Assembly (NCBI GenBank): GCA_949741215.1
Contig: CATJLA010000117.1
Span: 31,768-95,767 of the forward strand
Source: an uncultured Oscillospiraceae bacterium
GTDB taxonomy: Bacteria; Bacillota; Clostridia; Oscillospirales; Ruminococcaceae
Reading direction: 5' to 3'
Length of the DNA: 64,000 nucleotides
Positions 1-64,000 of this stretch are shown piece by piece. Numbering within the stretch: position 1 is the first letter of the stretch; every line of letters begins with the position of its first letter. A program made the position numbers and the translations under genes. The notes beneath the pieces were generated by a model. That model worked only from the letters and a program-made list of their open reading frames with translations, was not told where the DNA came from and made no database searches.

Positions 1-878
1 TCCGGCTGGCGGCGGTTAGCCTCCAGAATTTGCTCCAGGCTGCCTGTTACCACCCGTAAATTTCGCAGAGACGGCAGCTCGATCCGCTGAACCTGCAGCC
101 CCTCGCCGGTAAGCTCCACCAGGTTTACCCCTTTTTTCTGCAAAGCCTCCGAAACGGAATACTTGAGCATAGACCCGCTGTAACGGAAGCGGCCATCCCC
201 CAGTACCTGGGGCGCATGCAGATGCCCCAGAGCCACATAGTCAAACCAATCCGCCGGATGGAGATCGATCAGATCCGCACCGCCTACCGAGAGCTCGGAG
301 TCGGAAAATAGCAGCTCGTCCCCGGAATGGCCCTGCCGCAGGTACTGAAAAAACCCGTGGGCCACCAGCACATTTTTTTCACCAGGGCGGACGAACTGGC
401 GGTTATATGCCATCAGCGCCTCAAACCCCTGCTGATAGCTGCCGATTTCCTGCTCCGGGAAGAGAGGCCGCAGCTGGGCGGGGGTGAAGTAGGGCAGCAG
501 CCAAAAGGTGGTCTGCTGCCGCTCAAAGCGTACCTGCCGGATCTCCTTTTCCGGCGCGCCTGCCACATACAGGCCGGACTCCTGATACAGCCTGCTGCCA
601 AAGGAGAGCCGGGCTCCGTTATCGTGGTTGCCGGCAATAACCAATACCTTTACTCCCAGCTCCCGGGCAAAGCGGGTAAGGGTTTGGTCCAGCAGGGTTA
701 CCGCCTCCACCGGGGGAATTCCCCGATCATAGACGTCCCCGGCAATTACCAGGGCCTCCGGCTTTTGCTCCCGCAACAGCTGCTCCAGCCCGTTCAGCCA
801 GTAAATCTGGTCCTCCAGCAGGGGGTATTCATTCAGGCTCCGTCCCAAATGCCAGTCAGCGGTATGAATAAATTTCAT
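1..878 (-). CDS. sbcD: Exonuclease SbcCD, nuclease subunit SbcD (3' end outside window)
   Basis: Mn-dependent phosphoesterase subunit of the SbcCD complex, which cleaves DNA hairpins and double-strand ends. The frame starts at ATG 878 (AAGG upstream) with MKFIHTADWHLGR and shows the calcineurin-fold metal ligands in order: D8 and H10, D48 in GDVYDRG, GNHD at 83-86, H174 in VAHGF, and GHLH at 218-221. About 292 residues are visible; the C-terminus lies beyond base 1, where sbcC would be expected. The fold and motifs make the family secure; that it pairs with SbcC here is inferred. Confidence 0.93.
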   Translation of the reverse strand, partial: MKFIHTADWHLGRSLNEYPLLEDQIYWLNGLEQLLREQKPEALVIAGDVYDRGIPPVEAVTLLDQTLTRFARELGVKVLVIAGNHDNGARLSFGSRLYQESGLYVAGAPEKEIRQVRFERQQTTFWLLPYFTPAQLRPLFPEQEIGSYQQGFEALMAYNRQFVRPGEKNVLVAHGFFQYLRQGHSGDELLFSDSELSVGGADLIDLHPADWFDYVALGHLHAPQVLGDGRFRYSGSMLKYSVSEALQKKGVNLVELTGEGLQVQRIELPSLRNLRVVTGSLEQILEANRRQP

Positions 879-932
879 AGCAGCACCTTCTCTTCCTTTT
901 TCAGACGCAAGCGGGCTTTTGCTCCCAGGGGT

Positions 933-1202
933 TTACTCCGGCTGGGCCGTTTTTGGGGCAATTTCCCCCCGAACATACCGTTTTTCTTCCTCCAACAGCC
1001 AGGCTTTGATCTGCTCCAGCCCCTCCCGGCTTACCGGAAAGGTATTCTCGGACATCACCGAAGCTTTTTCAAAGCAATACACCGCATAGGTGTAAGCATG
1101 TATTTCCTCTCCTTTTGGGACGAGGCGAAAGCGGAAGTCCCCCAGGCTGCCGGTAAACGGGTTTTGGGCGGCAAAAAATTCTACTTTGGGCAGTTCGATC
1201 AT
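933..1202 (-). CDS. Conserved-looking small hypothetical protein (89 aa)
   Basis: I do not recognise the family. The start was set at ATG 1202, because AGGAG lies at the right distance and the longer reading to 1226 has no ribosome binding site. The protein begins MIELPKVEFFAAQNPF, has a beta-rich first half and an acidic C-terminal helix (about residues 60-80), no signal peptide and no membrane segment. It sits between secF and sbcD, 54 bp upstream of sbcD and on the same strand, so it may be cotranscribed with sbcD. Function unknown. Confidence 0.6.
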   Translation of the reverse strand: MIELPKVEFFAAQNPFTGSLGDFRFRLVPKGEEIHAYTYAVYCFEKASVMSENTFPVSREGLEQIKAWLLEEEKRYVRGEIAPKTAQPE

Positions 1203-1328
1203 AGCTTTTCTCCTTTTAGCAAACAAAAGTTAAGGTGTGGGGAAATGTGCAGCCGTCCAAGTGATTGCACAAGCCTGTGTGCCACAGCTTTGCAGAAGCC
1301 TCATGAAAAAGCACAAAATAACAGAGCG

Positions 1329-1348
1329 GCAGTCACGTCCCTGAAAAA
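1329..1348 (-). repeat. Dispersed motif copy (GGGACGTGACTGC)
   Basis: Minus-strand TTTTTCAGGGACGTGACTGC just past the secF terminator; a member of the intergenic motif family described in the findings (consensus TTTT-n-GGGACG-nnn-CTGC). Confidence 0.6.
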
Positions 1349-1367
1349 CGCAATTTTACAACAAAAA

Positions 1368-1389
1368 CAGACGGGAAAACTCCCGCCTG
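1368..1389 (-). terminator. Rho-independent terminator of secDF
   Basis: On the minus strand an 8-bp stem CAGGCGGG/CCCGTCTG (one G-U pair, 6-nt loop) is followed by TTTTTGTTG. It lies about 50 bp after the secF stop. Confidence 0.8.
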
Positions 1390-1438
1390 TTTTGCTTTCA
1401 GGCCGGATTGGCCTCTTTTGTTTTGTTGAATAAGGGAA

Positions 1439-2371
1439 TTACTTTTGAGCAGCTTCCTTTTTTTTGGCGGAATACTCCTGCCAGGTTACCCACAAGCAGG
1501 GAACCAGACATACCGAAGAAAACACACCCGATGCCATACCGATCATCATGGGGAAGGCAAAGGATACAATAGAATCCACATGGAAAATCAAAGTAATTAC
1601 GCTGATAGCAGCCAGAGCCAGTACTGATGATATTGTGGTATTGATGGTTCTGCCCAGACATTGGTTGACGCTGCGGTTTACCAGCTCACGGACGTTATAC
1701 TTATTGCCGAAGGTGCGCCTGTTTTCCCGGATACGGTCGTAGATTACGATGGTATCGTTGATAGAGTAGCCCAGAATGGTAAGCACAACTGCCATAAAGT
1801 TAGAGTCGATGGAAATACGGAAAAGCAGGAACACGCCATAGACGATAATGACGTCGTGAATCAGCGCCACTACCGAGAAGATACCGGCAGACCAGCCGCT
1901 GATCCGCTTAAACCGCAGTGCAATATACACCACCAGCAGCAAAGAGGCCACTGCAACAGCCACTAAGCTTTTGGCCAGAAATTCGCCGCCGATAGAAGCG
2001 TCAACATTGCTGATGGAAACCGATTCCAGCTCGTTATCGGCAAAACGCTCGATTACAGCCTGAGACAGGGCGGACTGCTGCTCTGAAGAAATGCCGGAGG
2101 TAGAGGCCAGGGAAATTACCAGGTTGTTTTTGCCGGTGCGGATATCCGCGCTTTCCTGCAAAGAAACCGATTCTCCCAAGGTGGATTCTACCAGGGACTG
2201 GAATTCTCCCTTATCCAGCTCGCCGGAATAGGAGTAAGTGATCAAAGTGCCTCCCTTAAACTCAATCGCCAGGTTCACCCCGAAAATAAAGGTGCTGATG
2301 AGAATAATTGCCATCAAAGCGATGGAGATGGAGAAGAAAATTTTCTTTTTTCCTACAAAATCTATCATCAT
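1439..2371 (-). CDS. secF: Protein translocase subunit SecF
   Basis: Membrane component of SecDF, which uses the proton gradient to pull exported proteins through SecYEG. 310 residues, the usual length. TM1 spans about residues 10-31, followed by the EFKGGT motif (37-42), a periplasmic-type domain, then five C-terminal TM helices with the family signature ILGYSINDTIVIYDRIREN. The ATG overlaps the secD stop (ATGA), so the two are translationally coupled, and GGAGG inside the secD 3' end serves as its ribosome binding site. SecD and SecF are separate here, unlike the fused Bacillus SecDF. Confidence 0.96.
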   Translation of the reverse strand: MMIDFVGKKKIFFSISIALMAIILISTFIFGVNLAIEFKGGTLITYSYSGELDKGEFQSLVESTLGESVSLQESADIRTGKNNLVISLASTSGISSEQQSALSQAVIERFADNELESVSISNVDASIGGEFLAKSLVAVAVASLLLVVYIALRFKRISGWSAGIFSVVALIHDVIIVYGVFLLFRISIDSNFMAVVLTILGYSINDTIVIYDRIRENRRTFGNKYNVRELVNRSVNQCLGRTINTTISSVLALAAISVITLIFHVDSIVSFAFPMMIGMASGVFSSVCLVPCLWVTWQEYSAKKKEAAQK

Positions 2372-3759
2372 TTCTTACCTCCATACAGCCAGGGTTTGCG
2401 CAGTGCCTTGAATTTTGAAAGGGACTTGAGCATCAGCCGGGAAGCAGTTACGCCGAACACAAAGTTCAGGATAACGCCTACCAGCAGGGTGTATCCGAAG
2501 GAATAGATGGCGCCGGTAACCGAGGAACCGAAGATCCCGAAAATAGGCTTTAACAGCATGGCAAAAACGCTGCTGGGCGGCCCAAAGGAGCCCATCAGGA
2601 TGATAGCGATAATCACCATGGTCAGGTTGCCGTCCAAAATAGCGGTAAAGGCCCGGGAGAAGCCGGAGTCGATAGCGCTGTCGATAGACTTGCCCAACCG
2701 CAGCTCTTCCTTAATACGCTCGGCGGTGATGATATTGGCATCCACACCCATGCCGATAGAAAGGATAATACCGGCGATGCCGGGTAAGGTTAGAGTAAAG
2801 CTGGGAAATACGGCGAAATAACCGGAAACCGCTGCAATCGAGCCGGCAGCTTGTCCTAAAAGGGCGGGGATAGCAACTACGCCGGGCAAACGGTAGAGCA
2901 CTACCATGAAGATAGAGATCAGCGCAAAGGCAATTACCCCTGCCAGAACCATGGCATCCTTAGCGCCCTCGCCCAAGGTGGGGGAAATGGTGCTGAAGTT
3001 GTCGGTTTCCAGCTTAAAGGGCAGGGCGCCGGCATTGATCTTATCCGCCAGCTCCTTAGCCTCTGCTACCGTAAAGCCGCCTTGTATGACGGCACTGCCA
3101 TCGGTAATCACGGCGCTTACCCGGGGATAACTGATTACGGTATCGTCCATCCAGATGGAGATAACGCCGGTGCCTACCAGCCTGCCGGTTGCCTCGGCAA
3201 ATTTGGCTGCGCCTTCGTCGTTAAGCTCAAGGGAGACCATGGGGGTATTGTTCTCGGTAGAGACCACTACAGAGGCGCTTTCCACGTCCTTACCCTCCAG
3301 GATAATAGTTTCGGCGGTAATGCCGGAGGGGCGGCCCCATTCGTCGGTTTCATATCCTTCCCGGAAAGTTAACAGGGCGGTTTCACCCAGCTCGGCAATA
3401 GCTTGCTCAGGGTTAAAGTCCACCTCATCCTCTTTCCATGGAAAACGGACGATGATCCGGTTTTTCTCATAGTCGGTATAAATTTCGTGGTCGGTGATAT
3501 TTTGAGAAACTAAGCGCACCTTAATGATCTGCTCGGCGGCATCCATCTCTTCCCGGGTGGCTTCGATCCCCTCCGGCGGCCGAAATGTGACGTCTACACC
3601 GCCCCGGATGTCAATCCCCCAGCGGATATCGTTGGCCCCTTTGATGTAAGTTTTGGTTACATCGCCGTAGCTTGTGCTGATTCCGCAGATGGTTGTCCAG
3701 GTCAGGAGGCCGATAAGCAACGCCACAACGAAAAACACCGGTTTTCCAATCTTTTTCAT
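2368..3759 (-). CDS. secD: Protein translocase subunit SecD
   Basis: Partner of SecF. 463 residues from ATG 3759, chosen because GGAGGA lies 7 nt upstream; an upstream in-frame TTG is less well placed. N-terminal TM (about 5-25), then the D1 motif GIDIRGGVDVTFRP, the P1 domain and five C-terminal TM helices with the conserved GIILSIGMGVDANIITAERIK. First gene of the secDF operon, driven by a consensus promoter at 3914-3942. Confidence 0.96.
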   Translation of the reverse strand: MKKIGKPVFFVVALLIGLLTWTTICGISTSYGDVTKTYIKGANDIRWGIDIRGGVDVTFRPPEGIEATREEMDAAEQIIKVRLVSQNITDHEIYTDYEKNRIIVRFPWKEDEVDFNPEQAIAELGETALLTFREGYETDEWGRPSGITAETIILEGKDVESASVVVSTENNTPMVSLELNDEGAAKFAEATGRLVGTGVISIWMDDTVISYPRVSAVITDGSAVIQGGFTVAEAKELADKINAGALPFKLETDNFSTISPTLGEGAKDAMVLAGVIAFALISIFMVVLYRLPGVVAIPALLGQAAGSIAAVSGYFAVFPSFTLTLPGIAGIILSIGMGVDANIITAERIKEELRLGKSIDSAIDSGFSRAFTAILDGNLTMVIIAIILMGSFGPPSSVFAMLLKPIFGIFGSSVTGAIYSFGYTLLVGVILNFVFGVTASRLMLKSLSKFKALRKPWLYGGKK

Positions 3760-3913
3760 GAGCAATCCTCCATTGAATATTCTGACGCCGTTCCCGGTTT
3801 TCCAGGCTCAGGGGGATTTGTCCCCTTTGCTAAGGGAAACAGGGCAAAACGGCGGAAAGCTCCCCAAAAACGAGAAACCCTCCGCTGTTTCCTGCCCGGC
3901 AATCTTACCGTTA

Positions 3914-3942
3914 ATTATATTTTATCCGCAAAAAAATGTCAA
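3914..3942 (-). promoter_or_regulatory. Promoter of secDF
   Basis: Perfect sigma-A type boxes on the minus strand: TTGACA (3937-3942), 17-bp spacer, TATAAT (3914-3919). The leader to the secD ATG is about 150 nt. Confidence 0.85.
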
Positions 3943-4002
3943 CCGAAAGTCTTTGGTTTTCCCTATAAAATCCAAAACTTTTTGTTCTTTTTGGAAAATT
4001 TT

Positions 4003-4488
4003 TTAGTTTTTGTAGGTAACCTGCGCATTCTGCTTTCGGTAGCTGTCGTTATCCTTCATGCCAAGCTCCTGCTGGACCTGGGTCAGCATTTGCTTCAACC
4101 GCTTAGCCTTTTGAGGGTCCTGCTCGGTTTTCAGCTGCTTTTCCAGCTGCTCCCCCTGCTTTTTCAAAGCTTCAATTTCCCGGTCTACTCTGTCCGTATT
4201 GGTGATGCACTGCTCCTCTTTCTTCTGCTCCGGGGCAGCGTTTTCAGGGGCTTTGGGGGCATCAAATTCCAGCTTGGGGTTGCCCTCCTCATCCTGCCCC
4301 ATTTTATACAGGCCGATTGACTGTTCCGGCTGCCCCGGCTCATAGCGGTCATATTTGGGCGCGCCCTTGTTTTCCTCAATTTTCTGGACGTAAGCGGGCC
4401 TTATATTCTGCGCCTCTTTGGCCTCGCTTACCCGCTGATTTTCTGCCGCCGCTGCGGTAGTGCTGCTGGTAATCGGCTGGATCGTCAT
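4003..4488 (-). CDS. Hypothetical hydrophilic coiled-coil protein (161 aa)
   Basis: Not recognised. ATG 4488 follows GAGGAAG at good spacing; the longer reading to 4521 would place the start upstream of this site. The protein has no signal or membrane segment. An Ala/Ser/Thr-rich N-terminus (about 1-20) precedes an acidic, Pro/Glu/Lys-rich middle, and a predicted coiled coil covers about residues 100-145 (heptad-like run ending in KAKRLKQMLTQVQQELGMK). It has its own promoter at 4536-4564 and lies between secD and an aminotransferase gene with no operon link. Low-complexity composition means that similarity searches may be weak. Confidence 0.7.
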   Translation of the reverse strand: MTIQPITSSTTAAAAENQRVSEAKEAQNIRPAYVQKIEENKGAPKYDRYEPGQPEQSIGLYKMGQDEEGNPKLEFDAPKAPENAAPEQKKEEQCITNTDRVDREIEALKKQGEQLEKQLKTEQDPQKAKRLKQMLTQVQQELGMKDNDSYRKQNAQVTYKN

Positions 4489-4535
4489 GGCTGCTTCCTC
4501 TTTTCTATATAAGGTTATCATTTCCTTCTGTTAGT

Positions 4536-4564
4536 ATTTTATCAGATTTTCTTTTCATTTGCAA
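4536..4564 (-). promoter_or_regulatory. Promoter of the 4003-4488 gene
   Basis: Minus strand TTGCAA (4559-4564), 17-bp spacer, TAAAAT (4536-4541), about 45 bp before the chosen start codon. Confidence 0.6.
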
Positions 4565-4616
4565 TCTTTTTCTGGAAAAGCTGCACTGCGCATTTTCGCC
4601 TCCCTCCGGGGGTGTT

Positions 4617-4680
4617 TCGCTCTCTGCGGAGAGCGACCAGGGACTCTGTCCCTGGACCCTGCCACCTTTAAGGAAGGTGG
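4617..4680 (-). repeat. Three-hairpin intergenic repeat, copy 1
   Basis: Three consecutive stem-loops: 4617-4636 (TCGCTCTC stem, 8 bp), 4637-4655 (CCAGGGAC stem, 8 bp) and 4662-4680 (CCACCTT stem, 7 bp). The same order and loop (CGCA in the first) occur in the copy at 47415-47481 with different stem sequences. No reading frame or T-run; fills the gap between the aminotransferase terminator and the 4003-4488 gene. Confidence 0.8.
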
Positions 4681-4734
4681 ACGAACCTCTTTTTCCGCTC
4701 CGCATACCTTAACGTTGGCTTCCATTTACAAAAA

Positions 4735-4773
4735 GGCACAGCCTGGGGGCAGAAGGTTGCCCCCGGCTGTGCC
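4735..4773 (-). terminator. Terminator of the aspartate aminotransferase gene
   Basis: Long GC-rich stem: GGCACAGCC pairs with GGCTGTGCC, then GGGGGCA with TGCCCCC, one bulged base, 6-nt loop. On the minus strand it is followed by TTTTTG and lies just after the stop at 4789. Confidence 0.9.
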
Positions 4774-4788
4774 GTCCTAAAAGCTGAT

Positions 4789-6102
4789 TTATGCAGGGGT
4801 TTTCTCCTCTGCGGCGCGTTGGGCCAGAAGCTTTTCCACACTGGCCAGCTTAACACACAGGCTGAACAGCTCCGCCGCCTGCCTGAGCTCCTCCACAGGG
4901 GGGAAGCTGGGTGCAATCCGGATGACGGAATCCTGCGGATCACGTCCGTAGGGATGGGTAGCTCCGGCGGAGGTCATCACCACACCGGCTTCCTTGCAGA
5001 GAGAGACAATCCGCTTGGCGCAGCCCTCCAGCGCTTCAAAGCAGATGAAATATCCGCCCCGGGGATTGTTCCACCTGCCGATTCCAGCGTCTCCCAGCTC
5101 CCGCTCCAGCGTTTCCTGCACCACCTGGAACTTAGGCCGCAGAATGGCCGCATGCTTTCTCATATGCTCATAGATATTTTCCACATTCTGGAAGTAGAGG
5201 ACATGGCGCAGCTGGTTGATCTTATCCGGGCCGATGGTCTGAACGCTTAACTGCTTGGTGATGGCCACCATGTTCTCCAAAGAGGAGGCCAGGAAGGATA
5301 CCCCCGCCCCTGCAAAGGAAATTTTAGAGGTGGAGGCGAACATGTACAGCATGCTTTCCTTACCGTTTTTCTTCAGCTCGGTAAACAGATCCAGCAGATG
5401 GTCCTGCTGATCGTCATAAAGGTGATGGATGACGTAGGCGTTATCCCAGAAGATGCGGAAGTCCGGCGCGGCGGGCTTTAGGTTGGCAAACCGGCGCACC
5501 ACAGCGTCGGAATAGGTGATGCCTTGGGGATTGGAGTACTTGGGTACGCACCAAATGCCCTTGATGGTCTCATCCTTGGAAACAAGGGCTTCGATCAGGT
5601 CCATATCCGGGCCGTCGGACTTCATAGGGATGGGGATCATATCAATGTCAAAGTATTCGCAGATGGAAAAATGCCTGTCATAACCGGGGACAGGGCAGAG
5701 AAATTTGATCTTCTCGTACCGTCCCCAGGGCTTGCGGCCGCCGGGAACCCCGTGGAGCATGGCTCGGGCCACGGTATCATACATTACAATCAGGCTGGAG
5801 TTGCCGCAAACAATCATTTCCTCCGGCGCAACACCGATTACCTTGGAGAACAGCTCCCTGGCCTCCCAAATGCCCTCCAGCTGGCCGTAGTTGCGGATAT
5901 CCACCCCGGAATCGGTTTTCATAGGATGCTGCGATGAAAAGATGTCCATCATTCCCATAGAGAGGTCCAGCTGTTCGGTACTGGGTTTGCCTCGGGACAT
6001 ATCCAACTGCAGGCCCTTGGCCTGCCAGGCGGCATACTCCTTTTGCAGCTGCCGCTCCAAATCCAAAAGCTCCTGGGTTGACAAAGACTGATATTCCGGC
6101 AT
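4789..6102 (-). CDS. Aspartate aminotransferase, MocR-like fold (class I/II PLP enzyme)
   Basis: 437-residue PLP-dependent aminotransferase of the Asp aminotransferase MocR-like group (Pfam Aminotran_MocR type, known from Corynebacterium AspT). ATG 6102 was selected because AGGAGGA lies 8 nt upstream; an open frame extends to 6345 but covers the promoter. Visible: RGKPSTEQLDLS near 37-48, CVPKYSNPQG (185-194), the PLP-ring Asp in FWDNAYV (D220), the Schiff-base lysine in ASTSKISFAGAG (K260), and an Arg for the substrate carboxylate near IRIAPSFPP. Monocistronic, between its own promoter (6209-6237) and terminator. Substrate is inferred from the family. Confidence 0.88.
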   Translation of the reverse strand: MPEYQSLSTQELLDLERQLQKEYAAWQAKGLQLDMSRGKPSTEQLDLSMGMMDIFSSQHPMKTDSGVDIRNYGQLEGIWEARELFSKVIGVAPEEMIVCGNSSLIVMYDTVARAMLHGVPGGRKPWGRYEKIKFLCPVPGYDRHFSICEYFDIDMIPIPMKSDGPDMDLIEALVSKDETIKGIWCVPKYSNPQGITYSDAVVRRFANLKPAAPDFRIFWDNAYVIHHLYDDQQDHLLDLFTELKKNGKESMLYMFASTSKISFAGAGVSFLASSLENMVAITKQLSVQTIGPDKINQLRHVLYFQNVENIYEHMRKHAAILRPKFQVVQETLERELGDAGIGRWNNPRGGYFICFEALEGCAKRIVSLCKEAGVVMTSAGATHPYGRDPQDSVIRIAPSFPPVEELRQAAELFSLCVKLASVEKLLAQRAAEEKTPA

Positions 6103-6175
6103 GGGCGGATTCCTCCTTACTCCTTTCCCGGCAGAAAAACTGCCCGGAAGATATCTATTTACAATCATCAACAAA

Positions 6176-6207
6176 AAATGCAGCAGCTTTTTTAAGCTAC
6201 TGCATTT
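6176..6207 (-). terminator. Hairpin plus T-run at the 5' end of the aminotransferase transcript
   Basis: On the minus strand AAATGCAGTAGCTT pairs with AAGCTGCTGCATTT (14 bp, one G-U or mismatch, AAAA loop) and is followed by a T-run. It begins only a few bases after the -10 box at 6209-6214, so it sits at the transcript start, about 75 nt before the start codon. It could be an early attenuator, a 5' stabilising stem, or the terminator of asnS read-through. Confidence 0.7.
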
Positions 6208-6208
6208 T

Positions 6209-6237
6209 AGTATATATGATTTTTTGCTATTTTGCAA
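6209..6237 (-). promoter_or_regulatory. Promoter of the aspartate aminotransferase gene
   Basis: Minus strand TTGCAA (6232-6237), 17-bp spacer, TATACT (6209-6214). A weaker hairpin (GGGCAG/CTGCC) lies just before the ribosome binding site at 6122-6150. Confidence 0.75.
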
Positions 6238-6427
6238 GTGTATTTTGAAATTCCTGCAAATTATGGCAGGAATACCAATAAACCGCCTGCATATCCCTGT
6301 AATTGCAACACTCTGCTCAGAGTATTCCTTCATATAGGACGGCACAGCGCTTTCGGTTTATGCAAAAAGCGGTAAAGCAAGCTGCAAACTATAAGACGTC
6401 CTGCAAAAGAAAGGCTTTGATGCCCCC
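6238..6427. other. Gap between asnS and the aminotransferase promoter
   Basis: No gene seen. Contains a weak motif-family match (AGACGTCCTGC, 6395-6405). No clear asnS terminator, so read-through to the hairpin at 6176-6207 is possible. Confidence 0.5.
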
Positions 6428-7822
6428 TTAGTATTCTGCAGAACCGGTAGTTCTGGGGAAGGGCAGTACGTCCCGAATGTTGGAAACCCCGGTGATATAC
6501 ATGATCAGACGCTCAAACCCCAGGCCAAAGCCCGCGTGCTTTGTACCGCCAAACCGGCGCAGATCCAGGTACCAGCTGTAATCCTCCGGGTTGAGGGAAA
6601 GCTCCTTCATCCGGTCCAGCAAAACCTCCAGCCGCTCCTCCCTTTGGCTGCCGCCGATGATCTCCCCGATGCCGGGTACCAGCATGTCTACCGCTGCAAC
6701 GGTTTTGTCGTCATCGTTTAAGCGCATATAAAAGGCTTTGATTTCCTTGGGATAATCGGTGACAAACAAAGGCTTTTGGAATACTGTTTCGGTAAGGTAG
6801 CGCTCGTGCTCGGTCTGCAGGTCGCAGCCCCAGTAAACGGGGTACTCAAACTGATCCTTTACCTTGGTGAGAATTTCAATGGCTTCCGTATAGGTTACCC
6901 GGGCAAACTCCGAGTGAATAATGCCGTTCAGCCGCTCAATAAGGCCCTTGTCGTAGAAGTTATTGAAGAACTTCATCTCCTCCGGGCACTGCTCCAGCAC
7001 ATAGCTGAGAACATATTTCAGCATATCCCCGGCAAGCTGCATATCGTCCTCCAGGTCAGCAAAGGCAATTTCAGGCTCAATCATCCAAAACTCGGCGGCA
7101 TGGCGCTGGGTGTAGGATTTTTCTGCCCGGAAGGTAGGGCCGAAGGTGTAAATTTTAGAGAAGGCCATAGCCATGCACTCCCCCTCCAGCTGGCCGGATA
7201 CGGTAAGACCGGTGGCTTTGCCGAAGAAGTCCTGGGAGTAATCCACCTCGCCGGATTCGGTAAGGGGCGGATTTTGGGGATCCAGGGTGGTTACCCGGAA
7301 CATTTCCCCGGCGCCCTCGCAGTCGCTGCCGGTGATCAGGGGGGTGTGGGCGTACACAAAGCCCCGCTCGTTAAAGAACTTATGGATGGCATACGCCGCT
7401 ACCGACCGCACCCGGAACACTGCGTTAAAGGTATTAGTGCGGGGCCGCAGGTGTGCGATAGTACGCAGATACTCCAAGGAATGGCGTTTTTTCTGCAAGG
7501 GGTACTCGGGGGCGGACTTGCCCTCGATCTCGATAGCCTTTGCGTGTATTTCAAAGGGCTGCTTGGCGTTGGGGGTTAAAAGCAGCTCGCCGATAACCAC
7601 CAGGGCGGCGCCTACGTTTTGTTTTGCAATTTCCCGGAAGTTTTCTACCTTGGATTCCTCAAAAACCACCTGCAGATTCTGGAAGGTGGAGCCGTCATTC
7701 AATTCAATAAACCCCAGGGATTTGGAATCCCGGATGGTTTTTACCCAGCCGCACACAGTAATCTCCCGGCCGGCATAGTCCTGAGGAGCTTTCCACAGGG
7801 CTTTCAGTTCAACTCTCTGCAT
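6428..7822 (-). CDS. asnS: Asparagine--tRNA ligase
   Basis: Cytosolic class IIb aminoacyl-tRNA synthetase charging tRNA-Asn. 464 residues, standard length. An N-terminal OB-fold anticodon-binding domain (about 15-105, [24 protein letters not shown]) is followed by the catalytic core with motif 2 [21 protein letters not shown] and motif 3 [15 protein letters not shown]. The wording of the motif 2 region and the [11 protein letters not shown] end favour AsnRS over AspRS. ATG 7822 has AAAGGATG upstream. Promoter at 7895-7923, divergent from lepB. Confidence 0.97.
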
Positions 7823-7894
7823 CGTTATTCATCCTTTCCGGTTTTGCCGAAAGAGAAGCCGGTTTATCTGCCGGCTTTTCAACAATTTCTTATA

Positions 7895-7923
7895 ATTATA
7901 GCCATTTGTGCGCCATTTTGCAA
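7895..7923 (-). promoter_or_regulatory. Promoter of asnS
   Basis: Minus strand TTGCAA (7918-7923), 17-bp spacer, TATAAT (7895-7900). A 7-bp hairpin AAGCCGG/CCGGCTT (7857-7878) lies in the leader. The lepB promoter faces away 50 bp upstream. Confidence 0.8.
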
Positions 7924-7971
7924 CCGTTTTTTGGCAAAGGGAGGTTTTTTTGCAGCAAAGCTTCGGTCTGC

Positions 7972-8000
7972 TTGCATCTTTTAGAATAAAATGCTACAAT
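7972..8000 (+). promoter_or_regulatory. Promoter of lepB
   Basis: TTGCAT (7972-7977), 17-bp spacer, TACAAT (7995-8000). The leader (8007-8098) holds a bulged hairpin: GCCCTG pairs with CAGGGC and CACCG with CGGTG (about 8029-8071), just before the ribosome binding site. Confidence 0.75.
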
Positions 8001-8098
8001 AAAGCCATATTTGTTTCTGCCGCCGCACCGCCCTGCCCACCGACGTCGCGGAAGCTTGCCGGTGCAGGGCCTTAGGTTTTTTGGGAGGTTCATTGATT

Positions 8099-8632
8099 AT
8101 GCCCCAGTTTTTGCAAAGGCTTTCTCCAAAGCAAAAAGATGTGCTGAAAACGGTTTTGCAGCTTTTGGCAGAGGCGCTGGCGCTGTTTGTGCTGTTCCGG
8201 TTTGTGATTTGCATTGCTTATGTGCCCAGCGGGTCGATGGAACCCACCATTCAAAAAAGCTCTGTACTGTTTGTAAACCGTCTGAAAAGCCCTCAAAAGG
8301 TGCAGCGGGGGGATATCCTGCTGTTTCAGTCGGAGGAATATGGCATTACCATGGTAAAGCGGGTGATTGGGCTGCCGGGGGAACATGTTGAGGTCACTGA
8401 TAATGGCACTGTTTTTGTGGACGGGACTGCTCTAACGGAGCCTTACGTGCAAAATACAAGCCCTATTTCCGGGGAATTTGAGGTGCCGGAGGATTGTTTT
8501 TTGTTTTTGGGTGACAATCGTGCCAATTCCGAGGACGCCCGCTTTTGGGTGGAGCCGTACATCCCTTTTGACAAGCTTGTAGGGGAAGCGTTGGTTACTC
8601 TGTGGCCCTTTGACCGCTTTGGCGGACTATAA
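8099..8632 (+). CDS. lepB: Signal peptidase I
   Basis: Membrane serine protease that removes signal peptides from Sec-exported proteins. 177 residues from ATG 8099, picked because GGGAGG lies 10 nt upstream; an in-frame ATG at 8081 lacks one. One N-terminal TM segment (about 20-42) is followed by the catalytic serine in PSGSMEPT (S46), the Lys general base in MVKRVIGLPGE (K87), and the GDNRANSEDARFW box. Transcribed away from asnS. Confidence 0.95.
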   Translation: MPQFLQRLSPKQKDVLKTVLQLLAEALALFVLFRFVICIAYVPSGSMEPTIQKSSVLFVNRLKSPQKVQRGDILLFQSEEYGITMVKRVIGLPGEHVEVTDNGTVFVDGTALTEPYVQNTSPISGEFEVPEDCFLFLGDNRANSEDARFWVEPYIPFDKLVGEALVTLWPFDRFGGL

Positions 8633-8638
8633 AAAGGG

Positions 8639-8659
8639 GCAGTCTTGTCCCACAAAAAA
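8639..8659 (-). repeat. Dispersed motif copy, degenerate
   Basis: Minus-strand TTTTTTGTGGGACAAGACTGC directly after the lepB stop codon; one base off the GGGACG core of the motif family. Confidence 0.4.
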
Positions 8660-8751
8660 CAACTGCGGCAAAAGTGGGGCCGCTGCTCCGTTTCGCATTT
8701 TTTGTTTGCAGGCTTCAGGGCAAAAAAGGATTTTCAAGCATAAATTTCCAC

Positions 8752-8780
8752 TTATAACATTGCCGTTTTCTCTCATACTA
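8752..8780 (+). promoter_or_regulatory. Candidate forespore (sigma-G/F type) promoter of the spore protein gene
   Basis: CATACTA (8774-8780) matches the sigma-G -10 consensus CATnnTA; TTATA (8752-8756), 17 bp upstream, is one base from the GYATR -35. No good sigma-A promoter is seen. A 7-bp hairpin GGGAGCT/AGCTCCC (8803-8830 region) follows in the leader. Confidence 0.55.
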
Positions 8781-8866
8781 TCTATTGCAAACACGGCACA
8801 AAAGGGAGCTGGTTTTTTGGAAAAGCTCCCATCTAAAAATGTTATAAAAGAGGAGTGTATCACACA

Positions 8867-9061
8867 ATGGCAAGCAATAATAAACATGTTGTTCCTGAAG
8901 CAAAGGAAGCTATGGAAAAGTTCAAGATGGAGGCCGCTAACGAGGTTGGCGTAAACCTGAAGCAGGGCTATAACGGGGATCTTACCTCTAAGCAGGCCGG
9001 TTCTATCGGCGGGCAGATGGTCAAGAAGATGATCGAGTCCTACGAGAACTCCATGAAATAA
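8867..9061 (+). CDS. Alpha/beta-type small acid-soluble spore protein
   Basis: DNA-binding protein that coats the spore chromosome and protects it from UV and heat, and is degraded at germination by GPR protease. 64 residues, typical size. The family core is clear: KMEAANEVGVNL (containing the GPR cleavage region) and the second conserved block GDLTSKQAGSIGGQMVKKMI. ATG 8867 was chosen because AGGAG is 11 nt upstream. Single gene between a candidate sigma-G promoter and a strong terminator. It shows that the organism is, or descends from, a spore former. Confidence 0.95.
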   Translation: MASNNKHVVPEAKEAMEKFKMEAANEVGVNLKQGYNGDLTSKQAGSIGGQMVKKMIESYENSMK

Positions 9062-9178
9062 CCCACCTGAAATTTGGATTGGAGGGAGCCTGCGCACGGC
9101 AAAACAGCCTCCACCTGAAAAATGGAGCAGGAAGCTTTGTTGCGGCAGAGCAGGCACCCCTCATTTGCTTTGAAGAAG

Positions 9179-9200
9179 CCGGGCAATCGCCCGGTTTTTT
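9179..9200 (+). terminator. Terminator of the spore protein gene
   Basis: CCGGGC-AATC-GCCCGG followed by TTTTTT. The convergent gene on the minus strand ends at 9229, so the stem may serve both directions. Confidence 0.88.
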
Positions 9201-9228
9201 CTTATATCCTTGTAGCTTCTCAAATTAC

Positions 9229-9996
9229 TTATTCCGCCGGCACGCCGTTTTTTTGCAGAAAGCTCAGGCTTTCGGCCATACAGAGAAATGCGTCCTTGGA
9301 CCAGCTTTCCTGTTCTGCAAAAATCCATTTTACACCCGTTTCCTTACATCCCCGCAGAGAAGGCCCCCAGTCGATGACGCCTTGGCCCACCGGAACCAAC
9401 TGCTCCTCTCCCCTGTGATTGACACAGTAATCCTTAAAATGGACAAACTCAATCCGCCCCTGATACCGGTGCAGCCATTCCTCCGGGTTCAGCCCTGCCT
9501 TGATCAGATGATACAAATCCAGCCCCAGCTGAAAATTTTCCGGCGTATGCTCCATTATCATTTCTACCGCTGTTTTTCCATGAAACCGGCGGTACTCCTG
9601 TACCCTGGGGTGAAAAGACACAACCTTGCCGGCTGCTTCCATCCGGGCGGAAAAGCCGGTAAGCTCCTCTGCAAAGGCAAGGCACCCCTCTGCTGAAAGA
9701 AACCGCTCCGGAACCCCGCTGACACACACATTCCTGCTGCCGCAAAGCTTATGCAGCTGCAGTGTATCCTCCAGATGCTCCAGTACCGCCTGATAGTAAT
9801 CCTGTGTGGAAACGCTGACAAGTCCTGCCTTTTTTAACGCTTCTGCTATCGTTTCCGGCGGAATTTCCGGGTTAATCCACTGCAGCTGGACAATCCGGTA
9901 CCCAATGTCCCGGAGCTTGCAGAAGGTCTCCTCCACCTGCTCGGGCGTTTGCAGATACGCCTTTAAGCTGGAAACCTGCGCTCCTGCTTTAATCAT
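9229..9996 (-). CDS. Sugar phosphate isomerase/epimerase-like TIM-barrel protein
   Basis: 255-residue member of the xylose isomerase-like TIM-barrel superfamily (AP endonuclease family 2 fold). ATG 9996 follows AGGAGG by 7 nt. Metal-site type residues are visible in strand order: FHPRVQEY, LGLDLYHLIKAG, VHFKDY and the C-terminal FAEQES. Substrate is unknown; relatives act on inositol derivatives, keto-sugars or hydroxypyruvate. It has its own promoter (10164-10192), and the leader contains a copy of the 70-bp repeat. Confidence 0.85.
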   Translation of the reverse strand: MIKAGAQVSSLKAYLQTPEQVEETFCKLRDIGYRIVQLQWINPEIPPETIAEALKKAGLVSVSTQDYYQAVLEHLEDTLQLHKLCGSRNVCVSGVPERFLSAEGCLAFAEELTGFSARMEAAGKVVSFHPRVQEYRRFHGKTAVEMIMEHTPENFQLGLDLYHLIKAGLNPEEWLHRYQGRIEFVHFKDYCVNHRGEEQLVPVGQGVIDWGPSLRGCKETGVKWIFAEQESWSKDAFLCMAESLSFLQKNGVPAE

Positions 9997-10014
9997 ACAA
10001 TAACCTCCTTTTTT

Positions 10015-10085
10015 AAGTAAAAGGGAATAGTGAATAGTGAAGAAGGGAGGTGTCCCTGCGGGACGGATTGAAATTGCAATTTTTT
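10015..10085 (+). repeat. ~70-bp dispersed hairpin repeat, copy A
   Basis: Contains GAATAGTGAATAGTGAAGAA, a hairpin around TGTCCCTGCGGGACG, then GATTGAAATTGC. Same organisation as copies at 39030-39103 (-), 41166-41235 (+) and 47313-47382 (-). Lies in the leader of the 9229-9996 gene, opposite in orientation. Confidence 0.85.
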
Positions 10086-10163
10086 TCAAATTTGCCTGGT
10101 AGGGGGGGTCCTTTAGGTACTAGGCTGTTTGCGGTTTACTGTTGTTGTAATGGCTTCAATTTT

Positions 10164-10192
10164 ATCATACTCTGATATATTGTGAATTTCAA
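10164..10192 (-). promoter_or_regulatory. Promoter of the 9229-9996 gene
   Basis: Minus strand TTGAAA (10187-10192), 17-bp spacer, TATGAT (10164-10169); the leader is about 165 nt. Confidence 0.65.
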
Positions 10193-10198
10193 GGGGTT

Positions 10199-10220
10199 CT
10201 TTGGGCTGGGACGTCCTGCC
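10199..10220 (+). repeat. Dispersed motif copy (GGGACGTCCTGCC)
   Basis: TTTGGGCTGGGACGTCCTGCC, intergenic, between sortase and the isomerase-like gene, immediately upstream of the latter's -35 box. Confidence 0.6.
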
Positions 10221-10291
10221 TGCGGGATGTTCGCTGCGCTGCACTTTGGGCTGAGGTTTGGGATTAGAAAGCGGCTGTTGCGTCCTGAAGG

Positions 10292-11059
10292 CTATGGCTG
10301 CTGTACGGCTACTGCTACAAACCTGCCGTTGGATACGTGATAGCTGCAGGTGGTCAGGGTGAGGATACGGTCTCCAAATTGGGCTTGTGTGCCGGTTTGA
10401 TAAAGGGATAGCTGCTGCACTTTGCAGATATATTCCTCAAAAATTTCTTGGTCGGAAAGAGTTGTGTACCGGCTGCCTAAAATAGAGGGCCCGTTCTCCT
10501 CCGGCTGGTCTAAATCCAGGTAAAAGGCTCCTAAGAGCTGCCAGCGGCCCTCTTCGGTCAGGGTATCGAACAGAATCTCCATGTGCTCCCGGGCAAAAGC
10601 TTCGTCGGCGTAGCTTAACAGGGGGCTGAGCATGGCGCCGTTTTTCATGTTATGGCCGTAGATTACCAGGTGATCTCCCTCCGGTGGGGTATTCTCCCCT
10701 AAAAATAGGCTGCCGCTTACAGAGGCGCTTTTGTCAAAGGCTCGGCGGAGGTAATATTCCGGCTGGTCAGGGGTGTACATTACCGGGTAGTCAATTTCAG
10801 TGCCGGGGATGGAAAGCCAGCCGGCAAAGTCACTGTTCTGCTGGTACAAAAGGTCATACTTGCTTAAATGGCCGGAGGAGGTGTATCGCTCCGGCAGCTG
10901 CTGGGCTTGACGCACCTGTTCTGTCAGCTTGCGGACGGCTTCCTTTTCCTGGTAGCCTCGAACAAGATCCCGCAGCACAATTCCTCCGCAGAGCAGAAAC
11001 CCTGCCATACATACCCACAGAAGCAGAGTGCTTGTTTTTTGTTTTTGAAAAGCTGCCAT
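10292..11059 (-). CDS. srtB: Class B sortase
   Basis: Membrane-anchored transpeptidase that attaches surface proteins to peptidoglycan. 255 residues with an N-terminal signal anchor (about 10-32), then the sortase fold. Catalytic triad visible: H136 in YGHNM, C238 in LTTCSY and R246 in NGRFVAVA. The spacing and the helical N-terminal extension fit class B. ATG 11059 has AAGGAGG. It lies 65 bp after the wall-anchored adhesin gene, separated by a hairpin, so that adhesin, which ends in QPYTG, is the likely substrate; this is an inference. Confidence 0.92.
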   Translation of the reverse strand: MAAFQKQKTSTLLLWVCMAGFLLCGGIVLRDLVRGYQEKEAVRKLTEQVRQAQQLPERYTSSGHLSKYDLLYQQNSDFAGWLSIPGTEIDYPVMYTPDQPEYYLRRAFDKSASVSGSLFLGENTPPEGDHLVIYGHNMKNGAMLSPLLSYADEAFAREHMEILFDTLTEEGRWQLLGAFYLDLDQPEENGPSILGSRYTTLSDQEIFEEYICKVQQLSLYQTGTQAQFGDRILTLTTCSYHVSNGRFVAVAVQQP

Positions 11060-11085
11060 TTTCCAAACCTCCTTATGAAAGCGCC

Positions 11086-11112
11086 GGCGCCGGTGAGCGT
11101 TTCACCAGCGCC
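11086..11112 (-). terminator. Intercistronic hairpin between adhesin and sortase genes
   Basis: 11-bp stem on the minus strand (GGCGCTGGTGA with TCACCGGCGCC, one G-U pair), 5-nt loop. No T-run follows in the transcribed direction, so it probably protects or partly limits the message rather than ending it. Confidence 0.55.
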
Positions 11113-11124
11113 GTTTTTCATCCT

Positions 11125-14100
11125 TTATTTGGGCTGCTTCTTCTTTTTGTAAAGCAAAATACCAATTCCTGCGCACAGGAAGCCTAAGGCCAGGGCAGCC
11201 AGCAAGCCGGTTGCTGTTTCGTCGCCGGTATAGGGCTGTTTTTCCTCTGGGGTTTTGGGCGGGTTTTCCGGTTTGGAGGAGGACTGGGAGGAAGACCCGG
11301 TGCTGCTGGAAGGGTCGTCAGGATCGTTTCCATCGTCTCCCTTATGGTTGACGAAGCGCACCTCTATTTCCGCTCCCTCTGTCAGGGTACCCTCTCCATT
11401 GGTGACGGTAGTGGTATACCCGTTCTGGTTGGCTTCTTTTTCAATCACTGTGTAATGGGTGCCTATCGGAAGGTTATCGATCATTACCCACTGGTTGTGC
11501 CGCAGAATTATTTCACCGCCGCTTGTAATCTCCCCTTCCTTGCTGCCGCTGTAGGGGAAAGGACCGGGCAGCTCGCTGCCGTCGGCTCCGGTAAAGGTAA
11601 TGATGAAATGAAAGTCCCGGTTTGGGTCCCCTCCGCCGCCGGTTACTATCTTCCGCAGGAGGATTGCCTGATGCTTTTCCCGGTTATTTTGGATGACCGC
11701 CTCACCGGTTTGGCCTTTTATAATGGTACCGTCAGCATCGGTATATGTGATAGTATACCCCATAGATACATCATCATCTACCTCTTCCACCTTGTATTTG
11801 GTACCGCCGGGCAGGCCGGTAATCAGGGCTTCCTCGTTGTGCTTCAGCCCAATAGAACCGCCGTTTTCCAGTGTTCCGGCCGTTCCTTCCGTGTCAGAAC
11901 CTCTCTGCCTTATGGTATAGCTGTACTTCCCTTCAAGGGGGGTGCCGTCTGTGTTGGTAAGGGTTACCGTAAAATGGAAGTGGATATCAAGATTCCCCGC
12001 TGCGCCGGTAACCTGCTTATAGATTAACAGTCTGCCGTTGGGATCGTCCCACCGGTTTTCAAAGCGGGCCACGGCTTCTACCCTGCCGCCTGTCTCCGTA
12101 TTTTGCAGGATGCCCTGCTGCGGGTTATCGCCAACCACCTGGTAATGATCTGTCGGCTGCTCTTCTACGGTATAAACAGTGCCAACAGGCAGGCCGACAA
12201 TCGTAATTTTCTCCCCATGGCGCAGTTTGACGGTATCATTTACTGAAATTGCCGTTTTTACCGTTCCGTCTTCGTTATATTGGGGGGCGCCCACGTAGGG
12301 ATAGCTGCCTGTCGCACCGCCGGAAAGGGTTACAGTAAAGCTGAACTGCTGTTTCATATCAATTTCCGCCTCCGAGCCCTCCGGAATGGTGACAGTTTTT
12401 TGGATTGTCAGCGCAGAAAGCAGCTCTTTGCCGTTGACAAAATCAGCATGCTCCCGCAGGGCAGCTTTTCCACGGATTTCCCCTTCTATTACGATGGGGT
12501 CATCCTCCTGCACAGGAATGGGGTACAGAGGGAAGAAATCCGCCTCCTTTTTCTCGGTAATCCTATAATGGGCGCCTATGGGCAGGCCCTTAATGATAAT
12601 TTCTTCATCGTGATGCAGAGGGAGTGTTTCTCCGCTTTTAACCGTCCCCTCCTTATCGGTTCCGTAAAAGCGGAAGGAACCCGGTAAGGCGGTTCCGTCT
12701 GCCTGGAAGAAATCTATGGTAAACCAGAAGTTATGCGTGAAATCCGCAGGATTCAAACCGCTGCCTGCCAACATTTTGCTGACACTCAGCTCACCGGTTT
12801 GCTGCTCGGTCTCTTTGTTATCAGTAACTACAACGGTGTTGATCAGGCTGAACAGACCGGTGATATCAATGCCGGAAATATCCTCAATCCTGCCAAGGCT
12901 GCCGCCGTAGCTCTCCTGTCCTAGGTAGTTCTGCTCTACCCGGGTGCGCAGATAGCCGACATCCGTAAAGAAGAAAGGCTCTACCAGCCCGCCGCCGTCC
13001 TCTTCATGGAGACCATAGTCTATAACTTCATTGCCGTTTTTGTAGTGGAGGTTCATGCTGCGTTTTATCACTGCACTGCCGGTACCCTCCAGCAGGACGT
13101 CGCGCCAGCCGTTGTTCATATGGAATTGCCCGGAGTCCTGATACTGGGCATAGGCTGTAATGTCCTGCAGGGTAATGTTGACGTCGCCGTCGGATGCGTA
13201 TTTCACCATAGTTTGGGCAAGTTTACCTACCCCAGCCATAACGCTTACGCCATCCTCCGGGGTGCCGGCGTCAGCATAGATGGAATAATTGCCCACAATT
13301 ACCGGGATATCCGTTTGATTCAGCTTATAGCCAGGCGGAACACTGGTTTCTCTGAGTGTATATTCGGCGCCCGGAGCTTCCCAGACTACCGTTGCATGGC
13401 CGGCGGAGCTTCCTCCCTTTGGATCAAAAACCAAATTTCCGTTTTGGTCTGTTACACCTGTAACGGAGAAGCCGCCTCCATTCCGAGTGAGTGTAAACGC
13501 AGCGCCCTGCACCGGGTTGTTGTCCTCGTCCACTTTGCGCACACGCAGCTGACGCTGCTCGTTGGAAATATAAATCAAAGAGCGGAAGTTCCGATTAAAC
13601 TGGTCTACATTCAAAAAGCTGAAGCCCCGTCCGCTGCCGGTATAATCCGCTGTTGCGCTCATAATAGCATTCGCCGCCGCTTCTATCTTCGCTTTGGTTT
13701 GCTCCGGGGTGTTGCCCTGGAGATACCGCTTTAGGGCGTTGTATCTGGCCTCCGGGCTTGTTTCGTTAATTCCCAGCTTCTGCAAAGCCTCCGGCACAAT
13801 AATGCCGTAAACCATACGCATATCAAAGTCTTCCGGGCCGTTCAGCTCATACCGCCCTGCAATGCCAGGCAGATCGCTAAGCTCCCCGGTAAGCCGGCGG
13901 TTTCCCTCATCCCAACGCAGGTACCACTCCGGATAAGACACCTCAGACATCCCGGCGCACTGCGTCAAAGCGGCAATCAGCACATTTTTACGCCAATTAT
14001 CAACAGTAAGTGTTTCTCCTGCTTGGGGCTTTATGCTCCAAAAGCCCATGGTATTGCTTCCGTAAAGCGGCAGCCAGCTTGTTTCTATGACGTTACCGCT

Positions 14101-17100
14101 TTCATCCTTTTCCTCATGCCGCAGGGTAGGAATTGTCAGCACAAGGCTTTGCTCCTGAATATCTGTGCTTACCGTTTTGCTTTCGTCCGCTTCAATCTCT
14201 CCGGAAGAAGCATTGTAGTGCCCGAAGGTAATCGTCCCATTACCGTCAACATAAGAAATAAAGCTGGCATAGGACGCACTGCTCCATCGGTTTGCCACCG
14301 AGAGCATTGCAGTGGCAGGGTCCAGCTGTAACACAATATCCACCGGCGGGGCCCGGTAACCTGAGGGCGTAGTTATCTCTTTTAAAATGTAAAATTCGCC
14401 GGTAAACTCTCCTTCCGGGGCGTGGGGGTTATATTTATCCCGGAAGTTGTAGGGATTTCGAACCTCCCGCGTTTCCCCTGTAGGGTTGCCCTCTTCATCC
14501 AATATGTCCACAATGGTAACCTGTTCAAACCTGGCTGTCCCGTCCTCTTCAGTAACTAAGGTTGCCATTGCTTGGGCATTTTCCATCTGCTTTACATAAT
14601 ATTTATTTGCTGTATCAGTTACACCATTGTTATCTGTGCAGGTTAAAGCGCCGGCAGTACCCTCATCAGCCTTTTCCGCCGGGTAAAGCTCAAACTGAAC
14701 TCCTTCCAGCGGCTTGCCTTCTTCATCCACCTTTTTAATCTGCTGGTAAAGGGCCTGCTGCAGATTAAAGCGCAGGGCCAGGCTGGAGTCATAATACCCG
14801 CGTTCCATGTAGAACATTTTCAGGGTATGGCTGGTGTTGCTGGCAAAGGTTTGGCCGTTCCAGTCGTCCTCGTTTATTGCTCTGCCGCCTGTTTCGGCTG
14901 CTGCTTTCTCAAACTGCTCGCGCAGGGTGGTTGCAATTTCACATGCTGCAGGTTCTGTTCCGGAAATATACTCAGGAATACCAGGCTCTATTCCTTGCGC
15001 TTCGTCTCCAAAACCACGGCCCACATAAACATCACCAGTTGCAAAATCTATAATTCCATACAGCTCACTATGGACACCGCCAATATCCAGCACCAGTACA
15101 TCGTCAATAAACACCCAGACGTCGTCGTCCCCGGCAAAATTGAAAGTCATCGGTTTATTACCAGCCGAACCCATGTTAATCTCGCCGTTAATTGGCTGAC
15201 GAAAATCTATTTGTATGGTCATGCCTAGATAGTGATTGATTCCGTTTGCACTTTGGGATACACCGCTGATCAGCTGCTTTTTTGTTTCCCCATTATCCAA
15301 CGTTTCGGTTTTTATGTCACTAAAAACCTGCGTTCCTTTATTAAACGGGAAGAAATTGCCTTCTTTTGAGCCATCTGTGCGGAGTGTCGCCGGGGCATCG
15401 TAGAGGATAAAATGGTTTCCATCCTCCCCGCTGAATTCGGCAAAATTCTCCCGCATATAATAGTAATAATATCCTTCTTCGTCTATTTGGAATAAGCCTT
15501 TTACATCCTGGTATGCCTGTTTGCCATCTCTATTCCATCGACTAAACAAGTACCCTAAGGATTCTTCTCCCCCGGCAGCTTTCCATTGGTTTATAACAGT
15601 ATCGCTTAGGTTTGGGGCAGGATTACCGTAAGGAGGGGCGCTTGACGTTGTTCCTGTCCACGCGCCTAAAGGATGGCTTATATCGCCATTAGTGCCGCCA
15701 TACCCTACACAATCGCTTACAGTATTCCAATAACTAACTTTATGGACAATGTCAGATTTTTTAAAAAAATCAGTTGCATTTTCTTTTTGAAACAGCTCCG
15801 GATATAGCCACTCCCTTGCAAGAGACATATTAATAACCGGATAACCCAGTGAATCCAAGTTGCGGTTTACAACTCCCTGCATATTAGCATAATCTTGACC
15901 AAATTTAGAGCCCTGCCCTGCGCCTCTATTCCAAAGTCCGCCATGCCCTATGCTGTCTCCAAAGTAAAGAAGATGATTTGTGTTGATACCTCTATTTGCT
16001 GTATTTGCATTTGTGACGCTTGCGAGGCCAATCGGATTTGTAGGCGCTGTTTCTGTATCTTTTTTGTCAGTTTCCAAATTCCAATAAAGGCCAGTATGCC
16101 AATGATCTTTCACCAAAGCATCATTCTCTGTATAAGGATTAACCGTATAATCAAACAAATTAACCACCGTATTGGGCGGGTTTACCCCCTGAACAATATG
16201 GCTTTGAAGATCTGCTTTGGTCAAAGCAGTACCAACGGGGTTATTCAGCTCCAAAATAACGCAAAGCTTTTCCAGATCCCCCTGCACATTCTCGGCAGGA
16301 TAAGCGTAGATGGTATAGCTGCCCGCCCAGGCGCTGCCGTCGATCAAATCCAGCAGCTGCTCGTCCCAGAGGATGGGAACAACCTGCTCGCTCCCGTCCG
16401 CCAAAACCGCCAGAATAGCCTTGGGCAACAATTCCAGAACTACCGCCTTGTCCGCTGGATGCTCCGAATCCGCCGGCAGCCCCAGCACCCAGCTTTCCAG
16501 CCTTTCCTGCCAGAGCAAGGTTTCATCCTCCTCATACTGCCACCTCCAGCTGGAAATCATCTGCTTTTGGGCGCAAATTTCGCAGACGTAGCCGCAAGGG
16601 GTCTCGCCTTCCACATAACCGCAGGCCTCGTCATGATACGGGTGGTGCTCACAAAGGCTTTCATCCCCCGCCTTGCAGATTATACAATAGTATCTGCAGG
16701 GGCTTTCTCCCTCCACATAACCACAGGTCTCTGTGTGCTCGGGATGATGCTCGCAAAGGTTTTTCTTCTCCGCCGCACAAATTTCACAGACATAAGTGCA
16801 CTCAGCCTCACCCTCTATATATCCGCAGCTCTCGTCGTGTTCCGGATGGTGCTCGCAAAGGCCCGTGTCCTCAGGTTCGTCACCGGGGACGTCATCCTCC
16901 TCAGGCTCTTTATTACACTCGGTACACAAAAAGCCACAGGGAGCCTCTCCCTCTATGTAGCCGCAGCTCTCGTCATGCTCCGGATGGTGCTCACAAAGGC
17001 CCGTGTCCTCGGGTTCGTCACCGGGGACGTCATCCTCCTCAGGCTCTTTATTACACTCGGTACACAAAAAGCCGCAGGGAGCCTCTCCCTCTATGTAGCC

Positions 17101-17346
17101 GCAGCTCTCGTCGTGTTCCGGGTGGTGCTCACAAAGATTCTGACCCGCGCTTACGTCGCCAGGCGCCACATTTTCAGTTGCGTTCTCCCTACAGAGTTCA
17201 CATTCCTCCAAAACCGCCTGATGGGGACACAAACCTGAAGCCTCCTCCGTTTCCAGCGCAAAAGACACACCGCCGAATGCGGAAAACAACATGCAAAGGC
17301 TTAAAACCCACGCAAGAGGGCGCTTTAAAAAGCGCTTGTTTCCCAT
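11125..17346 (-). CDS. Giant cell-wall-anchored adhesin (Cys/His repeats, fibro-slime and Cna-type domains, QPYTG anchor)
   Basis: 2073 residues from ATG 17346 (AGGAGAGG upstream; the open frame continues further but without a start site). Order: signal peptide 1-30; five Cys/His-rich repeats about 71-260, each of form CEHHPxHxExCGYxEGExPC; an Ig-like stretch; a fibro-slime domain about 640-780 with FAGDDDVWVFIDDVLVLDIGG; SpaA/Cna-B like domains near 867 and 1264 (QIKKVDEEGKPLEGVQFEL and RVRKVDEDNNPVQGAAFTL); four related beta domains about 1515-2000; a Ser-rich linker; sorting signal QPYTG near 2035, then a hydrophobic segment and KKKK. Exported and sortase-anchored. Cna-type domains often carry isopeptide bonds. 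Ligand unknown. Long regulated-looking leader. Confidence 0.92.
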   Translation of the reverse strand: MGNKRFLKRPLAWVLSLCMLFSAFGGVSFALETEEASGLCPHQAVLEECELCRENATENVAPGDVSAGQNLCEHHPEHDESCGYIEGEAPCGFLCTECNKEPEEDDVPGDEPEDTGLCEHHPEHDESCGYIEGEAPCGFLCTECNKEPEEDDVPGDEPEDTGLCEHHPEHDESCGYIEGEAECTYVCEICAAEKKNLCEHHPEHTETCGYVEGESPCRYYCIICKAGDESLCEHHPYHDEACGYVEGETPCGYVCEICAQKQMISSWRWQYEEDETLLWQERLESWVLGLPADSEHPADKAVVLELLPKAILAVLADGSEQVVPILWDEQLLDLIDGSAWAGSYTIYAYPAENVQGDLEKLCVILELNNPVGTALTKADLQSHIVQGVNPPNTVVNLFDYTVNPYTENDALVKDHWHTGLYWNLETDKKDTETAPTNPIGLASVTNANTANRGINTNHLLYFGDSIGHGGLWNRGAGQGSKFGQDYANMQGVVNRNLDSLGYPVINMSLAREWLYPELFQKENATDFFKKSDIVHKVSYWNTVSDCVGYGGTNGDISHPLGAWTGTTSSAPPYGNPAPNLSDTVINQWKAAGGEESLGYLFSRWNRDGKQAYQDVKGLFQIDEEGYYYYYMRENFAEFSGEDGNHFILYDAPATLRTDGSKEGNFFPFNKGTQVFSDIKTETLDNGETKKQLISGVSQSANGINHYLGMTIQIDFRQPINGEINMGSAGNKPMTFNFAGDDDVWVFIDDVLVLDIGGVHSELYGIIDFATGDVYVGRGFGDEAQGIEPGIPEYISGTEPAACEIATTLREQFEKAAAETGGRAINEDDWNGQTFASNTSHTLKMFYMERGYYDSSLALRFNLQQALYQQIKKVDEEGKPLEGVQFELYPAEKADEGTAGALTCTDNNGVTDTANKYYVKQMENAQAMATLVTEEDGTARFEQVTIVDILDEEGNPTGETREVRNPYNFRDKYNPHAPEGEFTGEFYILKEITTPSGYRAPPVDIVLQLDPATAMLSVANRWSSASYASFISYVDGNGTITFGHYNASSGEIEADESKTVSTDIQEQSLVLTIPTLRHEEKDESGNVIETSWLPLYGSNTMGFWSIKPQAGETLTVDNWRKNVLIAALTQCAGMSEVSYPEWYLRWDEGNRRLTGELSDLPGIAGRYELNGPEDFDMRMVYGIIVPEALQKLGINETSPEARYNALKRYLQGNTPEQTKAKIEAAANAIMSATADYTGSGRGFSFLNVDQFNRNFRSLIYISNEQRQLRVRKVDEDNNPVQGAAFTLTRNGGGFSVTGVTDQNGNLVFDPKGGSSAGHATVVWEAPGAEYTLRETSVPPGYKLNQTDIPVIVGNYSIYADAGTPEDGVSVMAGVGKLAQTMVKYASDGDVNITLQDITAYAQYQDSGQFHMNNGWRDVLLEGTGSAVIKRSMNLHYKNGNEVIDYGLHEEDGGGLVEPFFFTDVGYLRTRVEQNYLGQESYGGSLGRIEDISGIDITGLFSLINTVVVTDNKETEQQTGELSVSKMLAGSGLNPADFTHNFWFTIDFFQADGTALPGSFRFYGTDKEGTVKSGETLPLHHDEEIIIKGLPIGAHYRITEKKEADFFPLYPIPVQEDDPIVIEGEIRGKAALREHADFVNGKELLSALTIQKTVTIPEGSEAEIDMKQQFSFTVTLSGGATGSYPYVGAPQYNEDGTVKTAISVNDTVKLRHGEKITIVGLPVGTVYTVEEQPTDHYQVVGDNPQQGILQNTETGGRVEAVARFENRWDDPNGRLLIYKQVTGAAGNLDIHFHFTVTLTNTDGTPLEGKYSYTIRQRGSDTEGTAGTLENGGSIGLKHNEEALITGLPGGTKYKVEEVDDDVSMGYTITYTDADGTIIKGQTGEAVIQNNREKHQAILLRKIVTGGGGDPNRDFHFIITFTGADGSELPGPFPYSGSKEGEITSGGEIILRHNQWVMIDNLPIGTHYTVIEKEANQNGYTTTVTNGEGTLTEGAEIEVRFVNHKGDDGNDPDDPSSSTGSSSQSSSKPENPPKTPEEKQPYTGDETATGLLAALALGFLCAGIGILLYKKKKQPK
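16861..17136 (-). repeat. Two near-identical 138-bp tandem repeats inside the adhesin gene
   Basis: Residues 71-116 and 117-162 of the adhesin are identical 46-residue units, and the DNA differs at only a few bases. Shorter 34-residue variants continue to about residue 260 (base 16567). A likely site of copy-number change by slippage or recombination. Confidence 0.9.
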
Positions 17347-17725
17347 AATTGCAACCTCTCCTTTAATTCTGGCATATATCAGAACATCGCGGCCAGAAAA
17401 CCGCAAGATATCCCTCAAAGAGTGAAAGGAAGTTGGCCTACAACGCAGACCAGTCCGCTGGTCAGGCGGACTGCTGATTTCTCCATATATCCCTGCGGAC
17501 ACGCTCCTCTGCAAAAGCGGAAAACAGGCGAAAAAACACCGGGCATCCGGTGCTTGTCTGATTTCTTTCTGATATTCTTTCCGCCTTATCCCCGGTTTTT
17601 TCGGGATTTGTCCTGCTTTCTCCTGCAAAGCTTTGCGTTATCCGGACAAGAGGTATCATCAAAATCAGCATACTGCCGCAGTACAGGGAATGCTGCTCCT
17701 CCTGACTGCATTTCTGTAATATGAT
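17347..17725 (-). promoter_or_regulatory. ~380-nt leader of the adhesin gene with an internal terminator
   Basis: Between the promoter (17731-17759) and the ATG there is no convincing gene. The leader folds into a hairpin around TACTGCGGCAGTA, one at GTCCGGATAACGCAAAGC, an intrinsic terminator at 17531-17552, then an 8-bp stem CAGTCCGC/GCGGACTG (17451-17473). This is the arrangement of a transcription attenuator or riboswitch. I could not match it to a named riboswitch class. Confidence 0.6.
17531..17552 (-). terminator. Intrinsic terminator inside the adhesin leader
   Basis: Minus strand CACCGG-ATGC-CCGGTG followed at once by TTTTTT, about 185 nt before the start codon and 180 nt after the promoter. 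Confidence 0.8.
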
Positions 17726-17730
17726 AATAG

Positions 17731-17759
17731 ATTATAACACGTTTTTTTGCCTAATACAA
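17731..17759 (-). promoter_or_regulatory. Promoter of the adhesin-sortase operon
   Basis: Minus strand TTGTAT (17754-17759), 17-bp spacer, TATAAT (17731-17736). Confidence 0.7.
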
Positions 17760-17805
17760 GGCTGTTTTTCTTCTAAAAGCAAATTTGTGTGACGAAAAAC
17801 TATGG

Positions 17806-17880
17806 GTCTAAATAATTTTTTTGTTAAAAAACGGCTTTACATTCAAGTTTTTTAGTCTAAAAAATTTTTGTTGAAAAAAC
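17806..17880. repeat. Two AT-rich direct repeats upstream of the adhesin promoter
   Basis: Copies at 17806-17832 and 17855-17880 share GTCTAAA, AATTTTT, TGTT and AAAAA in the same order and lie 49 bp apart, 50-120 bp upstream of the -35 box. They could be a binding-site pair. Confidence 0.5.
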
Positions 17881-17883
17881 AAG

Positions 17884-17932
17884 CCTCAGAATTATAGACT
17901 TTAACCTAAGATTAAAATCTATAACTCTGAGG
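17884..17932 (-). terminator. 21-bp stem with T-run between tRNA-Leu and the adhesin promoter
   Basis: Arms 17884-17904 and 17912-17932. Read on the minus strand every position pairs (two as G-U), while on the plus strand the same positions are A-C mismatches, so the minus-strand RNA is the functional one. TTTTTT follows shortly after the stem. Probably a second terminator behind the tRNA gene. Confidence 0.75.
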
Positions 17933-17979
17933 ATCTATTCTTTTTCTTCGTTTTACAGACAGTAAAATAAAACGAAAAA

Positions 17980-18026
17980 AATAATCCTCGCCTTGCCTCC
18001 TTCCCGGAAGCTCAGCTCGGATTATT
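17980..18026 (-). terminator. Terminator of tRNA-Leu
   Basis: AATAATCC pairs with GGATTATT around a partly folded loop and is followed by a T-run on the minus strand, 10 bp after the tRNA 3' end. Confidence 0.75.
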
Positions 18027-18035
18027 CTTTCTCAG

Positions 18036-18116
18036 TGCGGATAACAGGACTTGAACCTGCACGTCGGAGACACCAGATCCTAAATCTGGCGCGTCTGCCA
18101 ATTCCGCCATATCCGC
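18036..18116 (-). tRNA. tRNA-Leu (anticodon UAG)
   Basis: 81 nt; acceptor GCGGATA pairs with TATCCGC, discriminator A, anticodon stem CCAGA/TCTGG around TTTAGGA (anticodon TAG), a short variable arm, and a T arm with GGTTCAAGTCC. The 3' CCA is not encoded. Decodes CUA and related Leu codons. Confidence 0.95.
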
Positions 18117-18212
18117 AAAAATATTTTACCTGAGGGTTAGTTTATCACAATCTTCTCGTTTTGTCAATCCGGACAAAGCGCCCCAGGCCAAAGCGCTAAA
18201 GCCCACCGGCCC

Positions 18213-18229
18213 GGGACGTCCCCCAAAAA
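18213..18229 (-). repeat. Dispersed motif copy, partial
   Basis: Minus-strand TTTTTGGGGGACGTCCC directly after the 18236-19510 gene; lacks the CTGC end. Confidence 0.4.
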
Positions 18230-18235
18230 TAAAAG

Positions 18236-19510
18236 CTACAAACTGAACTGCCCTTTTTCCAGCATCGACTGTGCCGCCAGCAAAATGCCCATTTTGCCGC
18301 TGGGATAGGTAAGCCCCCCCTGCAGCCACACGGCGTAAGGCTCCCGAATCGGCCCGTCTGCCGAAAGCTCAATGGATGCCCCCATGGTAAAGGCCCCCGC
18401 CGCCATAATCACCTGGTCCTGATAGCCAGGCATATCCCAGGGCTCCGGGGTGACGTAAGCGTCCACCGGGGAGCCCTGCTGGATTCCCTGGCAGAAGGCC
18501 ACCAGCCCCTCGGGAGATCCGGTTTCCACCACCTGAATAATATCGGTGCGGGGCTCGTTCCAACGGGGATAGACCGTGCAGCCCAAATTCTCAAACAGCT
18601 TTGCCGCAAACACCCCGGTTTTAATGGCCGAGGCCACCACCGTTGGCGCAAAGAAAAAACCCTGATACATATACCGGGACTCCTGCAGGCTGCATCCCAC
18701 CTCCCTGCCCATGCCCGGGGAGGTAAGCCGGTAAGCGCAAAGCTCAACCAGGCGCTTACGTCCCGCAATGTAACCGCCGGTATGGGCAATGCCGCCCCCG
18801 GGGTTTTTGATCAACGAGCCGATAACCAGATCCGCCCCCACCTGGGTAGGCTCTCGGGTTTCGGCAAACTCGCCATAGCAGTTATCCACCATGATAATCG
18901 CTTCCGGATTGCCTTCCCGCACCTTCCGGCATATTTTTTCTATGACGTCGATGGTAAGGGAGGCCCGCACCGCATACCCCCGGGAACGCTGCAAATAAGC
19001 CACCTTCACCCCTTTTACCGCCTGGGGAATGCTCTCATAATCCGGGGTGCCGTCCGGCCTGAGCTCCAACTGACGGTAGACCACGCCGAAGTCTTTCAGG
19101 GAGCCGTCCCCCGGAGCGCCCTGGATGCCGATCACTTCCGTCAGGGTATCATAAGGGCTGCCGGTTAAAGAGAGCAGGACGTCGCCGGGACGGAGAACCC
19201 CAAACAGCGCCGTAGTAAGGGCGTGGGTGCCGGAAACAAAGCTGTGGCGCACCAAAGCGTCCTCAGCGCCAAACACCTGGGCGTAAATGCCGTCCAGCTC
19301 ATCCCGGCCTTTGTCCCCGTAGCCATAGCCGGTGGAGCCGTAAAAATAACTTTCGCTTACCCGGTGGTCCTGAAAAGCAGCCAGCACCTTCAGCTGGTTG
19401 TATTCGGCAATCCGGTCAATCTCCTCAAACCGCTCCTGCACCGCCTGCTGGGTTTGTTCTCCCAATGCCCTCAGCTTGGGGTCCAGCTTAAAAAATTCCT
19501 GTTCTGCCAT
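18236..19510 (-). CDS. Methionine gamma-lyase family PLP protein (YnbB / 'aluminium resistance' type)
   Basis: 424 residues. A fold type I PLP enzyme of the Met_gamma_lyase family (PF06838), found across Firmicutes and often called aluminium resistance protein. Seen: GSTGYGYGDKGRDELDGIYA near the N-terminus, the PLP-phosphate and ring Asp region MVDNCYGEF (D209), and the Schiff-base lysine in GSLIKNPGGGIA (K235). The actual substrate is not established for this family. Last gene of the seven-gene operon that begins at 24269, 21 bp after the cysteine hydrolase gene. Confidence 0.9.
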   Translation of the reverse strand: MAEQEFFKLDPKLRALGEQTQQAVQERFEEIDRIAEYNQLKVLAAFQDHRVSESYFYGSTGYGYGDKGRDELDGIYAQVFGAEDALVRHSFVSGTHALTTALFGVLRPGDVLLSLTGSPYDTLTEVIGIQGAPGDGSLKDFGVVYRQLELRPDGTPDYESIPQAVKGVKVAYLQRSRGYAVRASLTIDVIEKICRKVREGNPEAIIMVDNCYGEFAETREPTQVGADLVIGSLIKNPGGGIAHTGGYIAGRKRLVELCAYRLTSPGMGREVGCSLQESRYMYQGFFFAPTVVASAIKTGVFAAKLFENLGCTVYPRWNEPRTDIIQVVETGSPEGLVAFCQGIQQGSPVDAYVTPEPWDMPGYQDQVIMAAGAFTMGASIELSADGPIREPYAVWLQGGLTYPSGKMGILLAAQSMLEKGQFSL

Positions 19511-19531
19511 GACGTCATTTTCCTTTCATTC

Positions 19532-20071
19532 TCATGCTTTGCCCGATTGCCGGAGCAACTCCACGGCACATTCCAAAGAAATGCACCGGGCATACCGGTT
19601 CGGCCAGATAAAATGGTTGTAATACCGGTAGGTATCCTCTTTTTTCATAAAATCGTTATCAAAGGTAGAGTTGGTCCCCTCCGGCGCTAGCATTTCAAAG
19701 CCATGCTCAAAGCCGCTTTTGATGGTGGCGTCTATGCAGAAATCGGTCTGCAGGCCCACAATCATAATCCGTTTTTCCTGCTTTTGCGCCAGGTACTCCG
19801 CCAATCCCGTGGAGGGATGAAAAGCGCTGTTCACCGTTTTATCAAAAATGCGCTCCCCTTGCTCCGGAGCAAATCCCTCATAAATCTGAAATTTCTCATC
19901 CCCAACAGAAAACCCGGTGCCGGGGCCGTCGTCATGCCGGACATATACAACCTCCACCCGGTTTTTTCTTGCTTCCGCAAGCAGCGTTTGGATATTGCTC
20001 CGCACCTTTTCAAATTCATACAATCTTTCATCGGTGATCCCCTTTTGGGTATCCACCACCAACAAAATCAT
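19532..20071 (-). CDS. Isochorismatase-family cysteine hydrolase
   Basis: 179 residues. The catalytic triad of the family is complete: D7 in LLVVDTQKG, K78 in FDKTVNSAFHPS and C112 in GLQTDFCIDAT. Relatives hydrolyse nicotinamide, ureidoacrylate or isochorismate; the sequence does not settle which. The ATG overlaps the stop of the upstream acetyltransferase gene (ATGA), so translation is coupled. Confidence 0.9.
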   Translation of the reverse strand: MILLVVDTQKGITDERLYEFEKVRSNIQTLLAEARKNRVEVVYVRHDDGPGTGFSVGDEKFQIYEGFAPEQGERIFDKTVNSAFHPSTGLAEYLAQKQEKRIMIVGLQTDFCIDATIKSGFEHGFEMLAPEGTNSTFDNDFMKKEDTYRYYNHFIWPNRYARCISLECAVELLRQSGKA

Positions 20072-20727
20072 TGGGCTGCTCCTCCTTTTTCACAATATTC
20101 CGGCTTTTTCTCAAGGATATGCCACACATCCGCCCCCGAAAAGCCACAGCGACGGTAAACCTGCTCCGGGCAGGTTACGTTGCCGGTTTCGCCGGAAACA
20201 GTGGCAAAGTCCGCAAAACCACGCACCTGCTCCAGCGCTTTACACACCAACGCAGCGCCGATTCCTCGTCCCCGGCACTCCGGCAGCACCTGAAGCCACT
20301 CAATAGAAGCCTCTCTTATCTCCCGGTCAAGGTCGCAAAGGATAGCCCCCACCAGCTTCTCGTCCCTAAAGGCTCCAATCCAAAGCCGGGGGCAGTGGGT
20401 TTCCGCTTTTGTCCAGCCCTTTACGTACTCCTCTGTTACCTGAAGGTGCAGATGGGCGTAAGAGCGGTTAATCAGCTCCGCAATCTCCCCGGTTTGGGCG
20501 GGTGTAAGCTGCTCCAGCCTTTCCGGGACGTCCCGCTCCGGGATATTCTCCAGCCTGTGCAAAAGCCTGAAGTATTTTTTGTCATTATACCGCAGCAAAA
20601 GGGCCGTGTCAAAGTCCCTGTCATGCACAATTTTTATGTGGGACGGCACAGCAACCCTTTTTGCCTTCCAGTAAGGGATAGACAAGCTTCCGCAGGGGTC
20701 TGCCCGGTATTCCTGTGGGGAAAGCAT
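20068..20727 (-). CDS. GNAT family N-acetyltransferase
   Basis: 219 residues from ATG 20727 (AAGGATG upstream; a longer frame to 20877 runs back over the previous gene). The GNAT acetyl-CoA loop is visible as VLPECRGRGIGAALVCKALE, preceded by the beta-4 strand EASIEWLQV, with YRRCGFSG near the end. Substrate unknown. It lies 17 bp downstream of the membrane metalloprotease-like gene and overlaps the next gene by 4 bp. Confidence 0.85.
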   Translation of the reverse strand: MLSPQEYRADPCGSLSIPYWKAKRVAVPSHIKIVHDRDFDTALLLRYNDKKYFRLLHRLENIPERDVPERLEQLTPAQTGEIAELINRSYAHLHLQVTEEYVKGWTKAETHCPRLWIGAFRDEKLVGAILCDLDREIREASIEWLQVLPECRGRGIGAALVCKALEQVRGFADFATVSGETGNVTCPEQVYRRCGFSGADVWHILEKKPEYCEKGGAAQ

Positions 20728-20744
20728 CCCTACTTCATCCTTTC

Positions 20745-21347
20745 TTATTTCCCGGTGCTTACCCTTTTGTGCAGGAGAGAAAAAACAATCCTTCCCCCGC
20801 ACATGGAGGCAACCGTGATAACGTTCCAAACAACAATAAACCACTGAAAGGCCGGCGGTACCTTTCCCAATGTCCAAACATAAACCGCCGTAAGCAGAAC
20901 CCCCAAAATAAAATTAGGCACTCTCAGCTTGGGGTATTCCTTTACAACAACTGCCATATCACTTACCAGATAGATACTGCCAATCAGCAAATAGCTGACG
21001 ATTTCCGCCAGATGCAGCGTCAGGAACATCCATAAAAAGAACAGCAAATATTCATTGCCTGGCCGAACCGCAATGATAAGAACACCGCTGACCACGCTCC
21101 AAAATAAATTGGCCATAATGCCCCCATAGGCCGCAAGAGTGCGCTTCATCGGGGTTATTGCCTGATACTTTTCAATATCTACCGGCCCGGGTGTGGAAAA
21201 GAAAATATACGGCTTTACCTGCACATGAATCCAGCTGTCCTTACAGCCAAACCTGTAATCCAAAAGCGAATGCCCAATTTCATGCAGCCATACTCCCGCA
21301 TATAATGCCCCATAAGCCAATAGCAGAAAGACAAGCCATCTTATCAC
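20745..21347 (-). CDS. Membrane zinc metalloprotease-like protein (HEIGH, M50-like)
   Basis: 200 residues from GTG 21347, chosen because AAAGGAGAA is correctly spaced and the longer frame overlaps the neighbour. TM1 is about 3-21 and carries at its end the zinc motif HEIGH (22-26); several further hydrophobic segments follow (about 75-95, 100-125, 130-150, 160-180). This resembles small M50-type intramembrane peptidases, but I do not see the second LDG-type motif with certainty, so proteolytic activity is inferred. It sits between two acetyltransferase genes in the operon. Confidence 0.7.
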   Translation of the reverse strand: MIRWLVFLLLAYGALYAGVWLHEIGHSLLDYRFGCKDSWIHVQVKPYIFFSTPGPVDIEKYQAITPMKRTLAAYGGIMANLFWSVVSGVLIIAVRPGNEYLLFFLWMFLTLHLAEIVSYLLIGSIYLVSDMAVVVKEYPKLRVPNFILGVLLTAVYVWTLGKVPPAFQWFIVVWNVITVASMCGGRIVFSLLHKRVSTGK

Positions 21348-21385
21348 AAATGATTTCTCCTTTATTAAAAAAGCCGAAAGCCCGC

Positions 21386-22201
21386 TTACGTCCCCAAAGC
21401 CCCAGGCAGCAGCCGGATAGCCCCCCACTGCCCCTGCTGTACAAAGCCCAGCCGCCGGTAAAACCCGGCAGCAGAATTTTGGCAGCAAAGCACCGGGATA
21501 CGCTCCTGCTCCAAAACCCATCGGACGCAGATAAGCACCCCTTTGCTCCCTAGCCCCTGCCCTTGGTACTGCCGGCTGGTTGCCACCGGGCCAACCACCC
21601 CGTAGCGCTCACTAAGGGCAAACACCCCGGCAGCCGAAACCGCCTCCTGCCCTTCCATTCCCAAGGCCAAATATCCCTGCCCGTGACGTATCCGGTGCGA
21701 TATGTCACAAAGCCATAGATCATAAGGGGCCTCAAACCCAGGATAGTGCCGGGAAAGCAGGTGATAACAGGCAGTAAGGCCCTGGTTTTCCACAAACTGC
21801 CCTTTCCATTGTGGAATACCTTTCAAAAGCGCCCGATTTTCTCCGCTCCATATCATAAAGCAGCCATACTGCAGCTCTGCCTGCCCTATGGGAAAGTATG
21901 GCAGCAGCTTTTCCGCCGTTTTTAGGGGGAGCTGCAGGCATTCCCATCCGCCAATCCACCTGCAAAAAAGGGCAAGCTGCTCTGGATCTGCCTGTTGGCC
22001 TCCCGCAATCCGCAGGGTAGAACGCAGCCTACCCGCAGCCGCCAGCCCCTCGCCGGCTTTGCCCCGCAGCACCCAGCTGTTACAAAAAGCTTGGTCATTG
22101 CCAAAAAGGGCATCCTGAGCAAAAATCTCCGCCCCAATGGCAGGGGTAAGCTCACAGGCCTGAACAAAAGCCCGCCGGTTCTTTTCAGTTACCAGCTCCA
22201 T
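21386..22201 (-). CDS. GNAT family N-acetyltransferase (two-domain)
   Basis: 271 residues. The start ATG 22201 shares a base with the stop of the upstream gene (TGATG). The C-terminal GNAT core shows GPVATSRQYQGQGLGSKGVLICVRWVLEQ, with the terminal FYRRLGF motif. The N-terminal half (1-130) is less typical and may be a second, degenerate GNAT domain. Substrate unknown. Part of the operon starting at 24269. Confidence 0.8.
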   Translation of the reverse strand: MELVTEKNRRAFVQACELTPAIGAEIFAQDALFGNDQAFCNSWVLRGKAGEGLAAAGRLRSTLRIAGGQQADPEQLALFCRWIGGWECLQLPLKTAEKLLPYFPIGQAELQYGCFMIWSGENRALLKGIPQWKGQFVENQGLTACYHLLSRHYPGFEAPYDLWLCDISHRIRHGQGYLALGMEGQEAVSAAGVFALSERYGVVGPVATSRQYQGQGLGSKGVLICVRWVLEQERIPVLCCQNSAAGFYRRLGFVQQGQWGAIRLLPGALGT

Positions 22202-23226
22202 CACAGCCGGGCCAGCCTTTCCAGCAGGCCCTCTGCCAGCTCTGTCATGCTTTGGACGTCCTCCTGGTGGGCAGTGCAAACCGGCGTACCCAAGTACCGC
22301 ACCGGCAGCAGCAACGCGGCAGTTCTCGCCCCCTCGCCGCTGATCTGCGCCGCCTTGCTTTCCCCGGCAGGGGTAACCATCCGCTTGTTCTGGCAGCTGA
22401 GCCCCCGCTCCTCCGCCACTGCAAAGGCCGATTCATACAAGGCGCGGTCATACACCATGGCCTTTTCCATAAAGGGGACCACCGGACCCTCGCCCAAACA
22501 ACAAAGCTGCTTCTCGCCGGAAAACCCAAAGCCATCCGCCGCAGGGGCGCCCCCTAAGGTAATCACCATTTCCGGCCTGTTTGCAAACACCGCGGCAGAC
22601 ATCCCACCGCAGTCTGTCACACCCCGCACGGTAAACACCGCCGTAAAGCCAACCTCTGTAGGACGTGACAGCAGCTCCAGCAGCACAGCACAGGGAATCC
22701 GGCTATCAAGCCCTTTTCCTTTACAGAGCTTCTCGCCAAAAAATTCAAACCGGTTTTCCCAAACCGCCTCATCTCCTACAGAAATTGCCTTTTCCGCTTG
22801 CTCCGCGCCGTCAGCCCCAATATCCGCATACAGCTCTTTTGTCTGGGCCGCCTTGCCCCTCTGCTCCTGGTTCAGCAAGTGGGTAGGCTTTACCCCAATT
22901 ACTCCAGGCACCTTACTTTTGCCAATCAAAACCCGGCGGCCTGCCATCATGGTTTTACCAATCTCTCCAACCGTGGCCAGCCGCACCCTGCCGTCCTTCT
23001 CAATCCAGCGCACCAAAAAGCCCGGCTCGTCCATATGGGCGGCTACCAGCACCTTTGGGCCCGCTTTCGTCCCGGCCTTATGAATAATAAGATTACCTAC
23101 CCTGTCCATCTCAAAGGGAAGGCCCAGCTGCTCCAGTTTTTTACATAGGACGTCCCGCACCGGCTGTTCTCTGCCGGAAATACCGGTCAATTCGCTGAAC
23201 GCGGCAATATTTTCCCACAGGCTCAT
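22201..23226 (-). CDS. M42-family aminopeptidase paralogue lacking catalytic residues
   Basis: 341 residues. Same fold as the gene just upstream and overlapping it by ATGA. Metal ligands H64 (AAHMDEPGF) and D174 (GLDSRIP) are kept, but the Glu-Glu pair of M42 enzymes is replaced (VFTVRGVTDCGG, about 198-208), and the C-terminal RYMHTPVE is RYLGTPVC, losing the His ligand (G313). It is intact and without frameshifts, so probably a pseudoenzyme, or one with a changed active site, perhaps a partner subunit of its neighbour. Start ATG 23226 follows GGAGG. Confidence 0.85.
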   Translation of the reverse strand: MSLWENIAAFSELTGISGREQPVRDVLCKKLEQLGLPFEMDRVGNLIIHKAGTKAGPKVLVAAHMDEPGFLVRWIEKDGRVRLATVGEIGKTMMAGRRVLIGKSKVPGVIGVKPTHLLNQEQRGKAAQTKELYADIGADGAEQAEKAISVGDEAVWENRFEFFGEKLCKGKGLDSRIPCAVLLELLSRPTEVGFTAVFTVRGVTDCGGMSAAVFANRPEMVITLGGAPAADGFGFSGEKQLCCLGEGPVVPFMEKAMVYDRALYESAFAVAEERGLSCQNKRMVTPAGESKAAQISGEGARTAALLLPVRYLGTPVCTAHQEDVQSMTELAEGLLERLARL

Positions 23227-24269
23227 TGTTCTGCCTCCTTTTCCCCCAAAGCTTTGGCATAGGCGGCCACCAAACGGGCGCACCGGGCCAGATCGTTCAA
23301 GTCTACCACCTCTACAGGGGTATGCATGTACCGCAAAGGCAGAGAAAGCAGTATTGTTTCCACCCCTGTGCCGGAAATCGCCACGTAATCGGCATCTGTT
23401 CCGGTAGAGCCGCCCATTACCTCCAGCTGCACCGGGATATCCTCCCCGGCAGCTAAAATCTTCATCTCCTCCGCCATTTTGCCGGAAAGAACAGGAGCAA
23501 TGCCCACCATAGGCCCGCCCCCCAGAGTATAGCCCCTCCCCTCGGGAATATCATGGGTTCTGGCAAAGCTGACGTCGCTGACCACCGCATGGCTGGGCTG
23601 AATCGCAAAGGTACCCACCCGCGCCCCCTGGCAGCCGATCTCCTCCATGCTGCTCAGCAATACGGTAACGCCGCAGCCCGGGGCAAGGTCTTTGATCAGC
23701 CGGGCAGCCTCAATCATCATAGCGCAGCTGGAGCGGTTATCCATAGCCTTGCCGGTTACCCTGTCTTTCAAAAGGGAGGCAGGGGGCATATCCATCGTCA
23801 CCCTGTCACCAAGGGAAACAAGCCGCTCCGCCTGCTCCTTGTTATACCCAATGTCCAGATACAAATCCTCAATCTTCGGTACCTTATCGGCGTCCTCCTC
23901 CACCGCGTTGGGCGGCAGGCAAACCACCGCAGGCAGCTCTTTTTTTCCATGAACCACCATACTGCTGCCCGGCAGCACCCGGCGGTCCATCCCGCCGCAC
24001 TGGGCAACCCGGAGGAAGCCGTTATCCTCAATATAAGTAACAATCAGGCCAATCTCATCCAAATGGGCCTGCAGCAGCAGATGAGGCTTCCCCTCCTGCT
24101 GAGGGCAAACCCGGCAAATCACACTGTGCAGCCGGTCAATACAGGTTTCTCCCAGCGGTTTCAACAGTCTGGCAGCCACTTCAGCCGCTCCGCCCTCCTC
24201 GCCGGAAACCCCATGCGCCGCAGCCAGGGCAAACAAGTCCTCCCGCAGCCTTTCCAAGGATACTTCCAT
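23223..24269 (-). CDS. M42-family metallo-aminopeptidase (glutamyl aminopeptidase / endoglucanase-type)
   Basis: 348 residues, cytosolic dodecameric-type peptidase family. All expected residues are visible: H69 in QAHLDEIGLI, D177 in KAMDNRS, the catalytic and bridging pair E209-E210 in SSMEEIG, D232 in VSDVSF, and H316 in RYMHTPVEVVD. First gene of the operon that runs to 18236. Often annotated as cellulase M, but peptidase activity is the established role of the family. Confidence 0.92.
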   Translation of the reverse strand: MEVSLERLREDLFALAAAHGVSGEEGGAAEVAARLLKPLGETCIDRLHSVICRVCPQQEGKPHLLLQAHLDEIGLIVTYIEDNGFLRVAQCGGMDRRVLPGSSMVVHGKKELPAVVCLPPNAVEEDADKVPKIEDLYLDIGYNKEQAERLVSLGDRVTMDMPPASLLKDRVTGKAMDNRSSCAMMIEAARLIKDLAPGCGVTVLLSSMEEIGCQGARVGTFAIQPSHAVVSDVSFARTHDIPEGRGYTLGGGPMVGIAPVLSGKMAEEMKILAAGEDIPVQLEVMGGSTGTDADYVAISGTGVETILLSLPLRYMHTPVEVVDLNDLARCARLVAAYAKALGEKEAEQ

Positions 24270-24300
24270 GCTTTTTTCCTTCTTTCCGCAGCAAATTTTC

Positions 24301-24321
24301 TTTTTTGCAGGACGTCCTGCC
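24301..24321 (+). repeat. Dispersed motif copy, perfect palindrome GCAGGACGTCCTGC
   Basis: TTTTTTGCAGGACGTCCTGCC just upstream of the M42 gene start; 24307-24320 is a perfect 14-bp palindrome. Confidence 0.65.
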
Positions 24322-24473
24322 GGTTTACTGCTTCATGCTTCCCTTTTGAAAGCTTCCCGGCAACCAGGAATTAGCTAAGCCGAAAGCAAGGTGCATAAGC
24401 AATATTACCTCCATAATTTTTTAGCATTTATCTTTTCTCTCTAAAATCCGCTTGCAAAAAACACGATTTTAAC

Positions 24474-25319
24474 CTACTTATTCCGCAAAGGGCGCAGCTC
24501 CTTTAAGCTCTCCTGTGCGCCACATTCCAAAATGTAAGGAGCAATTTCTTCGTAAGCCTTTTCCGGCGAACCTGCTTCTGATGGGATATATGTCCACTGT
24601 GTCAAAAAGCTGTGAGCATAGTTGCAGTGAATGTTCCCGGTATAAATCTGCACCAAGGGATCGGTAATCCAGCTTCCGTCAGAAGACGCACAGTCGCTCC
24701 GATAAGTAAAGTACCGCTGCCCATCCTTCACATAAATGATATTCACTGCCAGTTGATCTTCCGCGATATCCAGCCGTTCTTCCTTTCCGGCTCTTTCATT
24801 ATAATCGTTTTCAGCCTCCACCTTTTCAAAATAGAAGTATTCCCTCCAGGCAGCCAGTATCTCCTGCTCCCTATCACAGTACTGCTCCGGAACAAGCAGA
24901 TTCAGTGTCAAATCATCCTGTACGATCTGTTCTGCCAGCTTTGAACCATCCGCTGTTTCAATAGGATTCCATTTGAAATATTCCCGGCTCACCTGCACCG
25001 ACATCCCGGCGGGGGCAATCTCGATTGAAACCTTTGGGTTATTCATAACGTATAGAGGGGTTCCCTCATCGTCAATAGACTGATAATTGTATGCGTCCAT
25101 CACAAACGCTCCCGCTTTCTCCTCCAGCGCCGCCAGCAACTTCTGACTGCGCTGTGCGATTTCCAAATATGTTGCATCGCTTTCATCTTCTCCGCTGTTG
25201 TAAACCACTGTACGGTAAAGAGATTCCTCCCACTTGGGTTCTAACGGTTCTTTCCCGGCACAGCCCGCAAGTACCAGCAGTGCAGCCAGTACCGCCGCCC
25301 ATCCCAATATTTTTCTCAC
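24474..25319 (-). CDS. Putative lipoprotein of unknown function
   Basis: 281 residues from GTG 25319 (AAGGAG about 10 nt upstream). A signal peptide with lipobox LAGC places the lipidated Cys at residue 20, so it is anchored to the outer face of the membrane. The rest is soluble, mixed alpha/beta with Tyr- and Glu-rich segments. I do not recognise the domain; it resembles in layout many clostridial DUF lipoproteins of 250-300 residues. It lies alone between the M42 operon and murD. Confidence 0.75.
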   Translation of the reverse strand: MRKILGWAAVLAALLVLAGCAGKEPLEPKWEESLYRTVVYNSGEDESDATYLEIAQRSQKLLAALEEKAGAFVMDAYNYQSIDDEGTPLYVMNNPKVSIEIAPAGMSVQVSREYFKWNPIETADGSKLAEQIVQDDLTLNLLVPEQYCDREQEILAAWREYFYFEKVEAENDYNERAGKEERLDIAEDQLAVNIIYVKDGQRYFTYRSDCASSDGSWITDPLVQIYTGNIHCNYAHSFLTQWTYIPSEAGSPEKAYEEIAPYILECGAQESLKELRPLRNK

Positions 25320-25445
25320 TTTACACCTACTCCTTTGCTCAACTGTGTCCACTTTCCTGAGGGCATTCTCAAGGCGCCAAGCCAGCCGGCAGCCCGCCTG
25401 CAGGGCGGCGCTCGGCGACGTCCCCCACACTACTTGCTAAAAGGC

Positions 25446-26840
25446 TTAAAGGGACTGCACCAGCTGCTTAAAGTGACGGCCCCGCACCTCAAAATTAGGG
25501 TAAAGGTCAAAGCTGGCGCTGGCGGGGGAAAGGGTTACAATGTCCCCCTGTTTTGCTGCCTGATCCGCCAAAGCAACCGCCTGCTCCATATTTTCGGCCT
25601 GGAGGATAGTAATCTCCTCCGGGCGGTAGTTCGGGCAGCTTTGCAGCGCCGCCAGAATTTTGGGGGCGGTTGCCCCCATTAAAATCAATGTCTTCACCTT
25701 TTCGGCAATTTTGGGGGCCAAAGGCTCGTAGGGAATCTTTTTATCATATCCCCCCGCAATCAGGATCACCTTTTGAGAAAAAGAGTTGAGCCCCGCAATC
25801 GTTCTGGTAGGGCTGGAGGCAATGGAGTCGTTATACCATTTTACGCCGTTTCGCTCCCGCACCAGCTCAATCCGGTGCTCCACTCCGGCAAACTCACGGG
25901 CCACCCTGGTAATAGCTTCCGGGGAAACCAGGCCCCACACGGCGGCTATGACGGTAAGCATATTTTCCACATTGTGCACTCCGGGAATCCGAATCTCGTC
26001 CTGATGGAACAAAGGGTGCTCACCCACCTTATCCACAGCAATCAGAACACCGTCCTCCCTGAGATAAGCGCCGCGCTCCACCCGCTGTCTGCGGGAAAAG
26101 GCACGCAGCTCCCCCCGTACCAGGCCCCTCATCCCCCAGGTGATCTCGTTATCCCGGTTCAGGATGGTATGGGAATAGGCATTTTGATGAAGCAAAATAT
26201 TTTCTTTAGCGACGATATACTCCTCCATGGTGCCATGAACATCCAGATGGTTAGGCGCAACGTTAGTGACTACGGCAATATCCGGGCTTTCCCGCATAGA
26301 AATTAGCTGGAAGCTGGAAAGCTCTACCACAGCAAAGTCCTCCGGCTGAATCTCCTCCACAACAGGCAGCAGCGCCCGGCCAATATTTCCGCCCAAATGT
26401 ACCCGGCAGCCCATTTCCCTCAGCATTTCGGAAATCAGGGTGGTGGTAGTGGTTTTGCCGTCGCTGCCTGTCACCGCAATGGTGGGGCAGGGGCAAAGGT
26501 CAAAAAAGGTTTCCATTTCAGAGGTTACAACAATCCCCTTTTCCCTGGAGCGCTCCAGCTCCGGTTTATGGTAGTAAACCCCAGGGGCCCTGAACAGCAC
26601 GTCAAACTGCTCCAAATGCTCCATTGCCTGCTCTCCTAAGCAGAAGGAAACCCCCAATCCTTCAAACTCCCGGTAAAGCTCCCCCAGCTGCTCAGGAGAT
26701 TTCCTGTCGCAAAGGGTAACGTCCATCCCCTTCCGGCAAAACCAGCGGATACAGTCATTATTGGTAACGCCTGCCCCCAAAAAGGCGATTTTTTTGCCTT
26801 TCAAAGCCGCAAAATAGTGGTCAACACCGGCATTTTTCAT
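25446..26840 (-). CDS. murD: UDP-N-acetylmuramoylalanine--D-glutamate ligase
   Basis: 464-residue cytosolic Mur ligase that adds D-Glu to UDP-MurNAc-Ala in peptidoglycan synthesis. N-terminal Rossmann-like FLGAGVTN, ATP-binding loop TVGSDGKTTTTT-type (AVTGSDGKTTTTT), VVELSSFQL, NVAPNHLDVHGTMEEY, central HNVENML, and C-terminal YNDSIASSPTRTIAGLNSF with GGYDKK. ATG 26840 follows GGGAGG. Single gene with its own promoter, apart from the usual dcw cluster. Confidence 0.96.
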   Translation of the reverse strand: MKNAGVDHYFAALKGKKIAFLGAGVTNNDCIRWFCRKGMDVTLCDRKSPEQLGELYREFEGLGVSFCLGEQAMEHLEQFDVLFRAPGVYYHKPELERSREKGIVVTSEMETFFDLCPCPTIAVTGSDGKTTTTTLISEMLREMGCRVHLGGNIGRALLPVVEEIQPEDFAVVELSSFQLISMRESPDIAVVTNVAPNHLDVHGTMEEYIVAKENILLHQNAYSHTILNRDNEITWGMRGLVRGELRAFSRRQRVERGAYLREDGVLIAVDKVGEHPLFHQDEIRIPGVHNVENMLTVIAAVWGLVSPEAITRVAREFAGVEHRIELVRERNGVKWYNDSIASSPTRTIAGLNSFSQKVILIAGGYDKKIPYEPLAPKIAEKVKTLILMGATAPKILAALQSCPNYRPEEITILQAENMEQAVALADQAAKQGDIVTLSPASASFDLYPNFEVRGRHFKQLVQSL

Positions 26841-26947
26841 CAACGTTTCCTCCCGCCTCATTTTGTTGTTTTAAGGTTTCATTTGTTGTTTGTGACGAAT
26901 ATGCTTCGTTTTTTTCTATTCCACAAAGTGGTTATCATTCTCAAATT

Positions 26948-26976
26948 ATTATATCCCGCCAAACCTGTTTTCGCAA
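26948..26976 (-). promoter_or_regulatory. Promoter of murD
   Basis: Minus strand TTGCGA (26971-26976), 17-bp spacer, TATAAT (26948-26953); about 100 nt leader. Confidence 0.75.
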
Positions 26977-26999
26977 CTGTTCCTGCAATTTTGATTGGA

Positions 27000-27136
27000 A
27001 TGTTGCTGCAAATTTTTTCGTCATAAGGTTTTGAAACAGCTCTACTTCTGTATGAAAAAACTATGCTTTTTTAGGCTTTGGCCGTGCTGCGCACATGGCC
27101 AAAAACCCTCTCCGGTGGCAGCGCAAAAAGAACAAT
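27000..27136. other. Non-coding gap between murD promoter and the parS site
   Basis: No gene seen. Holds a hairpin, TTTGGCC with GGCCAAA and inner GTGC/GCAC (27075-27107), without a clear T-run. Confidence 0.45.
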
Positions 27137-27152
27137 TGTTTCACGTGAAACA
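27137..27152. other. parS: parS site (ParB/Spo0J binding palindrome)
   Basis: TGTTTCACGTGAAACA, identical to the 16-bp Bacillus subtilis parS consensus. Intergenic, 116 bp after the topoisomerase A-subunit stop codon. Spo0J/ParB loads here and recruits SMC for chromosome segregation. Confidence 0.93.
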
Positions 27153-27246
27153 TTTTCTTTTAAGACAAGCGGCAAAAAAGGGCCTCCACCCTCGGGAAAA
27201 AGCCCGATCAGGGAAGCCCCCAAACCAAAACGCCGGGCCAAAAAGA

Positions 27247-27265
27247 GCAGGACGTCCCAGCAAAA
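27247..27265 (-). repeat. Dispersed motif copy
   Basis: Minus-strand TTTTGCTGGGACGTCCTGC immediately after the topoisomerase A-subunit stop codon. Confidence 0.6.
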
Positions 27266-27267
27266 CG

Positions 27268-29532
27268 CTATTTTCCAGGCTCCGGCATAAGGGAAAGCTG
27301 CTCCTCCACATCCTCCGGCCGGAGCAGGCTACCCTGGGTGGGGAAAGATTTGGGCCGGTACCTTTGAGGGTTTTCAAACTGTTCCGGGCGCAAAAGCTCC
27401 GCCTTTGCCACTACCGCATTCTTTTTCAGGGACATGACTGCAACCCCCTGGGTATCCCGGGTAGCTTTGGGCTGCAGCTCCCCGGTATCAAGCACCAGCA
27501 CCCGCCCACCGGAGGAGGTCAGCACCAAATCGCTATCCTGAGGCAGATAGAGGGCGGCTGTTAAAGGGGCTTTATCACTGTAGGCCGCCAGCAGCTTTTT
27601 CCGCCGGGTTTTGGTGGCGTAGGATTTCATCTCTACCTTGGCAATTTTTCCGTTTTCATATACAAACACCATATAACCGGGGAATTCTCCGCCGGTAACA
27701 GCCATATAAACCGGCAGCTCTCCCTCATCCATGCCCAGCCTGGCGGGGAGATAATCCCCCATTACGCTGGTTTTGGTATCCTCAAACTCACAGGCCCGAG
27801 ATTTGTACACCTGGCACTTATCCGTAAAAAACAGCAGCTCGGCATTGTTGGTGGACTCTACTGTTTGGGCGATAGCGTCCCCCTCCTTCAGCTTATGCTC
27901 CCCGCTCATCCGCAGGGACTGTGGAGTGATTTTCTTGAAATACCCCTCCCTGGTAAAGAAAAGATGCACCGGGTAATCCGGAATTTCTTCCTCCTCCTCT
28001 GCCAGGGCCTGCTGCTCCTCAAACAGAATCATGGTTTTACGGGGCTTGCCGTACTTTTTGGCAACCTCCTTCAGTTCCCGGATCATAATATCCCGAATCC
28101 GGTCCTTATTGGAAACAATATCCTCCATATCGGCAATTTCCTGCTCCAGGTTTTCAGTTTCCTTGGTTCTCTCCAAAATATATTCCCGGTTCAGGTGACG
28201 CAGGCGGATTTCCGCCACATAATCCGCCTGAATCTGGTCAATGCCAAAGCCTACCATCAGGTTAGGGACGACATCCTCTTCCCGCTGGGTTTCCCTCACA
28301 ATGCGCACAGCCTTGTCGATGTCCACCAAAATGCACTGCAGGCCCCGAAGAAGATGCAGCTTTTCCCTGCGCTTCTGCAAATCAAAGTATACGCGACGTC
28401 GCACGCTTTCCTGCCGGAAAGCGATCCACTCGTTATAGATATCATAAACTCCAATTACCCGGGGGGCGCCGCCGATCAGGATATTAAAATTGCAGAAAAA
28501 GGCATCCTCCAAGGGCGTCATACGGAACAGCTTCTGCATCAGCTTGTCCGGGTCAATGCCCCGCTTCAGGTCAATGGTAAGCTTGAGGCCGGAAAGGTCG
28601 GTTTCGTCCCGCAGGTCAGAAATCTCCCGGATTTTTCCCGCCTTAATCAGGTCCACCACCTTGTCGATAATAACCTCCACGGTGGCAGTTGGAGGAATCT
28701 CGGTAATTTCGATACAATTATTGGACTTATCGTAGCTGTAACGTCCCCGAACACGAACAGAACCCCTGCCGGTTTGATAGATTTTTTTCATTTCCTCTGG
28801 CTGATAGATCAGAAAGCCGCCTCCGGGGAAGTCCGGGGCTTTCAAAATTCCTGTCAAGTCCGCCTGAGGATTTTTTAAAAGGGCAATGGCCCCCTCGCAC
28901 ACCTCCGCCAGGTTAAAGGGGCAGATCGCGCTGGCCATACCCACTGCAATGCCCACATTGGCGTTTACCAGCACAGTGGGAAAGGTTACCGGGAACAAGG
29001 TGGGCTCCTTCATGGTATTGTCGTAGTTATCCACAAAGTCCACGGTGTCCTTGTCAATATCCCGGAACAGCTCGGCACTGATCGGATCCAGCTTTACCTC
29101 GGTATACCGGGAGGCGGCGCAGTCCATGTCCCGGGAATATGCCTTGCCGAAGTTGCCCTTAGAGTCCACATAGGGGTGCAGCAGCGCCTCGTTCCCTCGG
29201 GAAAGGCGAACCAGAGTATCGTAGATCGCTTGATCGCCATGGGGATTTAACCGCATGGTTTGGCCTACCACATTGGCGGACTTAGTCCTGGCGCCGGTAA
29301 GCAGCCCCATTTTGTACATAGTGTACAGCAGCTTTCGATGGGAAGGCTTGAAGCCGTCGATCTCCGGGATTGCCCGGGAGAGGATTACGCTCATTGCATA
29401 AGGCATAAAATTCTTTTCCAGCGTTTCCACAATAGGCTGGTCTACCACCACGCCGGCCTTTTCAAAATTGGCCTTTTGAGTAGTGCGGCGGCTGCTTGAC
29501 CCCTCGTTTGCCGTTTTCTTTTTTCCTGCCAT
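27268..29532 (-). CDS. Type IIA DNA topoisomerase subunit A (DNA gyrase / topoisomerase IV, divergent type)
   Basis: 754 residues. The DNA-cleavage subunit: winged-helix region with the active-site tyrosine in CAASRYTEVKL, tower and coiled coil, then a short C-terminal part. At the quinolone-contact helix the sequence is NPHGDQAIYDTLVRL: the usual Ser (E. coli GyrA 83) is Gln. There is no clear full-length GyrA-box beta-pinwheel (QRRGGKG not seen), which suits a topoisomerase IV-like decatenase rather than gyrase. It follows the B-subunit gene by 17 bp, as an operon. A separate canonical gyrAB pair is expected elsewhere in the genome. Confidence 0.9.
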   Translation of the reverse strand: MAGKKKTANEGSSSRRTTQKANFEKAGVVVDQPIVETLEKNFMPYAMSVILSRAIPEIDGFKPSHRKLLYTMYKMGLLTGARTKSANVVGQTMRLNPHGDQAIYDTLVRLSRGNEALLHPYVDSKGNFGKAYSRDMDCAASRYTEVKLDPISAELFRDIDKDTVDFVDNYDNTMKEPTLFPVTFPTVLVNANVGIAVGMASAICPFNLAEVCEGAIALLKNPQADLTGILKAPDFPGGGFLIYQPEEMKKIYQTGRGSVRVRGRYSYDKSNNCIEITEIPPTATVEVIIDKVVDLIKAGKIREISDLRDETDLSGLKLTIDLKRGIDPDKLMQKLFRMTPLEDAFFCNFNILIGGAPRVIGVYDIYNEWIAFRQESVRRRVYFDLQKRREKLHLLRGLQCILVDIDKAVRIVRETQREEDVVPNLMVGFGIDQIQADYVAEIRLRHLNREYILERTKETENLEQEIADMEDIVSNKDRIRDIMIRELKEVAKKYGKPRKTMILFEEQQALAEEEEEIPDYPVHLFFTREGYFKKITPQSLRMSGEHKLKEGDAIAQTVESTNNAELLFFTDKCQVYKSRACEFEDTKTSVMGDYLPARLGMDEGELPVYMAVTGGEFPGYMVFVYENGKIAKVEMKSYATKTRRKKLLAAYSDKAPLTAALYLPQDSDLVLTSSGGRVLVLDTGELQPKATRDTQGVAVMSLKKNAVVAKAELLRPEQFENPQRYRPKSFPTQGSLLRPEDVEEQLSLMPEPGK

Positions 29533-29549
29533 TACCCTTCTCCCCTCTC

Positions 29550-31538
29550 TTACGAAATATCCGCCATATCAATGTAAGCGGCGCCCTTTTCGGCAATCAG
29601 TTCCTTTCGGCCCTCCAGGTTATTTCCCAGCAGGACGTCAAACACCCGGGCAGTTTCGGCGGCATCCACCGGGTTTACCTTAATCAGACGTCGTGTCTCC
29701 GGGTTCATGGTAGTCAGCCACATCATATCCGGCTCATTCTCGCCTAATCCCTTGGAGCGCTGGAGGGTATATTTCTGCTTTTTCTCCTCCAGCTTTTTGA
29801 CAATGCGCACCTTTTCACCCTCATTGTAAGCAAAATAGGTCTGATCCTTGGCGGTAATCTCAAACAGGGGGGATTCGGCAATATACACATAGCCCTTTTC
29901 AATCAGGGTAGGCACCAGACGATACAGCATAGATAAAATCAAAGTGCGGATCTGGAAGCCGTCCTCATCGGCATCGGTACAGATAATTACCTTGTTCCAG
30001 CGCAGGGCGGAAAGGTCAAAGGTGGAAAAATCCTTGTTGGCTTTGCCCTTTACCTCTACGCCGCAGCCTAAAATCTTCATAATATTGGTGACGATTTCGC
30101 TTTTGAAAATCCGGTCGTACTCCACCTTCATGCAGTTCAAAATTTTGCCCCGCACCGGGATAATGGCCTGGAACTCCGAATCCCGGCTCAGCTTACAGGA
30201 GCCTAAAGCGGAGTTGCCCTCAACGATGTAGATTTCCCGGCGGGAGACGTCCTTGGTGCGGCAGTCCGCAAAGTTGGGTATCCGGTTGGTGACGTCGATG
30301 GAGCCTGCCAGCTTTTTTTTCAAATTCAGTCTTGTTTTTTCGGCGTTTTCCCGGCTGCGCTTGTTTACCAGCACCTGCTCGGCAATCCGGGCGGCATCGT
30401 CCGGGTTTTCAATAAAATAAACCTCCAGCTGGTGGCGCAAAAAGTCGTTCATAGCCTCGTAAATAAACCGGTTGGTAATGGCCTTTTTGGTCTGGTTCTC
30501 GTAAGAGGTTTGGGTGGAAAAGGAGGAGGAAACCAGCATCAGGCAGTCCTCCACGTCGGCAAAGGTGATTTTGCTTTCCCCTTTAAGATATTTGCCGGAC
30601 TGCTTGAGAAGACTGTCGATTTGGTACACAAAAGCCGCCCGCACCGCCTTTTCCGGGGAACCGCCATGCTCCAAATGGCTGGAATTGTGATAATATTCCA
30701 GCAGCTTCGTCCTGTTGGAAAAGCACACCGCCACGCTCAGCTTTACCTTATACTCAGGCTTATCCTCCCGGTCACGTCCCTGGCGCTCACTTTGCCAGAA
30801 CTGCACCGGGGTAAGGGTTTGGTCCCCCGCAAGCTCCTTTACATAGTCGGTAATGCCTTCCTGATAACAGTACTCCGTGGTATCAAAGCCGGCATCTGTT
30901 TCATTGCGCAGCTGGAGCACCAGCCCGGCGTTCACTACCGCCTGGCGCTTCAGCACATCCTGAAAATACTCCAGAGGGATGTGTATTTCGGTAAACACCT
31001 CCAAATCCGGCTTCCAGCGGATGCGGGTGCCTGTTTGCTTATAACGAAACGGCTCCTGATGCAGTCCGCCCACATTTTCACCCTTTTCAAACCGGAGGGT
31101 ATACTTCTGCCCGTCCCGATGAATCTCCACCTCCATGTACTCGGAGGCATACTGGGTGGCGCAAAGGCCCAGGCCGTTCAGCCCCAGGGAGAACTCATAG
31201 TTTTCCCCGCTGTTGGTGTTGTATTTTCCGCCGGCGTACAGCTCGCAGAACACCAGCTCCCAGTTATACCGCTGCTCCCGGTTGTTGTAATCCACCGGAA
31301 TGCCGCAGCCGAAGTCCTCAATCTCATAAGAGCCATCCCGGTAACGGGTAACGATAATTTTATCTCCCCGCCCCTCTCTGGCTTCATCAATAGAATTGGA
31401 GAGGATTTCAAACACCGAGTGCTGGCACCCCTCCAGTCCATCGGAACCAAAAATCACTCCCGGGCGCTTTCTTACCCGATCCGCCCCTTTTAGGGACGAA
31501 ATGCTTTCATTGCTGGCTCCCTTGGTTTTAGCCGCCAT
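29550..31538 (-). CDS. Type IIA DNA topoisomerase subunit B (GyrB/ParE-like, divergent signatures)
   Basis: 662 residues: GHKL ATPase (VRKRPGVIFGSDG, then EILSNSIDEA and DFGCGIP), transducer, and Toprim domain. Signature motifs are altered: EGNSALGSC in place of EGDSAGGSA, PVRGKILN for PLRGKILN, TDADEDGFQIR for TDADVDGxHI, RSKGLGE for RYKGLGE. The metal-binding acidic residues (Glu and the DxD) are kept, so it should be active. ATG 31538 has AGGAGG. First gene of the pair; promoter at 31603-31631. Confidence 0.9.
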   Translation of the reverse strand: MAAKTKGASNESISSLKGADRVRKRPGVIFGSDGLEGCQHSVFEILSNSIDEAREGRGDKIIVTRYRDGSYEIEDFGCGIPVDYNNREQRYNWELVFCELYAGGKYNTNSGENYEFSLGLNGLGLCATQYASEYMEVEIHRDGQKYTLRFEKGENVGGLHQEPFRYKQTGTRIRWKPDLEVFTEIHIPLEYFQDVLKRQAVVNAGLVLQLRNETDAGFDTTEYCYQEGITDYVKELAGDQTLTPVQFWQSERQGRDREDKPEYKVKLSVAVCFSNRTKLLEYYHNSSHLEHGGSPEKAVRAAFVYQIDSLLKQSGKYLKGESKITFADVEDCLMLVSSSFSTQTSYENQTKKAITNRFIYEAMNDFLRHQLEVYFIENPDDAARIAEQVLVNKRSRENAEKTRLNLKKKLAGSIDVTNRIPNFADCRTKDVSRREIYIVEGNSALGSCKLSRDSEFQAIIPVRGKILNCMKVEYDRIFKSEIVTNIMKILGCGVEVKGKANKDFSTFDLSALRWNKVIICTDADEDGFQIRTLILSMLYRLVPTLIEKGYVYIAESPLFEITAKDQTYFAYNEGEKVRIVKKLEEKKQKYTLQRSKGLGENEPDMMWLTTMNPETRRLIKVNPVDAAETARVFDVLLGNNLEGRKELIAEKGAAYIDMADIS

Positions 31539-31602
31539 CCAAGTTCCTCCTATCCTGGGTCAAATACCGGGGCTGATTCCCGGCAGAACGTTTGTACTAT
31601 CT

Positions 31603-31631
31603 ATCAAACTAAATTTCCGGCAAAAAGTCAA
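31603..31631 (-). promoter_or_regulatory. Promoter of the topoisomerase operon
   Basis: Minus strand TTGACT (31626-31631), 17-bp spacer, TTTGAT (31603-31608), about 65 bp before the ATG. Confidence 0.55.
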
Positions 31632-31697
31632 GCATTTTTTGCAAAAATCCGCTCATTTCAGGCCAAACTGAGCCCATTTCTCACCAAAATCATATCA

Positions 31698-31716
31698 TTT
31701 TCAGGACGTAACTGCC
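31698..31716 (+). repeat. Dispersed motif copy (GGACGTAACTGC)
   Basis: TTTTCAGGACGTAACTGCC between the topoisomerase promoter and the MazG-like gene. The 12-mer GGACGTAACTGC recurs exactly at 54691 and 62105. Confidence 0.65.
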
Positions 31717-31772
31717 CTTTTGGTTTCTCAGCCTGATCCGGCAGCCTGCCGCAATACGCAAAACCACCCCGC

Positions 31773-31790
31773 GCAGGACGTCCCCGAAAA
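31773..31790 (-). repeat. Dispersed motif copy
   Basis: Minus-strand TTTTCGGGGACGTCCTGC, 12 bp after the MazG-like stop codon; flanked by a GGCAGCC/GGCTGCC inverted repeat. Confidence 0.6.
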
Positions 31791-31801
31791 GGCTGCCGCC
31801 T

Positions 31802-32089
31802 TTACACCTCTTTACTATTCTGGTACCGGCCCACCGCCCGGTTGCATTTTGCAAGCATCCTCTCCCGGATTTCCGCCTCTGAAACCCCGTAATACCGCAG
31901 CAGAATGCCTGTAGTTACCAGCACATCGCAGGCTTCCTCTATTACTGCTTCCCGGCTGCCTTTGCCCCGCATTTCTTTGGTAAGCTCCTTGGTCAGCTCG
32001 GCACACTCCTCCATGGCGTAAATGTTCCGGGAAATGCCGGATTGCTCATCAATAGCCATCACTGCATCCATTGCTTCCTCTAATGTCAT
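31802..32089 (-). CDS. MazG-like nucleotide pyrophosphohydrolase domain protein
   Basis: 95 residues from ATG 32089 (AGGAGG upstream). All-alpha NTP-PPase fold with the metal-binding pattern EECAELTKE (E27, E28, E31) and EEACDVL (E51/E52, D55), i.e. the EExxE...ExxD signature of MazG/MazG-like enzymes that cleave NTPs to NMP and pyrophosphate. The small single-domain size fits house-cleaning relatives. The start codon overlaps the acetyltransferase stop (ATGA). Confidence 0.85.
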   Translation of the reverse strand: MTLEEAMDAVMAIDEQSGISRNIYAMEECAELTKELTKEMRGKGSREAVIEEACDVLVTTGILLRYYGVSEAEIRERMLAKCNRAVGRYQNSKEV

Positions 32090-32616
32090 TGCTGTCGCTC
32101 CTCCTTTGCTTTTTGCCAATCCTCTGCCAAAATGCCGTACAAATGCAGGTCCGCCCAGTTGCCGGAAAGATCCTTTACCTGACGGCGCTGCACTCCTTCA
32201 CAGGCCATGCCCAGCCGTTTCATCAGCTTTACCGACTTTACCGGGTCAATGGTTTCCGCCACAATTTTATGAGCACAAAGGGTCTCAAAAGCATAATCCA
32301 TCAGGCGGGAGCAAGCCTCCTGGGCATAGCCGCGCCCCCAAACCTGCCGGTTAAAGAACCAGCCGATCTCATAAATTCCCTCTGATAAAGGGTGGAACAG
32401 CAGGTAGCCGATCAGCCTGCCGCTTTCTTTCTCCACAGCGGCCAGCCCGCCCTTTTGGGCCATACAAAAATCTGTTAAAAAGCGGCAGGTTTGGGCAAAG
32501 GTGTAGGGCGGCTCGCTGTACCGCATGGTTTCTGCGTCCCCCAAAATTTCCTGCAGGTCTTCCGCATCAGTTATCGCGAAGCTCCGCAGCAGCAGCCTGT
32601 TTGTCTCCAAATACAA
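32086..32616 (-). CDS. GNAT acetyltransferase, RimJ/RimL type
   Basis: 176 residues if started at TTG 32616, which has AGGGGG 8 nt upstream and gives the standard family N-terminus MYLETNRLLLRSF; the open frame upstream is not family-like and covers a motif copy. GNAT_3 type features: DAEDLQEI, IGYLLFHPLSEGIYEIGWFFNRQVWGRGYAQEA, and VKLMKRLGM. Relatives acetylate ribosomal protein N-termini or other amines; target unknown here. Coupled to the MazG-like gene. Confidence 0.85.
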   Translation of the reverse strand: MYLETNRLLLRSFAITDAEDLQEILGDAETMRYSEPPYTFAQTCRFLTDFCMAQKGGLAAVEKESGRLIGYLLFHPLSEGIYEIGWFFNRQVWGRGYAQEACSRLMDYAFETLCAHKIVAETIDPVKSVKLMKRLGMACEGVQRRQVKDLSGNWADLHLYGILAEDWQKAKEERQQ

Positions 32617-32652
32617 TAAAAACGCCCCCTGAAAGCAGATCAATATACCGGT

Positions 32653-32673
32653 GCAGTCCCGTCCCGCCAAAAA
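32653..32673 (-). repeat. Dispersed motif copy
   Basis: Minus-strand TTTTTGGCGGGACGGGACTGC upstream of the TTG start of the acetyltransferase gene. Confidence 0.55.
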
Positions 32674-32703
32674 TGGAAAATGCTGGAAATACCGGCATGG
32701 CAC

Positions 32704-32738
32704 AGCCCCAGGCCGCATCTGTTCTGCGGTCCGGGGCT
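32704..32738 (-). terminator. Hairpin after ftsH
   Basis: AGCCCC pairs with GGGGCT, and CCGCA with TGCGG across a 3x3 internal loop. No T-run follows; weak terminator or message-end stem. Confidence 0.4.
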
Positions 32739-32775
32739 TATGTTTACCCTTTGTTTTTTGCTTTGCAAAGCCGTT

Positions 32776-34731
32776 TTACGCCTCACCGTCAAACTCAGGC
32801 GGCTCCGGCTGGGACGAGCTGCCTTGTTCAGCCTGCGGCTCCTCCCCAGGCTTTTTGGCGTCCTTTTCATCCGGAATCCCCTGATAATCGGGATGGTAAT
32901 CCAGTTGACCTTCCATCAGCTTCTTAAAGTCCTCCCCTTCAATCTTTTCAAACTCAAAGAGGTACTGAGCCACCAGATGAAGCTGATCCATATGGGTTTT
33001 CAAAATATCCTCGGTGATACCGTAAGCATCGCCGATAATCCGGCGAATTTCCTCATCAATTTCGGCCGCTACTGTTTCGGAGAAGTTGCGGCTCTGGTTA
33101 AAGTCCCGTCCCAGGAACACCTCGCCATGATCCTGGCCATAGACGATAGGACCCATCCTGTCGCTGAAGCCATAGCGGGTAACCATATTCCGGGCCAGGT
33201 TGCTTGCCCGCTCCAGGTCATTAGAGGCGCCGGTGGAGATATCGTCCAAAATCAGCTGCTCGGCCACCCGGCCGCCCAACAGCACTACCAGATCCTCCTC
33301 CATCTCCTTTTTACGGCGATAGTTTCGGTCCTCAGTGGGCAAGGACATGGTAAAGCCGCCAGCCATCCCCCGGGGGATAATGGAAACCTGATGCACCGGG
33401 TCCTGCAGGGGGGAGTAGTAGGTACAGATAGCATGGCCCGCCTCATGATAGGCAGTAAGCTTTTTATCCTTATGGGGCACCACATGGGATTTCTTCTCCG
33501 GCCCTGCCACCACCTTGATGGTAGCCTCCTCGATTTCCTCCATAGTGATGGCCTTTTTGCCCTTTTTCACCGCCAGCAGCGCCGCCTCATTGGCTAAGTT
33601 CTCCAGGTCCGCCCCGGTAAAGCCCGCGGTCGTTTTCGCAATGGTAGAAAGGTTGACATCCGGCCCCAAGGGCTTATTTTTGGTGTGTACCTTCAAAATC
33701 AGCTCACGGCCCTTAATATCCGGGTAGGATACTACCACCTGACGGTCAAACCGGCCGGGACGCAGCAGCGCAGGATCCAGAATATCCCGCCGGTTGGTGG
33801 CGGCAATGATAATAACACCGGAGTTGGCGGCAAAGCCGTCCATTTCCACCAGCAGCTGATTTAAGGTCTGCTCCCGTTCATCGTGGCCGCCGCCCAGGCC
33901 TGCGCCCCGGTGACGTCCCACAGCGTCGATTTCGTCAATAAATACGATGCTGGGCGCGTTTTTCTTGGCCTGATCAAACAGATCCCGCACCCGGGAAGCG
34001 CCTACGCCTACAAACATCTCCACAAAGTCCGAGCCGGAGATGGAGAAGAAGGGTACGCCAGCCTCCCCCGCCACCGCTCTGGCAAGCAGGGTTTTGCCTG
34101 TTCCGGGAGGGCCCACCAGCAGTACGCCCTTGGGGATTTTAGCACCCAGCTCGCTGTACTTCCGGGGGTCCTTCAAAAAGTCCACAATTTCGGAAAGTTC
34201 TTCCTTTTCCTCATCCACACCCTGAACATCGTCAAAGGTTACCTTCCTGCCGTCCTCCTGAGGCTTCATTTTGGCTTTGCCAAAGTTCATCACCTTGCCG
34301 TTGCCGCCACCGCCCGCCTGACGCATCATAAAGATCCACAGCGCCACCATAGCGCCGATCAACAGCAGGGAGGGCAGCAGGCTCAGCCACCAGGGGGTTT
34401 CCCGCAGGGGAATCCAGTTATAGGTAATCGGGTCGTCCGGATTTGCCTGATTATGGGCGGTTACCAGGGGGTCTACCTTCTGAATAAACAGCCCCAGGTT
34501 AGGCACCTGATAGTAAACGTTCTCCTGGCTTTCCAGCCGCATGGTAAGCTGGCTGGAGTTGAGGTCCAGCTCATACCACTCTACCTGATCCTCCTCGAAG
34601 TAAGAAACGATTTTGGAATAAGGCACCGTGTTGGTTTCTGTGCGCATGGATAAAACCGCAACCGCACCAAAGGTAAGCATTACCAAAATCAGTACGTAAA
34701 TTCCAAAACCGCTCGGTCTCTTTTTGGCCAA
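32776..34731 (-). CDS. ftsH: ATP-dependent zinc metalloprotease FtsH
   Basis: 651-residue membrane AAA+ protease that degrades misfolded membrane and regulatory proteins. TM1 is about 10-28 and TM2 about 115-137; Walker A GPPGTGKT (207-214), Walker B FIDEID (about 264-269), [23 protein letters not shown], and the zinc site HEAGH (429-433) are all present. The C-terminus ends in an acidic, Ser/Pro-rich tail. The start is TTG 34731 with GGAG 9 nt upstream; no ATG fits. It follows tilS-hpt in the conserved Firmicute order. Confidence 0.97.
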
Positions 34732-34924
34732 ATAATTCCACTCCTTTTGTGTAAAAGTGACGTCTTACAGCCCTGCACAGGCCAAAGCCGCCTGGAAAAC
34801 CGGGGAAGCTCCCCGAAAAGCGCTGAGTATGAAAAGGCGAAACCCGTAAGGGTTTGCCGTACCGACGTCCATAAAATAAAATGCTTTGACGAAGCGCCTG
34901 CCTATATTTTTGCGCCTTGCCCGT
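34732..34924. other. hpt-ftsH intergenic region with two small hairpins
   Basis: AAACCC/GGGTTT (34841-34856) and GGGGA/TCCCC (34803-34817 region). No convincing promoter found; ftsH may be read from upstream. A partial motif match (GGACGTCGGTACGGC) lies near 34855-34870. Confidence 0.45.
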
Positions 34925-35482
34925 TTACTCCCCGTAAACCGAGGGCTTGAGTACCCCTACATAGGGCAAATTGCGGTATTTTTCATCATAATCCAGGCCG
35001 TAGCCCACCACAAATTCATCCGGAACGCTGAAGCAGGAGTAGTCGGCAGTCAGGTCAACCTGGCGGCGCTCCGGCTTATCCAGCAGGGTGGCAATGCGGA
35101 TGCTTTTGGGGTTGCGCTGGTACAAAATCTCCCGCAGATAGCTGAGGGTTTTGCCGCTGTCCAAAATATCCTCCACAATCAAGATATCATAGCCTTCCAA
35201 AGGAATATCCAAATCCTTGATAATCTTTACCACACCGGAGGTTTTTACCCCGGAGCCATAGCTGGAAACAGACATAAAGTCCACCCTGGCCGGTATGGTA
35301 ACGGCGCGCATCAAATCTGCCATAAACACTACCGAGCCTTTCAGCACGCTTACCAGCAGCAGGTTTTTATCCCTGTAATCCTCGCTGATCCGCCGGCCAA
35401 GCTCCTGCACCTTTTCGGCAATCTGCTCCTCGGAGATCAGCACCGAGGCAATATCATTTTTCATGTCGCTCACACAGTTCAT
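34925..35482 (-). CDS. hpt: Hypoxanthine phosphoribosyltransferase
   Basis: 185-residue purine salvage enzyme converting hypoxanthine or guanine with PRPP to IMP or GMP. The PRPP motif VEDILDSGKTL is clear, with VLKGSVVFMADL, SSYGSG and DFVVGYGLDYDEKYRNLPYVG. ATG 35482 has GGAGG 8 nt upstream, located inside the end of tilS, so the two genes overlap by about 30 bp; an alternative ATG is at 35464. Confidence 0.95.
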   Translation of the reverse strand: MNCVSDMKNDIASVLISEEQIAEKVQELGRRISEDYRDKNLLLVSVLKGSVVFMADLMRAVTIPARVDFMSVSSYGSGVKTSGVVKIIKDLDIPLEGYDILIVEDILDSGKTLSYLREILYQRNPKSIRIATLLDKPERRQVDLTADYSCFSVPDEFVVGYGLDYDEKYRNLPYVGVLKPSVYGE

Positions 35483-36953
35483 TCTCAAAACCTCCACCCA
35501 TTTTCACCGGCAGCAACCGGATTTCCGCCGCATTTTTGCAGTTTTCCCCGGCAGCCGCCCGCCGGGCCACGCCAAACTCCTCCGCCCACAGAATTCCTTC
35601 CTCATCCTCCAAAATCCAAAGGGAGGCTCGCCGTTCCAAAGGCATTTTTACATCATTGCAAAGCTTTTTTAAGGTGCGGGAGCCGCTGCGCCCCGCCGGA
35701 TGGTACCTGTCGCCCTCGTTTCGGTGGCGTAATCTAAGAGTACCACTTATTCTATCACAATCCAACTGGTTTTTTAAGAATTTCCCGCAGTTTTTTTGAA
35801 AATTTTCCGTTTGTTCACAATCTCCCTTCAAAAACGCAAGAAAAATCTCCCGGCAATCAGGTAAAAGCAGGCTGCTCTGCCGTTTATAGTCCCAAATAAC
35901 CGGCAGCTGCTCCTTTGGGGACGTCGCCCTTTCGGCAGGCCCTGGCGCCTTGCTTTGGCACAGCCCGAAGTGACCCCGTCCTGCAAAAAAGAACAGACAG
36001 ATACCCAGCTGCACCCCGCCGGTTCCGCTTAAAGCGGTTTGCAGGCAAAGCTCGATCTTTTTAGCCTCCTCCTCTACGCCCTGCCTTGCCAACAAACGGT
36101 GGATAACCCTATGCTGCATGGCCGGGTGGAGCTCTGCCAATACCTGCCGGTCTCCCAGCAGCAACAGCCGCTTTTCTTGCCGGGCCAGTGATTCTTCCGC
36201 CTGCTTCCAGGTCGTTTTGCTCTGGGGAAGAAGCACCGCCTCCAACGCGGCCCCTGCCTGGCGGGCCAGGTAGTTTTCTTCTCTTTCCAAAGTAGAAACG
36301 GTGCGGGCAACGGCGTCATAAAACCGTGGGTTCAGCCGCTCCAGCTCCGGGATTACCTTATGCCGCAGCCGGTTGCGGGTGTAATCATCGGCTAAATTGG
36401 TGCTGTCAGTCACCCAAGAAAGCTGGTTTTCCCGGCAATAAGCCTCAATTTCCTGCCGGGTACAGGTAAGCAGCGGCCGAATAATCTGCCCTCTTACCGG
36501 CGGAATGCCCGTAAGCCCCTTCAGCCCCGTACCTCTTGCCAGACGAAACAGCGCCGTTTCCGCCTGATCCCCTAAATGATGCCCGGTGGCAATTTTGCCC
36601 TCCGGCCCTGCCTGCTCCGCAAAAAAACGGTAGCGCAGCGTTCGGGCGCTCTCCTCCACCCCCATATTGTGGGACTGAGCCCAGGCGCTTACGTCCACCG
36701 AAAAAACAGTGAGGGGAACGCCCCATTTTTGGCATAGCTGCTCACAAAACCGCTGATCCCGGAGAGACTCCTCCCCACGCAGGTTGTGGTTCAGGTGGCA
36801 GGCGGTGAGGGTAAGCTCCAGCTCCCCCTGCACCGACCAAAGAAAGTGAAGCAGCGCCACCGAATCCGCCCCGCCGGATAAGGCCGCCACCACCTGGCTG
36901 CCCGGGGGCAGCATATCATACTTCCGGACAGCCGCCAAAGCCTTATCTCTCAT
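35454..36953 (-). CDS. tilS: tRNA(Ile)-lysidine synthase
   Basis: Modifies C34 of tRNA-Ile(CAU) to lysidine, making it read AUA. 499 residues from ATG 36953, which overlaps the dnaB stop by 11 bp. N-terminal PP-loop ATPase SGGADSVALL, HLNHNLRGEES, GHHLGDQAET, the TNLADDYTRNRLRH region, and a C-terminal TilS substrate-binding domain with KKLCNDVKMPLERR. Essential in bacteria that use the CAU anticodon. In the dnaB-tilS-hpt-(ftsH) run. Confidence 0.95.
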   Translation of the reverse strand: MRDKALAAVRKYDMLPPGSQVVAALSGGADSVALLHFLWSVQGELELTLTACHLNHNLRGEESLRDQRFCEQLCQKWGVPLTVFSVDVSAWAQSHNMGVEESARTLRYRFFAEQAGPEGKIATGHHLGDQAETALFRLARGTGLKGLTGIPPVRGQIIRPLLTCTRQEIEAYCRENQLSWVTDSTNLADDYTRNRLRHKVIPELERLNPRFYDAVARTVSTLEREENYLARQAGAALEAVLLPQSKTTWKQAEESLARQEKRLLLLGDRQVLAELHPAMQHRVIHRLLARQGVEEEAKKIELCLQTALSGTGGVQLGICLFFFAGRGHFGLCQSKAPGPAERATSPKEQLPVIWDYKRQSSLLLPDCREIFLAFLKGDCEQTENFQKNCGKFLKNQLDCDRISGTLRLRHRNEGDRYHPAGRSGSRTLKKLCNDVKMPLERRASLWILEDEEGILWAEEFGVARRAAAGENCKNAAEIRLLPVKMGGGFENELCERHEK

Positions 36954-38328
36954 TGCGGTACAGCTCCAGTCCGCAGAAGCGGGTATACCGGCCGTCCCAC
37001 CCCACCTTAACGGTGTTGGTTTCTCCATGGCGGTTTTTAGCCACAATCACTTCCGCAATATTCTGCTCGTTGGACTCCTGGTTATAGTAAGCGTCCCGAT
37101 ACAGGAACATCACAATATCGGCATCCTGCTCAATGGAGCCGGATTCTCTCAAATCCGCCAGCATGGGCCGATGGTCCTGGCGGGATTCCGGCCCACGGGA
37201 AAGCTGGGAGAGGGTAAGCACCGGCACGTCCAGTTCCCTTGCCATAATTTTAAGCCCTCTGGTAATTTCCGAAACCTCCTGCACCCGGTTGTCAATCCTT
37301 CTGCCGGAGGTCATCAGCTGCAGATAATCGATAATCACCAGCCCCAGGCCCTTCATACGACGAAGCCGCGCCTTCATTTCCGGCACGCTCAGTCCCGGAG
37401 AGTCGTCAATATAAATCTCGCTGGACGAAAGTGCCTGAGCCGCAGCCGCCAGCTTCACCCAGTCCCCCGGCTGGAGCTGGCCGGTGCGCATCATGGTGCC
37501 AGAGATAGATGCCTCGCTGGAAAGCATTCTGGTTACCAGCTGCTCCTTGCCCATCTCCAGGCTGAATACCGCCACCTTAGCGTCACTTTTTCTCGCCACA
37601 TTTACCGCGATGTTCAGCGCAAAGGCCGATTTACCCATAGCGGGACGGGCTGCAACCAGCAGCAGGTCACTTTTATTCAGGCCGGTGATAACATGATCCA
37701 GATCAGAAAAGCCGGTGGAAAGCCCCAGGTACTGGGCACGGTTTTCGCCGGAAAGACGCTGGAGCTGATCATAAGCCTCTATAATAATCTCGTCGATCCG
37801 CTGGAGGCCTTTTTCATCCCGGCCTTGGCGGATGTCCATAATCCGCTGCTCCGCCAGATTCAGCAGGTTAGAGGCATCCTCCTGACCCTCTGCCGCCGTT
37901 TCCGCCAAGCCTTGAGAAACATTCATCAGCTGGCGGACATAGGATTTTTCCAGAACAATTTTAGCATAGGCCTCCACGTTTTTTACGGAAGGCACAATCT
38001 GGGTAATATCATACAGGTACTTTTTGGCAAACTGGTCGGTTTCAAAAATTTTCTCCTGCAGCGCCAGATCCAGCACCGTGATATAGTCAATAGGCTGGCC
38101 GGAGGAGAACATCTGCACCATCAGGGCAAAAATCTCCTGATGCCGCTTATCGCAAAAGGACTCCGGCTTCAGGTACTCCATCACAACAGACATGCACCCC
38201 GAATCAATCAGCACTGCCCCCAGTACCGACTGCTCTGCCTCCAGCGCCCGCAAATGCTCGGGAAAGTCATAGGGGGAACGTTCCGGCAGGATGCCAGAAC
38301 GGCTTCCACCGCTTTGTTCCTCTGGCAT
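36943..38328 (-). CDS. dnaB: Replicative DNA helicase
   Basis: 461-residue hexameric 5'-3' helicase of the replisome (called DnaC in Bacillus). N-terminal domain LEAEQSVLGAVLIDS; RecA-type motor with Walker A AARPAMGKSAFALN, Walker B VIIDYLQLM, and SQLSRGPESRQDHRPMLADLRESGSIEQDADIVMFLYRD. ATG 38328 follows AGGAGGAGG. Downstream of rplI, as near oriC in Bacillus. Confidence 0.97.
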   Translation of the reverse strand: MPEEQSGGSRSGILPERSPYDFPEHLRALEAEQSVLGAVLIDSGCMSVVMEYLKPESFCDKRHQEIFALMVQMFSSGQPIDYITVLDLALQEKIFETDQFAKKYLYDITQIVPSVKNVEAYAKIVLEKSYVRQLMNVSQGLAETAAEGQEDASNLLNLAEQRIMDIRQGRDEKGLQRIDEIIIEAYDQLQRLSGENRAQYLGLSTGFSDLDHVITGLNKSDLLLVAARPAMGKSAFALNIAVNVARKSDAKVAVFSLEMGKEQLVTRMLSSEASISGTMMRTGQLQPGDWVKLAAAAQALSSSEIYIDDSPGLSVPEMKARLRRMKGLGLVIIDYLQLMTSGRRIDNRVQEVSEITRGLKIMARELDVPVLTLSQLSRGPESRQDHRPMLADLRESGSIEQDADIVMFLYRDAYYNQESNEQNIAEVIVAKNRHGETNTVKVGWDGRYTRFCGLELYRNER

Positions 38329-38377
38329 TTGTCCTCCTCCTTCCTGCAGGTTTCTGCAAACCCGCGCAATGCTCCGC

Positions 38378-38432
38378 AAAAGCCGTGGCCTGCCGCCCCC
38401 AGTTCAGGGGAATCCGGCAGGACACGGCTTTT
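38378..38432 (-). terminator. Long hairpin between rplI and dnaB
   Basis: AAAAGCCGTG pairs with CACGGCTTTT, and CCTGCCG with CGGCAGG after one mismatch: about 18 bp. Only TTTT follows, so probably a partial terminator. Confidence 0.6.
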
Positions 38433-38455
38433 CCGCAGCTGCGCCGTCATCTGAT

Positions 38456-38902
38456 TTATGCCTCGGATACCATCACAAAAATCTTTGCCGAAATATTAGG
38501 GTACAGCTTCAGCTCCGCGCTGTAATTGCCAAAGGCTTTTATCTCGCTTTCCATCACGATCTTCTTTTTATCAATTTCCAGACCATACTGGGCCTTTAAG
38601 CCCTCCGCCACCTCTTTGGAGGTTACCGACCCGAACAGCTTGCCGTTAGCCCCCGCCTTAGCGGTCAGCTTCACAGTTTTATCCTTGATCTCCTTTACCT
38701 GAGCCAGTGCCCGCTCGGTATCCACCTGCACCCTGTGCTGGGCGGCGGCCTCCCTAGCCTTCAGCTCATTCATGGCTTGAGCAGTGGCTTCCATAGCCAA
38801 ACCCCGCTTAATCAAAAAGTTCTTTGCATACCCGTCCGAAACGTCATGCAGCTCCCCTTTTTTGCCGGTACCCTGCACATCCTGCTTCAAAATAACCTTC
38901 AT
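38456..38902 (-). CDS. rplI: 50S ribosomal protein L9
   Basis: 148 residues, standard length. N-terminal domain with the signature DVSDGYAKNFLIKRGLAMEAT, then the long connecting helix and the C-terminal RNA-binding domain (SVTSKEVAEGLK, IDKKKI). ATG 38902 with AGGAG/GAGAGGA upstream. Between gdpP and dnaB as in Bacillus. Confidence 0.97.
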   Translation of the reverse strand: MKVILKQDVQGTGKKGELHDVSDGYAKNFLIKRGLAMEATAQAMNELKAREAAAQHRVQVDTERALAQVKEIKDKTVKLTAKAGANGKLFGSVTSKEVAEGLKAQYGLEIDKKKIVMESEIKAFGNYSAELKLYPNISAKIFVMVSEA

Positions 38903-38999
38903 ATCCTCTCATTCTCCTATCCTAATCAAATTTATTTAAATTATTTAAAATCATCCATCCCTAAAAACAACCCCATTATCAACCCCCCAGCCCAAACCA

Positions 39000-39017
39000 G
39001 CACTCCCGTCCACAAAA
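39000..39017 (-). repeat. Dispersed motif copy
   Basis: Minus-strand TTTTGTGGACGGGAGTGC in the gap between gdpP and rplI. Confidence 0.45.
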
Positions 39018-39029
39018 GCCGGTACCAAG

Positions 39030-39103
39030 CCAATATCAAAATCGCTCCCGCAAGGGAGGGTTCCGCCACTATTCACTATTCACTCTTACCTATTACTTAT
39101 TTT
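39030..39103 (-). repeat. ~70-bp dispersed hairpin repeat, copy C
   Basis: Minus strand: AAGTAA stop region, GAGTGAATAGTGAATAGTGG, hairpin CCCTCCC-TTGC-GGGAG, GCGATTTTGATATTG. It overlaps the last codons of gdpP, so the repeat supplies the gdpP stop codon. Confidence 0.85.
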
Positions 39104-41057
39104 TCTGGTCATAGTACTCATCAATAGCCTCCAGCAAAGCCTGCCTGGCTTCCTCATAGGCCACGCCATTCATCTGAGCGCCGGCCATAGTCATGTGGCC
39201 GCCGCCCCCCAGCTTCTCCATAATAATCTGGACGTTTATCCCGCCCAAGCTTCTGGCCGAGAAGGAAACGCCTCCCTCATATTCGTAAAGCACAAAAGAG
39301 GCATCCACGTCACTGATAGACAAAAGCTCATCCGCGGCCTGGGGCGCCACCAGCTTGATGCTGGTTAACGCTTCCGCTGTACCCGCAATAGCGCAGTGCC
39401 GGTACACCTCTGCGGAGGTCATAATTTTGGTACGGTTCTGGTACTCCTCCATGCTGGAGGCAAACAGCCGCTTTACCTCTACCGTATCTGCCCCCAGCCG
39501 CCGGAGGTAAGCCGCCGCCTCAAAGGTTCTTACCCCGGTACGCATGACGAAGTTCTTGGTATCCAGCATAATGCCTGCCAGCAAGGCCTCTGCTTCCGGG
39601 CGGCCTACACGGCGCTTTTCCCCAAAATACTGCAGCAGCTCCGCTACCATCTCCGAGCAGGAGGAGGCAAAAGGCTCATGGTAAAAAATCATGGCGTTGT
39701 CAATAAAATTCACCATCTTCCGGTGGTGGTCGATTACCGCAACGTTTTTACAGGCCCGGTACAGATCCTCCGACTCCACAAAATGCTTTAGGTGGGTATC
39801 CACTACAATCAACAGCGTTTTAGGGCCAATTTGAGGCATCAGATCCTCCGGATTGCAGAAAGCATCATCATATCCCTGTTGGCAAAGCTGCTCAAATAAG
39901 GGGGAAACCAAATGCTTCTGCCGGTCAATGGCAATCCAAGCAGGCTTTCCGAAGGACTTAATCGCCTTCAAAAGCCCCACAGCGGAGCCAAAGCAGTCCA
40001 AATCCGCAAACTTGTGGCCCATCAATATGACGTTATCGTTGTTTTGTATCAGCTCAATCAAAGCGGAGGCCATAATCCTGGTTTTTACCTTGGTGCGCTT
40101 TTCCACCCCTTTAGCCACCCCGCCAAAGAACTCATAGCCGTTCCGGGTTTTTACCGCCGCCTGATCGCCGCCGCGGCCCAGGGCCATATCCAGCGCCTGG
40201 CGGGCCATATGCTCCGCTTCCTGCAAGGAGGGGGCGTCCAACCCCAGGCCGATGGAAAGGGTAGCCGGCATTTTCTCATTAGGGCTGATCTCACGCACTT
40301 CGTCCAGAATATGGAACCGGTTTTGAATCATCTGATCCAAATGCCGTTTTTCCAGCACACAAACATACCGGTCCCGCTCCATTTTATACACAAAGCCCTC
40401 AAAGCTGGAAAAATACCGCTTTACGGCAGTTTCCACCTTAGCCAGCACCTGGGAGCGGTCGCTTTCCGGCAGGCTTTGGGTAAGCTCCTCATAGTTATCC
40501 AGCAGAATAATGGCCACCGAGGGCCGTGTAAGGTGATACTCCCGAGCAAAGCGCTTTAACAGGGTATCCTCAATAAAATAAAACACCTTCATAGGACGTT
40601 CGTGCTCTAAATTACTGCTGTAGTAAACGGTATATTCCCGGTTTTCCCGCACCAAGCTCACGCCGTCCTTTGGGCAGGGCTTCTGGTGGTCGATTCCGGC
40701 AATTTCCGCAAGGTTTATCCCGTAGCTGTCGATCTGGGCCAGCACTTCGTCCCGAAAAAGCTCATTATACCAAAGGATATCCCCATCCTCCTGGGTAACC
40801 ACCACCGGCAGCGGAATGGAGGTAAGCACCCCCCGCTGCGTATCAGAAAGCAGCTCGCCCATTTGGGTAAGCACCCGGTGCATGGTTTTTTTGGAGTTGC
40901 GCATATCAATCAGTATGTAGATCAAAGCAGCCAGCAGCAAAGCGGCCTCCAGATAAAAAAGCCGACGATCCATAAACCAACTGACAGCAGTCATCCCCAC
41001 ACACAGCACCAGCAGAACAACCAGCGACGGAGTAAACAGATTGATCCGTTTTTTCAC
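39093..41057 (-). CDS. gdpP: Cyclic-di-AMP phosphodiesterase GdpP (DHH/DHHA1)
   Basis: 654-residue membrane enzyme that degrades c-di-AMP, setting turgor and wall homeostasis. Two N-terminal TM helices (about 10-28 and 33-50), a PAS-like domain, a degenerate GGDEF (about 170-300), then the DHH domain with MGHKFADLDCFGSA, VDTH, DHHRK, and DHHA1 ending in GGGGHMTMAGAQ. The start is GTG 41057 with AGGAGG 6 nt upstream. Its promoter lies within a perfect inverted repeat. The 3' end overlaps a dispersed repeat copy. Confidence 0.95.
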   Translation of the reverse strand: MKKRINLFTPSLVVLLVLCVGMTAVSWFMDRRLFYLEAALLLAALIYILIDMRNSKKTMHRVLTQMGELLSDTQRGVLTSIPLPVVVTQEDGDILWYNELFRDEVLAQIDSYGINLAEIAGIDHQKPCPKDGVSLVRENREYTVYYSSNLEHERPMKVFYFIEDTLLKRFAREYHLTRPSVAIILLDNYEELTQSLPESDRSQVLAKVETAVKRYFSSFEGFVYKMERDRYVCVLEKRHLDQMIQNRFHILDEVREISPNEKMPATLSIGLGLDAPSLQEAEHMARQALDMALGRGGDQAAVKTRNGYEFFGGVAKGVEKRTKVKTRIMASALIELIQNNDNVILMGHKFADLDCFGSAVGLLKAIKSFGKPAWIAIDRQKHLVSPLFEQLCQQGYDDAFCNPEDLMPQIGPKTLLIVVDTHLKHFVESEDLYRACKNVAVIDHHRKMVNFIDNAMIFYHEPFASSCSEMVAELLQYFGEKRRVGRPEAEALLAGIMLDTKNFVMRTGVRTFEAAAYLRRLGADTVEVKRLFASSMEEYQNRTKIMTSAEVYRHCAIAGTAEALTSIKLVAPQAADELLSISDVDASFVLYEYEGGVSFSARSLGGINVQIIMEKLGGGGHMTMAGAQMNGVAYEEARQALLEAIDEYYDQKNK

Positions 41058-41105
41058 AGCTTCCCTCCTCTTTTCACCTCAGAACTATGGGTGCAGATAC
41101 TACGA

Positions 41106-41165
41106 CTTAGTACCATAATAATAAAGATTGGTGGAAAAGTCAATCTTTATTATTATGGTACTAAG
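41106..41165. repeat. Perfect 25-bp inverted repeat upstream of gdpP
   Basis: Arm 41106-41130 is the exact reverse complement of 41141-41165, with a 10-nt spacer. The arms begin CTTAGTACCATAATAATAAA. No T-run follows on either strand. It ends exactly where repeat copy B (41166) begins. Confidence 0.95.
41115..41143 (-). promoter_or_regulatory. Promoter of gdpP inside the inverted repeat
   Basis: Minus strand TTGACT (41138-41143), 17-bp spacer, TATTAT (41115-41120). By symmetry a weaker pair TTGGTG-17-TATTAT faces the plus strand. Confidence 0.65.
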
Positions 41166-41235
41166 AAAGTAAAAAGTAATAGCGAATAGTGAATAGTGGC
41201 GGAACCCTCCCTTTCGGGAGCGATTGAATGTTGCC
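41166..41235 (+). repeat. ~70-bp dispersed hairpin repeat, copy B
   Basis: Contains AAGTAAAAAGTAATAG, GAATAGTGAATAGTGG, hairpin CCCTCCC-TTTC-GGGAG, CGATTGAATGTTGCC. Between rnj and gdpP. Confidence 0.85.
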
Positions 41236-41356
41236 AAGAAAATTTTTAGGCGGCAGCTTGGTCGAAATAGCGTTTCCACTTCCGCTTCCGCTTATATTTT
41301 TTTACATATACAAAAGAGGAAGCCTGTGCGGTTTCCCCTTTTCTCTGTTTCTGTGC

Positions 41357-43387
41357 TTAAATTTGCTGGATTACCGGCAGAATCATTGGGCTTCTTTTGG
41401 TCTTGTTGTAAAAATAGTCCGAAAGCTCATCCCGAATCCGGGTTTTCATGCCGCTCCACTCCCGCATACCGCCGTCAGAACACTCCTCAATCACATCCCG
41501 GCAGATTTTTCTCGCCTCCGCCATCATGGTTTCTGCTTCCCGTACATACACAAACCCGCGGGAAACTAAGTCCGGCCCCGCTACAATAGCGCCGCTTTCC
41601 GTTTCCATAGCAACTACCGCTACAATCAATCCGTCCTGAGCCAGGTGCTTCCGGTCCCGCAGCACGATGCTGCCTACATCGCCAACCCCAAGGCCATCCA
41701 CCAGAACCCGCCCCGCAGGTACCGTCCCGGTAAATTTCATCTCCTCGCCGTTGGTTTCCAGAACCTGGCCAATGTCCCCAATAAAAATATTTTCCTTGGG
41801 AATGCCCAGAGAGCTTGCCAGCCCGGCATGCTTTTTCAGCTGCTTATACTCACCATGCACCGGCATAAAAAACTTGGGCCGGGTAAGTCCCAGCATCAGC
41901 CGCAGCTCGTCTTGGCAGGCATGGCCGGAAACATGCACCTCGTACATCTTCTCGTAAATTACCTCGGCGCCCAGCTTCATCAGCTCGTTGACGACTCTGC
42001 CTACCGTTTTCTCGTTGCCCGGAATAGGATTTGCGGAAATGATAATAAAATCGTTGGGTGTAATAGAAATTTTCCGGTGATCCCCCATAGCCATCCGGCT
42101 CAAGGCGGACATCGGCTCCCCCTGGCTGCCGGTGGTAATCAGCACAATCTGATTATCAGGGTAACGGCCCACCATATCAATGTCAATCAGCAGCCCGTCC
42201 GGCACATGAAGATAAGAAAGCTCCAGCGCTTTGGTCACCGCATTGATCATACTCCTGCCGGAAACCGCAACCTTCCGCCCATACTTCTGAGCACAGCTGA
42301 TCACCTGCTGGATACGATGAATATTGGAAGCAAACGTTGCCACCAAAATCCGCTTGTTTTGGGCCTGATTAAACAGATTATCAAAAGATTCCCCCACCTT
42401 GCGCTCACTCATGGTGCTGCCGGGCTTCTCAGCGTTGGTGGAATCAGCCAGCAGCGCAAGCACCCCCTGGCTGCCCAGCTCGCCAAAACGGGCCAGGTCA
42501 ATAATGTCGCCCTCAATAGGGGAATAATCAATTTTAAAGTCACCGGTCTGCACAATCACGCCTGCAGGAGTATGAATCGCCATGGCGCAGGCATCAGGGA
42601 TCGAATGGTTCACTCGAATAAACTCCACCGACATGCAGCCCATCTGCACTACGTCCCCGGGTTTTGTACAAATCAGCTTTGCTTTATTCAGCAGGTTATG
42701 CTCCTTCAGTTTGCCTTCCACCAGCCCAAGGGTAAGCCGGGTGCCGTAAACCGGAACGTCCAAAAGCTTAAGCAGGTAGGGCAACGCGCCAATATGATCC
42801 TCATGGCCGTGGGTAAGCACCACGCCGCGGATTTTCTCCCGGTTACGCTCCACATAGGTAAAGTCCGGGATCACCAGGTCAACGCCCAGCATCTCATCGT
42901 CGGGGAAAGCAAGCCCGCAGTCCACCAAAAACATATCTCCGCCGCACTCATACAGAGTCATATTTTTGCCGATCTCATTCAACCCACCCAAAGGGATAAT
43001 TCTCACCGGCACTTTATTTTTAGGCTGCTTCGCAGTGCTTCTCCCACGGGGGGAGGCCGTCTTCTGCCATTCCTTAGGTTTTTGTTCTTTAATTTTAGGC
43101 TCAGCCTCTGTTTTGGCCGCTGCTTTGGGGGACGAAGCGGTCTTACTGTTTTTCTGCCCCCTCCTCTGTCCTCTGCTGTTGGACGTAACAGCAGGCGTTT
43201 GTTCAGCGGCCTGGGCCTGAGGCTGCTGCTTTGTATTTTCCTGCGCTGCCTGAGGGGCAGCCTTCTGTTTTGTTTGGGGATTTCTCCTGCCAGGGCGGCG
43301 GCCTCTTGGCTTACGGCTCAAAGACCCATCCTGTGCCTGGCTGTTGGCATCCTGCCGCTCCGCTGTCTTATTCTCATCTTGTGTCAC
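41357..43387 (-). CDS. rnj: Ribonuclease J
   Basis: 676-residue RNase of the metallo-beta-lactamase/beta-CASP family with endo- and 5'-exonuclease activity in mRNA decay. The start is GTG 43387, since GGAGG lies 8 nt upstream; an ATG 15 nt earlier contains that site. Residues 1 to about 120 are a Lys/Arg/Gln/Pro/Ala-rich disordered extension not found in Bacillus RNase J1. Then GGLNEIGKNM, the zinc motif LTHGHEDHIGA, NHSIPDACA, TGDFKID, DSTNAEKPG, and the beta-CASP SGRSM and HVSGHACQDEL with MPVHGEY. Confidence 0.95.
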   Translation of the reverse strand: MTQDENKTAERQDANSQAQDGSLSRKPRGRRPGRRNPQTKQKAAPQAAQENTKQQPQAQAAEQTPAVTSNSRGQRRGQKNSKTASSPKAAAKTEAEPKIKEQKPKEWQKTASPRGRSTAKQPKNKVPVRIIPLGGLNEIGKNMTLYECGGDMFLVDCGLAFPDDEMLGVDLVIPDFTYVERNREKIRGVVLTHGHEDHIGALPYLLKLLDVPVYGTRLTLGLVEGKLKEHNLLNKAKLICTKPGDVVQMGCMSVEFIRVNHSIPDACAMAIHTPAGVIVQTGDFKIDYSPIEGDIIDLARFGELGSQGVLALLADSTNAEKPGSTMSERKVGESFDNLFNQAQNKRILVATFASNIHRIQQVISCAQKYGRKVAVSGRSMINAVTKALELSYLHVPDGLLIDIDMVGRYPDNQIVLITTGSQGEPMSALSRMAMGDHRKISITPNDFIIISANPIPGNEKTVGRVVNELMKLGAEVIYEKMYEVHVSGHACQDELRLMLGLTRPKFFMPVHGEYKQLKKHAGLASSLGIPKENIFIGDIGQVLETNGEEMKFTGTVPAGRVLVDGLGVGDVGSIVLRDRKHLAQDGLIVAVVAMETESGAIVAGPDLVSRGFVYVREAETMMAEARKICRDVIEECSDGGMREWSGMKTRIRDELSDYFYNKTKRSPMILPVIQQI

Positions 43388-43420
43388 AATATTTACCTCC
43401 ATACAATTGTCTCTTTTCAC

Positions 43421-43449
43421 ATTATCAAAAAGCGGCTTACCCTGTACAA
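43421..43449 (-). promoter_or_regulatory. Promoter of rnj
   Basis: Minus strand TTGTAC (43444-43449), 17-bp spacer, GATAAT (43421-43426), 30-35 bp before the GTG. Confidence 0.5.
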
Positions 43450-43638
43450 ACAAAGCCTGCAGTTCCAAGGCTTTACAGGGAACAGCTTTATTTCGTCAAT
43501 CTGTTCTGTTATTCCGTAAATCTTCCAAATTTCATATCATTTCGTGCATCTTATCCAAGCTCAGGCACATCAACCTTTTGTCAGCAATCCTGGGGCCAGA
43601 ATATTCCGCCCTTTGCAAAAAACAGCTAAAGCCTAAAA

Positions 43639-43923
43639 TCACCAAAGCGTCACATCCAACCCTTCCCGCTGAATCCCAACCAGAGAAAGAGTATTCTTCC
43701 TTCGTTTACAAAGCAAGCGCAGCTCGCCTCTCTCACAAATTACTTCAATATATTGTGTTTCGCAATTTTTTGGCGAACCTACAGTTTTAGCCTCAAAGGG
43801 GTACAAAAGGTCGCAGGACATGCCAGCAGCCTTGCAGTCCGCCGCTTTTTCCGGAAAAAGCACATATCCCCGCCCAGCAGGAAAAGCACCTCTGCTCAAC
43901 TCCCAAAGATACACCGACCGCAT
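43639..43923 (-). CDS. Possible small Cys-rich hypothetical protein (94 aa)
   Basis: Not recognised. The frame is open for 94 codons and its composition looks protein-like (six Cys; a C-terminal half with alternating beta pattern, VICERGELRLLC), but only a weak GGAAAT lies before the ATG and no promoter is evident. It could be real or a chance frame in a long gap; no neighbour gives a hint. Confidence 0.35.
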   Translation of the reverse strand: MRSVYLWELSRGAFPAGRGYVLFPEKAADCKAAGMSCDLLYPFEAKTVGSPKNCETQYIEVICERGELRLLCKRRKNTLSLVGIQREGLDVTLW

Positions 43924-44616
43924 TCTTTATTTCCAAAAAGCGCCGGCCCTTTTTCAAGCCAATACCTTGCCATATATTGCACAATTGAAGCCGCGCTGTA
44001 ATTCCAGGCGCCGCAAAGTCAACAGCCCACAAAAGCAAGCCTTCTCCATATCAGGCAAAGGCAGCCTTTTTGCAGAAGAACCCGCAGACAGTCCCCCGCA
44101 AAAAAGCTCCGCCGGAACCCTGAACCAAAGCAACCTATCAGAAAAACGCCCTGCTTTCAGGCAAAATGGCACAACAAAACCGCCTCTTGAACCTATCATT
44201 CAAGAAAACCCCGGGAAGAACCCCTCCAGCCTGCCGGAGCAGTACCGTCCCGCCTAAAATTTTGCCTAACCCTTTCCCTTACAAAGGGGCCATTGCCGCG
44301 GCAGTCTGCCAAAATCTTCAGCCAGCCTTTTCCGGCAAGCCACAGGCCCAGTTAAAAGCAAAACCGGCCTTTTTCCAAAAGCTTCACCCTCTGCGCTCAC
44401 GTCCACATATTTTTTGCCAGAGACGCTTCAGAAACCGGCTCTGCGCCAAAAGCTTTCTCCGATTTGGGTTAATCCCGAAAGCATTTTCAGCCATATAATA
44501 GCTTTTCGGCTATATTTCGGCAATTTTTCTGCTGTCAGGAAACCGGATCCGGCTTTTCCACTACCCCGGCCAAGTTACAGCCCGGGCGTTTACACGAACA
44601 CAATACCAAGTTTATT
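43924..44616. other. 690-bp gap without a convincing gene
   Basis: Open frames on both strands lack ribosome binding sites and family features. I looked for RNase P RNA, tmRNA and SRP RNA signature stretches and saw none. Contains one clear dispersed motif copy (44239-44259) and a partial one (44394-44410). Confidence 0.5.
44239..44259 (-). repeat. Dispersed motif copy
   Basis: Minus-strand TTTTAGGCGGGACGGTACTGC in the long gap upstream of the rnj side. Confidence 0.55.
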
Positions 44617-46956
44617 TTATACCTTATTCTCCCCGGTGTCAAGAGGATTGTCCCCAAACATCCGGGTAAGCCTGCCGCAAAGCTCTGCCGCAACCTCTGC
44701 CTTGGCGGCCTGCACCATCAATTTCAGCTTTTTGCCCTTTCTGTCCGGACGAAGCAGCAGCACGGCATCCGGCTGCCTTACCAAAATCCCCTCTCCCGGC
44801 TGCTCCCGTTCCCCTCCGCCCATGGCCCGCAGAATGCCCGCAGGGTTTTCCCTCGTAGCAAAAACCCGCTCCTCAATGGCAAACTCCGGCAGCTCTTCCG
44901 TAAGGGCTTTCAGGGAAATCTCCTCCTCCTGCAAAAATCCCAGCAGCCGGATTGCCCCCATCAATCCATCCCGTACCCAAAACTGCTGCCGGGCCATCTT
45001 TCGGGCGGCATAATCCTCAGTGCCCGCAGGGCAGTCCAGATACCGCAGCAGCCTTCTGCCATGCTTTTGGGCAAGATCGTCCAAAAAGCGGGGGGCCTCA
45101 TAGGGCAGGGCCGTATCCTTTCCCCGCTTCCAGTGAGTCAAAGCGGTAAGCGCCATGGTCTGATATTTGGAAAGCCAACCGGTATCCCGATGGTACAGGG
45201 AAAACCATTCTCCCGTAGCCGGCAGCTTCAGCCGGTACTCCTCTCCCTCTCCTGTCCCCAGGTCCTTTAACACCTGCTGCCCCAGCTGACGAAGCGCCTG
45301 ATTCTGGCAGCTAAGCTCTACCTCCATGCCGGAAAGCCCGCCCGGAGCGCATCGCAGCAGCTCCATGGCATACAGCGCCCGAACGCCTCCCATCTCTACC
45401 GGAGGCAGGCAGTTGCTTTCTCTTGCACGAAGAAACTCCCCCCTGGTCAGAATCTGCTCCAGCTCCCGCTCCTGTTCCCGGGTCAAAGGCAGCCCTCCCT
45501 GGCCCGAAATCCGCAGGCAGCCCTGTTCCCGCCCGGAAATCAACACACCTGTGCTCAAGTCACAGTACCCCATGGCAAAGCCAAACAACCCCTCCCAGCA
45601 AGCTCCAAAATTCAGCGCCTGTGCTCCGGAGGCGGAAATCCCGGACATCACCGCATCAGCCAGCATACGGGCTGCGGGGGAGCCATCCCACCCCAGCCCC
45701 ACCATAGCGCAGGCGGATTTCTGCGCGGCAGTGCCCAGCGCCTGGCCCAGCCGGGCGGCAAATTCCGGGGTAAGCTCTATGCCAATCTCCCCGGTAATGC
45801 CCTGCTCTCCAAAATAGCTGCGGCTGGCCGAGCCATACCGCAGGTGATCCCGCACAATGGCGGCCTCTTCCACCCGCTTGCCCGGCCATATTTTAATGCC
45901 CTGCTGCACCACCGCTTTGGCGCCTACCACAGCTCCGCTGCCCAGGGCGGCCCCCTCTAAAACAGCGGCCTTTTGCTCCACAGCGCTTTTACAGCACAGC
46001 ACCCCGCCGGTAACCGAGGCATGTGCCGAAAGCTGAACGTCCTTTAACAACACGCTGCGCCTAACCCGCGCTCCGGAGCCTATGGCACAGCCCTCGTCCA
46101 CAATGCAGCGGTCCAGCACAGCGCCCTCCCCTATGGTGACGTGACTGCTCAGATACACCGGCGGCAAAACAGTATAACTTCCCGCAGGCCGTCCTCCCCG
46201 GAAGATATTCCCCTGAGCATCCCGCTCTCCATCCAGGCGGCAGCGCACCTTTCCGGCCAGCATGTCCTGCTGGCAGCGGGCATAAGCGTCCAGGTCTCCA
46301 ATGTCACACCAGTATCCAGTATCCTCCAATGCCCGAAGGTTCTGCTCCTTGGCCAGCATTTTAGGGAACAGATCCTTGGCAAAATCATAAGGCTTGTCCG
46401 TTGGTATCTGCTCCAGCACCCCAGGGGAAAGCAAGTAAATCCCCGTATTGGCATAATCGCTTACCGCCTGAGAAAACCCAGGCTTCTCCAAAAACCCGGT
46501 GATCCTGCCCCCTTCCTCCATACACACCAAGCCATATTCCCGGGGGTCCTCCACCCGTTTCACCAAAAGGGTGGCGTCGGCCTGTTTTTTGCGGTGGAAT
46601 TCCATGGCGGAGGTCAGGTCAAAATCACAAAGGGCGTCGCCGCTCATCACCAAAACCGGCTGATCCTTCCACTCTTTGCAGGCATTTTTCACGCTGCCGG
46701 CAGTTCCCAACGGGGTAGTCTCCTCAAAAAAGTGCAGCTTCACTCCGGCATAACAGTTTTCGGGGAAAGCCTCTATAATCCGCTCTGCCAAATACCCCAC
46801 CGTAACTGCCGCCTCCTGCACCCCGTGCTTTGCCAGCAGCTCAATTACATATTCCAAAGCCGGCCTGCCGCAAAGGGGCGCCATAGGCTTGGGCAGGTCG
46901 CAGGTCAAGGGACGTAAGCGCACCCCCTGGCCTCCCGCCATAATCACAGCCTTCAT
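44617..46956 (-). CDS. Sugar nucleotidyltransferase fused to a degenerate phosphomannomutase domain
   Basis: 779 residues from ATG 46956 (AGGAGG). Domain 1 (1-235) is a Rossmann-type NDP-sugar pyrophosphorylase: MKAVIMAGGQGVRLRPLT, KPMAPLCGRPALEYVI, GTAGSVKNA, MSGDALCDFD, and a YANTGIYLL strand. Domain 2 (about 250-375) is a left-handed beta-helix of hexapeptide repeats. Domain 3 (380-779) has the phosphohexomutase layout but no TASHNP serine loop (VLISGREQGCLRISG stands there) and no DGDxDR metal loop. Such three-part proteins are known in Clostridia and cyanobacteria. The nucleotide-sugar product is unknown; mannose-1-P guanylyltransferase is the usual label. Confidence 0.85.
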   Translation of the reverse strand: MKAVIMAGGQGVRLRPLTCDLPKPMAPLCGRPALEYVIELLAKHGVQEAAVTVGYLAERIIEAFPENCYAGVKLHFFEETTPLGTAGSVKNACKEWKDQPVLVMSGDALCDFDLTSAMEFHRKKQADATLLVKRVEDPREYGLVCMEEGGRITGFLEKPGFSQAVSDYANTGIYLLSPGVLEQIPTDKPYDFAKDLFPKMLAKEQNLRALEDTGYWCDIGDLDAYARCQQDMLAGKVRCRLDGERDAQGNIFRGGRPAGSYTVLPPVYLSSHVTIGEGAVLDRCIVDEGCAIGSGARVRRSVLLKDVQLSAHASVTGGVLCCKSAVEQKAAVLEGAALGSGAVVGAKAVVQQGIKIWPGKRVEEAAIVRDHLRYGSASRSYFGEQGITGEIGIELTPEFAARLGQALGTAAQKSACAMVGLGWDGSPAARMLADAVMSGISASGAQALNFGACWEGLFGFAMGYCDLSTGVLISGREQGCLRISGQGGLPLTREQERELEQILTRGEFLRARESNCLPPVEMGGVRALYAMELLRCAPGGLSGMEVELSCQNQALRQLGQQVLKDLGTGEGEEYRLKLPATGEWFSLYHRDTGWLSKYQTMALTALTHWKRGKDTALPYEAPRFLDDLAQKHGRRLLRYLDCPAGTEDYAARKMARQQFWVRDGLMGAIRLLGFLQEEEISLKALTEELPEFAIEERVFATRENPAGILRAMGGGEREQPGEGILVRQPDAVLLLRPDRKGKKLKLMVQAAKAEVAAELCGRLTRMFGDNPLDTGENKV

Positions 46957-47095
46957 GCTTTCAGTCCTCCTTTTTCCGGCATTGCAGCATATTTCCATAC
47001 AAGCCGGAGCATCTACCCCCATTATGGACGAAACCGGCCCTAAAAATACCTCCCCTGCAAAAATCCCCCAAAAAAGCCGGCAAATCCAATCCTGC

Positions 47096-47109
47096 AGGGA
47101 CGTCCTGCC
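47096..47109 (+). repeat. Dispersed motif copy (AGGGACGTCCTGCC)
   Basis: Core and CTGCC present, no T-run upstream. Resembles the site at 24307 including part of the flank (TTTACTGC / TTTACCGC). Confidence 0.5.
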
Positions 47110-47312
47110 ATTTTACCGCCTCCTATTTTCTCTAAAAGCCCAAAAAGGATTTTTTTCGACCCTCCATTTGCTGTACAATTTGAAAGTGCGCAGTCTTTTT
47201 AACCCGTCCGCAAGGATGTCTCCCCCTGACCCCTCAGCTTACCATCCACTGCAAATAATTTTCAAGGAAAAGCAGATCTATTCCAAAACACTATAACGAA
47301 AAAAATCCACAG

Positions 47313-47382
47313 CAACATTTCAATCGTTCCTGCAAGGAACGTACCTCCACTATTTACTATTCACTCTTACTTTTTACTTAAA
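47313..47382 (-). repeat. ~70-bp dispersed hairpin repeat, copy D
   Basis: Minus strand: AAGTAAAAAGTAAGAG, GAATAGTAAATAGTGG, hairpin GTTCC-TTGCA-GGAAC, GATTGAAATGTTGC. The hairpin stem differs from the other copies but still pairs. Confidence 0.85.
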
Positions 47383-47414
47383 ATAAACGTACATGAGCAG
47401 AAAAAGTTTCGGTC

Positions 47415-47481
47415 AAGCCTTTTCAAAGGCTTATGGAAGTCTGGAGGGCAACCGCCTTTGGTCGTTTCCCGCAGGGAGCGA
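47415..47481 (+). repeat. Three-hairpin intergenic repeat, copy 2
   Basis: Stems AAGCCTT (47415-47432), CTGGAGG/CCTTTGG (47441-47461) and TCGTTTCC/GGGAGCGA (47462-47481, loop CGCA). Matches the order of copy 1 at 4617-4680 read on the minus strand. Confidence 0.8.
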
Positions 47482-47684
47482 AATTCCCTGCCCCACAAAA
47501 AAAGTTAAAGCACAGCACAACTTTTCCGTTGAAAGCGCCCTAACAAATATTCGTTTTTTAGCTAAAAAATAGAAAAAAGGTGCAATTTTATTGTGAAAAA
47601 TATAACAAATTTGTGAAATAGTAAAAATACCTTAATTTTTGAAGGCCGAAAAAGAGAATTTTACGCAAAATATACAAGAAACTA

Positions 47685-47712
47685 TTGAAAATTTTCCGGT
47701 TTATGGTATAAT
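47685..47712 (+). promoter_or_regulatory. Promoter of the glycogen operon
   Basis: TTGAAA (47685-47690), 16-bp spacer, TATAAT (47707-47712). The leader to glgB is about 260 nt, AT-rich, with small stems ACACA/TGTGT and GCAGGC/GCCTGC just before the ribosome binding site. Confidence 0.7.
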
Positions 47713-47981
47713 GTTTGCATAGAAGATAATTTTAGCGAATTTTGGAACCGTTTTAGGGAGTACTAACAAACACCTTTTTCCCAAAATAGTATCAATGGCG
47801 TTTTATTCACAAAACGGATGGAAACCTTTTCCAAGTATCATTTTTTCGCCTAAAAATCCTATTGAATAAAATTAAAAATCACACCTTTCCAGTTTTGCTT
47901 TTATTCGGATAAAATAGAAAAGAAACACATTTTTGTGTAAAGCAGGCCCTCTCTGCCTGCCGAATAAGGAGGTCTTTACTT

Positions 47982-49919
47982 ATGGCAGTTTCCAAAAAAG
48001 ACAGCGTGCCCCTATACCTGTTTCATCAGGGCACCAATTATAAGGCTTATGAATTTATGGGCGCACATCCGTCCAAAAGAGGGCGGGGCGTAGGCTATGT
48101 GTTCCGGGTATGGGCGCCTAATGCCGCCGCTGTCTCCATTGTTGGGGACTTTAACAGCTGGAACCCCAAAAAGAATCCCATGAAAAAACTAAGTGACCAA
48201 GGTGTTTGGGAAGGCTTTGTTTCCGGCTTGGAGGACTTTTCTATTTATAAATACGCCATTGAAGCCGCAGACGGCCGCTCTTTTATGAAGGCAGATCCTT
48301 ACGGCTTTCACAGCGAATCCCCCTCTGCCAACGCCGGCACCCGGGTGTATGACATTGAGGGCTATCAATGGAAGGATGCCAATTGGTTCAAGAAAAAGGC
48401 CGGGCAGAATATTTACCACAGCCCTATGAATATTTATGAGGTGCATGCCGGCTCCTGGCGGCAGTATGAGGACGGCAATTTTTTCAGCTACACAAAGCTG
48501 GCAGAGGAGCTGATCCCCTATGTTAAGGAGATGGGCTACACCCACATTGAGCTGATGCCCTTAATGGAGCACCCCTTTGACGGCTCTTGGGGCTATCAGG
48601 TAACAGGCTATTTTGCCCCCACCTCTCGCTATGGCCGGCCTCACGAGCTGATGGAGTTTATCGACAAATGCCATCGGGCAGGCATCGGCGTCATTATGGA
48701 CTGGGTTCCCGCCCACTTCCCCAAAGACGCCTGCGGCTTATACGAGTTTGACGGCACCCCCTGCTATGAATACCAGGATCTTCAAAAAGCAGAGCATCCC
48801 CAGTGGGGCACCCGTATTTTTGACTACGGTCGTAATGAGGTTCAGAGCTTTTTAATCTCCAGCGCCATGTTCTGGATTGAAAAATACCATGTGGACGGCC
48901 TGCGGGTGGACGCTGTGTCCTCCATGCTGTACCTGGATTTCGAACGGGAAAGATGGCAGTGGAGCCCTAATTCCGAGGGCGGACGGGAGAATCTGGAGGC
49001 GGTTGCCTTTTTGCAAAAGCTCAATTCCGCCGTTTTAACCGAGCACCCCAACGCCCTGATGATCGCGGAGGAATCCTCCGCCTGGCCCATGGTAACCAAG
49101 CCCCCGCAAATTGGCGGTTTAGGCTTTAACTTCAAGTGGAACATGGGCTGGATGAACGATATGCTGGATTACACCTCCATGGATCCGGTATATCGGAAAT
49201 ACAACCAGGATAAACTGACCTTCAGCCTGTTTTACGCCTTTTCGGAGAATTTTATCCTCCCCATTTCTCACGACGAAGTGGTTCACGGCAAGTGCTCTCT
49301 CATCTCCAAAATGCCGGGGGATTACTGGAAAAAATTTGCCGGTGTGCGGGTATTTTTAGGCTATATGATGGCCCATCCAGGCAAAAAGCTCCTGTTTATG
49401 GGGCAGGAGTTCGGCCAGTTTATCGAGTGGGCCTACAAGCAGGAATTGGACTGGCTGCTGCTCCAGTATGAAAGCCACCGCCAGCTCCAGGCGTACACCA
49501 AGGCTGTCAATAAATTCTACCTGGATAACCCCGCCTTCTGGCAGGTGGAGGATTCCTGGGACGGTTTCCAGTGGATTGCCCATGACGACCATGACCAAAG
49601 CATCATCGCCTTCCGCCGTATGGACGAAAAGGGCCGGGAGGTTGTAGTGGTTTGTAATTTTACCCCCAATGCAAGGGAGAACTACCGCATCGGCGTCCCG
49701 GAAGCAGAGGAGTATCAGGAGGCTTTCAACTCCGACCACCCGGATTTTGGCGGCAGCGGCGTCCTGAATATAGGCCCCCTTGTGCCGGAGGAAGTTCCCA
49801 TGCACGGCTTTCAGACATCCCTTAGCCTGCGCATTCCGCCCCTTGGCGTCACCTACCTGAAAATTACCAAAAAGCGCAAGGCCAAAAAGGCGTCTCCTAA
49901 GCCAAAGAATGCCCAGTAA
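47982..49919 (+). CDS. glgB: 1,4-alpha-glucan branching enzyme
   Basis: GH13 enzyme introducing alpha-1,6 branches into glycogen. 645 residues: N-terminal CBM48 (VGYVFRVWAPNAAAVSIVGDFNSW), the (beta/alpha)8 barrel with VIMDWVPAHFPKD, nucleophile in GLRVDAV, acid/base in MIAEESSAWP and PISHDEVVHGK, then a C-terminal beta domain with a Lys-rich tail. AAGGAGG precedes the ATG. First of four same-strand genes for glycogen synthesis. Confidence 0.97.
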   Translation: MAVSKKDSVPLYLFHQGTNYKAYEFMGAHPSKRGRGVGYVFRVWAPNAAAVSIVGDFNSWNPKKNPMKKLSDQGVWEGFVSGLEDFSIYKYAIEAADGRSFMKADPYGFHSESPSANAGTRVYDIEGYQWKDANWFKKKAGQNIYHSPMNIYEVHAGSWRQYEDGNFFSYTKLAEELIPYVKEMGYTHIELMPLMEHPFDGSWGYQVTGYFAPTSRYGRPHELMEFIDKCHRAGIGVIMDWVPAHFPKDACGLYEFDGTPCYEYQDLQKAEHPQWGTRIFDYGRNEVQSFLISSAMFWIEKYHVDGLRVDAVSSMLYLDFERERWQWSPNSEGGRENLEAVAFLQKLNSAVLTEHPNALMIAEESSAWPMVTKPPQIGGLGFNFKWNMGWMNDMLDYTSMDPVYRKYNQDKLTFSLFYAFSENFILPISHDEVVHGKCSLISKMPGDYWKKFAGVRVFLGYMMAHPGKKLLFMGQEFGQFIEWAYKQELDWLLLQYESHRQLQAYTKAVNKFYLDNPAFWQVEDSWDGFQWIAHDDHDQSIIAFRRMDEKGREVVVVCNFTPNARENYRIGVPEAEEYQEAFNSDHPDFGGSGVLNIGPLVPEEVPMHGFQTSLSLRIPPLGVTYLKITKKRKAKKASPKPKNAQ

Positions 49920-50037
49920 CCTCTGTTTTTTATGAAGCTCGGCCAGAAGATAAACCGGGTTTCGTTAAAGTTTTCCTATCCTTATATAAAGCAGTTGCCC
50001 CTGCCGCCTACCGACCGGGGCAGAATGGAGGGTTTTT

Positions 50038-51240
50038 ATGTTCCGTAAAAAAGAATGGATCGCAATGCTGCTGGCAGGCGGGCAGGGCAGTCGGCTGTAT
50101 GCCCTTACCAGAAAGCTGGCAAAACCAGCTGTTCCCTATGGAGGAAAGTACCGAATTATTGACTTTCCCCTCTCCAACTGTGTCAACTCCGGGATTGATA
50201 CCGTAGGCGTATTGACGCAGTACCAGCCCCTGGTGCTCAACGAATATCTGGGCAACGGCCAGCCCTGGGACTTAAATCGGATCAACGGCGGCCTGTTTGC
50301 TCTGCCACCCTACCAAAAGAGCTCCGGCTCTGACTGGTACCGGGGCACCGCAAACGCCATCTACCAGAACATCAATTTTATCGAACGGTATGACCCGGAC
50401 TATGTCCTGATTCTCTCCGGCGACCACATTTATCAGATGGACTACGCCAAAATGCTGGCCTTCCATAAGGAAAAAGGCGCCGACTGCACCATCGCCGTGC
50501 TGGACGTCTCCCTGGAGGAGGCTTCCCGCTTCGGCATCATGAATGCGGACAGCGAGAAAAAGATTTTCGAGTTTGAGGAAAAACCCAAGCATCCCAAAAG
50601 TACTTTGGCATCTATGGGCATCTATATTTTCACCTGGAGCAAGCTGAAGCAGTACCTGGAGGAGGACGAGGCCAACCCCAATTCCTCCAACGACTTTGGC
50701 AAGGACATTATCCCCAAAATGCTGGCAGACGGCCAGAACCTGTACGCCTATCCCTTTGAGGGCTACTGGAAGGACGTAGGCACTATCGACAGCCTGTGGG
50801 AAGCCAATATGGACCTGCTGGACCCCAAGGTTTCCCTGAACCTGTACGATCCTATTTGGAAAATCTACTCCCGCAACCCGGATATGCCCCCCCATTACTT
50901 AGCCGAATCCGCCAAGGTACAGAACTCCATGGTATGTGAGGGCTGTTCCATTGCCGGCACAGTGGACGGAGCGGTATTGTTCGCCGGTGTTACCGTGGAG
51001 GAGGGCGCCATTGTACGGGATAGCGTCCTGATGCCCGGCTGTACGGTAAAACGGGGCGCCGTGGTGGATTACGCCATTGTGGCCGAGGATGTAACCGTAG
51101 GGGAAGGCGCCAAAATCGGCGAACGTCCTGAACATATTGAGGATAAAGACAGCTGGGGCGTAGCGGTTATCGGGGAAAAGGTAAAGGTTTCCCCCGGCAC
51201 TATCGTCCCGCCCAAGGCAATGATTGAGGAAAATCTGTAA
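50038..51240 (+). CDS. glgC: Glucose-1-phosphate adenylyltransferase
   Basis: 400 residues; makes ADP-glucose, the committed step of glycogen synthesis. [60 protein letters not shown] and the EFEEKP region are typical, with a C-terminal beta-helix. GGAGGG lies upstream of the ATG. It precedes glgD by 18 bp; in clostridia the GlgC/GlgD pair forms one enzyme. Confidence 0.97.
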
Positions 51241-51243
51241 GAG

Positions 51244-51257
51244 GGGGGCGTAACTGC
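51244..51257 (+). repeat. Motif-like sequence at the glgD ribosome binding site
   Basis: GGGGGCGTAACTGC, one base from the GGGGACGTAACTGC of 54688 and 62104; here its G-run also serves as the glgD ribosome binding site. Confidence 0.35.
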
Positions 51258-51258
51258 T

Positions 51259-52377
51259 ATGAACAAAAATATTCTGGGCATCATTTTCTCCAATATGCAC
51301 GATAATTCTCTAGGTGAGCTCACCGATCACCGCACCATGGGCTCCGTTCCCTTTGGCGGACGGTACCGCTTTATTGATTTTCCCCTTTCCAACATGGTAA
51401 ACTCCGGTATTACCAACATCGGCGTAGTTACCAAAAGCAATTATCAGTCGCTGATCGACCATATCGGCAGCGGCCGAGAGTGGGACCTTGCCAGAAAGCG
51501 GGGCGGGCTGTATGTGCTTCCTCCCTTCTCCAGCTCTCATTCCGGCATTTACCGGGGGCGTTTGGAGGCTCTGGCAGGCATCCGCAGCTTTATTTCCACC
51601 CAAACTGCTGACTATATTCTGCTTTCTGACTGTGACGTGATTGCCAACATCAACTACCAGGAAATGGTGGATACCCACATTTCCTCCGGGGCCGATATTA
51701 CAGTAATGTATAAGAGAATGCCTATCGAAAGCTCTGATCTCTACGAGACCACCGCCTTTGAGCTGGATGAACAGCACCGGGTGACCGACGTCATGATAGG
51801 GCCGCAGAATAAAGGCTATTACAACGTCTATGAAAATGTGGTGATTATGTCCAAGGAGCTGTTGGAGCGGATTATTCAGGAAACCTCTCAGCGCAGCCAA
51901 TACAGCTTCAAGCGTACAATCCTGCAGGGCAGCCGGGACCGGTTCGATATCCGGGGCTATGAGTACACCGGCGTCAGTATGACAATCCACAGCATCCACG
52001 GCTACTTCAAAGCCAATATGCAGCTGCTGGATAAAGAAACCCGGAGCAGTCTGTTCCGCCCCGGTAATCCAATCTACACCAAAATTAAGGACGAAGTGCC
52101 TGCCAAGTACGGCATGGCCTCCAGGGTAGTCAACTCCATGATCGCAGACGGCTGTGTGATTGACGGCACCGTAGAAAACTCCATTATCTTCCGCGGCGTT
52201 AAAATCGCCCGGGGTGCAGTCGTCAAAAATTCCATCGTTATGCAGGGCACTACTGTAGGCGAGGGTGCCAGTATGGACTATGTTATGGTGGATAAAGATG
52301 TATTCATCCGGGAGGGCAAGGAGCTGAAGGGCTCTAATACCTACCCTATCTACATCGCCAAGGGCAGCGTGGTGTAA
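51259..52377 (+). CDS. glgD: GlgD, glucose-1-phosphate adenylyltransferase-like subunit
   Basis: 372 residues. Paralogue of GlgC found next to it in Firmicutes; it keeps the fold (DHRTMGSVPFGGRYRFIDFPLSNMVNSG, LLSDCDVIANINY) but lacks the GGxGxRL nucleotide loop (NIHDNSLGELT-type N-terminus instead), so it is considered a regulatory or stabilising subunit. Hexapeptide-repeat C-terminus. Start ATG 51259 after a G-rich ribosome binding site. Confidence 0.95.
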   Translation: MNKNILGIIFSNMHDNSLGELTDHRTMGSVPFGGRYRFIDFPLSNMVNSGITNIGVVTKSNYQSLIDHIGSGREWDLARKRGGLYVLPPFSSSHSGIYRGRLEALAGIRSFISTQTADYILLSDCDVIANINYQEMVDTHISSGADITVMYKRMPIESSDLYETTAFELDEQHRVTDVMIGPQNKGYYNVYENVVIMSKELLERIIQETSQRSQYSFKRTILQGSRDRFDIRGYEYTGVSMTIHSIHGYFKANMQLLDKETRSSLFRPGNPIYTKIKDEVPAKYGMASRVVNSMIADGCVIDGTVENSIIFRGVKIARGAVVKNSIVMQGTTVGEGASMDYVMVDKDVFIREGKELKGSNTYPIYIAKGSVV

Positions 52378-52419
52378 GCCTGCTTCCCGGACCGATGACC
52401 GAAAAAAGGAGAGAGTTTT

Positions 52420-53847
52420 ATGAAAATACTATTCGCTTTCAGCGAGGTTCGGCCATTTGCGGCCTCCGGCGGCCTTTCCGATGTAGCGGGCTCCCTGCCC
52501 AAAGCAATCCGCAGCCGCCAACATGCTTGCCGGGTGGTAATGCCCCTGTATGGCTCTATTAAGCAGGAATACCGCTCCCTAATGCGGCTGATTGCCGAAT
52601 TTCAGGTGCCTCTTTCCTGGCGGAACCAGTACTGCGGCGTGTATGAGGCCACTTACAACGGCGTAAAATACTACTTCCTGGATAACGAGTACTACTTCAA
52701 GCGGGATGATAAGCAGCTTTACGGCTATTATGACGACGGCGAGCGCTTCGCTTTCTTCTCCAAGGCTGTACTGGAGATGCTCAAGTATATTGATTATCAG
52801 CCGGACATCATCCACTGTAACGACTGGGAAACCGCCTTGATCCCCGTATTCCTGAATGTCTCCTACCGGGGCAACGATGAAATTTACGACAGAATCAAAA
52901 CCGTGTTTACCATTCACAACATCCAGTATCAGGGCCAGTTCCCCAACGATATCAGCTGGGATGTGCTGGGAATTCCCTGGTATTCTGCCAGTATCTTGGA
53001 TTACAACGGCTGCGTCAACTACATGAAAGGCGCCATTGAAACCAGCGATATGGTCACTACCGTTTCCCCCACCTATGCCCAAGAGATCATGAATCCTTGG
53101 TTCTCCTACGGGCTGGATCCTCTTCTGCGGGAGCGGCAGTATAAGCTGGCCGGCATTATCAACGGTATTGACATGACTGTAAACAATCCGGAAACCGACC
53201 CTGCCATGTACCATAATTTCTCGGTAAAAACCTTGGAGAATCGCCGGGAAAACAAGCGGGAGCTTCAAAAAGCCATGGGGCTTGAGCAGAATGATGATAT
53301 GCTCATCGGCATTGTAACCCGTCTGGCCTCCCATAAGGGGCTGGATCTGGTGAAGTACATTTTTGACGAAATGATGTCCAAGGGCGGTATTCAGGTAGTG
53401 GTTTTAGGCTCTGGAGACCGGGATCTGGAGGATTTCTTCCAGAATATGGAACGCAAATATCCCGGCAAGGTCAAAACCACCATCGGCTTTATTCCGGACC
53501 TGGCCCAGAAGATTTACGGCAGCGTGGATCTGTTCCTGATGCCCTCCAAGAGCGAGCCCTGCGGCCTGGCCCAGATGATCGCCTTGCGGTACGGTGCCAT
53601 TCCCCTGGTGCGGGAGACCGGCGGCCTGAAGGATACCATTCAGGACCTGGGCGGAGAGAACGGCAACGGATTTACCTTCCAGTCCTACAATGCCCATGAT
53701 ATGCTGGGTTCTATTCTGCGGGCCAAGGAGTACTATCACACCGAAAACTGGCAAAAAGCCGTGGAGCACGCCATGTACTGTGATTTCAGCTGGGGTAAAT
53801 CCGCAATGGAATACATTAAGCTTTACAAAAAGGTGCTGGGCGCATAG
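52420..53847 (+). CDS. glgA: Glycogen synthase
   Basis: GT5 enzyme that transfers glucose from ADP-glucose to growing glycogen. 475 residues. N-terminal KILFAFSEVRPFAASGGLSDVAGSLPKA with the ADP-glucose contact KxGGL-like loop (here ASGGL), HCNDWETALIP, TIHNIQYQG, and the C-terminal EPCGLAQMIALRYGAIPLVRETGGLKDTI. AAAAAGGAGAG upstream of the ATG. Last gene of the operon, followed by a terminator. Confidence 0.96.
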   Translation: MKILFAFSEVRPFAASGGLSDVAGSLPKAIRSRQHACRVVMPLYGSIKQEYRSLMRLIAEFQVPLSWRNQYCGVYEATYNGVKYYFLDNEYYFKRDDKQLYGYYDDGERFAFFSKAVLEMLKYIDYQPDIIHCNDWETALIPVFLNVSYRGNDEIYDRIKTVFTIHNIQYQGQFPNDISWDVLGIPWYSASILDYNGCVNYMKGAIETSDMVTTVSPTYAQEIMNPWFSYGLDPLLRERQYKLAGIINGIDMTVNNPETDPAMYHNFSVKTLENRRENKRELQKAMGLEQNDDMLIGIVTRLASHKGLDLVKYIFDEMMSKGGIQVVVLGSGDRDLEDFFQNMERKYPGKVKTTIGFIPDLAQKIYGSVDLFLMPSKSEPCGLAQMIALRYGAIPLVRETGGLKDTIQDLGGENGNGFTFQSYNAHDMLGSILRAKEYYHTENWQKAVEHAMYCDFSWGKSAMEYIKLYKKVLGA

Positions 53848-53869
53848 CCGTATTTTCCAGCTGGCTTTA

Positions 53870-53902
53870 GAGCTTCCGCTTGCAGGCGGAGGCTCTTTTT
53901 TA
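53870..53902 (+). terminator. Terminator of the glycogen operon
   Basis: AGAGCTTCCGC pairs with GCGGAGGCTCT (one G-U), 6-nt loop, followed by a T-run, 22 bp after the glgA stop. Confidence 0.9.
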
Positions 53903-53910
53903 CTCAAAAT

Positions 53911-53926
53911 TGTTTCACGTGAAACA
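53911..53926. other. parS: parS site (second copy)
   Basis: TGTTTCACGTGAAACA again, exact; the flanking bases extend the palindrome by three on each side (ATT/AAT). Intergenic, right after the glgA terminator. Confidence 0.93.
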
Positions 53927-53936
53927 ATTGTTCTTC

Positions 53937-53957
53937 TTTTGGGACGAAAGTGCCGGC
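53937..53957 (+). repeat. Dispersed motif copy
   Basis: TTTTGGGACGAAAGTGCCGGC, 11 bp after the parS site. Confidence 0.55.
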
Positions 53958-54026
53958 TTACAGTTTGATGCCCCCAAGGTTACTCTACCAGGCCTGTTCT
54001 GCCCTGCAGCTATTTTGTAGCGGCCC

Positions 54027-54119
54027 TATGGGCATTGCCACACAGTCATTAACTGCGCAAATGCCCATAAAAAGAACTCCCCTCCAGCCCGAAACTGCGG
54101 ACTAAGGGGAGTTCTTTTT
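54027..54119 (-). terminator. Terminator of the 54118-54666 gene, with a second adjacent stem
   Basis: A perfect 15-bp stem (54069-54083 with 54105-54119) bounded by A and T runs works in both directions. Beside it TATGGGCATT pairs with AATGCCCATA (54027-54036 with 54060-54069). The terminator arm contains the gene's stop codon. Confidence 0.9.
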
Positions 54120-54666
54120 ATACCTTAAGAGAGCTTACGGGATCTCCGCTTTCCAGCTCCTTGATGGTAAAGGTGCTATCCTCATAAATCATATAGCTGT
54201 GGCAGCTGCCCCCTTTCGGGATCGCCAAAGAGCCGGGATTCAGGTATAAAACCCCGCCCGGCAGCTGCTCCATCACCTGCAAATGGGTGTGCCCATGCAG
54301 CAAAATGGCCCCTGCACCTAAAGGCGGCAGTGCGTCCTGATGATAAATGTGGCCATGGGTGGCAAACACAGTTCGGCCCCCAAGCTCCAGCACCATAGAG
54401 TCTGCCATAATAGGGAACTCCAGCACCATTTGATCCACCTCGGCGTCACAGTTGCCCCGCACACAAAAGATTTTTTCCTTGAGCCTGTTCAGCAGGGGGA
54501 TCACCTCCTTGGGGTTATACTCTTTGGGCAGATCGTTCCGAGGGCCGTGATAAAGCAGATCCCCCAACAGCAGCAGTTTGTCAGCCTGCTCCTGAAAAAA
54601 CGCCCGCTCCATCTCCTTCGCATAGTAAAAAGAACCATGCAGATCAGAGGCAATCATCCATTTCAT
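54118..54666 (-). CDS. YfcE-type metallophosphodiesterase
   Basis: 182 residues, calcineurin-fold phosphoesterase of the YfcE/MJ0936 group. Metal ligands in order: D8/H10 in IASDLHGS, GDLLYHG, RGNCDAE, ATHGHIY and LHGHTHL. Physiological substrate unknown; such enzymes act on phosphodiesters in vitro. ATG 54666 (AAGGA). Follows csoR on the same strand by 69 bp, with a motif copy between. Confidence 0.9.
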   Translation of the reverse strand: MKWMIASDLHGSFYYAKEMERAFFQEQADKLLLLGDLLYHGPRNDLPKEYNPKEVIPLLNRLKEKIFCVRGNCDAEVDQMVLEFPIMADSMVLELGGRTVFATHGHIYHQDALPPLGAGAILLHGHTHLQVMEQLPGGVLYLNPGSLAIPKGGSCHSYMIYEDSTFTIKELESGDPVSSLKV

Positions 54667-54684
54667 CGTACTACATATCCTTTC

Positions 54685-54702
54685 TTTTGGGGACGTAACT
54701 GC
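54685..54702 (+). repeat. Dispersed motif copy (GGGGACGTAACTGC)
   Basis: TTTTGGGGACGTAACTGC between csoR and the phosphodiesterase gene, just upstream of the latter's ribosome binding site. Confidence 0.65.
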
Positions 54703-54735
54703 AACCGGCATGTTTCTGTGCCTTTAGGGCAGCAT

Positions 54736-55002
54736 CTACATTTTTGCCAGCAGCTCCGCAATTTCCTCCACCTTTTTCTCAGCCTCCTGGGGGTCCTCCT
54801 TCTGAAAAGCCTCGGTTACGCAGGAGCTGATATGGGCCTTCAAAATCTCCCGGTTGGCCTTGCCCAAAATGGATTGGGTGGCCAACAGCTGGTTGGAGAT
54901 ATCCACACAGTACCGGTCCTCTTCCACCATTTTCAAAATACCGTCCAGCTGGCCTCGGGCCGTTTTCAGCAATGCGGCAATCTGCTTGTGGTCCGCTTTC
55001 AT
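54736..55002 (-). CDS. csoR: CsoR-family copper-sensing repressor
   Basis: 88-residue all-alpha DUF156 repressor. The Cu(I) ligand triad is present: C32, H57 and C61 (YCVDISNQL, KAHISSCV). Cu(I) binding releases it from DNA and derepresses copper export. Here it lies 26 bp downstream of copA in the same operon, so it likely represses its own operon; a CCCC-TGC-GGGG palindrome at 57748-57758, upstream of copA, is a possible operator. Confidence 0.92.
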   Translation of the reverse strand: MKADHKQIAALLKTARGQLDGILKMVEEDRYCVDISNQLLATQSILGKANREILKAHISSCVTEAFQKEDPQEAEKKVEEIAELLAKM

Positions 55003-55028
55003 CCAATATCCTCCCTATTTCTTGTAGA

Positions 55029-55238
55029 TCAGGCCACGTCAATCACTTCGTAGCCCGCCTCAGTCACCGCGTTGGAAAGAACCTCATTGGGGATCTCCTT
55101 CTCAAGAACCACAATCGCCTGCTTTGCCTCCAGAATCACTTCGACATCAACAACGCCCTCTACAGCTTTCAGTGCCTTTTCCACCCGGGCGGAGCAATGG
55201 CCGCAGGACATGCCTTCAATCAGAATAGTTTTTTTCAT
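55029..55238 (-). CDS. copZ: Internal in-frame copZ (copper chaperone) start within copA
   Basis: The last 69 codons of copA begin at an ATG (55238) preceded by GGAG with an 8-nt spacer, an ideal ribosome binding site inside the coding region. Translation from it would give a free CopZ-like chaperone with the MXCXXC site GMSCGHC. Either a relic of a recent copA-copZ gene fusion or a working second start that supplies both forms. In-frame alternative; not proven. Confidence 0.55.
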
Positions 55239-57665
55239 GGTAATTTCTCCTTCTTTTTCTATATTTTCTGCCGGTTGGGCAGAACTTTCGGTAGTTTCCG
55301 CCGGTGTAAGGGCCGTCAGGGCGTGGGTTTGCACTTCGGCTTCCACGACGTCGTTTGACAAAACTTTTTGCCCCACGCTTTGGAATTTGGGCTGAAACAG
55401 CTTGAGGCGCAGGGCGTTGGTTACTACGCATACCGAGCTTAAGCTCATGGCGGCAGCGCCGAACATGGGGTTCAGCTTCCACTGCAGCAGCGGGAAAAGC
55501 ACCCCTGCCGCCAAAGGAATACCAATGCTGTTGTAGCAAAGCGCCCAGAACAGGTTCTGCTTGACGTTGCGGATAACGGATTTGCTTAGTTTTACGGCAG
55601 TTACGGCATCCATCAGATCACTTTTCATTAAAACAACGTCGGCGGATTCAATCGCCACATCTGTCCCCGCGCCGATGGCAATACCTACATCCGCCCGGGC
55701 TAAAGCAGGGGCATCGTTGATGCCGTCCCCTACCATGGCAACCTTTTTGCCCTCTGCCTGCAGGCGGCGGATTTCCTGCTCTTTATCCTGGGGCAGCACC
55801 TCCGCCACTACCCGGCTGATGCCCGCCTGCTTTTGGATAGCCTCAGCGGTACGGGCATTGTCACCGGTAAGCATAACCACCTCAATGCCCATTTTTTCAA
55901 GCTCTTGCACCGCTTGGGGGCTGGTTGGCTTAATAACATCCGCAACGGCTACAGCCCCCAGCAGACGATCTGTCGCCGCAAAATACAGGGGGGTTTTTCC
56001 TTGAGCCGCCAGCTCCTCCCCCAACTGCGCCAAGGGGCCCAAGCTGAGGCCGGCCTCCTCCATCATCCGGCGGTTGCCTGCCAGGTAGGACTTGCCCTCC
56101 AGCTTAGCTACAATTCCTCTGCCGGAAACGGCTTCAAACTGCTCCGGGTTTAGTAATGTGAGGCCGCGGCGCTCCCCTTCCTCCACAATGGCGTCGGCCA
56201 GGGGATGCTCTGAGGGCTTTTCCATAGAGGCGGCCAGCTGTAAAAGCTCGGCCTCCCCCATGGCTCCAACTGTTATGACGTCGGTGACCCGGGGACGTCC
56301 CTGGGTAATGGTGCCGGTCTTATCCAATACAACGGCGTCTACCTGATGGGCAATTTCCAGCGCCTCGGCAGATTTGAACAGGACACCGTACTCCGCGCCC
56401 CTACCGGTGCCCACCATGATAGCGGTGGGGGTTGCCAGCCCCAAAGCACAGGGGCAGGAAATTACCAGCACGCTGATGCCGATAGACATAGCAAACTCAA
56501 AGCTTTGGCCCATAAACAGCCAAACAACGGTGGCCAAAACGGCAATGGCGATGACAATGGGGACGAAAACAGCGCTGACCTGATCTGCCAACTTGGAAAT
56601 GGGGGCTTTGGAGGAAGCTGCTTCCTCCACCAGACGGATGATTTGGGAAAGGGCGGTATCCTCCCCTACCCGGGTAGCCCGGAAGGAAAAAGCGCCGGAT
56701 TTATTGATACCCGCTCCCGTCACGGTATCTCCGGGGTGCTTTTCCACCGGGATACTTTCGCCGGTAAGGGCAGATTCGTCTACAGAAGAGTGGCCTTCCA
56801 CCACAACACCGTCCACAGGGATGCTCTCACCGGGCTTTACCAGTACAATTTCACCAATCTGCACCTCTTCTACCGGGATTTCCAGCTCCTGCTCCCCCCG
56901 GCGGACCCGGGCGGTTTTAGGGGCCAGGTTGATCAGCTTGGTGATAGCCTCCGAGGTTTTGCCCTTGGAACGGGTTTCCAGGAATTTGCCCAAGGTGATT
57001 AGGGCGAGAATCATGCCGGAGGTTTCAAAGTACAGATCCATGGAATAGGTATGCACCAGGTCCATATCCCCATGGCCCATTCCCCAGCCGATTTTATAAA
57101 TAGCATAAATGCCGTACACCACAGCTGCCGACGAGCCAATGGCGATAAGAGAGTCCATATTAGGGGTGCGCCGCCACAGGTTTTTGAAGCCCCGGGTAAA
57201 GTAGCCCAGGTTCAAAAACAGGATAGGCAGGCAGAGCAGGAACTGTGTAAAAGCAAAAATCACGGCGTTTTGATGCCCCAGAAAAACCGAGGGCAGCGGC
57301 CAGCCCATCATGTGGCCCATGGAGAGGTAGAATAGAGGCAGCATGAATACAAAGGAGCCGATCAGTCTGCGCTTCATTGCCTTGGCCTCTGCTGCCATCA
57401 TTGCGTTAGGGTCCGGGACGTCGGCGCGCGGTTTCGTCCCCGAGCTTTTGCCGGAGAGCAGAGACGCGCCGTAGCCCCCTGCCTCCACCGCACGGATAAT
57501 TTCCTCCGGACCGGTTTGGGTAGGGTCGTAGGCCACGGTCATGCCGTTGGTAAGCAGGCTTACCGCCGCCTTTTCTACCCCCGACAGCTTGCACACTGCT
57601 TTTTCCACATGGGCGGAGCAGGCCGAACAAGTCATGCCGGTAACTGAGAATTTTTGCTCTGTCAA
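55029..57665 (-). CDS. copA: Copper-translocating P1B-type ATPase CopA, fused to a C-terminal CopZ domain
   Basis: 878 residues. The start is TTG 57665, 9 nt after AGGAGG, giving [16 protein letters not shown]; no ATG is well placed. N-terminal HMA domain with GMTCSAC; eight TM helices; phosphatase TGES; the transport motif [13 protein letters not shown]; phosphorylation site [26 protein letters not shown]. After the last TM helix comes a Gln/Glu-rich linker and a second HMA domain ([15 protein letters not shown]), which is a complete copper chaperone. Exports Cu(I). Operon copA-csoR-phosphodiesterase. Confidence 0.95.
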
Positions 57666-57938
57666 AAAATAACGCCTCCTTTTTTTCCTTATCATACAGG
57701 CTTTGCGGACGGGACTGCCGGTTTTCGGTTTGATAGCTCCCACCTCTCCCCTGCGGGGTCCCTTTAGCTTGAAAAATGCCGCAAGGGGAGTATTTTGCCC
57801 TCTGGCAAGCCAGCCGGAAAGAGGGGGAAGCCTTTGGCATCTCCCTCTCCCCTGGATAGCCTGCCGCTTTCAGGGAAGATCGGGCAAAATGCTTTTCCGC
57901 TTTGCACACCTTCATTGAGAGCCGGAGAAAACCGGGTT
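57666..57938. other. copA upstream region
   Basis: No gene. Holds motif copy 57702-57721, a CCCC-TGC-GGGG palindrome (57748-57758, possible CsoR operator) and CT-rich sequence. No promoter with good boxes found. Confidence 0.45.
57702..57721 (+). repeat. Dispersed motif copy
   Basis: TTTGCGGACGGGACTGCCGG in the copA leader. Confidence 0.5.
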
Positions 57939-57955
57939 CCACTTACGTCCAAAAA
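57939..57955 (-). repeat. Dispersed motif copy
   Basis: Minus-strand TTTTTGGACGTAAGTGG right after the 57960-58226 stop codon. Confidence 0.5.
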
Positions 57956-57959
57956 GCCG

Positions 57960-58226
57960 CTACCATTTGGGGTGTAACGCCGGGCAATGGTTCTTTTGCG
58001 CCGCCGCACGCATCTCTACAAAACAGCCGCATACCCGGCACATACCGTTCAGCAAAGAATCACAAGCCTTGCATTGGGCCAGCCGTTCCTCATACTGGAG
58101 CTGCGGAGTTTTGACCTCTGGAGGCAGCTCTGCGATATACTGGTACATGGTTTGAAAAAAGCTGTCCGGCGGCATCTCTTTGGTAAGGCACCGCTTACAG
58201 GGCGGCCGGCTGACCGGCTCTTTCAC
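57960..58226 (-). CDS. Small Cys-rich protein, probable zinc ribbon (DUF6171-like)
   Basis: 88 residues. Contains three Cys pairs in order: PCKRC near residue 9, CKACDS near 52, and CRVCGCF near 63, with a further Cys/His at the end, which suggests two zinc-binding knuckles. The start is GTG 58226, overlapping the arabinofuranosidase stop (GTGA) with GGAGG 7 nt upstream, so translation is coupled. Function unknown; the family assignment is from memory of similar gut-clostridial proteins. Confidence 0.7.
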
Positions 58227-59728
58227 GCTTTTACCTCCAGATGCACTACGCTGCAGGCAGGAACGGTTACTTTCAGGATTCCCTGCGGAGAAAGAGAATA
58301 TGTAGTGAATGCCTGCTCTTTTACTTCATCGGGGTTTTCAAAGGTGTTATGGGCTGCGATGGCTCCGGTGAGAATACTGCCGGAAACGGTTCTGCCCTTG
58401 TTTTCATAAAAAGAAATTTCTACATCTTCAGCCTCATTGGCGGAAAGGTTGCCCAGCGTAATGTGAATGGCGCCATCCTCTGCCAGAGAAACCGATTCAC
58501 TGATTTTGGGCACAGTATTTTCCCCTTCGCCCACGGCGGCGGTTTCCAGGGTACTATCCAGCAGCTGGGCGTTTTGATGATATTTGTACATCCGGAAGAC
58601 ATAGTAGGTGGGAGTAAGCAGCATTTTTGCCCCTTCAGTTAAAATGACGGACTGCAGAACGTTAACTAATTGCGCAATGTTCGCCATTTTCACTCTGTCG
58701 CAGTGCTTATTGAAAATATTTAGGGTGACGCAGGCTACCAGGGCGTCCCGCATGGTGTTTTGCTGGTAGAGGAAGCCGGGGTTGGTGCCGGGTTCTACGT
58801 CAAACCAGCAGCCCCATTCGTCTACCATCAGGCCGATCTGCTTTTCAGGGTCGTACTGATCCAGTACAGCGCCGTGCTTTTGGATCAGCTCCTCCATATA
58901 CAGGGCTTTGCGCAGGGTGAGGTACCAATCCTGCTCTGCAAACTGGGTAGCGCTGCCCTTTTTGTCCCAGTTGTTGGGCACGGTATAATAGTGGAGGGAA
59001 AGGCCGTTCATTCTGCCGTGATCCTTTTGGGGAGTGTGGTCGCAGGCTACCTCCATCACCTTTTCGGTCCAGTGGTAGTCGTCTCCGTTGGCGCCGCAGC
59101 AAATTTTGGCCGTGCCGCCCTGGCCGGAGTAATCCCGGACATAGGTTTGGTACCGCCGGTACAGGTTGGCATAGTATTCGGGAGTCATATTGCCGCCGCA
59201 GCCCCAGTTTTCGTTGCCTACACCGAAGTAATCCACCTTCCAGGGCTTTTCTCTGCCGTTTTTACGGCGCAGATCCGCCATGGGGGAAATCCCGTCAAAG
59301 GTCATATATTCAATCCACTCGGACATCTCCTGCACGGTGCCGCTGCCCACATTGCCGTTAACATAGGTTTTACAGCCCAGCTGCTCGCACAGCTCCATAA
59401 ACTCGTGGGTACCAAAGCTGTTATCCTCCAGCACGCCGCCCCAGTGGGTATTGATCATCTTTTTTCTGCCTTCCTTGGGGCCGATGCCGTCTTTCCAGTG
59501 ATATTCATCGGCAAAGCAGCCACCGGGCCAGCGCAGCACCGGAATCTTCATTTCCCTGAGCGCGTCTACCACATCGGAGCGCATCCCGTTTACATTGGGG
59601 ATCTCCGAATTTTCCCCTACATAAAGCCCCTCGTAAATACACCGGCCCAGATGCTCGGAAAAGTGGCCGTAAATTTCCTCATTGATCTTCCCCAGTTTTT
59701 TGTTTTCATTGATGAACAGCTTTGCCAT
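58223..59728 (-). CDS. Alpha-L-arabinofuranosidase (GH51)
   Basis: 501-residue intracellular retaining glycosidase that releases arabinose from arabinan and arabinoxylan oligosaccharides. No signal peptide. (beta/alpha)8 barrel: [37 protein letters not shown], the acid/base E173 in [12 protein letters not shown] and the nucleophile E304 in [12 protein letters not shown]-terminal beta-sandwich. ATG 59728 follows GGGAGG. It has a strong promoter at 59869-59897, with a CCCCCAC/GTGGGGG stem in the leader. Confidence 0.94.
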
Positions 59729-59868
59729 GAATATGTTCCTCCCTTTTCTTTTTGTTTGTTCACAATACTTTTTCTGGGACATCATTTTTGCCTGCATTAC
59801 CCTGCTGCCCCTGCGGCTTCTCCCTCTGGGGATACCCCCCACAGGGGTGGGGGTGTGATTTCATCCTT

Positions 59869-59897
59869 ATTATAAAAGCTGCTGTTTTATTTGTCAA
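59869..59897 (-). promoter_or_regulatory. Promoter of the GH51 gene
   Basis: Minus strand TTGACA (59892-59897), 17-bp spacer, TATAAT (59869-59874), both perfect. A 7-bp GC stem (59836-59853) begins at about +9 of the transcript and could affect expression. Confidence 0.85.
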
Positions 59898-59950
59898 GGA
59901 TAAAATGTGGAGAAAGCGGATACTATTCTGTGGTTTTGCCGCGGTGTGCA

Positions 59951-60000
59951 AAAAAATACCGCTGCAGTTACGTCTTTGTAATAAGACGAGACTGCAGCGG
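59951..60000 (-). terminator. Terminator of the 60013-60810 lipoprotein gene
   Basis: Minus strand CCGCTGCAG stem with CTGCAGCGG, continued by TACGTCTT/AAGACGAG with two mismatches, then TTTTTTT. The stem contains GCAGTTACGTC, the motif core on one arm and a variant on the other. Confidence 0.9.
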
Positions 60001-60012
60001 ATAGTTTTTACA

Positions 60013-60810
60013 CTATTCTACAGGGTATTCTGGGGCATTAAAGCTAAATTCCTGCACGCCCTCCAGCTGGTCCAGGGTAACGGCAGCGTAAACCTTACGC
60101 TGGAAGCCGTCCTCCGGGTGGGTATAGTAAAAGCGGTATTCGCCGGTTTTTTCCGGGTTGTGGAGAATAATTCTGCCGTTTTCATCGGTCATGCCCAGGG
60201 AGGCCTCCAGCCCCAAGCCCAAAACCGGAGTGGTGGGGGTGATGCTCTCGGTACCAGCCATTTCGGTGCTGTAGAAGATGTGCAGCCCTTGAAGAGGCTT
60301 TCCGCCGCTGTTACAGAGGGTGAGCACAATACAGTTTTCCGAAAGGGTTTGCTCAATCATGGGATAAACCCTGACGATATATTCAATCTCCCCGGCAACG
60401 CTGGCGTTCTCTGCCGAAAAATACATGCCGAATAACCCTGCGCCGGGGGTCTCGTAGCGCAGGGAGCTGTCAAAACTGGGCAGATCCAACTCATAGCCTT
60501 CATCGGTAGGGGGCAGTGTCAGCTTAGCCTTACCGTCGCTGTCGGTCTTACCCGTTATGGTATGCTCACCGGTATATATTACAACGTCCTCGTCGGCGAG
60601 AATGCCGCCGTTGGAATCCTTTAGAATCAAGGTAATCTGGATGTCCTCACTTTTGGAGGAAGAGCCGGAGGGCTGTTTCTCATCGGACGAAGCGGAAACC
60701 GAAGTGCTGCTTCCACTGCCGGAGCCACTCTCCTGAGAGGAACTCTGCTGCCCGGTGCAGCCGCAAAGCAACAGGGCGCTTGCTACGGCCAGTGCCAACA
60801 ACTTTTTCAT
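60013..60810 (-). CDS. Putative surface lipoprotein with Ig-like/carboxypeptidase-regulatory-type repeats
   Basis: 265 residues. Signal peptide with lipobox LLCGC (lipid-modified Cys 18), a Ser/Gly-rich linker to about residue 55, then two beta-sandwich units with the TGKTDSDGKAKLTLP and GMTDENGRIILHNP turns typical of Cna-B or carboxypeptidase-regulatory-like domains. Probably an extracellular binding or spacer protein. AGGGGG before the ATG; own promoter and terminator. Confidence 0.75.
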   Translation of the reverse strand: MKKLLALAVASALLLCGCTGQQSSSQESGSGSGSSTSVSASSDEKQPSGSSSKSEDIQITLILKDSNGGILADEDVVIYTGEHTITGKTDSDGKAKLTLPPTDEGYELDLPSFDSSLRYETPGAGLFGMYFSAENASVAGEIEYIVRVYPMIEQTLSENCIVLTLCNSGGKPLQGLHIFYSTEMAGTESITPTTPVLGLGLEASLGMTDENGRIILHNPEKTGEYRFYYTHPEDGFQRKVYAAVTLDQLEGVQEFSFNAPEYPVE

Positions 60811-60856
60811 AAAGCATCCCCCTTACAAGAGAAAAAATATTCACGCACCGATATGG

Positions 60857-60885
60857 ATCATAGCACTTTTACCCAACACTGTCAA
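60857..60885 (-). promoter_or_regulatory. Promoter of the lipoprotein gene
   Basis: Minus strand TTGACA (60880-60885), 17-bp spacer, TATGAT (60857-60862). Confidence 0.75.
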
Positions 60886-60899
60886 GAATGAAACAAGAA

Positions 60900-60918
60900 C
60901 ACTCACGTCACCCCAAAA
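60900..60918 (-). repeat. Dispersed motif copy, degenerate
   Basis: Minus-strand TTTTGGGGTGACGTGAGTG upstream of the lipoprotein promoter; the core is GTGACG rather than GGGACG. Confidence 0.35.
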
Positions 60919-60994
60919 TTTGAACAACACTTCCCACAAAATACGAGGAGCGCTTCGTTCTTTTTTGCCTCTTTTTTCTTTTGCAAAAAAGAAG

Positions 60995-61034
60995 AGGTTC
61001 CCCTCCGTCTAAAAAAACAGACAAAGGGGAACCT
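60995..61034 (-). terminator. Terminator of the eda-kdgK operon
   Basis: AGGTTCCCCT pairs with AGGGGAACCT (10 bp), inner GTCT/AGAC; minus-strand T-run CTTTTTT follows. Confidence 0.9.
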
Positions 61035-61047
61035 TTTGCTCTTTCTC

Positions 61048-62073
61048 TTACCGCTGCACACGGCCGGAGCCGTCGCCGCCGGCAAGGGCAGTCACTTCGT
61101 CAACAGAAACACGGTTGTAGTCGCCTTCCACAGCATGCTTGAGGGCGGAAGCCGCAACAGCGTACTCTAAAGCCGCCTGAGGCTCATAATTGTTCACACA
61201 GGCGTAAATCAGGCCGCCTCCAAAGGAGTCACCACCGCCTACGCGGTCAACAATGCGGACAGCGTACTTCTTGGAGAAGTAGTAGTCGGAGCCGTCATAC
61301 AGCATGGCAGCCCAGTTGTTATCGTTGGCGGAAATGCTTTCCCGCAGGGTGATAGCCACCTTGGTAAAGCCAAAACGATCCGCCAGCTGCTTGGCAACAT
61401 CCTTGTAGCCGTCATGGTTCAGCTTGCCGGAGGTAACGTCAGTGTTGGCAGCTTTAATGCCAAATACGTCGGAAGCATCTTCCTCATTGGCAATGCAGAC
61501 GTCTACATATTTGCACAGCTCACCCATAACCTTGCCGGCCTTCTCCTTGGTCCACAGCTTTTTGCGGTAGTTCAGGTCGCAGGAAATGGTAATGCCCTTC
61601 GCCTTGGCAGCCTTACAGGCCTCCAGGCAGATCTCGGCAACATTATCGCCCAGGGCGGGGGTAATGCCGGTGAAGTGGAACCAGGTGGTATCCTCGGTAA
61701 AGATCTCATCCCAGTTGAAATCCGCAGTAGTAGCCTCACAGATAGCGGAATGGGCCCGGTCGTAAATAACCTTGGAAGGCCGCTGGGAAGCACCCTTCTC
61801 CAGGAAGTAGATGCCTACCCGATCGCCGCCCCGGGTGATCTTGGTGGTATCCACGCCGTATCTTCTCAGGTCGTTCACAGCCGCCTGGCCAATGTCATGC
61901 TTAGGGAGCTTGGTGACAAAAGCAGCGTCCAGCCCATAATTGGCCAGAGAAACCGCCACATTGGCCTCGCCGCCGCCATAGGTAGCCTGGAAATGATCCA
62001 CCTGAGTAAACCGGAGGTACCCATCGGGGGCCAGACGAAGCATAATTTCACCAAATGTAACAACTTTAGCCAT
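61048..62073 (-). CDS. kdgK: 2-dehydro-3-deoxygluconate kinase (PfkB family)
   Basis: 341 residues; phosphorylates KDG to KDPG in hexuronate (pectin-derived) catabolism. PfkB N-terminal TFGEIMLRLAP, substrate-binding GGGEANVAVSLANYG, and the C-terminal catalytic box VGGGDSFGGGLIYA with the base Asp (GxGD). It pairs with the KDPG aldolase gene upstream, forming the last two steps to pyruvate and glyceraldehyde-3-P. An alternative label is a general sugar kinase; the neighbour makes KDG kinase likely. Confidence 0.93.
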   Translation of the reverse strand: MAKVVTFGEIMLRLAPDGYLRFTQVDHFQATYGGGEANVAVSLANYGLDAAFVTKLPKHDIGQAAVNDLRRYGVDTTKITRGGDRVGIYFLEKGASQRPSKVIYDRAHSAICEATTADFNWDEIFTEDTTWFHFTGITPALGDNVAEICLEACKAAKAKGITISCDLNYRKKLWTKEKAGKVMGELCKYVDVCIANEEDASDVFGIKAANTDVTSGKLNHDGYKDVAKQLADRFGFTKVAITLRESISANDNNWAAMLYDGSDYYFSKKYAVRIVDRVGGGDSFGGGLIYACVNNYEPQAALEYAVAASALKHAVEGDYNRVSVDEVTALAGGDGSGRVQR

Positions 62074-62092
62074 GATATTCAGTCTCCTTTAA

Positions 62093-62117
62093 TTTTAAGG
62101 TAGGGGACGTAACTGCC
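62093..62117 (+). repeat. Dispersed motif copy (GGGGACGTAACTGC)
   Basis: TTTTAAGGTAGGGGACGTAA then CTGC, between eda and kdgK. Confidence 0.65.
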
Positions 62118-62171
62118 GCCTTGTGTTCACGCGCCTCTCCAAATGTGCCGGAAAACGGGTAAGCACAAGGC

Positions 62172-62192
62172 GCAGCCGACGTCCGCCGAAAA
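62172..62192 (-). repeat. Dispersed motif copy
   Basis: Minus-strand TTTTCGGCGGACGTCGGCTGC, also in the eda-kdgK gap, opposite orientation to 62093-62117. Confidence 0.5.
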
Positions 62193-62213
62193 TAAACTTA
62201 GTGAAAAGCAAAA

Positions 62214-63179
62214 TTACTTTTTGCCAACCAGATGGAAAGCAAACCCGCCAATCTCGCCCTTCAGGTAGATAGCAGTTGTTTTGCCCTTGGCATCCTTTTT
62301 AGCGGTGTTGTAATCGAACTCCACGCCCTGAGCCTCCAAATAAGCCACAGCACGGTCCACAAAGTTGGTTTTGATGGCAATATGGCCATTTTTGCCCAGA
62401 TAATTGGTCTTCATCACCTCAACAGCGGTGCCGGCAAATACGGAGCTGTTGCCCACCTTGCAGGGGAAGCCAAACAGCTTGCAGATAGCGTTGGCAGTTT
62501 TGATGGCGGTCTCTTCATTCTCGGTATTGATGCCGATATGCCCCAGCTCAAAGCCCAGCATAGTGCTTACAGCCTCTCTGGTGAGCTCGGTGATCTTGTC
62601 AAACTGGCCGGCCTTGATCAGGTCGTCCTTAACCATAAAGCTGCCGCCGCAGGCGATAATTTTATCAAATGCCAGGTAATCGTTCAGGTTTTTGGCATTG
62701 ATGCCGCCGGTGGGCATAAACTTCATGTTCACATAGGGGGCGGCCATGGATTTGATCATATTCAAACCACCGGCAGCCTCAGCGGGGAAGAACTTCACCA
62801 CTTCCAGCCCAAGCTCAATGGCCTGCTCTACGTCGCTGGGATTAGCGGTGCCAGGGGTAATGGGAATATTCCGCTCCACACAGTACTTTACAACCTTGGG
62901 GTTCAGTCCAGGGCTTACAATAAACTGACAGCCGGCTGCCATAGCCTTGTCCACCTGCTCGGTAGTAAGCACGGTGCCTGCGCCTACCAGCATGTCCGGG
63001 TAAGCGGCGGTAATTTTTTTGATAGCCTCCTCGGCAGCAGCGGTACGGAAGGTAACCTCCGCAACCGGCAGTCCGCCGTCACAAAGGGCTTTGGCCAAGG
63101 GGAGGGCATCCTCCACATTGTCAATCTTGATAACAGGAACCAGACCGAATTTGCTCAGCTTCTGAAGAACCTCGTTCAT
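62214..63179 (-). CDS. eda: KDPG/KHG aldolase fused to a glyoxalase-fold-like C-terminal domain
   Basis: 321 residues, about 110 more than a normal Eda. Residues 1-205: TIM-barrel KDPG aldolase with E41/R45 in VAEVTFRT, PGLNP, GTANPSD and the Schiff-base lysine K129 in VVKFFPAEAAGG. Residues 209-321: a separate domain (GFELGHIGINTENEETAIKT ... SSVFAGTAVEVMK ... NGHIAIKTNFVDRAVAYLEAQG ... GGFAFHLV) with the beta-alpha-beta-beta-beta pattern of vicinal oxygen chelate folds. ATG 63179 follows AGAGG; the ATG 6 nt earlier is too close. Splits KDPG to pyruvate and glyceraldehyde-3-P. Confidence 0.93.
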   Translation of the reverse strand: MNEVLQKLSKFGLVPVIKIDNVEDALPLAKALCDGGLPVAEVTFRTAAAEEAIKKITAAYPDMLVGAGTVLTTEQVDKAMAAGCQFIVSPGLNPKVVKYCVERNIPITPGTANPSDVEQAIELGLEVVKFFPAEAAGGLNMIKSMAAPYVNMKFMPTGGINAKNLNDYLAFDKIIACGGSFMVKDDLIKAGQFDKITELTREAVSTMLGFELGHIGINTENEETAIKTANAICKLFGFPCKVGNSSVFAGTAVEVMKTNYLGKNGHIAIKTNFVDRAVAYLEAQGVEFDYNTAKKDAKGKTTAIYLKGEIGGFAFHLVGKK

Positions 63180-63277
63180 GATCATTCACCTCTCGTAAAA
63201 ATCTTCCGGAAGCGGAGCCTCCGGCTGTAAAAAATAAGAAGGGCGGAAAACCAAAACCCTCCTTTTTTCCTATTTAT

Positions 63278-63306
63278 ATCATACCAGTAAAGCGAAAAAA
63301 TTTCAA
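63278..63306 (-). promoter_or_regulatory. Promoter of eda-kdgK
   Basis: Minus strand TTGAAA (63301-63306), 17-bp spacer, TATGAT (63278-63283). Confidence 0.75.
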
Positions 63307-63581
63307 TACTTTTGGGGCACATTCTCTATACAAAAATGGTAGAGCATTTCACATTTTCAGGGACGTAAGTGCAGCTTTATTATCCGAAAGCTCCAATTAA
63401 AGTGCGCAGAAATCCAGATCCGCCCTCATGTATTGCCAAAAACCTGTGTGGCGTCTCTGACCAAGCATTTTATCTCCCCTCACTTACTATTTTTTGTATG
63501 AGGCCGCGGCTCCCCCTTATATTTCCCCTCTTTATCAAACATAGCGGAGCAGTTTTGGGAAATCACAAATATAATAAGGCA
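63307..63581. other. tuf-eda intergenic region
   Basis: No gene seen. Contains motif copy 63354-63372 and otherwise unremarkable mixed sequence. Confidence 0.5.
63354..63372 (+). repeat. Dispersed motif copy (GGGACGTAAGTGC)
   Basis: TTTTCAGGGACGTAAGTGC about 50 bp upstream of the eda -35 box. Confidence 0.6.
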
Positions 63582-63602
63582 GCAGTTCCGTCCCCTAAAA
63601 AA
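63582..63602 (-). repeat. Dispersed motif copy
   Basis: Minus-strand TTTTTTAGGGGACGGAACTGC, directly after the tuf terminator. Confidence 0.6.
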
Positions 63603-63603
63603 C

Positions 63604-63641
63604 AAAACCCCACCGCCCAGTTTCCTGAACAGTGGGGTTTT
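63604..63641 (-). terminator. Terminator of tuf
   Basis: AAAACCCCAC pairs with GTGGGGTTTT (10 bp); the T-run on the minus strand runs into the motif copy. Confidence 0.9.
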
Positions 63642-63655
63642 ATTATGCTTTGAAA

Positions 63656-64000
63656 TTAAGCGTTAACCTTGGTTACAACGCCGGAACCTACAGTTCTGCC
63701 GCCCTCACGGATAGCGAAACGCAGGCCTTCCTCAATAGCGATGGGGGTGATCAGCTCAACATCCATCTCTACGTTATCACCAGGCATGCACATCTCAACG
63801 CCCTCAGGCAGAGCAACTACGCCGGTAACGTCGGTAGTTCTGAAGTAGAACTGAGGTCTGTAGTTGTTGAAGAAAGGAGTATGACGGCCGCCTTCATCCT
63901 TCTTCAGAACGTAAACCTGACCATGGAACTTGGTATGAGGGTTGATGGTGCCGGGCTTACAAAGAACCTGACCTCTCTGGATCTCAGTTCTCTGAATACC
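63656..64000 (-). CDS. tuf: Elongation factor Tu, C-terminal part (5' end outside window)
   Basis: 114 residues from the window edge to the stop at 63656. Domain II end and domain III of EF-Tu: [50 protein letters not shown], and the conserved end [18 protein letters not shown]. Delivers aminoacyl-tRNA to the ribosome. Complete C-terminus with a strong terminator. Confidence 0.97.

Follow-up and report, generated by a model that had tools for sequence, protein, structure and literature searches.

The DNA upstream of gdpP in this genome raises the question of whether a long perfect palindrome, placed over a promoter-like sequence, belongs to the control of that gene or is the footprint of a mobile repeat. 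In the window (the whole 64,000-nucleotide stretch of DNA analysed here), gdpP encodes a c-di-AMP phosphodiesterase of 654 amino acids with a GTG start and GGDEF_GdpP, DHH and DHHA1 domains (positions 39093–41057, minus strand). The gene for ribosomal protein L9 lies downstream, and rnj, the gene for RNase J (41357–43468, minus strand), is the upstream neighbour here and in most relatives. Genome-wide counts refer to 1.73 Mb of the source genome, taken in stretches that are partly N, from an assembly of 192 contigs that is 88% complete.

A perfect palindrome in the rnj–gdpP spacer

The palindrome consists of a left arm (41106–41130), a 10-nt spacer, GTGGAAAAGT (41131–41140), and a right arm (41141–41165). 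The arms are complementary at 25 of 25 positions, in agreement with an earlier, sequence-only reading of the window. Perfect stems of this kind are expected 1 × 10−9 to 4 × 10−7 times per 64 kb, depending on composition, and none of the other perfect hairpins in the 1.73 Mb examined is as long. Its arms have a G+C content of 24%, and the stem has a calculated folding energy of −31.9 kcal/mol as RNA and −21.7 kcal/mol as DNA. A DNA search found no second copy of the sequence in its own genome, matches in 60 relatives were at chance level with nothing convincing among them, and viral contigs searched with the palindrome arm and with the pattern of the adjoining repeat (see below) matched neither.

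The palindrome resembles an intrinsic terminator in being a strong hairpin in an intergenic spacer, but differs from one in that no T-run is present on either side or strand, as had been noted before, and that no plus-strand gene ends there; the missing T-run rules out this reading. A candidate rnj terminator at 41318–41336 was also rejected: the scan placed it on the plus strand alone, and inspection showed a mismatch in its stem on the rnj strand. Searched against Rfam at gathering level, the whole window yielded one tRNA and nothing else. MicroRNA precursor models match the palindrome at a loose Rfam threshold, below their own cut-offs, as they would any long hairpin. A second perfect hairpin in the window, ATAAAAAGAACTCCCCT (54067–54121), has 17-bp arms around a 21-nt loop and may terminate transcription in both directions.

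On the minus strand, the palindrome contains the best promoter-like match in the rnj–gdpP spacer, formed by TTGACT (41143–41138) and TATTAT (41120–41115) with a spacing of 17 nt and 10 of 12 matches. The TTG of the −35-like box falls within the right arm and its ACT within the 10-nt spacer, and the −10-like box lies within the left arm. When the 299-nt rnj–gdpP spacer was Markov-shuffled, 3.7% of the versions reached 10/12 matches. The earlier claim that the gdpP promoter lies in the palindrome is borne out for the pair of boxes; at P ~0.04 the promoter itself is not established, and we regard it as plausible and the match as suggestive. If the pair is used, gdpP would have its own transcription start ~50 nt before the GTG, and the hairpin would act only as DNA, outside the mRNA. 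Should transcription from rnj still run into gdpP, the message would include a 25-bp stem that lies 48 nt ahead of the start codon, with a probable effect on stability or processing rather than on regulator binding.

The gdpP locus in related bacteria

We compared the region with gdpP homologues (39–55% identical) from Oscillospirales genomes, all outside the source genus, among which 50 loci of other Oscillospirales reach upstream of the gene. A comparable palindrome was found upstream of gdpP at none of the 50, and absence from all relatives was half of what the sequence-only reading had named as evidence against itself. In relatives, perfect hairpins within 250 nt of gdpP reach no more than 13 bp. 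At loci with an identified rnj, that gene usually lies next upstream, mostly with a gap of 26–110 nt, compared with ~300 nt here. Gaps this short suggest that gdpP may be transcribed from rnj in those relatives. The additional spacer DNA in the source genome consists of the palindrome and a copy of a dispersed repeat (41167–41273). As the relatives have no palindrome and shorter gaps, the palindrome is part of the extra DNA of the source lineage rather than of a conserved gdpP control region.

A dispersed repeat adjoins the palindrome

The repeat copy next to the palindrome (~105 bp, plus strand; nhmmer E = 3.7 × 10−21) reads AAGTAAAAAGTAATAG...GAATAGTGAATAGTGG...GAAATAGC, and the shortened consensus of the family is AAGTAAAAAGTAATAGTGAATAGTGAATAGTGGAGGTACGCTCC..GGGAGCGATTGGAATGTTGC...GAAATAGC. 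The 1.73 Mb taken from the source genome contain 110 copies, half of them outside any long open frame compared with 8% of random points. An alignment of 46 copies places an internal hairpin, here CTCCC-TTTC-GGGAG (41207–41220, plus strand), which forms a perfect stem in 42 of them with many different sequences, so that the pairing is kept. The termini form a short imperfect inverted repeat (AAGTAAA/TTTACTT).

A second copy, incomplete at its 3′ end, lies at the 3′ end of gdpP (39024–39098, minus strand), and its first six bases, AAGTAA (39093–39098), supply the gene with its final Lys codon and its stop codon. At position 9859 of another stretch of the genome (L150), a further copy begins immediately downstream of a frame whose last six bases are AAGTAA. 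Other copies or fragments in the window are at 10015–10080 and 26983–27041 (plus strand) and 47276–47379 (minus strand).

The full ~105-bp repeat was not found outside its own genome among the relatives of the order that were searched; related GTGAATAGTG motifs are present in other families of the order. We found no known name for the repeat in the open literature and consider it undescribed. Its copies have no detectable target-site duplication, flank identity being no higher than in shuffles once the many borders tried are allowed for. The genome (88% complete in this assembly) has a single Y1 transposase match (PF01797), which is of the IS200 type and is interrupted by an in-frame TAG (C15:1627–1983, equivalent to L209); the 3-kb contig that bears it had no reported repeat copy. 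Reverse transcriptase (PF00078) had no match in the genome, and no enzyme mobilizing the repeat was identified there.

Hairpins at the 5′ border of the repeat

To describe the placement of hairpins, we took all perfect hairpins of 8 bp or more and tabulated how far the foot of each lies from the repeat border, using the 97 copies whose 5′ end is intact and 67 copies for the 3′ end. Such a hairpin ends within 2 nt of the 5′ border in 10 of the 97 copies and within 2 nt of the 3′ border in none of the 67. The gdpP palindrome is one of the ten, its foot lying 1 nt before the repeat. The next 98 nt upstream of the 5′ border hold 11 more hairpins; six of these are at 6–7 nt, parS palindromes accounting for all five at 6 nt.

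The ten border hairpins comprise the 25-bp gdpP stem, one of 23 bp, one of 15 bp and seven related stems of the GCGGAAG type (8–11 bp). The three long stems are unrelated in sequence; that of 23 bp (C103:10028–10081) stands just past the end of an apparent coding frame. With related stems pooled, the ten would represent four independent border events, compared with ~0.6 expected from the surrounding rate (P ~0.003). Of 14 GGAAG-type hairpins in the 1.73 Mb, nine have element-type sequence, and all nine adjoin a repeat copy, which indicates that the GCGGAAG-type hairpin travels with the repeat. At some loci of other Oscillospirales (L116, L119 and L120), a hairpin is likewise followed directly by a similar AAGTRA...GTGAATAGTG motif.

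Origin of the palindrome

The palindrome is probably the hairpin at the 5′ edge of a copy of the dispersed repeat, a non-coding and REP- or MITE-like sequence, that inserted into the rnj–gdpP spacer of the source lineage. A mobile-repeat footprint, rather than a conserved gdpP switch, is the most likely reading because the palindrome stands at the exact edge of a ~100-copy repeat and is missing from related bacteria; in addition, the position of the hairpin is fixed in a subset of copies and the spacer is enlarged. Of the three earlier proposals, the same results favour only a small insertion. This mobile-repeat account replaces a regulatory account of c-di-AMP control. If confirmed, it would mean that short repeats in Oscillospirales spread in a way that is guided by structure or creates it, and would show how repeats rewire operons, here by parting rnj from gdpP and supplying the gdpP stop codon.

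The hairpin may have come with the insertion or may have been present beforehand, and three origins can be envisaged. The repeat could have brought it along, as appears to be the case for the GCGGAAG-type hairpins; fold-back synthesis at the edge of the insertion could have copied the flank; or a pre-existing hairpin could have served as a structural landing site. For the unique 25-bp sequence, the second and third are likelier than the first. Fold-back copying predicts perfect arms of any sequence that end at the border, as seen. Several observations count against the footprint reading. Only about one-tenth of repeat copies have a border hairpin and the 25-bp sequence is single-copy, so that its being part of the element is uncertain here; neither a target-site duplication nor a mobilizing enzyme was found; and the promoter match is above chance, which a pure footprint would not need. 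It is conceivable, if doubtful, that the ~105-bp repeat is moved by a mechanism that acts through DNA hairpins at its 5′ edge, chromosomal parS included, by either recognizing or creating them, and in this way has gathered unrelated palindromes and helped to scatter parS.

Among the alternatives, the one that survives best, although we consider it unlikely, is that the neighbouring repeat played no part and that a quasi-palindrome at the gdpP promoter was perfected when replication switched template. This process, presented as an established source of mutation in bacterial quasi-palindromes (PMC7202029), would account for arms that are 100% identical in a sequence that is unique, but leaves unexplained why the foot of the hairpin is 1 nt from the repeat border and why 10 of 97 copies have the same placement. 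Somewhat less probable still is that the palindrome, whatever its origin, tunes gdpP as a structural switch, forming either a cruciform in the DNA or, in the mRNA leader, a 25-bp stem. The very stable A+T-rich stem over the best promoter-like match of the spacer would suit such a role; the lack of conservation in relatives and the unrelated hairpins at the same position beside other repeat copies argue against it.

We regard as highly improbable the earlier suggestion of an operator for a large dimeric gdpP regulator. A perfect dyad does overlap the putative −35 and −10 boxes, but the genome has no second site, none of the 50 examined gdpP loci keeps the palindrome and the repeat explains its position. 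Typical operators need shorter arms, and 25 bp of perfect match exceeds that need. An artefact of a fragmented and probably metagenome-derived genome is the least credible explanation. The evidence does come from a single assembly (192 contigs, 88% complete), but the palindrome is in the middle of a 95.8-kb contig, its 10-nt loop is clean and other repeat copies have similar perfect hairpins at the same position.

Comparison with known repeat families

The repeat shares features with several known systems. Like REP/REPIN sequences, repetitive extragenic palindromes that RAYT transposases mobilize (PMC3116915), it has ~100 short dispersed copies that are enriched outside long open frames, and its hairpins keep pairing while their sequence varies. 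Unlike them, it is longer (~105 bp) and asymmetric, with an optional hairpin at one end only; its 5′-edge hairpins vary in sequence and, on inspection, have no GTAG/CGTC tag, and the sole Y1 transposase match in this 88% complete assembly is interrupted and does not adjoin a repeat copy. As in miniature elements of the MITE type (PMC10969869), the sequence is non-coding, ~100 bp long and of high copy number; its terminal inverted repeat (AAGTAAA...TTTACTT) is at best weak, being short and imperfect, and there is no detected target-site duplication or identified parent insertion sequence. Group IIC introns insert beside a DNA stem-loop (PMC10190682), which may be compared with the minority of repeat copies (10/97) whose 5′ border comes immediately after a hairpin of no set sequence. 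The resemblance is one of placement only: the repeat is 105 bp, the genome has no reverse transcriptase match and most copies are hairpin-less. Given the missing group II reverse transcriptase, a lone interrupted Y1 transposase away from the copies and no target-site duplication, it is not justified to file the repeat as REP, MITE or intron-derived.

Dispersed parS sites

The genome also has an unusual inventory of parS sites. The parS 16-mer TGTTTCACGTGAAACA has 87 exact sites in the source genome compared with 0–4 in 60 relatives; one to 20 parS sites per chromosome have been reported (PMC10197239). The sites are on most contigs, two of them in the window (27137–27152 and 53911–53926), and they often have the context AGAACAATTGTTTCACGTGAAACATTTT. 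The stretches taken (1.73 Mb, partly N) hold 72 exact sites and seven that differ by one or two bases, and GTTTCACGTGAAAC outnumbers the next most frequent perfect 14-bp palindrome ninefold. The pattern looks like dispersed parS, possibly with a Noc-like use. The Noc site consensus is ATTTCCCGGGAAAT, and no exact match to it was found in the source genome. One contig (C71) has two ParB-family genes, one of which is Noc-like by its position beside mnmG–rsmG. Around parA–parB on the same contig (L139:13029–15768), several parS palindromes lie 8–10 nt 5′ or 15–18 nt 3′ of repeat copies, and some of the copies in this region are near-tandem, with an extra inserted hairpin.
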